32,471 nt of DNA from Zetaproteobacteria bacterium. GTDB taxonomy: Bacteria > Pseudomonadota > Zetaproteobacteria > Mariprofundales > Mariprofundaceae. Below the pieces are notes generated by a model. That model did no database searches, had not been told where the DNA came from, and saw nothing but the letters and a program-made list of their open reading frames with translations. Position numbers and translations under genes: made by a program. Within the stretch, counting starts at the first letter, position 1. Each line of letters begins with the position of its first letter. The DNA lies in the NCBI GenBank assembly GCA_003228735.1, contig QIFG01000071.1, positions 1 to 32,471 on the forward strand, in the 5' to 3' direction. Shown here piece by piece: positions 1 to 32,471 of this stretch.

Positions 1-387
1 AGCCGCTAGAAAAAAAACCGTATCGCCCTCTTCCATGACATCCTCAACACGAACCACCGTATCTGCACCCTTGGGCCTTGGCGCGCCGGTCATAATACGT
101 GCCGCCTTACCTGACAATATCTTTACCTGTGACATTTGCCCTGCACGGATGTCCTCCACGACAGCCAGGCTGACCGGCGCATTTTCCGTGGTTTCGGCAA
201 TATCGGCGAAACGGACTGCGTAGCCATCCATTGCCGAAACGTCGTAAGGGGGATGATTGCGGTTCGCTTTCACATCTTTGGCCAGCACACGGTTCAGGGA
301 ATCATGCAGTGGAGACTGCTCAGCCTGAGGCAAGTGAATATGTTTCAAAATACAGGCTTGTGCTTCTAACACTGAAAGGTAACTCAT
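1..387 (-). CDS. moeA: Molybdopterin molybdenumtransferase MoeA, N-terminal part (cut by window edge)
   Basis: MoeA inserts molybdate into adenylylated molybdopterin, the last step of Mo-MPT synthesis in the cytoplasm. The 129 visible codons read in frame to the window edge and carry the MoeA N-terminal hallmarks: an early helix, then PPYDVSAMDGYAVRFADI around residues 58-75, and GKAARIMTGAPRPKGADTVV around residues 96-115. The start is the ATG at 387-385, whose bases overlap the TGA of mobA (4-bp ATGA overlap), so the gene is translationally coupled and last in the visible operon. About 270 C-terminal residues should lie outside the window. Identity is clear from the motifs. Confidence 0.93.
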   Translation of the reverse strand, partial: MSYLSVLEAQACILKHIHLPQAEQSPLHDSLNRVLAKDVKANRNHPPYDVSAMDGYAVRFADIAETTENAPVSLAVVEDIRAGQMSQVKILSGKAARIMTGAPRPKGADTVVRVEDVMEEGDTVFFLAA

Positions 388-965
388 TGAATGGTCTCTA
401 TCCTTCTAACATCATCAGGGGTATCCAGGCTGATAAAGCTGTGCAGCTGTGGATCCGTCGCTTTTACTTCCTCCTCGGAAACCAGGCAGGTCTCCACACT
501 GTCCAGCAAACGCATCATGCTGCGTTCCCCCCTTTCAATCTGCGCCTGTATTACCGAAAGGCAGTTTTTGGAATAAAAACCAGCTAATGGCTGAGGCATT
601 TTGTGAACCAATGCTACAACGGCATCACAGTCATCCCGCCGTTTTGCCAATGCGAGCACCAGATCGGGCGAAATCAGCGGCATATCGCATCCGACGACAA
701 AAACCCAGTGTGTATTAACGCTCTCCAGTGCAGTGGCGATGCCCATTATCGGCCCTTTCCCTGCGACTAGATCGCACACTTGCAGGCAGGCCAGACGGCT
801 CCTCGGCTCTCTAACACTGACTACAACACGGGAAAACACAGACTGCATGCGCCGAACGGTATGAGTTAATAATGTTTCACCTGCAAGTAATACATCCGCT
901 TTGTCCTGCCCCATGCGGCTGGATTCGCCGCCTGCAAGAATGACGGCCGTACAATTCTCAATCAT
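384..965 (-). CDS. mobA: Molybdenum cofactor guanylyltransferase MobA
   Basis: MobA transfers GMP from GTP to Mo-molybdopterin, giving the MGD form used by DMSO-reductase-family enzymes such as the NasA encoded upstream. The 193-residue product, close to E. coli MobA (194), opens with the nucleotidyltransferase signature AVILAGGESSRMGQDKA (residues about 7-23) and has VVGCDMPLISPDL near residue 100. The reading frame stays open upstream to 1136, but the ATG at 965 places the LAGG motif at the usual N-terminal position and overlaps the mobB stop by 8 bp. The upstream extension only shadows mobB. It overlaps moeA by 4 bp. Confidence 0.94.
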   Translation of the reverse strand: MIENCTAVILAGGESSRMGQDKADVLLAGETLLTHTVRRMQSVFSRVVVSVREPRSRLACLQVCDLVAGKGPIMGIATALESVNTHWVFVVGCDMPLISPDLVLALAKRRDDCDAVVALVHKMPQPLAGFYSKNCLSVIQAQIERGERSMMRLLDSVETCLVSEEEVKATDPQLHSFISLDTPDDVRRIETIQ

Positions 966-1266
966 TGCTGTTTTCAATCCGGATTGTCTCGCTATCAAGG
1001 CTGGCTGTCTTCTTCTGCCAGTAAGCGCGAATGCCTTCCTCTCCTCTGCGTTCGGCCCAGGCATTGAGCTGAGATCGATCACTGGCAAATTCGTAGAGTG
1101 GCACGCCGAATCCGCACGAGGTTTGCACGAGGTCAACGCTCAGATCAAATTGGTGCAATGTCGAGTCCAGCCCAAACACATCTGTCACTACTGCAATCAG
1201 TTTTTCCAGCAGTGTCGTTTTGCCGGAATTGGAGCCGCCCACTATAGAGAGAACAGGCGTACTCAT
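958..1266 (-). CDS. mobB: Short MobB-like GTPase, apparently with an internal deletion
   Basis: MobB is a P-loop GTPase that helps MobA make the guanine-dinucleotide form of the Mo cofactor. The 102-residue product begins with beta-1 and a Walker A typical of MobB (PVLSIVGGSNSGKTTLLEKLI, about residues 4-24; quoted in two parts: PVLSIVGG and SNSGKTTLLEKLI). It then runs straight into AVVTDVFGLDSTLHQFDLS, which resembles the C-terminal IAVATD...FDLND part of MobB. Normal MobB is about 165-175 residues, so the central segment seems missing in frame. The start ATG 1266-1264 overlaps the moaE TGA by 4 bp. MobB is dispensable in E. coli, so loss of activity may be tolerated. Confidence 0.75.
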   Translation of the reverse strand: MSTPVLSIVGGSNSGKTTLLEKLIAVVTDVFGLDSTLHQFDLSVDLVQTSCGFGVPLYEFASDRSQLNAWAERRGEEGIRAYWQKKTASLDSETIRIENSND

Positions 1267-1709
1267 GGGTGTTGTACAACCCATGACTCACCTTCAGGCG
1301 TTACTTCCTTCTTCCAGACGGGTACACGCTGCTTTAGTTCGCCGATCAACCAGCGGCAGGCATCGAATGCCGGAGAACGGTGCTCCGCACCCACCACAAT
1401 CAGCACAATCTGATCGCCTGCATGCACAGTAGTCACCCGATGAACCAGCCGGGCCTCGACAATATCAAAGCGCTCCAATGCCTCTGTTCGCAATGCCTGC
1501 ATCGCGCCCTTGGCCATATCGGCATATTGCTCAAAGCTAATCGACGAAACATCCCGACCCTCGGAAAAATCACGCGCGCAACCAAGGAAAGATACGATTC
1601 CGCCAATTCGCTTGGACACCTCACGAAGCGCATTGACCTCGACTTCAATCGAGAAATCTTCTTCCTGAATACGCGCTGCGTCACCATTTATGTACACTTC
1701 ATCCCCCAC
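1263..1709 (-). CDS. moaE: Molybdopterin synthase catalytic subunit MoaE
   Basis: MoaE, paired with MoaD, adds two sulfurs to cyclic pyranopterin to make molybdopterin. The 148-residue product shows family signatures: GGIVSFLGCARDFSEG around residues 36-51, a VHRVTTVHAGD segment, EHRSPAFDAC around 108-117, and the lysine-rich catalytic VPVWKKE around 129-135. No ATG fits. A GTG at 1709-1707 lies 5 nt behind a GGAGG ribosome binding site embedded in the last codons of moaD, and is the best start. It is preceded by moaD at a 1-bp gap and overlaps mobB by 4 bp. Confidence 0.93.
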   Translation of the reverse strand: MGDEVYINGDAARIQEEDFSIEVEVNALREVSKRIGGIVSFLGCARDFSEGRDVSSISFEQYADMAKGAMQALRTEALERFDIVEARLVHRVTTVHAGDQIVLIVVGAEHRSPAFDACRWLIGELKQRVPVWKKEVTPEGESWVVQHP

Positions 1710-1710
1710 T

Positions 1711-1950
1711 TCATCCTCCAGAAAATGGCGGCATAATGGCTACTTCATCGCCATTGGATATGGTCGTATTCATATCGCTGGTTTGTTGCTGATTGACGGC
1801 CAATAAAAACATTGCATCGTTCATCGTGGGAAACAAGCGCTGCAAATGGTCGAGAATATCCGCCAGCGTCATACTTTCTTTCCCTGGCACTTCCAACTCT
1901 CTCTCACCAGCCATGTCGGCCAGCATGCCGAATAAAAGCACGCGAATCAT
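1711..1950 (-). CDS. moaD: Molybdopterin synthase sulfur carrier subunit MoaD
   Basis: MoaD is a ubiquitin-fold sulfur carrier that is thiocarboxylated at its C-terminus and donates sulfur inside the MoaDE complex. The product has 79 residues, the normal size, begins MIRVLLFGMLADMAG and ends in PPFSGG with the required terminal Gly-Gly, preceded by the typical NGDEVAIMPPF stretch. The start ATG at 1950-1948 overlaps the moaC TGA by 4 bp. MoeB, which activates MoaD, is not in the window. Confidence 0.95.
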   Translation of the reverse strand: MIRVLLFGMLADMAGERELEVPGKESMTLADILDHLQRLFPTMNDAMFLLAVNQQQTSDMNTTISNGDEVAIMPPFSGG

Positions 1951-2426
1951 TGATCACGCACCCAGTCACCACTTTTACCGCCACGCTTCTCTTCAAGTTG
2001 GAGGCCGGTAATGCGCATGCTCCTATCCACCGCCTTGCACATGTCATAGATGGTCAGCAACGCTGTAGAAACTGCCATCAGCGCCTCCATCTCAACACCG
2101 GTTTTACCACTGCAGTTGACAGACACCTCGACTTTCATACCAGCACCACCCTCAAGCTCTGAGAAAGCCACTTCGACACCGGATAACATGAGCGGATGGC
2201 ACATCGGAATCAGATCAGGAGTTTTCTTGGCGCCCATCACGGCGGCAACATCAGCCACAGCCAGCACATTGCCTTTCTTCAACCCATCTGCACGAATACG
2301 CCGCAAAGTTTGCGGCTGCATCCGGATCACGCCACTGGCCACAGCCACGCGTGCGCTCTCGTCCTTGCCGGACACATCGACCATGCGTGCACGTCCGCTC
2401 TCATCGAAGTGAGTGAGTTTATTCAT
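1947..2426 (-). CDS. moaC: Cyclic pyranopterin monophosphate synthase MoaC
   Basis: MoaC converts 3',8-cyclo-7,8-dihydro-GTP, the product of MoaA, to cyclic pyranopterin monophosphate. The 159-residue product (E. coli 161) has the N-terminal DESGRARMVDVSGK, the LIPMCHPLMLSGV active-site loop around residues 74-86, GKTGVEMEALMAV around 109-121 and YDMCKAVDR around 129-137. The start ATG 2426-2424 overlaps the modC TGA by 4 bp. An ATG five codons upstream would run further into modC and is less likely. Confidence 0.96.
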   Translation of the reverse strand: MNKLTHFDESGRARMVDVSGKDESARVAVASGVIRMQPQTLRRIRADGLKKGNVLAVADVAAVMGAKKTPDLIPMCHPLMLSGVEVAFSELEGGAGMKVEVSVNCSGKTGVEMEALMAVSTALLTIYDMCKAVDRSMRITGLQLEEKRGGKSGDWVRDQ

Positions 2427-3106
2427 GCCATGTTTTTCCACCTGGATTTATCGGCTGCTGTACCTGCTTCAACCAGTAAATGTCCCTGGCGCATATACCA
2501 GTGTTGATCCGCCAGCACTCGGGCATCTTCAGCATCATGGCTGACCATGAGTACTGAAATCTGAAGTTGCTGCCGTATACCCTTCAACCAATCACGCAAA
2601 CGTGAACGAATCGCGGGCGCCTGCGCTGAAAATGGCTCATCGAGCAGCAACATTTCAGGACAGGCATACAGTGCCCTGGCCAATGCCACGCGCTGTGCTT
2701 CTCCACTGGAGAGCGCATGCGGCCTTCGCTGCATCAAAGCTTCAATCTCAAGCCCCTGCACCAATTCACGCAACCATGCCTCTTTCTCTATACGCCCCTG
2801 ACGGGAAACCCCCAGCGTGATATTTGCCATTGCTGTAAGCCATGGCAGCAGACTGCTGTCGGCCCAGACACAACCCACATGCCTATTTTCAGGGTTCAAC
2901 ACAAAATTCGAAGATGTATCGAGCCAGACATTCCCATTGATACTTATCTGTCCATCATCAGCAGCATCCAGACCGGCCAGTAGGCGCAGCAGCGATGTCT
3001 TGCCTGCGCCGTTCTCACCGGAAATGACAACCCACTCCCTGTCAAAGGAAGCATGGGCATGCAGGCAAAGGTCACCAACCTTATGTTGCACGCGCAGCTG
3101 GTTCAT
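2423..3106 (-). CDS. modC: Molybdate ABC transporter ATP-binding protein ModC (short form)
   Basis: This is the ATPase of a molybdate importer with ModB and ModA. The 227-residue product has Walker A GENGAGKTS near residues 30-38, a signature loop read as LSSGEAQRV rather than LSGGQ near 132-140, Walker B MLLLDEPF near 156-163 and the switch histidine in VSHDAEDA. Two things are unusual. It stops after the nucleotide-binding domain and so lacks the C-terminal TOBE/Mop regulatory domain of E. coli ModC (352 residues). The Q-loop reads VGCVWADSSLLPW, where the canonical glutamine (VFQ) is missing. It overlaps modB and moaC by 4 bp each. Its position between modB and moaC makes molybdate the likely substrate. 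Confidence 0.88.
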   Translation of the reverse strand: MNQLRVQHKVGDLCLHAHASFDREWVVISGENGAGKTSLLRLLAGLDAADDGQISINGNVWLDTSSNFVLNPENRHVGCVWADSSLLPWLTAMANITLGVSRQGRIEKEAWLRELVQGLEIEALMQRRPHALSSGEAQRVALARALYACPEMLLLDEPFSAQAPAIRSRLRDWLKGIRQQLQISVLMVSHDAEDARVLADQHWYMRQGHLLVEAGTAADKSRWKNMA

Positions 3107-3777
3107 GGCCGAACCCCTACAGCAAGCCCGCGCCGGTTCACCGCATACACCACTGTCAATACGGCAAAGGACACAGAGAGCAATACCAGTGCGAGCTGAT
3201 TGGCCCTGGAGTCCTGCTGCATTTCAACAAGCTCAAACAGAGCGATGCTGGCCACCCTGGTTTCAGACGGAATCGAACCGCCAACCATGAGCACCACACC
3301 GAATTCACCCATTGTATGGGCAAAGGCCAGTGCGACAGCGGCCAGCACGCCCCCCTTGGCAGCTGGTAATATCACCCGGCTTGCACGCTGCCAGAGATTC
3401 AGTTGCTGGGTATGCGCCATCTCCAGCCAGTTTTTCGGAATCGCCAACAGTGCGTGCTGCATCGGCTGTACTGCAAATGGCAGGCTGTAAAGGATGGAAG
3501 CAGTCACCATGCCCGAAAACGAGAAAGCCAGTGTTGAATCAAACCAAGCCTGCCAGCTTTCTCCAATCCATGTATCCGGCGCGATCAGAAGCAAAACAAA
3601 ATAGCCGAGCACTGTAGGAGGAAGCACAAGTGGCAGGGCAACAATTGTCTCAAGCATGGTACGCCCCCGAAAATGACCAAAGGCAAGCAGGTAAGCCAGA
3701 GGCATCGCGATCACCAGCAGGATAGCTGTTGTCACCGTAGCAAGCTTGAGTGATATGAACAGCGCTTCCCACATCAT
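3103..3777 (-). CDS. modB: Molybdate ABC transporter permease ModB
   Basis: This is the inner-membrane channel subunit of the ModABC importer. About 225 residues, close to E. coli ModB (229), with about five hydrophobic helices and the ModB-type loop LPLVLPPTVLGYF near the N-terminus. The coupling-helix region that docks on the ATPase lies near AHTMGEFGVVLMVGGSIPS. The best start is the ATG at 3777-3775, whose bases overlap the modA TGA by 4 bp; an in-frame GTG at 3786 is an alternative three codons upstream. There is no separate ribosome binding site, consistent with translational coupling to modA. Confidence 0.92.
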   Translation of the reverse strand: MMWEALFISLKLATVTTAILLVIAMPLAYLLAFGHFRGRTMLETIVALPLVLPPTVLGYFVLLLIAPDTWIGESWQAWFDSTLAFSFSGMVTASILYSLPFAVQPMQHALLAIPKNWLEMAHTQQLNLWQRASRVILPAAKGGVLAAVALAFAHTMGEFGVVLMVGGSIPSETRVASIALFELVEMQQDSRANQLALVLLSVSFAVLTVVYAVNRRGLAVGVRP

Positions 3778-4478
3778 CGGCGCCACTGCATCACCAGCAG
3801 TGCTCGATCAGACCCAATGCGAGCCATCCATGCGCGAACAACCGGGGCATCCCGTAAGGCAACAGCCTGGTGCACGATGGGCGCATAAAGAGACGAATCA
3901 ATTACCAGGGCATGGCCGCCTTTCACGCTGCCCGCTGCAACCATGCCGACATCAGCAAGGCCTTTGGCAACCATCATTGCCGCCTGCATTTCGTTCTGGG
4001 CATAAACCAACTTATCCTTCACCTGCTGCCAAATACCGGCATGTTCCAGTGCTTCACGTGCAGCTTGCCCATAAGGAGCAGCCTCCGGATTGGCGATAAC
4101 GATGTGCCGGACATCGTCACTCGTCAAAGCTTGAAGATCAGGAAACTTCTTCACCCTACTCCAAAGACTTAATTGTCCGGTCGCATAGGTTATGCGCGTA
4201 CCAGCCACGATGTGTCCCTCACGCTCCAACCGCTCAGGGCGGGCATTGTCCGCCGCCATAAATACATCAAACGGCGCACCCTGCACAATCTGCGTGTAAA
4301 GCCTGCCGGTTGAACCTGGAATCAGGCGCACCTTCACGCCATGCTGCTGCTCAAAGCCCGTGGCAATTTCCTGCATGGGGCCATACATACTCGAAGCCAC
4401 AGCCACAGTCAGCATGTCACCAGCCAGTGCAGAATTGGGTGCCAAACACATCGTCACGAATACCCAGAAGCATTTCAT
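3774..4478 (-). CDS. modA: Molybdate-binding periplasmic protein ModA
   Basis: ModA captures molybdate in the periplasm for ModBC. From the ATG at 4478 the product has 234 residues and a signal peptide ending in NSALA before GDMLTVAVASSM, with a serine-containing oxyanion loop right after it. Other family features are PGSTGRLYTQI, FDVFMAADNARP and AAPYGQAAREAL. The moaA stop ends 1 bp upstream; a GGTGGA motif within the moaA tail serves as a ribosome binding site. A TTG four codons upstream is a possible alternative start. It overlaps modB by 4 bp. Confidence 0.93.
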   Translation of the reverse strand: MKCFWVFVTMCLAPNSALAGDMLTVAVASSMYGPMQEIATGFEQQHGVKVRLIPGSTGRLYTQIVQGAPFDVFMAADNARPERLEREGHIVAGTRITYATGQLSLWSRVKKFPDLQALTSDDVRHIVIANPEAAPYGQAAREALEHAGIWQQVKDKLVYAQNEMQAAMMVAKGLADVGMVAAGSVKGGHALVIDSSLYAPIVHQAVALRDAPVVRAWMARIGSDRALLVMQWRR

Positions 4479-4479
4479 T

Positions 4480-5514
4480 TCATCCACCAATATGAATCAT
4501 CGAGCGCTGGCCAGCTTGTTTATTGAGGCCGTAGACTCCGATCTCAGGCTTGATTAGTGCAGCACGGGCAAACACAGCTCGAATATCATCATCGCTGCCG
4601 CCATTTCTGATCATGTCACGCAGATCAAGCTCATCATCATCAGGCAGGCAGGAGCGCAAATGGCCATCCGCCGTCAGGCGTAGCCGGTTGCAGCCATCGC
4701 AAAAGCGCTCGGACATCGGAGTGATAAAACCGACTTTGCCCTTTGTTTCCTTCAATGGCAGATAGCGTGCCGCCGTATTGCCTGTTTCAGATTTGGCATC
4801 AACATCGACACGATGCCGCACCTCGGGCTGTTCCAATACCTCATCGATCGATATGTAATGTTTCTCCCAATCCAAGCCATGCTTCATCGGCATAAGTTCA
4901 ATGAAGCGGACGGTCAAATTTCGCTCGGCTGCAAAATCGATCAGTTCCGGAACCTCTTCGTCATTGATGCCGCGTACTAGCACGGTATTCAACTTGATCG
5001 GCGCGAATCCCGCTGCCATAGCAGCGCCGATACCTTCAAGCACCGGCGCCAGATCGATTCCCGGCAGCTTCCGAAAGCGGAGCGGGTTAAGGCTATCCAG
5101 GCTGATATTGATACGGGTGATACCAGCATTCCATATTTCATCTGCATGTTTGGCGAGCAAAGTGGCATTTGTTGTCATGGACAGGTCAGAGATTCCCGGA
5201 ATCTGTTTGATTTTCTCAATGAGACTGGGTAAGCACCGGCGCACCAGAGGCTCCCCGCCCGTAATGCGCACCTTGTTTACGCCCAGACCAGCGGCCACTC
5301 GGACAATGCGCTCAATCTCTTCAAATGTAAGAATTTGACTATACGGCTCGGCACGATAGGCATTCGCAGCCGGACGACAGTAATCGCAACGCATATTGCA
5401 GCGATCAGTTATCGAAATACGGAGGTAGGTCAGCCTGCGGCCAAAGCGGTCAGTCAGCTCACTTCGGGATGGCGGCCGTTCATAAAAGCGTATGGGGATC
5501 GCTTCTACCATCAT
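4480..5514 (-). CDS. moaA: GTP 3',8-cyclase MoaA (radical SAM)
   Basis: MoaA starts molybdopterin synthesis by rearranging GTP with radical SAM chemistry. The 344-residue product has the N-terminal [4Fe-4S] motif CNMRCDYC (C39, C43, C46), the SAM-binding RITGGEP, and the C-terminal cluster FCDGCNRLRL followed by LRSCL, which binds GTP. It ends in the functionally important Gly-Gly (MIHIGG). The chosen ATG at 5514 overlaps the nasA TGA by 4 bp; the next codon is also ATG. An open extension to 5610 merely shadows nasA. It is the first cofactor gene after nasA. Confidence 0.96.
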   Translation of the reverse strand: MMVEAIPIRFYERPPSRSELTDRFGRRLTYLRISITDRCNMRCDYCRPAANAYRAEPYSQILTFEEIERIVRVAAGLGVNKVRITGGEPLVRRCLPSLIEKIKQIPGISDLSMTTNATLLAKHADEIWNAGITRINISLDSLNPLRFRKLPGIDLAPVLEGIGAAMAAGFAPIKLNTVLVRGINDEEVPELIDFAAERNLTVRFIELMPMKHGLDWEKHYISIDEVLEQPEVRHRVDVDAKSETGNTAARYLPLKETKGKVGFITPMSERFCDGCNRLRLTADGHLRSCLPDDDELDLRDMIRNGGSDDDIRAVFARAALIKPEIGVYGLNKQAGQRSMIHIGG

Positions 5515-8198
5515 GAAACCAGCAAGCGCTTGATTTCCGGCACACAGGAACCGCAGTCGGTGCCGGCCATGGTGCAGGCTTTGATGGCATCGACTGAATC
5601 CGCGCCACATTTGATGGCTGCCCTAAGTTCCAATTCACCGACATTATTGCAAGCGCAGATGATTTTACCCTTAGTATCTTCCTTGTTGACCGGCCCTCCG
5701 GGGGCGAGCAGATATGGCCGAAGCTCGCCGACATCACGTCCTTCCAACATCAGTTTCCGCAGCCATTGGGCCTCTCCGATATCACCTCCGACCCAGCGCA
5801 CAGCTATCAAACGCCCATCCTCTAACCATGCCTTGCGGTTGATGCCGTGTTTACGGTCTGAATAGGACAGAGTTTCAATACTTTTGCCTTGTTCCAGTAA
5901 TTGATCCAGCCGTTTATATTGCTCTTGCTGCAAGGGTCTGGTGCAAGCCAGTTCGGCCACCGTCACAGGATGATCGCCGCCCATGCAACAGACGACGCCA
6001 TAGCTATAACCCTCGATCATCTTGCGGCCAAGTTTGAGGTTTCGGCCGGCTATCAACACCTTGCCGCGCCATGCAGGTTCATAGCGTTCCACCTGAATAG
6101 CGGCATGCTTGAATTCCGGCTCTTTGGAGACAGGATCAATCACCGATTGGGTTAAACTGTTTGAACGCCCGCTCCTGGCAGTCATCTCGCCCCAGTGCAT
6201 GGGTAAAAATGCCAGTTCAGGGCGAATATCCCGGCTGATTTGGACTGGAACGACCACTTCACCGCGACGAGAAATGACGCGAACCAAATCTTCTTCCCCG
6301 ATACCGCGCGACTCGGCATCGTTCGGGTGAATTTGCAACCGGGGAGCGGATACATGCTGCATCAGTTGCGGCACATTGCCGGTCTTGGTCATGGTATGCC
6401 ATTGGTCCCGGATGCGGCCCGTGGTAAGCGACATGGGATATTCGGCATCGGTTGCCTCTGCCACCGGCCGATAGATCATATCGATGAAGTTGGCTTTGCC
6501 ATCGGCGGTTTCAAACGCTCCATCTGAATAGAGGCGTTTCGCTTTTCCCTGTTTTTCACCTTCAGGGAAGGGCCACTGTTGCGGCCCTTGCTCATCGAGT
6601 ATGGCATAAGACAGGCCCGTGATATCAATATCCTTGCCAGCAGTCAGCCCCCGGTGCTCATTGAATATTTCCTCGGTGCGCTCATACGCAAATGCATCCT
6701 GCCAATCCTTGCCTAACCTCTCCCCCAAGAAGATGGCAAAGTCGGCTGCAATTTTCCAATCCGGCCGGCTTAACCCGGCCGCCGGAAGCGCCTGCTGAAG
6801 ATGGGTGATGCAACGTTCGGAGTTAGTGACCGAACCTTCTTTCTCAGCCCAGCCTGCGGCAGGGAAAAGAATATGTGCAAATCTTGTTGTATCGGTCGGG
6901 TGATAGGCATCCGATACCATCACAAGTTCTGCTTTTTTCAAAGCAGCTTCGGCCCGTTTTGCATCCGGCATGGAAACAACAGGGTTGGTGCAGGCAATCC
7001 ATACTGCCTTCACCTTGCCTGATTCAAGTGCATCAAAGAGTTCTGTTGCTGTTAAGCCCGGCTTATCGGAAACCGAATCAACACCCCAATATGCAGCCAC
7101 CTCTTTGCAATGCTCCGGATTGGCATACTCACGATGTGCAGCCAGCATACTTGCCATACCGCCAACCTCGCGACCACCCATCGCATTCGGTTGTCCCGTC
7201 AGTGAAAATGGCCCACATCCAGGTTGGCCGATCTGGCCCGTAGTCAAATGAAGGTTCAGTAGCGCATTATTCTTGTCTGTGCCTGAAGTGGACTGGTTCA
7301 TGCCCATGGACCAGAAGGAAAGGGTTTTGTTTTCGGCAAACCAGAGGGCAGCTTTCACGATGTCGGCCGCATCCAAACCACAAATTCCTGCCGCCTTGCG
7401 TGGCGTCATCGCTTGCACGCGTTCACATACCGCACCAAAGCCCTGTGTGTGCCGATCAATATAATCCTGATCAATGAGATTTTCCCAAATCAGTACATTC
7501 AGCATAGCCTGCAACAGCGGCACATCGGTTCCGGGCTTTAATGGCAAAAACAGATCAGCAATCGAGCAGGTATCTGTGCGCCTCGGATCGGCCACCACCA
7601 CCTTCAGACCAGGGTTCGCTTCCTTGGCGGCTTCCATACGGCGAAAAACAATCGGATGGGCATAAGCCGGATTCGCGCCGATAATAAAATACGCGCTGGC
7701 CAATTCGATATCCTCATAACAGGCCGGTGGCCCATCGGCGCCAAAAGCGCGCTTATATCCGGCTACAGCCGAAGACATGCACAGACGTGAATTGGCGTCA
7801 ATATTATTACTGCCGATAAAACCCTTCATCAGCTTGTTGAAGACATAATAGTCTTCCGTCAGCAACTGGCCGGAAACATAAAAAGCTACGGCATCCGGGC
7901 CATGTTCACGGATAATATCGGCAAACTTCTGCGCCCCATAATCCAGTGCAGTATCCCAGTCCACCGGGGCAAAGGGTTGATCGAAAGATGTGCGTAACTG
8001 CGGATGTAGCAAACGATCATCCGTACGCACGGTATGATGCAGTTCACGGCCCTTGGAACACAGTTTTCCATGATTGGCGGGATGATGCTCATCGCCGGTC
8101 AGCGAAATAATGCGTTCTCCGTCGGTTTCCAGACGGATGCCGCATCCTGTTCCACAATAGGAGCAAGCGGTACTTACCGTCCGGAACTCATGCTTCAT
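5511..8198 (-). CDS. nasA: Assimilatory nitrate reductase, catalytic subunit, with C-terminal BFD-type domain
   Basis: This cytoplasmic enzyme reduces nitrate to nitrite using Mo-bis-MGD and a [4Fe-4S] cluster. The 895-residue protein starts with CSYCGTGCG (C12, C15, C19) and CSKG (C47), the N-terminal cluster of the molybdopterin oxidoreductase family. The Mo-cofactor domains fill the middle, including the molydopterin-dinucleotide-binding C-terminal region (MSLTTGRIRDQWHTMT). The last 50 or so residues form a bacterioferritin-associated-ferredoxin-like [2Fe-2S] domain (CACN near 845 and CGSC near 883). There is no Tat signal, as expected for an assimilatory enzyme. A clear AAGGAG lies 8 nt before the ATG. 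No NADH-binding NasC-type partner is encoded nearby, so the electron donor is unknown. Confidence 0.95.
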   Translation of the reverse strand: MKHEFRTVSTACSYCGTGCGIRLETDGERIISLTGDEHHPANHGKLCSKGRELHHTVRTDDRLLHPQLRTSFDQPFAPVDWDTALDYGAQKFADIIREHGPDAVAFYVSGQLLTEDYYVFNKLMKGFIGSNNIDANSRLCMSSAVAGYKRAFGADGPPACYEDIELASAYFIIGANPAYAHPIVFRRMEAAKEANPGLKVVVADPRRTDTCSIADLFLPLKPGTDVPLLQAMLNVLIWENLIDQDYIDRHTQGFGAVCERVQAMTPRKAAGICGLDAADIVKAALWFAENKTLSFWSMGMNQSTSGTDKNNALLNLHLTTGQIGQPGCGPFSLTGQPNAMGGREVGGMASMLAAHREYANPEHCKEVAAYWGVDSVSDKPGLTATELFDALESGKVKAVWIACTNPVVSMPDAKRAEAALKKAELVMVSDAYHPTDTTRFAHILFPAAGWAEKEGSVTNSERCITHLQQALPAAGLSRPDWKIAADFAIFLGERLGKDWQDAFAYERTEEIFNEHRGLTAGKDIDITGLSYAILDEQGPQQWPFPEGEKQGKAKRLYSDGAFETADGKANFIDMIYRPVAEATDAEYPMSLTTGRIRDQWHTMTKTGNVPQLMQHVSAPRLQIHPNDAESRGIGEEDLVRVISRRGEVVVPVQISRDIRPELAFLPMHWGEMTARSGRSNSLTQSVIDPVSKEPEFKHAAIQVERYEPAWRGKVLIAGRNLKLGRKMIEGYSYGVVCCMGGDHPVTVAELACTRPLQQEQYKRLDQLLEQGKSIETLSYSDRKHGINRKAWLEDGRLIAVRWVGGDIGEAQWLRKLMLEGRDVGELRPYLLAPGGPVNKEDTKGKIICACNNVGELELRAAIKCGADSVDAIKACTMAGTDCGSCVPEIKRLLVS

Positions 8199-8286
8199 GA
8201 TTCAAGCTCCTTTGCTTTCCACAAAACAGCATGCAGGATCAGATGATTAGTCGAGTAGATCATTACTCACAAGTTATGACCAAAGA

Positions 8287-9090
8287 TTATGCAGCTGCCG
8301 GTTTTTTCCTTGCAGTCACGTAAAGCGCCATGCCTGTAAACAGCATGCCACCGACAATATTGCCGAGAATGACCGGGATTTCGTTCCACAGCCACCAGTC
8401 CGCCACCGTGACATTGGCCCCCAGCATGATGCCGGCCGGAATAACAAACATATTGACGATGGCATGTTCGTAACCCAGCGCAAAGAAGGTCATGATCGGC
8501 AGCCACATGGCCGCAATTTTACCAATGGTTGTCGTCGAGGTTAGCGCCATGACCGCGCCCAGCGTCACCATCCAGTTACAGAGTATCGCGCTGGTAAAAG
8601 CGGAAACCGTGCCGGCGAATCCCAGATGGGCGTAGGCAATGGTTTTGTGTTCAGCAATCGCTATCACCTTCTTCGTCACGGCTATCGTTGCGGGATCGAC
8701 ATGGCCCACCTTGGTCATGACGACGTAGTACAGAAAGGCATACAGAACGCCGCCGATCAGGTTGCCGATCAACACCCATGTCCAGTTAAAGGCGAGTTTG
8801 GCCACCGTGGTTCTGCCATCCATGACCGCAATCGGCATCAGGGCGAAGTTGCCTGTCGCCAGTTCAAGCCCCAGCAGGATGATCATGACAAAGCCGACGG
8901 GGAAGATAATCGCCCCCACGATGCCAAAGCCAGTCTGCGTGGCCGCCGCAATGGCAAGGGTGGTGGCATAGCCCAGAAACACACCCGATAATATCCCTCT
9001 TATCAGGAGATCCTGCACGGACAGGTCTCCTTTACTGGCGCCCGCCTGCAGCATATTTTCAACGACATCTTCCGGTTTTACATAAGCCAT
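8287..9090 (-). CDS. Formate/nitrite transporter (FNT) family channel, probable nitrite/nitrate transporter
   Basis: FNT proteins are inner-membrane pentameric channels for small monovalent anions (FocA, NirC). The 267-residue product has six hydrophobic segments, the N-terminal MAYVKPEDVVENMLQAG, an LATGNFALMP break helix in the first half and the conserved pore histidine in YEHAIVNMFVIPAGI. A good AAGGAG precedes the ATG by 6 nt. It sits between nirD and nasA, so nitrite or nitrate is the probable substrate; formate is unlikely here. Whether it imports nitrate for NasA or exports excess nitrite cannot be told from sequence. Confidence 0.88.
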   Translation of the reverse strand: MAYVKPEDVVENMLQAGASKGDLSVQDLLIRGILSGVFLGYATTLAIAAATQTGFGIVGAIIFPVGFVMIILLGLELATGNFALMPIAVMDGRTTVAKLAFNWTWVLIGNLIGGVLYAFLYYVVMTKVGHVDPATIAVTKKVIAIAEHKTIAYAHLGFAGTVSAFTSAILCNWMVTLGAVMALTSTTTIGKIAAMWLPIMTFFALGYEHAIVNMFVIPAGIMLGANVTVADWWLWNEIPVILGNIVGGMLFTGMALYVTARKKPAAA

Positions 9091-9134
9091 CTTTATCTCC
9101 TTTCTGTAGTTGATATAAAGGTTTTACCCTGCGT

Positions 9135-9189
9135 TTGATTCGGGCTTTTGCCCTCTCCCTTCGGGCGCCCTGTCGGGCGTCCAAACGGC
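9135..9189 (-). repeat. REP-like palindromic repeat between nirD and the FNT gene
   Basis: On the minus strand this 55-bp stretch begins GCCGTTTGGACGCCCG and ends GCCCGAATCAA. Inside are small hairpins such as CGCCC-GACA-GGGCG and GGGC-AAAA-GCCC. The same end sequences bracket a copy at 21430-21488. It lies in the 146-bp gap between nirD and the FNT gene, the widest intergenic gap in the operon, where it may act as an mRNA stability or processing element. That role is inference. Confidence 0.6.
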
Positions 9190-9236
9190 AACTTTGTCTT
9201 TTGTCTCTGCGCCCCCTGCGGTAAATGCTTTCTGGT

Positions 9237-9572
9237 TTATAATTGCAACAAAATCTGCCCGCCTTCGACCTTCGCCGGATAGGTTTTTACGCACCCGGAA
9301 TCCGGTGGCAGCACTTCGCCGCTTTCCAGACTTATTTTGCGGGCGTGCATCGGGCAGATGATGGTATCGCCGCTGACAATACCTTCGGCCAATGGCCCCT
9401 GCTTATGCGGGCAACGATTATCCACCGCCCTGATACGGCCATCGCCCAGGCGGAATATGGCGATCTCCGTTTGGCCGGCACGTACCGTGCGCCCGCCAAA
9501 CTGCGGGATTTCTTCGACCTGGCAGACTGGATGCCACTTTGTGCCTGTCTCTGGATTCATATCGCTGCTCAT
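9237..9572 (-). CDS. nirD: Nitrite reductase small subunit NirD (Rieske-type)
   Basis: NirD partners NirB in the cytoplasmic NAD(P)H-dependent reduction of nitrite to ammonium. The 111-residue product is a Rieske-fold protein and keeps full [2Fe-2S] ligand motifs: C-P-H in NRCPHKQGPL and C-P-M-H in IICPMHARKISL. E. coli NirD has the fold without a cluster, so this version may bind one. The ATG at 9572 overlaps the nirB TGA by 4 bp, the usual order nirB-nirD. Confidence 0.93.
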   Translation of the reverse strand: MSSDMNPETGTKWHPVCQVEEIPQFGGRTVRAGQTEIAIFRLGDGRIRAVDNRCPHKQGPLAEGIVSGDTIICPMHARKISLESGEVLPPDSGCVKTYPAKVEGGQILLQL

Positions 9573-12037
9573 GCGTTCACCACCTGCACCGGGATTTCAA
9601 TCGCTGTGTATTCCTTGAATTCAACCATCTCTCCCGGCTGCTTTTCATCCTGCAGGCGGTCCTGCCACGGGTCAGTGGTCAGTGTGGACAGATACAGATC
9701 CATGCGTTCAACCAACGCCTTGCGGTTCCCGGCATCCTCTACAACCACCTGTTTGACCTTCTCCAGGCCGATGCGTTCCAGCCATGGCGCCGTGCGCTCA
9801 TTGTGCTTGCCGGTCTCGCGGTAGTGCTGCAGGTACGCCTTGGTGATCTCGACTACCTCGTCATCCGTTTCGACCATGCATAGCAGGTCTCCCGCACGCA
9901 CCTTCACGCCGCCGTTGCCGCCCACGTAGATTTCCCAACCGCCTTCGACGCCAACCACGCCCAGATCCTTGATCGTCGCCTCGGCGCAGTTTCGCGGACA
10001 GCCGGATGCCGCAAGTTTTGTCTTGGCCGGATACCAGCTGCGATCAAAGGTCTTCTCCAACCGGATTCCCATGGCCGTGGAGTTCTGCGTGCCAAAGCGG
10101 CACCACTCTGAGCCGACACAGGTTTTTACGGTTCTGAGCGCCTTGCCGTAGGCGAAGCCGGAAGGCATATCCAGATCGCGCCACACCGACACAAGGTCTT
10201 CCTTTTTAACGCCATACAGGCCGATGCGCTGAGCGCCTGTGATTTTGATGGTTTGAATATCATATTTCTTGGCAACCTCACCGAGGCGAATCAGATCATC
10301 CGCCTTTGCCTCGCCGCCATGAATACGCGGAATAACTGAATATGTGCCATCCTTCTGGATATTGGCATGCATCTTCTCGTTGACGACCCGGGAATAACGA
10401 TCGTCTTCCGCATCAAGCGGCCAGTACATGCCGATGTAGTAATTAATGGCCGGCCGGCAGACATGGCAGCCCTCGCCCTTCCAGGCCAGCACATTCATCG
10501 TCTCCCGCACCATGGTCAGATGCTTCCCTTTTATCGCATCCTTGACCTGCTCATGCGTCAAATCCGTACACCCGCAGATCGGTTCTTCCTGAATGGAAGC
10601 ATCGAAGGCCGTTCCCAGCACCGAGGCCAGAATCTGCTCCACCAGCCCACCACAACCGCCACAGGAGCCGGAAGCCTTGGTGCAGGCTGTGACTTCCTTG
10701 CGCGTCGTACAGCCCTCTTTGACGATGGCATCGGTAATCGTCTGCTTGGTGACGCCGTTGCATCCGCAGACGATCGTGTCCGGCGCCATTCTCGACGCCT
10801 GATCAATGCCCGAGTGGCCGGAGTCACCCAGAACCGAATTGCCGAACAGCAGAGAAGAGCGTTGGCCGGATATATCCCTGCCTTCCTGCAACATGTGGAA
10901 GAAGTTCGGACCATCCGCCGTATCGCCAAACAACACAGAGCCGACAATTTTGTTATCTTCCAGCACCAGCTTCTTGTATATGCCGCCGGAGCGATCCAGA
11001 TATTCTATGACATCCGCTTCAGGCGAACCCTGAAAATCACCGGCCGAAAACACATCCACGCCGGAAACCTTGAGCTTGGTGGAAACCGCTGATCCCCCAT
11101 AGCTCTTCAGCCCCTGGCCAGTGATTTGCCAGGCCAGAATTTTGGCCTGCTCGAACAATGGCGCAACAAGGCCGTAGGTAACGCCTCGATGCTCGGCGCA
11201 CTCCCCTGCTGCATAGACCGATGCATCGGTGATAGTCTGCATATGATCGTTGACGATAATTCCACGATTGCAGTACAGCCCTGATTCTTCGGCAAGCGCC
11301 TTGTTTGGACGGATGCCTACGGCCATGACCAGCAGATCACACTCCAGCGATGTTCCATCCGCAAAGAGCAGGCCTGTAACGCGTTCCTTGCCCAGAACCG
11401 CAGTGGTCAACGTGGACAGGCTGAACTTCATGCCCTGCTCTTCAAGCGAGCTGCGGAGCATATCCCCGGCAGTCTGGTCAAGTTGCATATTCATCAGCGT
11501 GGACTGATCGTGAATCACCGTGACGTCCATGCCGAGATTAATCAGTCCCTTGGCCGCCTCCAGACCCAGCAGGCCGCCGCCAATCACCGCAACTTTCTTA
11601 TATTGTTTTGCCGCTTCGATCATCGCATTGCAATCATCGATATCGCGGAAAGAGATGATCCCTTCCTTGTCTACGCCGGGGATCGGAATGATGAACGGAT
11701 TGGAACCGGTGGCTATGATCAGATTATCGTAGCTGACCTCCGTTCCATCTTCGGCGATTACCTTTTTGTAACCGCGCTGGATTTTTTTGATTCGCTTGCC
11801 CATGTGCAATGTAATGCCGTTGTCCGCATACCATTGCTCTTCATTGAGAATGATATCCTCAACGGCCATATCCCCGGCCAGCACCGGCGAGAGCAGGATG
11901 CGATTGTAATTTGGGTACTGCTCAGCGCCAAAGACCGTAATATCAAACATGTCCGGATTGGCATCGAGGATTTCCTCAATTGCTCTCATCCCGGCCATGC
12001 CGTTACCGATCATAACCAGCTTCTTCTTGGCAACCAT
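9569..12037 (-). CDS. nirB: Nitrite reductase [NAD(P)H] large subunit NirB
   Basis: NirB catalyses the six-electron reduction of nitrite to ammonium in the cytoplasm. The 822-residue protein (E. coli 847) has an N-terminal FAD site (GNGMAGMRA, residues 11-19), an NAD(P)H site (VIGGGLLGLEAAKG, 151-164), and two BFD-like [2Fe-2S] domains with C424/C426/C459/C462 and C488/C490/C524/C527. The siroheme and [4Fe-4S] domain has C640, C646, C680 and C684 in CVGSEWC and GCPRNC. A strong GGAGGAG lies 5 nt before the ATG. It is 30 bp downstream of the porin stop, so the two are probably cotranscribed. Confidence 0.97.
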   Translation of the reverse strand: MVAKKKLVMIGNGMAGMRAIEEILDANPDMFDITVFGAEQYPNYNRILLSPVLAGDMAVEDIILNEEQWYADNGITLHMGKRIKKIQRGYKKVIAEDGTEVSYDNLIIATGSNPFIIPIPGVDKEGIISFRDIDDCNAMIEAAKQYKKVAVIGGGLLGLEAAKGLINLGMDVTVIHDQSTLMNMQLDQTAGDMLRSSLEEQGMKFSLSTLTTAVLGKERVTGLLFADGTSLECDLLVMAVGIRPNKALAEESGLYCNRGIIVNDHMQTITDASVYAAGECAEHRGVTYGLVAPLFEQAKILAWQITGQGLKSYGGSAVSTKLKVSGVDVFSAGDFQGSPEADVIEYLDRSGGIYKKLVLEDNKIVGSVLFGDTADGPNFFHMLQEGRDISGQRSSLLFGNSVLGDSGHSGIDQASRMAPDTIVCGCNGVTKQTITDAIVKEGCTTRKEVTACTKASGSCGGCGGLVEQILASVLGTAFDASIQEEPICGCTDLTHEQVKDAIKGKHLTMVRETMNVLAWKGEGCHVCRPAINYYIGMYWPLDAEDDRYSRVVNEKMHANIQKDGTYSVIPRIHGGEAKADDLIRLGEVAKKYDIQTIKITGAQRIGLYGVKKEDLVSVWRDLDMPSGFAYGKALRTVKTCVGSEWCRFGTQNSTAMGIRLEKTFDRSWYPAKTKLAASGCPRNCAEATIKDLGVVGVEGGWEIYVGGNGGVKVRAGDLLCMVETDDEVVEITKAYLQHYRETGKHNERTAPWLERIGLEKVKQVVVEDAGNRKALVERMDLYLSTLTTDPWQDRLQDEKQPGEMVEFKEYTAIEIPVQVVNA

Positions 12038-12067
12038 GTTTACTCCTCCAATAACCTGTAGCGTCTT

Positions 12068-13357
12068 TTAAAATACATATGAGGCAATGAGATAAGCAAA
12101 GGACGCATTATCAGTCTTGCCGCCGTTGCGTTCGGACACAGCCGCACCGGGATTGAAAATGCCATACAGTCCAACCAGCTTCAGCCCCTTGATCGCCGCC
12201 ACCTTGTATACCAGCTTCAGATTGATCTCGGTGCCGGCGCGGGTCTGAACATAGGCCGTATTGCCCGCGAATAGTGTCCCGGTGCCCGCCACGTTCAACC
12301 AGTCGCCCCTGGCCTCATCCAGCCACAGCAGATGAACATCAGCCAGGAAACTCAAGCCGGAAACCGGCGAGGTCTTCAGTGAAAAACGCACGTCTTTCAT
12401 ATTGGCCCAGGAGAAGCGATCCATCTCGCCGTAATGCGCATGATTGGTATGGAATGGGAAAACAAAGTCCTTGTGCTTCGTGGCATCCGCCTTGTCATCG
12501 CCAGGGCTGAAATCGAACTCCACGCCCAGGCGCGTGTTCCAGGCATCAAAGGTGTATCCCGCCTTTACAGCCAATGCCGATGCACTTTGGGAAACACCGC
12601 TGGACCAGGTGCCGCGTTGCAGCACATATTCAGCCGTGGCATCCAGACCATCCCATTTGCCGAAGGCACGGCCACCGAAGGTGTTCATTTTGCGGCCGGT
12701 GTTCGATGCTGCTTTCTGATTGATATGCCAGTTGATGAAGTAGGCGTCCAGACCGGTGCCGGGTGCAAACATAAAGGTGCCATAACCGCCAATCAGACGC
12801 TGATCCTCCGAAGTCACCAGCGATTGGCCCTGGGGTGAAGCGGAGGTCGGCGTCATGCTTGTAATGTCGGCAGGGTGAACGGCAAAGACATCCAGCTTAA
12901 CGGGTTCGGCATCATAAAAGAGCTTCACGCCATCAAAGGTGCGCGCTACATCTTTCCAGCCCAAGTGACCGAGCAACCGTTGATCGCCATAGACGAGCCT
13001 CTGGCGGCCCAGCTTTACGCCAGCCTCGCCAAACTGATATTGCACATAGGCCTGATGCAGATCGGCCTGTGTGAAGTTCTCGGCGCCACCAGCCGCAGGG
13101 TGATTCTGGATATAAACCGCCTGCGGTTGCAGGTATACCTGAATGCCATTGCCGAAATCAGCTTTGGCTTTCAGATACAGCCTGCTGTCCCATTCCCAGA
13201 CATCGGCATCCGCAGCCGAGTTGAAATCCAGGTTATTGAAAAACTGGGCCCGCTCGCGCAGGTCGGCGGACACCTTCCATTCTGCCGCCTGCACCGGCAA
13301 ACAGATCAACATGGCTACCCATGCCAAACAGAAAAAACGGGTTACCCTTAGCAGCAT
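12068..13357 (-). CDS. Alginate-export-type outer-membrane porin, first gene of the nitrate operon
   Basis: The 429-residue product has a signal peptide (LAWVAMLICLPVQAA then EWKVSADLRERAQ) and alternating beta-strand patterns ending in a C-terminal phenylalanine (YLIASYVF), typical of an outer-membrane barrel. Segments such as GVKLGRQRLVYGDQRLLG and FDGVKLFYD match the alginate_exp (AlgE-like) family. The start ATG 13357 has an ideal AAGGAG 8 nt upstream; an ATG 15 codons earlier lacks one. Its position ahead of nirBD under a sigma-54 promoter suggests that it admits nitrate, nitrite or molybdate rather than alginate. The substrate is inferred from context only. Confidence 0.82.
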   Translation of the reverse strand: MLLRVTRFFCLAWVAMLICLPVQAAEWKVSADLRERAQFFNNLDFNSAADADVWEWDSRLYLKAKADFGNGIQVYLQPQAVYIQNHPAAGGAENFTQADLHQAYVQYQFGEAGVKLGRQRLVYGDQRLLGHLGWKDVARTFDGVKLFYDAEPVKLDVFAVHPADITSMTPTSASPQGQSLVTSEDQRLIGGYGTFMFAPGTGLDAYFINWHINQKAASNTGRKMNTFGGRAFGKWDGLDATAEYVLQRGTWSSGVSQSASALAVKAGYTFDAWNTRLGVEFDFSPGDDKADATKHKDFVFPFHTNHAHYGEMDRFSWANMKDVRFSLKTSPVSGLSFLADVHLLWLDEARGDWLNVAGTGTLFAGNTAYVQTRAGTEINLKLVYKVAAIKGLKLVGLYGIFNPGAAVSERNGGKTDNASFAYLIASYVF

Positions 13358-13402
13358 TTCTTTTCTCCTTAAAAAGTTTTCTAACTGTTTTCTCACTTTC
13401 AT

Positions 13403-13418
13403 CGCAACTATCGTGCCA
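13403..13418 (-). promoter_or_regulatory. Sigma-54 promoter of the nitrate assimilation operon
   Basis: The minus strand reads TGGCACGATAGTTGCG, an excellent match to the sigma-54 consensus TGGCACG-N4-TTGC (-24 GG and -12 GC correctly spaced). Transcription should begin about 12 nt downstream, near 13391, leaving a leader of about 35 nt before the porin start at 13357. Sigma-54 promoters need an activator; NtrC-like dyads lie just upstream. Confidence 0.88.
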
Positions 13419-13489
13419 GTTTTTCCAAGATGCTAACCTATTGAAATTAAATCTATTCCCTGCTCGTATCAACGTGAGGAACACGCAAA

Positions 13490-13537
13490 TGCCTACAATA
13501 TGTGCAGTTATATATCGGGTTGCTCAACAGGGCTGCA
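13490..13537. promoter_or_regulatory. Two NtrC-like activator sites in tandem
   Basis: Compared with the NtrC dyad TGCAC-N7-GTGCA, 13490-13506 reads TGCCT-N7-GTGCA and 13521-13537 reads TGCTC-N7-CTGCA. Their centres are 31 bp apart, three helical turns, as for the paired enhancer sites of glnA. They lie 72-119 bp upstream of the -24 element. Spacing and location support binding; the individual half-sites are imperfect. Confidence 0.6.
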
Positions 13538-13544
13538 TAGGCAA

Positions 13545-13579
13545 GCAAAAAGAAAGAGGCGGCCCGCATGGGCCGCCTC
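13545..13579 (-). terminator. Rho-independent terminator after amtB
   Basis: A perfect 10-bp stem (GAGGCGGCCC / GGGCCGCCTC) with a GCAT tetraloop occupies 13556-13579. On the minus strand it is followed by TTTCTTTTTGC. It lies 57 bp after the amtB stop and before the control region of the next operon, so it insulates the two nitrogen operons. Confidence 0.88.
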
Positions 13580-13636
13580 CTGCAACGGGGGCTTCGGTTG
13601 ATAAGGGTTGGTTATGCAAACGGCCCCCGGTACCTG

Positions 13637-14923
13637 CTACTCATACACCTGCTCGCCGTGCTGCGTGATGTCGAGTCCTTCACGCTCTTCATCCTTCTCA
13701 ACACGCAGGCCGACAACGGCATCGATGACCTTCAACAAAATGAAGCTCACCACAGCGCAGTAGACGATGGTGACCAGCACGGCCTTGGCCTGAACCACCA
13801 ACTGACTGCCGATGGTCATGCCTTCCGCCAGCCCGGCGCCGCCGAAGCTGCCGGAGACAAACACGCCGGTCAGCAGGGCGCCGACGATACCGCCCACGCC
13901 GTGCACGCCGAAGACATCAAGCGAATCGTCATAACCAAGCGCCTTTTTCAGGTAGGCGACAGCGATGAAGCAGGCAATACCGGCAGCAACACCAATAGCC
14001 AGAGCCCCGATCGGGCCGACAAAACCGGAAGCCGGCGTGATAGCCACGAGCCCCGCAATAGCGCCGGAACATGCGCCAAGCAGGCTGGGCTTCTTGAACA
14101 CGACCCATTCAGCAAAGGTCCAGGACAGTACGGCAGCAGCCGTTGCCACCTGTGTGACCAGCAGGGCCATGCCGGCCGTGCCGTCCGCCGCCAGCTCGGA
14201 GCCGGCATTGAAACCGAACCATCCGACCCACAGCAACGATGCGCCGATCAGGGTCAATGTCAGGTTGTGCGGCAGCATCGCCTCACGTGGATAGCCGGTG
14301 CGCTTGCCCAGCACCAGCGCGCAGACAAGGCCAGCAACACCGGCATTGATGTGCACCACCGTGCCGCCGGCAAAGTCCAGTGCACCCATCTCGCCGAGCA
14401 TGCCTCCGCCCCACACCATGTGGCAGATCGGAGCGTATACGGCCAGCATCCAGGCCGCCGTAAACAGCATGACCGCCGAGAACTTCATGCGCTCGACAAA
14501 GGCGCCGATAATCAGCACCGGCGTAATGATGGCGAATGTCATCTGGAAGGTGAGAAACACCGTTTCAGGGATGGTGCCGGACAGGGTGTCTACGCTAATG
14601 CCGGCCAGGAATGCCTTGGACAGATCGCCAATAAAGGCGTTGCCTTCGCCAAATGCCAGCGAATAACCGGCAATCACCCAGAGCACGCTCATTGAAGCGG
14701 CAACGGCAATCACCTGCATGCAAACGCTCAATACATTCTTCTTGCGCACCATGCCGCCATAAAACAGCGCCAGTCCCGGCAGCGTCATCAACAACACCAG
14801 CGCCGTGGCGGTGATCATCCAGGCCGTATCGCCTGAATTCAGCGTATCCTCCGCCATGGCCAGCCCGGGGGTCAGCAGTGCAGCCGGCGCCAAGGTTCCA
14901 AATCTCATCAGTAGCTTGTTCAT
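13637..14923 (-). CDS. amtB: Ammonium transporter AmtB
   Basis: AmtB is a trimeric inner-membrane ammonium channel, shut by GlnK when nitrogen is plentiful. The product (428 residues from the chosen start) has a cleavable signal ending LAMA before EDTLN, eleven predicted helices, an LFYGGMVRKKNVLS motif, and the twin pore histidines in VVHINAGVAG and FGVHGVGGIVG. AAGGAGA abuts the first ATG (14932) too closely, whereas the ATG at 14923 sits 10 nt behind it and is preferred. It is 32 bp downstream of glnK in the standard glnK-amtB order. Confidence 0.96.
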   Translation of the reverse strand: MNKLLMRFGTLAPAALLTPGLAMAEDTLNSGDTAWMITATALVLLMTLPGLALFYGGMVRKKNVLSVCMQVIAVAASMSVLWVIAGYSLAFGEGNAFIGDLSKAFLAGISVDTLSGTIPETVFLTFQMTFAIITPVLIIGAFVERMKFSAVMLFTAAWMLAVYAPICHMVWGGGMLGEMGALDFAGGTVVHINAGVAGLVCALVLGKRTGYPREAMLPHNLTLTLIGASLLWVGWFGFNAGSELAADGTAGMALLVTQVATAAAVLSWTFAEWVVFKKPSLLGACSGAIAGLVAITPASGFVGPIGALAIGVAAGIACFIAVAYLKKALGYDDSLDVFGVHGVGGIVGALLTGVFVSGSFGGAGLAEGMTIGSQLVVQAKAVLVTIVYCAVVSFILLKVIDAVVGLRVEKDEEREGLDITQHGEQVYE

Positions 14924-14955
14924 TGTTTTCATTCTCCTTTATCCGGTTTCCTGGA

Positions 14956-15297
14956 TTAGCTCAAAGCATCTGCATCGGTTTCGCCGGTGCGGATACGCAC
15001 GACACGTTCAATATCAGAGACAAAGATCTTGCCGTCGCCAATCTTGTCCGTGCATGCCGCCTTTGTGATTGCTTCAATAACGGCATCCACCTGGTCGGTT
15101 GAAACGATGGTGTTCAGCTCCGTCTTGGGAATGAAATCCACCTGATATTCGGCGCCGCGATAGAGTTCCGTGTGGCCCTTCTGGCGGCCGTGACCTCTGA
15201 CCTCGGTAACCGTCAGTCCGGTAACACCAATCTCCAGCAGGGCGTCTTTGACATCATCCAGCTTGAACGGCTTGATGACGGCTGTGACTTTTTTCAT
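14956..15297 (-). CDS. glnK: Nitrogen regulatory protein PII (GlnK/GlnB)
   Basis: PII proteins sense 2-oxoglutarate and ATP/ADP and signal nitrogen status; GlnK types plug AmtB. The 113-residue product (112 is usual) begins MKKVTAVIKPFKLDDV, has the T-loop GRQKGHTELYRGAEYQVDFIPK in the expected place (here residues 38-59) with the uridylylated Tyr51, and the C-terminal GKIFVSDIERVVRIRTGE. An AGGAGG lies 9 nt before the ATG. Location with amtB favours a GlnK role. Confidence 0.96.
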   Translation of the reverse strand: MKKVTAVIKPFKLDDVKDALLEIGVTGLTVTEVRGHGRQKGHTELYRGAEYQVDFIPKTELNTIVSTDQVDAVIEAITKAACTDKIGDGKIFVSDIERVVRIRTGETDADALS

Positions 15298-15351
15298 AAT
15301 CGAATACCTCCTATTAAGTTGTTTTCGCGATAATTTCCGGGAACCGGAGGA

Positions 15352-15367
15352 GGCGGTGGCAACCGCC
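15352..15367 (-). promoter_or_regulatory. GC-rich hairpin between porin and glnK
   Basis: On the minus strand GGCGGT-TGCC-ACCGCC forms a stable stem 15 bp after the porin stop. No T-tract follows, so it is unlikely to be a simple terminator. It could mark a processing point or partial attenuator that sets porin and glnK-amtB at different levels; that is inference. Confidence 0.4.
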
Positions 15368-15381
15368 CCCTGCCGTCAGGG

Positions 15382-16551
15382 CTAAAATTTATAAATCGCC
15401 TCCAACGCTCCAGTGTTCTGGCTCTTTTTGGTTAAACCATCCGACTTCAGGAATATCTGCTTATCCGACCAGTCATGGCGGAATTCTCCGCGCAGTTCCA
15501 CATGCTCCGTTGGCGCATAAGCCAGGGTAACAGTGCTCTCCTTCCACTTTTGTGTTGTGCCGCTACGGAAACCGTCCTTGTCATTGAAATACTCCGCGCG
15601 CAAAGCTAGGCGCCACTGATCCGTAAACTGATAGTTGGCATAGCCGGCTATGCCCCACCACTTGGCTGTAGCGCCCGCCGCCGTACCTTTTTTCTGCGTG
15701 CCGTAGTCGCCATTGATCACGAAGGAAAGCTCTTCCGTGGCGTTGATCGTCACCACTGCATCCACCAGATTGCGCGTTCCCTGACCGGTTGAGCCGGCCT
15801 CACGGCTGCTCATGCCCTGCACGCTCAGGGAAAACACGTCCGACGGAGAGAAGGCAATCATAGCTTCCACCGCTTTCTGCTTGTTGTCGTCCTTCAGGTT
15901 ATCCCATCCATTGTTAACGCCAACACCCACGGACACCATATCGCTCAGCTCATAGTGCAGGCGTGCACCCGTATGGGTGAAGGGAATGGCATATCCAAAC
16001 AGGATCGAGCGGGAGAAATTCAGGTTATCCGGGCTCTCAATCACCTCGGCCCCCTGCAAGGTGGCAAACTTACCGAACATCAGGTGTGCGCCACCCGCCT
16101 TATAACTGACAAATGCCTGTTGCACATCAAACTGATCGCTGCTTCCCGTTCCAGTCGATGCAGTGATATCGGCATCCGTGCCGGCGTTCAACACCACGGT
16201 GCCGCCAAAGCCTTCGTCCGGCTGCTTGCTAATGACCAGTTCCGCCATATTGAAGTTGAAACTGTTGGACTCGCGGTCGAACACGCGGTTGGCCGTACCA
16301 TCGTTGAAGGTGGTATTGCCGTTCGCATTGTAGGTGTACGAGGTGTCGATATACCCCCCAATTTGAATGCCCGATGCATCCAGCACTTCGCCAAAGGTGG
16401 GAATCTGCGCCGCACTGGTTTTGTGAGCACCGGCTTCTTCGGCTTGGGCGCCAACAGAAAGAGCCATCAGCCCTATCCATGCTGCAGGCACGGTAGCCAC
16501 GCCTATCAGCGCGGCTAACATAAAACTTAAAACACCTGTTCTCTTCATCAT
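15382..16551 (-). CDS. Outer-membrane beta-barrel porin, first gene of the glnK-amtB operon
   Basis: The 389-residue product has a long N-terminal signal region ending near SVGAQA, then a putative beta-barrel with alternating strands (QIGGYIDTSYTYN, MAELVISKQP, QAFVSYKAGGAHLMFGKFA) and a terminal phenylalanine (ALEAIYKF). It resembles the porin_4/OmpL-like (bbp2) group of putative porins, which is often found near amt-glnK genes. GGAG precedes the ATG by 6 nt. The sigma-54 promoter just upstream places it in the nitrogen regulon; it may admit ammonium or organic nitrogen, but the substrate is unknown. Confidence 0.82.
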   Translation of the reverse strand: MMKRTGVLSFMLAALIGVATVPAAWIGLMALSVGAQAEEAGAHKTSAAQIPTFGEVLDASGIQIGGYIDTSYTYNANGNTTFNDGTANRVFDRESNSFNFNMAELVISKQPDEGFGGTVVLNAGTDADITASTGTGSSDQFDVQQAFVSYKAGGAHLMFGKFATLQGAEVIESPDNLNFSRSILFGYAIPFTHTGARLHYELSDMVSVGVGVNNGWDNLKDDNKQKAVEAMIAFSPSDVFSLSVQGMSSREAGSTGQGTRNLVDAVVTINATEELSFVINGDYGTQKKGTAAGATAKWWGIAGYANYQFTDQWRLALRAEYFNDKDGFRSGTTQKWKESTVTLAYAPTEHVELRGEFRHDWSDKQIFLKSDGLTKKSQNTGALEAIYKF

Positions 16552-16618
16552 GTATTTCTCCTCATTGTTTTATTGCGCATTTCATTTCGCTTTTGAACGT
16601 ATTATGCAACTCCTACTA

Positions 16619-16634
16619 AGCAACAGCCGTGCCA
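16619..16634 (-). promoter_or_regulatory. Sigma-54 promoter of the porin-glnK-amtB operon
   Basis: The minus strand reads TGGCACGGCTGTTGCT, matching TGGCACG-N4-TTGC in all conserved positions. The predicted start of transcription is near 16607, giving a leader of about 56 nt before the ATG at 16551. Confidence 0.88.
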
Positions 16635-16698
16635 TGTTTTGCTATCTCCTTTTAAATCAATTGGTTACGCATTCGCCTCCTTTCTGGCTACCTTTATG

Positions 16699-16715
16699 TG
16701 CACAATCTTTGTGCA
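16699..16715. promoter_or_regulatory. NtrC-type dyad upstream of the porin-glnK-amtB promoter
   Basis: TGCAC-AATCTTT-GTGCA is a perfect five-base dyad with the 7-bp spacing of NtrC sites. It lies 65 bp upstream of the -24 element at 16634. A weaker half-site (AGCAC at 16731-16735) is centred about 32 bp further out, which would suit a second dimer. Binding is inferred. Confidence 0.72.
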
Positions 16716-16805
16716 GAATAATGTCGAACGAGCACAAAAGTTGGACTGTGAGGCCCCTGCATTGGCTGCTAGAGTCAGCGCCAAACGAATCAGGCGAAGG
16801 TAGAC

Positions 16806-17285
16806 ATGGAATTCGACACGCAATTTGGTTACTGGGGACTGCTTATTGCCGCTCTGATGTATGTGGTTGGCAACGGTATGTGGATCAACCACCTGGCGCG
16901 GAAGCGGCAGTGGCTGGGGTGGATGATGTGGAGCATCAGCGCCGTCATCCTCGTTGTTGTCGCAGCAGCCATTGAGGCGTATCTGAGCACCAGTGGCGGC
17001 GGCATGGCAGACAGACTCACCGGCGTGGATGGCGAGAACCACTGGATTGCCGTCTCCCTGTACGCGCTGATGTCCGTACCGGGTGCAGCCAGCGTCATAT
17101 TCAAGCAGGGCGCCCAGGAGACACGCCTGGCGCTGCTCATTACCGCCATTATCGTCTTTATTCCGGCTGGCATGAGCCTTGGCCCCGAAAGCGGTAACAT
17201 CGTGGCAGGTCTGGGCCTGACACTGGGCGTCTGCACCCTCGTCTTTGCCTGGCAATTTCTTCTGGATAAGGTGGAAACGGCATGA
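16806..17285 (+). CDS. Small membrane protein of unknown function, coupled to argB
   Basis: I do not recognise a named family. The 159-residue product has four clear hydrophobic segments (about residues 9-24, 36-57, 78-96 shorter, 107-125 and a last one near 132-152), with short charged loops such as NHLARKRQW and KQGAQETR. It has no signal peptide and no catalytic motif. The ATG follows AAGG at 5 nt, and its stop overlaps the argB start by 4 bp (ATGA), so the two are translationally coupled. It lies divergent from the nitrogen-regulated porin operon. A link with arginine synthesis is only positional. Confidence 0.75.
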
Positions 17286-18169
17286 GACACGCACAGGAAA
17301 GAGCAGCCACGCTGATCGAGGCCCTGCCCTATCTGCAGCGCTTTGCCGGTCAGACCATTGTCATCAAATATGGCGGCGCAGCCATGGCTGAAGAGGATCT
17401 GAAGTCCTCTTTCGCCACGGACATCACGCTGCTCAAGCAGATCGGCATCAACCCTGTCGTTGTGCACGGCGGCGGCCCCCAAATCGGCAAGGTGCTCGAA
17501 AAAATTGGCAAGCAGGCCAAGTTTGTGGATGGCTTGCGGGTGACCGACAGCGAAACCATGGATGTCGTCGAAATGGTGCTGGCCGGCCTGGTCAACAAGG
17601 AAATCGTCGGCAATATCAACCGGGCCGGAGGCAAGGCTGTGGGGTTGTCCGGCAAGGACGGCGGCCTGTTGTGCGCCCGAAAAATGATTGTGGAGCGGAA
17701 TTCCCCGGAGCTGGATGTGCCCGAGATTATCGACCTTGGCCATGTTGGCAGGGTGCACAAGGTGAACCCCGGCATACTTGAGGTGCTTGAACACGACCGC
17801 TTTGTGCCTGTCATTGCCCCTGTCGGTTATGACATTAACGAGGGTCAAAGCTACAACGTCAATGCTGACCTGGCTGCCAGCGCCATCGCCCAGGCGATTG
17901 GGGCGGCCAAGCTGATTCTGCTTACCGATGTCACCGGGGTGCTGGACGCCGACGGAAACCACTGCTCCCAACTGAGCGCCATTGAAGCCGAAAAGTGGAT
18001 CAAGAAGGGAACGATCAGCGGCGGCATGATCCCGAAGGTGAACTGCTGCATGGATGCCGTGCGGCACGGCGTTTCCAGAGCGCATATTCTGGATGGCCGG
18101 GAGCAACATGCCGTGCTGCTGGAGATGTTTACCGACGAAGGCGTCGGTACGGTTTTCGCAGCCGACTGA
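17282..18169 (+). CDS. argB: Acetylglutamate kinase ArgB
   Basis: ArgB phosphorylates N-acetylglutamate, the second step of arginine synthesis, in the cytoplasm. The 295-residue product has the amino-acid-kinase signatures [10 protein letters not shown] (about residues 23-32), [10 protein letters not shown] (61-70), [10 protein letters not shown] and LTDVTGVLD near residue 215. In many bacteria this enzyme is inhibited by arginine and relieved by PII, which is notable given the neighbouring glnK operon. It overlaps the upstream membrane-protein gene by 4 bp. Confidence 0.97.
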
Positions 18170-18213
18170 CACTGACTATATCTGATATCCCTGAACGGGA
18201 AGGAAAGCTAATA

Positions 18214-19272
18214 ATGAGACATATGAAACCATCCATCTTTCTGGCTCTTGCATTCATCCTGACGCTGGCTGCCTGCGATCAGGGGGCTGAGGATAAAGCC
18301 AAATCCGAAGCTCCGGCGGCCCCAACAGCTATGCAGCCAACGTTGCCTGCCCTGCCTGAGGGCATGGGTGTGCTGCCAACCATCATGCCGCAACCGGCTG
18401 ACAACCCGACTACGGCCGCCAGAGTGGAGCTTGGCAAGACGCTGTATTTTGAGCCGGCGCTGTCCAAGAGCGGCCAGTTTTCATGTAATTCCTGTCATAA
18501 CCTCGGCACCTTCGGAGTGGACAACCAGCGCTTCTCCATCGGCCACAAGTGGCAGCGCGGCGGCAGAAATGCGCCGACCGTGCTGAACTCGGGCTTCTGG
18601 AGTAAACAGTTCTGGGACGGACGGGCGCCGCTGCTGGAAGACCAGGCTAAGGGCCCGCCACTGAATCCTGTCGAAATGGCCTCCGCCAGCGAGGAAGAGG
18701 TTATTAAACGACTGCGGCAGGCAGGCTATGAGCCGCTGTTCGTCGAGGTCTTCGGCGGCGGCCCAGAAGCGCTCTCCTACGACAATATGGCCAAGGCGAT
18801 TGCCGCCTTTGAGCGCACGCTGACGACGCCGAACTCCGCCTTTGACAAATATGCGCGTGGTGAAGGCGATATCAGCGAGGCCGCCAAGCGCGGCATGCGG
18901 AAGGTGGACGAGATCGGCTGCACCAGTTGCCATTCAGGCCCCCTGTTCACCAACAACGCCTTCCAGAACTTTGCGTTCGGAACAGATGCCGGGCTCAAGG
19001 ATGTAACCGGCAAGGATGAGGACGACCATGTTTTCCGTGTCCAATCCTGGCGCAACGTGGCCATGACTGCGCCCTACTTCCACGATGGTTCGGCTGCCAC
19101 GCTGAATGACGCCATCCGCATCATGGCCGAGGTGCAGCTCGACACCGACTTGTCAGATGCGGATGTGGCCGACATCGCAGCATTTCTGGAAACCCTGACA
19201 GGTGAATCACCAAAGGTGGATTTCCCCATTCTGCCGCGCCCGGCAGGCCAGGCCCTGCAATGGCGTGACTAG
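18214..19272 (+). CDS. Di-heme cytochrome c peroxidase (CcpA/MauG family), predicted lipoprotein
   Basis: These periplasmic enzymes reduce hydrogen peroxide with electrons from small cytochromes. The 352-residue product has two c-heme motifs, CNSCH (residues 91-95) and CTSCH (236-240), plus family motifs RNAPTVLNSGFW, FWDGRAPLLEDQA and APYFHDGSAATL. The N-terminus is a lipoprotein signal (LTLAAC, C21) followed by an Ala/Pro-rich tether, so it is probably anchored in a membrane facing the periplasm. AAGGAAAG precedes the ATG. The open frame extends back to 17995, but that part overlaps argB. A terminator follows. Confidence 0.93.
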   Translation: MRHMKPSIFLALAFILTLAACDQGAEDKAKSEAPAAPTAMQPTLPALPEGMGVLPTIMPQPADNPTTAARVELGKTLYFEPALSKSGQFSCNSCHNLGTFGVDNQRFSIGHKWQRGGRNAPTVLNSGFWSKQFWDGRAPLLEDQAKGPPLNPVEMASASEEEVIKRLRQAGYEPLFVEVFGGGPEALSYDNMAKAIAAFERTLTTPNSAFDKYARGEGDISEAAKRGMRKVDEIGCTSCHSGPLFTNNAFQNFAFGTDAGLKDVTGKDEDDHVFRVQSWRNVAMTAPYFHDGSAATLNDAIRIMAEVQLDTDLSDADVADIAAFLETLTGESPKVDFPILPRPAGQALQWRD

Positions 19273-19294
19273 ACCGTCATAGTAAGACCCGCAT

Positions 19295-19329
19295 AAACCC
19301 CGGCGCGACACCGCGCCGGGGTTTGTTTA
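19295..19329 (+). terminator. Rho-independent terminator after the cytochrome c peroxidase gene
   Basis: A 13-bp perfect stem (AAACCCCGGCGCG / CGCGCCGGGGTTT, loop ACAC) spans 19295-19324 and is followed by GTTTA. It lies 22 bp after the peroxidase stop. The A-run on the left could let it act in both directions. Confidence 0.9.
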
Positions 19330-19357
19330 TGATCTCCGGCATATCACCGGAGGACGG

Positions 19358-20170
19358 ATGGGCGACATTTCAAGCGACGATCTTCTCGGGCAGGTCATCC
19401 AAATCTGTGAACAGGCTGGCCGGGCCATCGAGCAGGTACGACATGATGGCTTCTCCACTAAGTTCAAGGACAAAGCCGGCCATGACCCCGTCACCGCCGC
19501 AGATCATGCAGCCGATCACATATTGAGTGACAAGCTTACCGATCTCTTGCCCGGCAGCCGCTATTTCAGCGAAGAAAGTACGGAAGACGGGCGGGCAGGC
19601 AACCAATATTGCTGGATTGTGGATCCGCTGGACGGCACGAGAGAGTTCGTGCGCGGCATCCCTGAATACGCAGTCGCAGTCCTCTTGCAGGATAATGGGC
19701 AGAACAGGCTTGCCGTCATTCACAACCCGGCTACAAACACCACCATCGCCGGTACATCCAAAGGCATCACCCTGAGCGGCCAATTTGCCCAGGTAACGGG
19801 CACGTCAGAACTTAATGGCGCCAGGGCGCTGGCCAGCCGCACGGAGATGAAGGCCGGTGAATGGGACAACTTCCCCGACCTTGATCTGGTAGTGACAGGT
19901 TCAGTGGCCTGGAAATGCGCCCTTGTGGCGGCAGGCCGGGCCGACCTCACATTCACCCTTCGTCCCCGTCATGTCTGGGATGTGGGCGCAGGCTTTGCCC
20001 TGATTCGATGGGCGGGCGGCCACATCAGCGGTAAACAAGGCGAAGATATCGCCATCACACCTACACATACCAAGGTGCGCTGCTTTCTGGCTTCCAACAA
20101 TCACCTGCATACCGCCCTGCTGGAGCGGCTCAGAGATGTACCCCTGGGCCCGGATCGGCGCAGTTACTAA
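19358..20170 (+). CDS. cysQ: 3'(2'),5'-bisphosphate nucleotidase CysQ
   Basis: CysQ hydrolyses 3'-phosphoadenosine 5'-phosphate, a by-product of sulfate assimilation. The 270-residue product belongs to the inositol-monophosphatase superfamily: metal-site motifs DPVTAADHAAD (about residues 43-53), SEEST, WIVDPLDGTREFV (about 86-98) and HVWDVGAGFAL near residue 207. The VDPLDGTREF form is typical of CysQ rather than SuhB. GGAGGA stands 4 nt before the ATG. It has its own unit after a terminator. Confidence 0.9.
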   Translation: MGDISSDDLLGQVIQICEQAGRAIEQVRHDGFSTKFKDKAGHDPVTAADHAADHILSDKLTDLLPGSRYFSEESTEDGRAGNQYCWIVDPLDGTREFVRGIPEYAVAVLLQDNGQNRLAVIHNPATNTTIAGTSKGITLSGQFAQVTGTSELNGARALASRTEMKAGEWDNFPDLDLVVTGSVAWKCALVAAGRADLTFTLRPRHVWDVGAGFALIRWAGGHISGKQGEDIAITPTHTKVRCFLASNNHLHTALLERLRDVPLGPDRRSY

Positions 20171-20188
20171 GAACTAGCCATATGAACC

Positions 20189-20300
20189 ACGCCAAAACGC
20201 AAGTGAATGTCCCACACAAAGGCGCAATTAGAATGTCTCACGCCAAGACGCAAAGGAAGAGTATATATGTTCCCCTTTGCGGTCTTTGCGCCTTTGCGAG
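20189..20300. repeat. Interspersed CGCAAAG-type repeat with direct and inverted copies
   Basis: The 180-bp gap after cysQ contains ACGCCAAAACGCAA (20189-20202) and ACGCCAAGACGCAA (20240-20253), and GAATGTCCCAC and GAATGTCTCAC 26 bp apart. CAAGACGCAAAGG (20244-20256) can pair with CCTTTGCGGTCTTTG (20275-20289) to form a large hairpin. This style of CGCAAAG/CTTTGCG repeat is scattered in many bacterial genomes. ATGs inside it give open frames joined to the next gene, but they are unlikely starts. Confidence 0.65.
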
Positions 20301-20350
20301 AGATATTGTACATGGCTTTATTTATGTCCGCCTTAGTAACGCCATATCTC

Positions 20351-22015
20351 ATGACTCATGACCCTCCCCTGATCCGGGCCATGCTGGAGCCGGATTTCTA
20401 TCCGCATGAGGTGAGCGCGGTCGACCTGATCCAGACACATATCTCGTGGGTGTTGCTGGCCGGGGAATATGCCTACAAGGTCAAGAAGCCCGTTGATTTC
20501 GGCTTTCTCGATTTCACTCATCTTGCCCGGCGGAAACACTACTGTGAACAGGAACTGAACCTGAACCGGCAGCTATCCCCTGAACTGTATCTGGCTGTGC
20601 TTCCCATCTGCGAGCATGAAGACGCCTTCAACTTGGGCGAACAGGGCAAAGTCATCGAGTACTGCCTGAAGATGGTGCGGTTTGCGCAGCAGGACGTACT
20701 GGATCAGCGCTTGGCCAGTGGAACATTCAAGCCGGAATGGATGGATGAACTGGCAAGTGATGTCGCCAGCTTCCATGACCGGGCAGAAACCAGCGCGACG
20801 ATCTGCAACTTCGGCGGCATCGACTTTCTGCAGGAACATGTCGAAACCATTTTCAGGGTTGCCGCTCAGCATCTTGGCGAGGTGATTTCACCTGATGAAC
20901 TGGCTTCGCTCGAATCACACAGCTCGAAGTTCCTCAAGGCGCACACCAAAGCATATAAACAGCGGCAGAAGAACGGCTTCATCCGCGCCTGCCACGGCGA
21001 CCTGCACCTGAAAAACATCACCATGCACAAGGGGCATCCGCGCATTTTCGACTGCATCGAGTTCAACGACGAATTCCGCATGATCGACACCATGAGCGAT
21101 GCCGCCTTTCTGATGATGGACTGTATTTCCCGGCAGCGTCCCGATCTGGCCTACCGCTTTTTATCCCGGTATCTGGAACACACAGGCGATTATGAAGGCC
21201 TGAACCTGCTGCCGCTTTACCTGACCTACCGCGCCGGTGTGCGCGGCAAGGTGGCCTGTCTGCTGGCGGCCGACGGTCATCTGGACAACGAGAAAAGGCA
21301 GGAGCAACTGAAAGAGGCGCATCACTACTTCACGCTGGCCCCCACCTTTATGCTGGCGTCAACCTTTATCGACAAAAAGGCCACAGGCCGTTTGGACGGA
21401 CGAAAGTCCGCCCGACAAAAAGGCGGCACGCCGTTTGGACGCCCGTTCAGGGCGGGGCAAAGCCCCGAGGGCCGCAGGCCCGAGTCAAGGGTGAGGGGCA
21501 TGGATGCCCCGAATCATATGCCAGCCCCTCGCCTGTTTGTGATCGGCGGGCTGTCCGGCAGCGGCAAAAGCCATCTGTCCCTGATTGGCGCGGGAGAGAT
21601 TCCCGCCGTTGTTATCCGCAGCGACGCCACGCGCAAGCGCCTGGCACGGATTTACCCTGAACTGCTGCTATACGGCCTGGAGATGCATGCTAAGACCTAT
21701 GACGCCATGTTTGAAGCCGGGCGCACGGCGCTGAAAGCCGGATTTTCCGTCATTCTTGATGCCACATTTCTGCGCCGGCAAGACCGGGATCAAGCCAGGG
21801 ATCTGGCCGACGAGATGAAAACCGACTGCCATATCCTGTGGCTGGATATGGATGTGGGCACCCTACGCCAGCGGATACGAAACCGAGGCAACTCCGACAT
21901 TTCAGATGCGGATATCACCGTGCTTGAAAAGCAACTGGCTGAATACCAGCGGCCTGTCGAGCCGGACGTTCGGTTTCTTACAGACAGTGCCTGCTGGCCG
22001 CCAGAACACCTCTGA
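20351..22015 (+). CDS. Bifunctional APH-like kinase / AAA (P-loop) kinase fusion
   Basis: The product (554 residues from this start) joins an aminoglycoside-phosphotransferase-like domain (COG2187 type) to a P-loop kinase domain (COG0645 type), a known fusion of unknown substrate. The first half has HISWVLLAGEYAYKVKKPVD near residue 30, the catalytic HGDLHLKN (about 218-225) and IFDCIEF. The second half has Walker A GGLSGSGKS (about 399-407) and DATFLRRQDR. Between them, about 45 residues (RLDGRKSARQKGG and onward) are encoded by a palindromic repeat array at 21387-21509. The start at 20351 fits the family; ATGs upstream (20267, 20312) lie in repeat sequence. No clear ribosome binding site. 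Confidence 0.83.
   Translation: MTHDPPLIRAMLEPDFYPHEVSAVDLIQTHISWVLLAGEYAYKVKKPVDFGFLDFTHLARRKHYCEQELNLNRQLSPELYLAVLPICEHEDAFNLGEQGKVIEYCLKMVRFAQQDVLDQRLASGTFKPEWMDELASDVASFHDRAETSATICNFGGIDFLQEHVETIFRVAAQHLGEVISPDELASLESHSSKFLKAHTKAYKQRQKNGFIRACHGDLHLKNITMHKGHPRIFDCIEFNDEFRMIDTMSDAAFLMMDCISRQRPDLAYRFLSRYLEHTGDYEGLNLLPLYLTYRAGVRGKVACLLAADGHLDNEKRQEQLKEAHHYFTLAPTFMLASTFIDKKATGRLDGRKSARQKGGTPFGRPFRAGQSPEGRRPESRVRGMDAPNHMPAPRLFVIGGLSGSGKSHLSLIGAGEIPAVVIRSDATRKRLARIYPELLLYGLEMHAKTYDAMFEAGRTALKAGFSVILDATFLRRQDRDQARDLADEMKTDCHILWLDMDVGTLRQRIRNRGNSDISDADITVLEKQLAEYQRPVEPDVRFLTDSACWPPEHL
21387..21509 (+). repeat. Palindromic repeat array inside a coding sequence
   Basis: GCCGTTTGGACG occurs at 21387-21398 and again within GCCGTTTGGACGCCCG at 21430-21445. 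The full unit 21430-21488 ends GCCCGAGTCAA and matches the intergenic copy at 9135-9189 at both ends. Nested hairpins follow one another: CGGAC-GAAA-GTCCG, CGCCC-GTTCA-GGGCG, CGGGGC-AAA-GCCCCG, GGGCC-GCA-GGCCC and GGGGCAT-GG-ATGCCCC. The array is read through in frame as a basic, Gly/Arg-rich linker in the kinase fusion. Confidence 0.78.
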
Positions 22016-22021
22016 AAAACC

Positions 22022-23386
22022 TTACATAACCTCGACAGCATAGGCTGCCAGCCGGGAGCGCTCGGATTCACTGAGCGTGATATGGCCGGCATGCAGCCAA
22101 TTGCCAAAACGCATCACCGCCATCGTCAGGCCGTTCGTATGGGCCGTAAGATATGGCGTGTCGATCTGGGCATTGTTGCCCAGGATAATGATCTTCGAGC
22201 CCTCGCCCATGCGCGTGATGATCGTTTTCATCTGATGCGGCGTAAGATTCTGCGCCTCATCCACGATCAGCCAGGTTTTGGTGAAGGTGCGGCCGCGGGC
22301 AAAAGACAGTGCCGCCACCTCGATCTTGAACTGGCTCAATTCACTTCCCAGGCCTTCATACTCATCGCCCAGCAGCAGCGACAGGTTGTCGTTCATCGCG
22401 CCCATCCAAGGCTCCAGCTTTTCCTTTTCGGTTCCCGGCAGGTAACCGATATCCTGCCCCATCGGCACGGTGGCGCGCGTCACCAGGATGCGATCATACA
22501 ATCCAAGCTCCATGCATTGATGCAGGCCACAGGCCAGAGCCAGCAATGTCTTGCCGGTGCCGGCCTGGCCAAGAAGGGTGACCATATCGAGCGAATCATC
22601 CATCAACAGATTCATAGCCAGATTCTGGCCCGGATTCCTGGCCCGAATGCCCCACACGGCGTTACGCTTACTGTAATAGGAATGCGTTTCGTGCAACTGG
22701 ACAAAGCCATCTTCTTCATGCGCCACACAGCGCAGCATTAATTCCTTCTTGCCGGGGAGTTCGACAAAACCATTCAGGTGCGGCATTGGCAGGCTCTCCG
22801 GCCAGCGCAGGCGATAGTGACAACCTTCGGCTCCGTCCTCGACCTGCATATCCTCCCCCATGGCGTTCCATGTATCGCTATCCAGCGCCACGCTGCCGGT
22901 GGGCAGTACATCAATGTCGTCGACGACCTGATCCGAGCGGTAATCTTCCGTCACCAGGCCCAGGGCGCGGGCCTTGATGCGCAGGTTAATATCCTTGGAG
23001 ATAAGAATGACCTCGCGATCCGCACGCTCCTTCTGCAACGACATCGTTACGGCAATGATGCGGTTATCCCCCGTACCTTTGGCCAGTGCTTCGGGCAAGA
23101 TATCCAGGGCGCGATGATTCAATTCAAAGAACAGGCGGCCTCCACCGGGAAGCGGACAGCCGGCGGACAGGTCGTCACTACCTTCGCTCAAGGCATCCAG
23201 ATAGCGGGAAGCCTCGCGCACATTGCGGGCCAATTCATCGAAGCCGCGTTTAACCTTATCCATTTCCTCAAGCACCACGATGGGAAGAACAACATCATGC
23301 TCGTCAAAGCGCTTGATGGCCTGGGGATCGTGGATGAGAACATTGGTGTCGAGCACGTAAATCTTGCGTTTTTCTTCTGCCGCCAA
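22022..23386 (-). CDS. PIN-PhoH family protein (PhoH2-type RNA helicase/RNase)
   Basis: PhoH2-type proteins pair an N-terminal PIN ribonuclease with a C-terminal PhoH ATPase and act on RNA. The 454-residue product has the PIN motif YVLDTNVLIHDP (about residues 9-20) with further acidic residues (VVLEEMD, and the D of TGDNRIIA), and in the second half Walker A LLGQAGTGKTLLALA near residue 272 and Walker B TWLIVDEAQNLTPHQM near residue 369. It is convergent with the kinase fusion, with only 6 bp between stops. No clear ribosome binding site was examined upstream of the ATG at 23386; a downstream start is possible. Confidence 0.92.
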   Translation of the reverse strand: MAAEEKRKIYVLDTNVLIHDPQAIKRFDEHDVVLPIVVLEEMDKVKRGFDELARNVREASRYLDALSEGSDDLSAGCPLPGGGRLFFELNHRALDILPEALAKGTGDNRIIAVTMSLQKERADREVILISKDINLRIKARALGLVTEDYRSDQVVDDIDVLPTGSVALDSDTWNAMGEDMQVEDGAEGCHYRLRWPESLPMPHLNGFVELPGKKELMLRCVAHEEDGFVQLHETHSYYSKRNAVWGIRARNPGQNLAMNLLMDDSLDMVTLLGQAGTGKTLLALACGLHQCMELGLYDRILVTRATVPMGQDIGYLPGTEKEKLEPWMGAMNDNLSLLLGDEYEGLGSELSQFKIEVAALSFARGRTFTKTWLIVDEAQNLTPHQMKTIITRMGEGSKIIILGNNAQIDTPYLTAHTNGLTMAVMRFGNWLHAGHITLSESERSRLAAYAVEVM

Positions 23387-23483
23387 GGCCGCCTCCTCTG
23401 CTTCGATAAATCCCCGGCACGAATACCAAGGCTGGCGAAAAGCCTATGTCAAAAGCAGCCAAAAAACACCACAGAAACTTGAC

Positions 23484-23511
23484 TTGACAGGGGGGGCGCG
23501 GTTGGCATCAT
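23484..23511 (+). promoter_or_regulatory. Probable sigma-70 promoter for the tRNA-Gly/Cys/Leu cluster
   Basis: TTGACA (23484-23489), a 16-bp spacer and CATCAT (4/6 match to TATAAT) lie just upstream of tRNA-Gly. A GC-rich stretch CGCAACCCTCGCG follows the -10, consistent with a stringently controlled stable-RNA promoter. Confidence 0.55.
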
Positions 23512-23522
23512 TCGCAACCCTC

Positions 23523-23598
23523 GCGGGAATAGCTCAGTTGGTAGAGCGCAACCTTGCCAAGGTTGAGGTCGCCGGTTCGAATCCGGTTTCCCGCTCCA
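23523..23598 (+). tRNA. tRNA-Gly (anticodon GCC)
   Basis: A 76-nt cloverleaf: acceptor GCGGGAA pairs with TTCCCGC, D-arm GCTCAGTTGGTAGAGC, anticodon loop CTTGCCAA on a CAACC/GGTTG stem, T-loop GGTTCGAATCC and an encoded CCA end. It is the first of three tRNA genes whose order matches E. coli glyW-cysT-leuZ. Confidence 0.97.
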
Positions 23599-23637
23599 GT
23601 CTTATAGCCGTATGGCTCTTTTTTAGTCTTAATTCAA

Positions 23638-23711
23638 GGCAGGGTGGCCAAGTGGTAAGGCGGAGGTCTGCAAAACCTCCATCGCGGGTTCGATTCCCGC
23701 CCCTGCCTCCA
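23638..23711 (+). tRNA. tRNA-Cys (anticodon GCA)
   Basis: A 74-nt cloverleaf: acceptor GGCAGGG with CCCTGCC, anticodon arm GGAGGTCTGCAAAACCTCC with GCA, T-arm GCGGGTTCGATTCCCGC, discriminator U and encoded CCA. It follows tRNA-Gly by 39 bp. Confidence 0.97.
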
Positions 23712-23766
23712 TTTTTCACCCTTGCCCAAACGCCAATCACTGGCATCATCTCTCAAGTTAATATAA

Positions 23767-23853
23767 GCCGGGATGGTGGAACTGGTAGACACACAGGACT
23801 TAAAATCCTGAGCTAGCAATAGCGTGCGGGTTCGACTCCCGCTCCCGGTACCA
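23767..23853 (+). tRNA. tRNA-Leu (anticodon UAA)
   Basis: An 87-nt class II tRNA: acceptor GCCGGGA with TCCCGGT (G-U at the end), anticodon arm CAGGACTTAAAATCCTG with TAA, a long variable arm (AGCTAGCAATAGCGT), T-arm GCGGGTTCGACTCCCGC, discriminator A and encoded CCA. Confidence 0.97.
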
Positions 23854-23889
23854 TTAGTATGGCCAGGACACTGGTGAGGGATGGGCTGC

Positions 23890-24210
23890 ATGCAAGACGC
23901 CAAATTTTTACGCATCTATCTGACTGAATCCGATCACATCGACGGTGTGCCGGTCATGCAGGCCGTGCTTGAACTGTGCCGTGATGCCGGATTAAGCGGT
24001 ATGACGGTGATGCGCGGCATTGAAGGCATGGGCCTGCACGGCGTTCACTCCAGCGCCTTTTTGTCACTGTCAAGCGAACTTCCCCTGATCGTTGAAGCGG
24101 TCGATGAAGCTGACAAAATCGACCTTGCCATAAAAAAGCTGAAGCCCAGGCTCGGCCACCGTTTGCTGGCCACCTGGCCTGTTTCCATCATGCGCGGGGA
24201 TGAGGAGTAA
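23890..24210 (+). CDS. DUF190 (PII-like) protein
   Basis: The 106-residue product is a DUF190 family member, small proteins with a PII-like ferredoxin fold of uncertain function. Family features are the N-terminal KFLRIYLTESDHIDGVPV, LSGMTVMRGIEGMGLHG around residues 34-50 and SELPLIVEAVDEADKI. GGTGAGG lies 10 nt before the ATG at 23890; the in-frame ATG at 23881 is too close to it. It is 37 bp after tRNA-Leu and 2 bp before the Crp/Fnr gene, so it is probably cotranscribed with the regulator. Confidence 0.85.
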   Translation: MQDAKFLRIYLTESDHIDGVPVMQAVLELCRDAGLSGMTVMRGIEGMGLHGVHSSAFLSLSSELPLIVEAVDEADKIDLAIKKLKPRLGHRLLATWPVSIMRGDEE

Positions 24211-24212
24211 TT

Positions 24213-24902
24213 ATGATGCAAAATATGATCAAACAGATTCCACTGTTTTCCGAACTGGGGGACAGGGAGCTTGATGAAATCGCCTCGCTGGTCTCCATAC
24301 GCCCGGTGTCAAAAAAGAGCATCGTCGTGCAGGAAGGCGAAGCCGGCGATTCCATGTATATCATTGTCAAAGGCTCGGTAAAAATTTCGTATTATGCCGC
24401 CGATGGACAGGAGGTGATCCTGACCCTGCTCGATAAAGGCGCCTTCTTTGGTGAAATGGCCCTGCTGGATGATGAGCCGCGTTCGGCCACGGTGATCACC
24501 CTGGAGGATTCCGAACTCGGACGAATCCGCCGGGCCGACTTCCATCGGCTGTTAAAAAACAACTCTGACCTGACCCGCAAGATGCTCATGGAGGTGGTGG
24601 CGCGCCTGCGCCGCACCAGTCAGGTGCTCGAACGCATCAGCACCATGGATGTCCCCCACCGCTTATACAGTTACCTGAATGATTTTTGTCAGGCCTCGGG
24701 CAAGTGCGATGAGCATGGCAATTACGAAATCAGCCTGCCCACACATCAGTTGCTGGCCGACCAGCTTTCCACCAGCAGAGAAACGATTTCGCGCGCTGTC
24801 GGGGCGCTGAAAAAGGAAGGTATCCTTACGCCACTGGGCAGCCGTGGCCGGATGCGGGTCAACAGCGAAGAGTTGGAAACCCTGCTGTTTGCCCTGCAAT
24901 AA
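24213..24902 (+). CDS. Crp/Fnr family transcriptional regulator
   Basis: The 229-residue product has an N-terminal cyclic-nucleotide-binding beta-roll (about residues 8-120, with VVQEGEAGDSMYIIVKGSVKI quoted in part as EGEAGDSMYIIVKG, and GAFFGEMALLDDEPRSATV) and a C-terminal winged helix with recognition helix SRETISRAVGALKKEGIL near 187-204. The N-terminal cysteines that hold the FNR iron-sulfur cluster are absent. The GEMALLDDEPRSATV pocket resembles cAMP-binding members, but the ligand is unknown. GAGGAG stands before the ATG. Confidence 0.93.
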   Translation: MMQNMIKQIPLFSELGDRELDEIASLVSIRPVSKKSIVVQEGEAGDSMYIIVKGSVKISYYAADGQEVILTLLDKGAFFGEMALLDDEPRSATVITLEDSELGRIRRADFHRLLKNNSDLTRKMLMEVVARLRRTSQVLERISTMDVPHRLYSYLNDFCQASGKCDEHGNYEISLPTHQLLADQLSTSRETISRAVGALKKEGILTPLGSRGRMRVNSEELETLLFALQ

Positions 24903-24908
24903 CACTGG

Positions 24909-24936
24909 TTGACAGCTAAAGGCCCACCGCTATAGT
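24909..24936 (+). promoter_or_regulatory. Sigma-70 promoter of tRNA-fMet
   Basis: TTGACA (24909-24914), a 16-bp spacer and TATAGT (24931-24936) stand 15 bp before the tRNA. The -35 is perfect and the -10 is 5/6. Confidence 0.85.
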
Positions 24937-24951
24937 TCGCCGCCTCGTTGA

Positions 24952-25026
<75 letters not shown>

Positions 25027-25031
25027 AACAC

Positions 25032-25067
25032 AAGGCCCGGAAGCATTATGCTTGCCGGGCCTTTTTA
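25032..25067 (+). terminator. Rho-independent terminator after tRNA-fMet
   Basis: AAGGCCCGG-AAGC and GCTT-GCCGGGCC form a long stem with an ATTAT loop and one mismatch, then TTTTTATT. It closes a single-gene tRNA unit before xseA. Confidence 0.88.
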
Positions 25068-25130
25068 TTGCCGCCCTGATATCGGTTCAAAGGCAGTTGA
25101 CGCTGCGTGTCGACAGCCCAACATAGGGGC

Positions 25131-26534
25131 ATGCTCGAAGGCCCCGTTACCGTCAGTGAACTGACCGCCCGCATCAAGCAACAGCTTGAGCAGGGCTTTT
25201 CGCATATCAAGGTGATCGGCGAGGTTTCGAGGTTGGTGCGCCACGATTCAGGCCACCTGTATTTCACCATCAAGGACGCCGGCGCCAGCTTGTCCGCCGT
25301 TATCTGGCGGTCGACGCTGGAGCGCATGTCGCTGCAACCCGAAGAAGGCCAGGAGTACATCTTCAGTGGCCATATCAGCCTTTATGAACCGCGCGGCAGC
25401 TATCAGCTCATGGTCAGGCGGGTCGAATTATCCGGCAGCGGCGCCCTGGCCGCCGAATTTGAAAGAAAAAAGCAGGAGTTCGACAAACGCGGCTGGTTTG
25501 ATGCGGACAGAAAGCAGCCCGCCCCGGAGCTTCCCTGCCATATCGGCATCGTCACCTCACAAACCGCTGCCGCCCTGCAGGATATTAACAAGGTGCTGGC
25601 TACCCGCCCCGGCTGGCTTAAGCGCACACTCTCACCCACAGCCGTACAGGGCGCCACAGCTGCCAAAGGCATCGCCCGCGCTATTCAAAGGCTGCAAAAT
25701 CTGGATGACAGGCCGGATGTCATCCTTGTCGCCAGAGGCGGCGGCAGCATGGAAGACCTCTGGTGCTTCAATGAGGAAATCGTCGTGCAGGCCATGGTTG
25801 ACTGTCCGATTCCCGTCATCACTGGTATCGGCCACGAAATCGACGTCACGCTGGCGGATTTCGCGGCAGATGTGCGGGCCGCCACACCCTCCAATGCGGC
25901 GGAACTTGCCTGCCCTGACCGTGACAACCTTCGCAACCGTCTGCCCCGCATGTCCGCACTGCAACAGCTTCTCGGCCGACATGTCGAGCACGGGCACAGG
26001 CATCTGGCGAACACCCAAAGACATGCGCAACACGGCTGGCAACTGGCGCAGAACCGCCGTCATATGCATGCCGAGCGCCTGACAGGCGATCTTGTCTCTG
26101 CATTTCAATCGCAGATCAAACGGAACCGCCACAACCTGAGCGGTTTGATACGCCATCTGGCTGGGCAGCAACCTCAAATAAAATTCATTCAGCGCGAACG
26201 CCGTCTTGCTACAGCAAAGCAACGGCTGCAGGATGTCATACACTATTTACTCAAACAACATCGCGGACAGATATCGGCTTGCCGCGCCGGGGTAATAAGC
26301 GAACTCAAACACGGCAGCCAGCGAAGACTCGATTTGCTTTCAGGTCTTGAAAAAAGATTGAAAATACTGAACCCGTATCAGGTGCTGTCACGCGGCTATG
26401 TCCTGAGCATGGATGAGAACCGGCAAGTCGTTACCAGCCGCGCTATGCTCGAATCAGGACAACGGCTGCACCTGCTTTATCATGATGGCGAGGCCGACGC
26501 ACGGGTCGAGACCGTGCCGGACGGCGCCACATGA
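25131..26534 (+). CDS. xseA: Exodeoxyribonuclease VII large subunit XseA
   Basis: XseA is the catalytic subunit of exonuclease VII, which degrades single-stranded DNA. The product (467 residues from this start) has an N-terminal OB-fold (VTVSELTARIKQ, GHLYFTIKD), then the catalytic domain with ILVARGGGSMEDLWCFNEE and GIGHEIDVTLADFAADVRA, a long helical region rich in Gln/His/Arg, and C-terminal NPYQVLSRGYVL. The start is uncertain: ATG 25131 has AGGGG almost adjacent, and GTG 25107 would add 8 residues. XseB is not in the window. It overlaps the next gene by 4 bp. Confidence 0.94.
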   Translation: MLEGPVTVSELTARIKQQLEQGFSHIKVIGEVSRLVRHDSGHLYFTIKDAGASLSAVIWRSTLERMSLQPEEGQEYIFSGHISLYEPRGSYQLMVRRVELSGSGALAAEFERKKQEFDKRGWFDADRKQPAPELPCHIGIVTSQTAAALQDINKVLATRPGWLKRTLSPTAVQGATAAKGIARAIQRLQNLDDRPDVILVARGGGSMEDLWCFNEEIVVQAMVDCPIPVITGIGHEIDVTLADFAADVRAATPSNAAELACPDRDNLRNRLPRMSALQQLLGRHVEHGHRHLANTQRHAQHGWQLAQNRRHMHAERLTGDLVSAFQSQIKRNRHNLSGLIRHLAGQQPQIKFIQRERRLATAKQRLQDVIHYLLKQHRGQISACRAGVISELKHGSQRRLDLLSGLEKRLKILNPYQVLSRGYVLSMDENRQVVTSRAMLESGQRLHLLYHDGEADARVETVPDGAT

Positions 26535-27403
26535 TTTTCCACCGCACCTCTTTTCCCCTGCTGGCGTTGATATTTTCCGCAGGCGTATGCCTGCCGCCAA
26601 CAATCGCCCACGCCCAGGACTGGCAGGTCAAACAAGGGGAACTGCTGCGGGCCACGATCTCGCCACCACCCGGCACGGACAGGCTGCATGCGCACGCCTT
26701 CGGCAAAACCTGGCCGTCCGAATTGCAGGCAAACGGTCAGACTCTGGCCTGGATCGGCATCGATCTGGATACGAAACCGGGATCGCACCCTCTGCGCTGG
26801 TCAAGTAGCGAAAGGTCGAATATGTGGTCGCAGGAAGACAGTATTTTGGTAAGTGACGGCGAGTTTAAGAAATCGTATATCACGGTCGAAAAGAAAATGT
26901 CCGTGTTCGATGCCAAGGCTCTGGCGCGCATACGCGCCGATCAGGCTGCTTTCAAACGCGCCTATCAGACTAAAGTGGAAGCTCTGCCGGATATCTCCTT
27001 TGCGACGAGACCCACAACCGGCGTGATTTCCTCCCCGTTCGGGGCCAGACGTTTTGTTAACAATCAACCACGCAACCCGCACTCCGGTATTGATATTGCT
27101 GCTGGTGAAGGCACGCCCATCGTAGCGCCACTGGCAGGCCGGGTGCTGCTGGCGGAGTCGATGTTCCTTAACGGAAACGCCATCGCCATCGGCCACGGAC
27201 GCGGGCTGGTAACAATCTATACCCATATGCAAGACTTGCAGGTGCAACAGGGTCAATGGGTCGGCACAGGCGAACGCATTGGCGCCGTGGGAAAAACCGG
27301 ACGGGTGACTGGAGCGCATCTGCACTGGGGGGTGCGTTTTCAGGGCGCCCGCATCAATCCGCTGACCCTGATTTCCAGGAACAGCCAGGAGCATAAGCCA
27401 TGA
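26531..27403 (+). CDS. Secreted M23 (LytM-type) metallopeptidase
   Basis: M23 peptidases cut peptidoglycan cross-links in the periplasm, or act as amidase activators when degenerate. The 290-residue product has a signal peptide ending in IAHA before QDWQVKQG, a beta-rich N-terminal region, then the M23 domain. The zinc motif HSGID (H184, D188) and HLH (H263, H265) are intact, so catalytic activity is expected. It overlaps xseA and the SPOR gene by 4 bp each, so it is translated with them. Confidence 0.9.
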   Translation: MIFHRTSFPLLALIFSAGVCLPPTIAHAQDWQVKQGELLRATISPPPGTDRLHAHAFGKTWPSELQANGQTLAWIGIDLDTKPGSHPLRWSSSERSNMWSQEDSILVSDGEFKKSYITVEKKMSVFDAKALARIRADQAAFKRAYQTKVEALPDISFATRPTTGVISSPFGARRFVNNQPRNPHSGIDIAAGEGTPIVAPLAGRVLLAESMFLNGNAIAIGHGRGLVTIYTHMQDLQVQQGQWVGTGERIGAVGKTGRVTGAHLHWGVRFQGARINPLTLISRNSQEHKP

Positions 27404-27936
27404 TAGAGAAATTCCAGGCCTGGATCGCCGACAGCAAAGAGCGCAAACGGGCAATGATTATCTCCGCTGTAAGCATGCTGCTGATTCTGTTTATCGTATC
27501 CGTACAGGATTTCTCCCCGCCATCCGAGCGAACCGAGGCAGAGACTTCGGCGCAGGAAAACACATATTCTGTCCCGCCCAAACCCCAGGATGAGCCCGCT
27601 GCGGCAGTCCAGCCCGAAAAACCAAAATCCGCAACATCGGTTAAACCAAAACCGATCACGCCTCTCACCCCCGTCAAGCAGGTTCAAAACATACAACAAA
27701 ACGTGCAACAGGTCGGTTATTACGTACAGGTCGGCGCCTTTCGCGGTCACAAGCTGGCCAAATCATTGCAAAACCGCCTGCAAAAGGCGGGCTGGGATGT
27801 CGTCCTGAACGAGAAGAAAAGCGGCATACAGGCTGTCTGGGTTGGCCCCTGGAAGACAAAAGAACAGGCAGACGCTGCAATGGGGAAACTCCAGAGCCAG
27901 GAAAAACTCAAGGGATTTATCGTCAGGAAAAAATAG
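27400..27936 (+). CDS. SPOR-domain inner-membrane protein
   Basis: SPOR domains bind denuded glycan at division sites. The 178-residue product has a short cytoplasmic N-terminus, one membrane helix (about residues 19-35, MIISAVSMLLILFIVSV), a Pro/Lys/Gln-rich periplasmic linker and a C-terminal SPOR domain (about 105-176: YYVQVGAFRGHKLAKSL, WVGPWKTKEQADAAM). It is bitopic with the SPOR domain in the periplasm. The start overlaps the M23 gene by 4 bp; the pairing with a peptidoglycan hydrolase suggests a shared envelope or division role. Confidence 0.88.
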   Translation: MIEKFQAWIADSKERKRAMIISAVSMLLILFIVSVQDFSPPSERTEAETSAQENTYSVPPKPQDEPAAAVQPEKPKSATSVKPKPITPLTPVKQVQNIQQNVQQVGYYVQVGAFRGHKLAKSLQNRLQKAGWDVVLNEKKSGIQAVWVGPWKTKEQADAAMGKLQSQEKLKGFIVRKK

Positions 27937-27940
27937 TCAG

Positions 27941-29518
27941 GTGAATCAGATAAAGGGCATGGTGGCCGCCGGCCACCCGGCCACTGCAAAAGCAGGCGCT
28001 GAAATTCTGCGCTGTGGCGGCAATGCCGTGGATGCAGCCGTTGCCGCCGTGTGCACCGCTTTTATTGCAGAACCCGCACTTACTGCCGCGGGCGGCGGCG
28101 GTTTCCTGCTGCTGCGTCAACCGAATGGCAAGACGCGCCTGTACGATGGCTTTGCCCGCATGCCTGGGCGCAACATCAATACCATCAAGGCCGATTTCCG
28201 GGCCATTCCCGTGGACTTCGGGGATATGGTGCAAACCTTCCACATCGGCCGGGCCTCGGTAGCCACGCCCTCGCTTATGGCTATGCTGTTTAAGGCGCAT
28301 CAGGAATCCGGCCGCATACCCATCCGCGAGGTGCTGCAACCGGCCATGACGGCCGCCCGCGACGGCATCAGGCTGAACCCGTTGCAGGCATCCTTCATCC
28401 GCCTTCTTTCTCCGATTCTCAGTGACACGCCTGAATGCCGCACCCTGCATGCACCTGCCGGCAAATTGCTGGCAGAGGGTGAGCTTTTCCGCAATCCCGA
28501 TCTGGCCAATATACTGGAATTGCTTTCTATCGAAGGCATTAAGGAAATGTATCGCGGAGATGTGGCTCAATCCATTGGGAAAGCCTGCCAACCTGGCGGC
28601 CTGCTCAGCGCAGCCGACCTTTCCCGGTTGCAGGTGGATATACGTGCGCCGCTTGCGCTTCAAGCCTTCGGCGGTGAATTCCTGACCAATCCACCACCCT
28701 CATCAGGCGGCTGCCTGATCGCCTTCAGCCTGCACCTGTTTGAAGAGATGATGCGGCGGCTGCCTGACACTCCATTACCCATCCTGATGGCAGAGGCCAT
28801 GCACGCCACCAGCCTGGCCCGTGGCGAGGACTTCGATGAACTCGTCCACCGGCCTGACATGGAAAGCGCTTTTTTATCCCCCGCCCGCTGGCGGAAAGGC
28901 ATGCAGGAAGCTGTGCGCAGACTCGAATCCGGTGCTGGAAGCCACACGCCTGCCGAATCCGGAAACAGACATGGCAGCACGACACACATCAGCGCCATAG
29001 ATAAAGAAGGGCAAGCGGTGTCCCTGACCACCAGCAACGGCGAAGGCTCCGGCATCGTCGTGCCCGGCACCGGCATTCACCTGAATAACATGCTCGGCGA
29101 GCAGGACATCAACCCGATGGGCTTCCACCGGCTGCCGGGTGGAAAAACCCTGTCCTCAATGATGGCGCCCAGCATATTCGTACGGTATGGAAGACCCGAA
29201 CTGGTGCTCGGCAGCGGTGGCTCCAACCGCCTGCGTGGCGCCATCCTGCAGGTGTTGTGCAACCATATAATCGCTGAAAATGCCATCGAAGCAGCCGTGC
29301 AGGCGCCGCGGCTGCACAACGAAGGCAATGTTCTCGATGTGGAACCGGACGGACTATCGCATGGGGAGCGTCATCAGCTTGAAAAGATGGGGTGGGAGAT
29401 TCGCGACTGGCGGGAGGCTTCGGTCTATTTCGGCGGTGTGCATGCCCTGTGCATGCATGACGGAAGCCTGTGCGGTGCAGGAGACCCCCGGCGCGGCGGC
29501 AGTGTGGCATGCGCGTAG
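27941..29518 (+). CDS. Gamma-glutamyltransferase family protein lacking a signal peptide
   Basis: Gamma-glutamyltransferases are self-cleaving Ntn-hydrolases that move or hydrolyse gamma-glutamyl groups. The product (525 residues from a GTG start) has GMVAAGHPATAKAGAEIL and GGNAVDAAVAAV at the N-terminus, and the autocleavage motif GSTTHIS with the predicted nucleophile T347. Near the C-terminus it has GGKTLSSMMAPS and GSGGSNRLRGAI. There is no signal peptide, unlike the periplasmic E. coli enzyme. Start choice: the GTG at 27941 is 4 bp after the SPOR stop; the ATG at 27959 is possible but lacks a spaced ribosome binding site. It overlaps folK by 10 bp. Confidence 0.85.
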   Translation: MNQIKGMVAAGHPATAKAGAEILRCGGNAVDAAVAAVCTAFIAEPALTAAGGGGFLLLRQPNGKTRLYDGFARMPGRNINTIKADFRAIPVDFGDMVQTFHIGRASVATPSLMAMLFKAHQESGRIPIREVLQPAMTAARDGIRLNPLQASFIRLLSPILSDTPECRTLHAPAGKLLAEGELFRNPDLANILELLSIEGIKEMYRGDVAQSIGKACQPGGLLSAADLSRLQVDIRAPLALQAFGGEFLTNPPPSSGGCLIAFSLHLFEEMMRRLPDTPLPILMAEAMHATSLARGEDFDELVHRPDMESAFLSPARWRKGMQEAVRRLESGAGSHTPAESGNRHGSTTHISAIDKEGQAVSLTTSNGEGSGIVVPGTGIHLNNMLGEQDINPMGFHRLPGGKTLSSMMAPSIFVRYGRPELVLGSGGSNRLRGAILQVLCNHIIAENAIEAAVQAPRLHNEGNVLDVEPDGLSHGERHQLEKMGWEIRDWREASVYFGGVHALCMHDGSLCGAGDPRRGGSVACA

Positions 29519-30009
29519 AAGCCCTGATCGCCCTGGGCGGCAACCTGGGTGATGTCCGGGCCTGCTTCAGAGCTGCCAGAGATGAACTCCATGCCCTGCC
29601 GGACTGCAAGGTCGTCGCCAGTTCATCCCTCTATTGCTCGAAGGCCATTGGACCTGAAGACCAACCGGATTATCTGAATGGCGTACTACTTATGGAAACC
29701 GCACTTCCCCCCCTGCAATTGCTGGGACATATGCAGCAAATTGAAGCCAAGCACGGCAGGGAACGAAAACAGGCATGGGGTGCACGCACGCTTGATCTTG
29801 ATATGATCGGCTACGGCGATCTAAATCTGGATACACCCGAATTAAACCTGCCGCACCCGGAGGTGGCCAAACGCATGTTTGTGCTGCAACCCCTATGCGA
29901 TATCCGGCCGAACTGGCATCATCCACGCTTGAGGATGACAGCGTCTCAAATGCTGGAGGCGCTCATCCTGGAGGGATTCAAGCCGTTGAATAAAGGGAAC
30001 CCATGGTAG
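29509..30009 (+). CDS. folK: 6-hydroxymethyl-7,8-dihydropterin pyrophosphokinase FolK
   Basis: HPPK transfers pyrophosphate from ATP to the pterin in folate synthesis. The 166-residue product has the N-terminal ALIALGGNLGD (about residues 5-15), the metal- and ATP-binding WGARTLDLDMIGYGD (about 89-103), and NLPHPEVAKRMFVLQPL (about 110-130). The ATG at 29509 overlaps the end of the transferase gene by 10 bp and puts the LGGN motif in the usual place. Confidence 0.95.
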   Translation: MRVEALIALGGNLGDVRACFRAARDELHALPDCKVVASSSLYCSKAIGPEDQPDYLNGVLLMETALPPLQLLGHMQQIEAKHGRERKQAWGARTLDLDMIGYGDLNLDTPELNLPHPEVAKRMFVLQPLCDIRPNWHHPRLRMTASQMLEALILEGFKPLNKGNPW

Positions 30010-30653
30010 TAAATCGCCCGCTGGAGCAATGCCACATTGCCGTTGAAGGCGCCATCGGCGTGGGTAAAACAACGCTGGCGCGGCAACTGGCCGATCGCCT
30101 GGCCAGTGATCTGTTGCAGGAGGATGCCAGCAACAATCCGTTCATCGAGCTCTTCTATCAGGACATGCAGCGCCATGCGCTATCCGTGCAACTTTCCTTT
30201 CTTTTTTCACGCATCCGCCAATGGCAAGGCATTCATCAACAGGAGTTGTTTACCAAAGGCCTGATCAGCGACTACCTGTTCGCCAAAGACCGCCTGTTCG
30301 CCACCGTCACCCTGTCCGATGAGGAGCTTGCCCTGTACGACCAGGTCGCACGCTGTGTTTCCGTGAAAATCCCGCGACCTGATCTGGTTATCTATCTACA
30401 GGCCGATTTCAAGGTGATTCTGGAGCGCGCCAGAAAACGTTCACGGCCCATGGAGCGCGGCATGACGCCCGACTACCTCAGGGACATCGCCACCGCCTAC
30501 GACAAGTTCTTCTTTCACTATCAGGAAACGCCCCTGTTGATCGTGCAGACCGACCGGCTGAATTTCGCCGACAATCCGGAAGACATTAATACGCTGATCG
30601 AACGCATCGGCAGCATGCGTTCCGGCACCGAGTTCTGGGCCGATCACACCTGA
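30003..30653 (+). CDS. Deoxynucleoside kinase family protein
   Basis: These kinases phosphorylate deoxyribonucleosides in the cytoplasm. The 216-residue product has the P-loop VEGAIGVGKTT (about residues 14-24), an acidic/DR motif in ISDYLFAKDRLFA (about 88-100), and the lid-type RARKRSRPMERG (about 142-153). It overlaps folK by 7 bp; folK followed by a deoxynucleoside kinase is a recurring bacterial arrangement. Substrate (dA, dG or other) cannot be read from sequence. Confidence 0.9.
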   Translation: MVVNRPLEQCHIAVEGAIGVGKTTLARQLADRLASDLLQEDASNNPFIELFYQDMQRHALSVQLSFLFSRIRQWQGIHQQELFTKGLISDYLFAKDRLFATVTLSDEELALYDQVARCVSVKIPRPDLVIYLQADFKVILERARKRSRPMERGMTPDYLRDIATAYDKFFFHYQETPLLIVQTDRLNFADNPEDINTLIERIGSMRSGTEFWADHT

Positions 30654-30657
30654 CCAC

Positions 30658-30688
30658 AGGTTGTATTAGGTTATAATAAGGGTTATAT
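30658..30688 (+). promoter_or_regulatory. Promoter with triple direct repeat upstream of the toxin gene
   Basis: A perfect -10 (TATAAT, 30672-30677) with no clear -35 lies in three tandem repeats, AGGTTGTAT (30658), AGGTTATAA (30668) and GGGTTATAT (30680), spaced 10 and 12 bp. Repeats over a -10 suit an autoregulating antitoxin operator. Confidence 0.55.
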
Positions 30689-30694
30689 TTCGTA

Positions 30695-30961
30695 ATGTAT
30701 TACGAGGTAATGATCGCCCGGCGGGCAGCCAAGGAATTGAAAAAACTTCCACGGCAAACACGCGAGCGCATTGCCGAAAAAATTGCCATGCTGGGGCATG
30801 ATCCGGATAACTCGGCGCTTGATGTAAAGCCGCTTGAGAATCTTCCGGCAGCCCATTTCAGGCTTCGGGTTGGCGCTTACCGGGTGTTATTTGACCGCGA
30901 GGATGACATCAGGGTGATTGCCATTATCCGCGTAGCCCACCGCAGGGAGGCTTACCGATGA
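30695..30961 (+). CDS. RelE/ParE-family toxin
   Basis: The 88-residue product has the RelE fold pattern: YEVMIARRAAKELKKLPRQTRERI at the N-terminus (quoted here as ARRAAKELKKLPRQT), then KPLENLPAAHFRLRVGAYRVLFD with the conserved FRLRVGAYRVLF strands, and RVAHRREAYR at the C-terminus (H and Y positions typical of RelE ribosome-dependent RNases). It is toxin-first and overlaps the antitoxin by 4 bp. The ribosome binding site is weak. Confidence 0.92.
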   Translation: MYYEVMIARRAAKELKKLPRQTRERIAEKIAMLGHDPDNSALDVKPLENLPAAHFRLRVGAYRVLFDREDDIRVIAIIRVAHRREAYR

Positions 30962-31260
30962 AACCGCAGATTATTTATGACCACGGCCAACCGGCATTCG
31001 TGGTTCTCCCCTATAAGGAATACCTCGACCTCACTGGTGAGGAGGATGAATTTATTCCTTTCCGTGTGCCGGATTATGTATCCAATCCAATCAGGGCGGC
31101 ACGGATCGAAGCGGGACTCACGCAAAAGAAGCTTGCAGTGTGGTTGGATGTGAGCCAGGCATATATCGCCAAGATAGAACGGCCCGGCCATAAGCCGTCG
31201 GAAAAAGTGCTGGCCCGTGTTCGGCAAGCGCTAACCCGCGAAAAGCTTAAGGCCGCATGA
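30958..31260 (+). CDS. Antitoxin with Phd-like N-terminus and XRE-type HTH
   Basis: The 100-residue product joins an N-terminal segment like Phd/YefM antitoxins (QPAFVVLPYKEYLDLTGEE, about residues 11-29) to an XRE helix-turn-helix (IRAARIEAGLTQKKLAVWL and VSQAYIAKIERPGHKPSE, about 44-80). It would neutralise the upstream RelE-like toxin and repress the operon through the HTH. It overlaps both neighbours by 4 bp. Confidence 0.9.
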   Translation: MKPQIIYDHGQPAFVVLPYKEYLDLTGEEDEFIPFRVPDYVSNPIRAARIEAGLTQKKLAVWLDVSQAYIAKIERPGHKPSEKVLARVRQALTREKLKAA

Positions 31261-31496
31261 GTTCTTTGATCAAAAAACCCAAGCTGATCCCCGAATTCAC
31301 CTCGGAGAAGGAAGAACGCAGCTTCTGGGAGCGTCATGATTCCTCGGAGTATGTGGACTGGAGCAAAGCTAAAAAAGCACTGCTCCCCAATCTGAAGCCA
31401 TCCACGAAGTCGATCTCCATCCGGTTGCCGGAGGATTTATTGGAACGCATCAAGGTGGAAGCAAACCGCCGCGACGTTCGTTCCGTGCTTAAATAG
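31257..31496 (+). CDS. CopG/BrnA-type antitoxin, C-terminally truncated
   Basis: The 79-residue product matches the CopG-type antitoxin family (PF12441-like): TSEKEERSFWERHDSSEYVDW, then LKPSTKSISIRLPEDLLERI as the ribbon-helix-helix strand and helix. Typical members continue RDVPYQSLIKMWLAEK, but this one reads RDVRSVLK and stops, lacking the last helix. No BrnT-like toxin lies next to it. It overlaps the XRE antitoxin by 4 bp. It may be a decayed remnant or a third regulator of the operon. Confidence 0.75.
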   Translation: MSSLIKKPKLIPEFTSEKEERSFWERHDSSEYVDWSKAKKALLPNLKPSTKSISIRLPEDLLERIKVEANRRDVRSVLK

Positions 31497-31563
31497 CACA
31501 GCCCGTTCGGCGCTACAGCATGCCAGTCAACGACAACGTTATGCGAAAAACTAGGAATGAGCG
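31497..31563. other. Boundary segment ahead of the AT-rich response regulator
   Basis: After the truncated antitoxin, the sequence GGCGCTACAGCATGCCAGTC leads into ACAACGTTATGCG (to 31545). GTTATGC (31538-31544) resembles the R' core of integron attC sites (GTTRRRY), and GCATAAC, its reverse complement, occurs at 32337-32343 after the next gene. A complete attC cannot be folded from what I can see. Confidence 0.3.
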
Positions 31564-32307
31564 ATGAACATATTAATTGCAGAAGATAGCCCGGTCATTC
31601 AAAAAGTTCACCGTGCGTTAATGCATCATTGGGGATATGGTTTTGATATAGCAACAAATGGCCAAGAGGCTGTGGAATTCGCACAGAAAAACGATGGCAA
31701 ATATGACCTCTGCTTGATGGATATTGAAATGCCAATAATGAATGGAATTGAGGCAACAAAAATAATCAGAAAAACCGTTAGCTATTTCCCAATCATTGCA
31801 CTCACATCCAACGGCAATTATAAAAAAGAATGCTATGAAGCTGGTATGGATGATTTTGCTGTAAAACCATGCCCCTATGAAAATTTGTTAGTAAGAATTA
31901 AGGAACTATCAGTAAAAGTATATAAACTCATAACCAAGCCAAATAGTCTAGATATAACAGAGGTGATGCCCGTGGACAAACAACATGCCGAAGAATTACG
32001 AGAGCTTAAAGAAAATGGCTTAGTTAAAGTTAGCTTTGGAGCCAATGTCAAAGATCTTGTGTTACATGAAAATGCAACAAACAAAATATCCCATGATTTT
32101 ATCGTAAAAGAACAAATGATGTCTGTGTTTCTCAATCATGACCCGGAAAAACCAACGCGATGCGAACTCTACAGAGAGTATTGTCATATAACTCAAACAT
32201 ACCTAGATGATGTTGATTATGATGATGAATCTGCTCAAGAAAAGGTTGAAATGGAAAAATATAAAACAAGAACATTAAAGCCAGAAAACAATGGTCAAGC
32301 TGATTGA
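31564..32307 (+). CDS. Response regulator with receiver domain and unrecognised C-terminal domain
   Basis: The 247-residue product has a complete receiver domain (residues 1-120): acidic E7/D8, phospho-acceptor D53 in LMDIEMPIMNG, T81 in ALTSN and K101 in VKPCP. Residues about 125-247 match no output domain I know; they include MPVDKQHAEELRELKENG and an acidic, hydrophilic end. No HTH, EAL/GGDEF or HPt motif is visible. The gene is AT-rich (about 36-38% GC by eye against about 55% in neighbours), so it was probably acquired. AGGA precedes the ATG by 8 nt. No partner kinase is nearby. Confidence 0.85.
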   Translation: MNILIAEDSPVIQKVHRALMHHWGYGFDIATNGQEAVEFAQKNDGKYDLCLMDIEMPIMNGIEATKIIRKTVSYFPIIALTSNGNYKKECYEAGMDDFAVKPCPYENLLVRIKELSVKVYKLITKPNSLDITEVMPVDKQHAEELRELKENGLVKVSFGANVKDLVLHENATNKISHDFIVKEQMMSVFLNHDPEKPTRCELYREYCHITQTYLDDVDYDDESAQEKVEMEKYKTRTLKPENNGQAD

Positions 32308-32380
32308 ATTTTGTAAAACAATACGCCCATTCATTTGCATAACCATCAAGTCCACCTAACCTTCTTCGTCGGCGGCTGAT

Positions 32381-32471
32381 TTAGGGAAGCTCTGAACAAG
32401 TCTTCCATGAGCCGCGTTGCCGTCCCAATCGGGATGATCGCAAGGAAGGCGACGCAGGTCGTAGCCATAGC
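32381..32471. mobile_element. Possible end of a mobile element (cut by window)
   Basis: From 32381 base composition changes back to GC-rich and the sequence begins TTAGGGAAGCTCTGAACAAG, which resembles the terminal repeats of some IS5/IS1182-like elements as I remember them. No transposase is visible before the window ends. A TCCCGATTGGGA-type near-palindrome lies further on. This is a weak call. Confidence 0.3.

Follow-up and report, generated by a model that had tools for sequence, protein, structure and literature searches.

The window analysed here, 32,471 nt long, is contig C13 of a draft genome of 1.88 Mb. The host belongs to the Zetaproteobacteria (Mariprofundaceae), a free-living lineage of the iron-oxidising type. 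Within an open frame spanning 20207-22015 lies a fusion gene that joins an APH-like domain to a P-loop domain (Table 1), and the ATG at 20351 is its likely start. Pfam recognised AAA_33 clearly in the fusion protein and placed the APH match slightly below the cut-off; on these assignments "kinase" is a likely name for the product. Both domains retain their conserved motifs in the alignment with 16 orthologues. Between them, in frame, lies an insert of 144 bp (48 codons, 21372-21515) for which Rfam returned no match. A second repeat family, consisting of palindromes of the ACCACAGAGACACGAAGGCACAAAG type with a period of about 10 bp, occupies 20184-20307 upstream of the gene.

Table 1. Features of the window
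Feature	Position	Strand	Basis
Intergenic element copy, 68 bp	9137..9204	-	cmsearch 53.7 bits, E 6.8e-13
APH-like/P-loop fusion gene carrying the insert	20351..22015	+	ORF; alignment to 16 orthologues; Pfam
Outer element, left part, ACAAAAAGGC...CCGCCCG, 43 bp	21372..21414	+	Ends mapped on 128 copies and on two empty sites; model match 21373-21408
Inner element, full 72-bp copy inserted in the outer element at CCCG^AAGGG	21415..21486	+	Excision gives the family's usual CCCGAAGGGTGAGGGGC
Outer element, right part, AAGGGTGAGG...GCCCCGAATC, 29 bp	21487..21515	+	Left + right = 72 bp
In-frame ATG in the last hairpin of the outer element, preceded by GAGGGG	21500..21502	+	Read from sequence
P-loop (AAA_33) domain	21533..21955	+	Pfam PF13671, 6.9e-25; GGLSGSGKS motif intact

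The insert is composed of one 72-bp element split by a second, complete 72-bp copy. When the inner copy is removed, the outer element reads CCCGAAGGGTGAGGGG, the same as other copies of the family, and when all 144 bp are removed the flanks join in frame as MLASTFID-MPAPRLFVIGGLSG. The reading frame passes through the two copies in different codon phases. The 12-mer GCCGTTTGGACG occurs twice in the linker region, and 1 of 200 shuffled sequences folded as well as the repeat stretch (z -2.5). The sequence-only reading had described a palindromic REP-like array of nested hairpins at 21387-21509, about 120 bp long and encoding about 45 residues. The repeat is real, but its extent had been underestimated at both ends, and the array proved to be two nested units rather than a tandem series. 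The frame is open across the insert, as had been claimed, and expression of the ORF as a single protein would entail translation of the repeat.

The fusion protein was matched in 43 of the 100 genomes searched, and in the relatives examined the first domain runs directly into the P-loop domain. None of the 16 aligned orthologues has the linker, which bears out the earlier proposal that a conserved fusion has been interrupted. Compared with these orthologues the window protein carries 54 additional residues, 48 of them encoded by the elements. We infer the empty site of the kinase gene by comparison across genera; relative to the linkers of those other genera, the ancestral one seems to have had about 6 more residues. 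Neither of the two outcomes named beforehand as contrary to the proposal arose, namely a similar linker with unrelated DNA in relatives or ends that do not recur in the genome.

The extracted copies define a unit with a modal length of 72 bp that starts with ACAAAAAGGC, ends with GARTC and contains the constant core CCGTTTGGACG. Its RNAalifold consensus forms three or four small hairpins; at 10 of the 19 consensus pairs both sides have changed and at least one sequence still pairs there, a pattern that partly reflects shared ancestry. Adjacent copies stand head-to-tail in 15 of 16 pairs, with the junction GARTC-ACAAA. Immediately to the right of the element, 127 of 128 copies have an A; immediately to the left, 101 of the 109 non-tandem copies have G or C. 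Modal lengths are 72 and 69 bp, the length is divisible by three in 75 of the 128 copies, and the sequence is GC-rich and almost free of stop codons in most frames. Such properties might mean that the element is adapted to harmlessness in genes, its lengths and near stop-free sequence being kept by selection on insertions, so that it acts as a gene-tolerant mobile maker of linkers in a free-living lineage, with a mover that selects sites 5' of an A; we regard this as improbable, and the equal lengths could instead reflect the common ancestry of the copies. The copies within genes would be translated in varying phases and from both strands, so that no conserved peptide is delivered by the element.

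In its own genome the repeat is abundant. Exact copies of GCCGTTTGGACG number 47, against 0 for the reversed control; the 141-bp stretch used as a BLAST query hit 38 places, and a covariance model found 70 copies at 54 sites. The repeat recurs throughout the genome, far above what chance would give. The intergenic relative proposed at 9135-9189 is a true member of the family, with corrected boundaries and on the minus strand. Of 78 genomes from the order, 51 had at least one copy by the covariance model, with a maximum of about 60 per genome, and the window genome is placed in the same family as element-carrying genomes. When 84,980 genomes of named species were scanned for the exact pattern, 24 matches emerged, all of them in Zetaproteobacteria and including Mariprofundus ferrooxydans PV-1. 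No description of a Mariprofundus or Zetaproteobacteria repeat family of this type was found in the open-licence literature searched. The ACCACAGAGACACGAAGGCACAAAG-type repeats are a frequent landing site of the 72-bp element and also flank many elements in L001-L060.

About 11 of the 70 copies lie less than 400 bp from contig ends, and copies stand at the ends of contigs C30, C32, C35, C36, C41 and C75 of genome G000. The repeat thus breaks the assembly, and the copy number is a lower bound. This raises the question of whether the kinase insert is itself an artefact of a draft contig misjoined at a repeat. Such a misjoin is extremely unlikely, since the halves of the gene are in the correct order and frame, with a PhoH-type neighbour that is also present in several relatives, and clean insertions occur in two other genes, one of them in another genome.

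These two genes show that the kinase is not a single case. AnmK of the same genome carries a diverged 75-bp copy in frame. The inserted residues are absent from the AnmK sequences of relatives and from solved ones, and EPGLN-E-IDS in relatives corresponds to EPGLN-[26 residues]-IDS here; removal of the element leaves a GAG (Glu) codon that matches the relatives. A glyoxalase-like gene of the relative G033 contains a 72-bp copy, antisense and in frame, whereas G018, whose DNA is 88% identical to that of G033, has the empty site. When the element is excised at either site, the protein or DNA layout matches that of relatives again; an A stands on the right, and neither site shows a target duplication. 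Transposition would account for these empty sites and for the interspersion of the copies.

Insertions in genes are rare. They account for 3 of the 70 copies in the window genome and, in a census of three relatives, for 1 of 130, the glyoxalase-like gene being the only case; genes are thus strongly avoided by the element. Other open-frame candidates, near RlpA, EF-P, an ABC permease and several unmatched ORFs, were judged to be upstream or shadow frames and discarded. One copy (L105:1924-3093, G000:C17:14090) directly precedes an RlpA-like lipoprotein gene; the open frame continues through this copy, which may form a 5' leader or an N-terminal extension. In a three-copy cluster (L103, G000:C26:16401) the variant left end ACAAATAG seems to terminate the preceding open frame by providing its stop codon.

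At the sequence level, these comparisons establish the family, its boundaries, its lineage and its absence from the corresponding genes of relatives; they also show two other genes in which the element is inserted cleanly and in frame, with no target duplication. Very probably, a lineage-specific, non-autonomous mobile palindrome of about 72 bp, belonging to the Zetaproteobacteria (Mariprofundaceae), was inserted in the kinase linker, a second copy then entered the first, and the result is tolerated with no need for a linker function. In this sequence of events, the first element would have entered the linker that joins the two domains of a conserved kinase-like gene, and the second would have landed within that element. 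The GC-rich, mostly stop-free insert, a multiple of three in length, would then have been tolerated in a flexible linker as an extra unstructured segment, while most other in-gene insertions would have been lost to selection.

The SD-like GAGGGG and the in-frame ATG (21494-21502) contributed by the element make a possible internal start for the P-loop domain, which might also, or instead, be produced as a separate protein, with the strong hairpins affecting read-through. Fission of the gene in this way is nevertheless unlikely, because the upstream frame is fully open, the spacing between GAGGGG and ATG is short, and the motif is a property of the element at many sites and not of the kinase gene.

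The insert had also been described as domesticated, and its 48 element-derived residues, which are basic and rich in Gly and Arg, could in principle be a selected linker that alters the kinase, for example via RNA or nucleotide binding. The frame did stay open over two successive insertions, and the motifs of both domains are intact. However, the linker is found in one genome only, its nested copies are read in different phases, the three genes share no conserved peptide, and unrelated genes tolerate the same family. The segment is also predicted to be disordered: AlphaFold gave low confidence at residues 339-388 of the kinase, coincident with the insert, and at residues 55-79 of AnmK, again at the insert, and predicted the remainder of both proteins well. 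Low confidence over the inserts is expected because they have no homologues in the alignments, and the informative part of these models is the predicted good folding of the flanking domains. We found no sign of a selected function; domestication of the linker is not supported and we consider it very unlikely. The insert is probably neutral, the element being tolerated where it falls in a linker or a loop.

As to how the element moves, Y1 transposases are the movers of classical REPs. Over 78 genomes, copy number did not correlate with the number of Y1_Tnp genes (Spearman 0.06, p 0.62), and no Y1_Tnp genes were found in genomes with 38 and 18 copies. Of the six Y1_Tnp genes in the window genome, one has the element in its vicinity, at one flank only; a copy at L134:1111-1183 (G000:C75) lies about 50 bp downstream of a Y1_Tnp gene, on a single side. 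A RAYT/Y1 transposase was rejected as the mover, given the lack of correlation and of flanking pairs. For a possible IS200-IS605 derivative, the expectation would be no target duplication and a fixed tetra- or pentanucleotide to the left. The two empty sites lack a duplication, but the left flank of the element is only biased towards G or C, and the base that stays constant, A, lies to the right. CGTC REPs are reported to have no known mover (PMC3733652).

Several known repeats invite comparison. Rickettsia palindromic elements (RPE) are interspersed, occur in frame in unrelated genes and are compatible with folded products (Ogata 2000/2002, reviewed in PMC10969869). The 72-bp element is also palindromic, interspersed and in frame in unrelated genes (kinase, AnmK and glyoxalase-like) that relatives carry without the insert. 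RPE, however, are about 150 bp long, and nearly half of the copies in R. conorii lie in genes (PMC10969869), against the small genic share here; the element is also read in several phases and on both strands. The exact pattern was not found in Rickettsia, a statement that concerns this pattern only. The element works like RPE and is not RPE by lineage or size.

GTAG and CGTC REPs are hairpin repeats that are mostly intergenic and sometimes intragenic (Di Nocera 2013, PMC3733652), as is the element; no dedicated transposase accompanies the CGTC type either, and the tetranucleotide CGTC stands beside the first hairpin on the element's minus strand. CGTC REPs are defined as single hairpins of 20-40 bp with a CGTC tag, a stem of 8-9 bp beginning with AT and a CCA tail, and are mostly arranged head-to-head (PMC3733652). 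In contrast, the element is a composite of 3-4 hairpins, its stem starts with CAAA, it has no CCA tail and its neighbours are head-to-tail. Called REP-like in the sequence-only reading, the element does not fit REP as strictly defined (20-40 bp long, of the GTAG or CGTC type and linked to RAYT). One copy (L118, G014:C19) stands beside a CGTCATTCTCGCGAAAGCGGG hairpin that resembles a CGTC-1/dRS3-type REP, and both kinds of repeat may thus coexist in the lineage. REPINs and BIMEs with RAYT are likewise interspersed hairpin DNA in arrays, but the copy number of the element is independent of Y1_Tnp genes. MITEs (ERIC, Coxiella QMITE and Nezha) are also short, mobile, without their own transposase and at times intragenic and translated; the ends of the element, ACAAA and GARTC, are not inverted repeats, however, and its empty sites lack their target-site duplication.

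Translated palindromic repeats were first described as unique to Rickettsia and later as intragenic REPs in several species. The phenomenon itself is already known, and the present results add to it an in-gene palindrome family from free-living Zetaproteobacteria. The precise empty sites fix the ends and the target of the element and show the origin of new unstructured protein segments. The element also provides a searchable handle toward the enzyme that mobilises such repeats.
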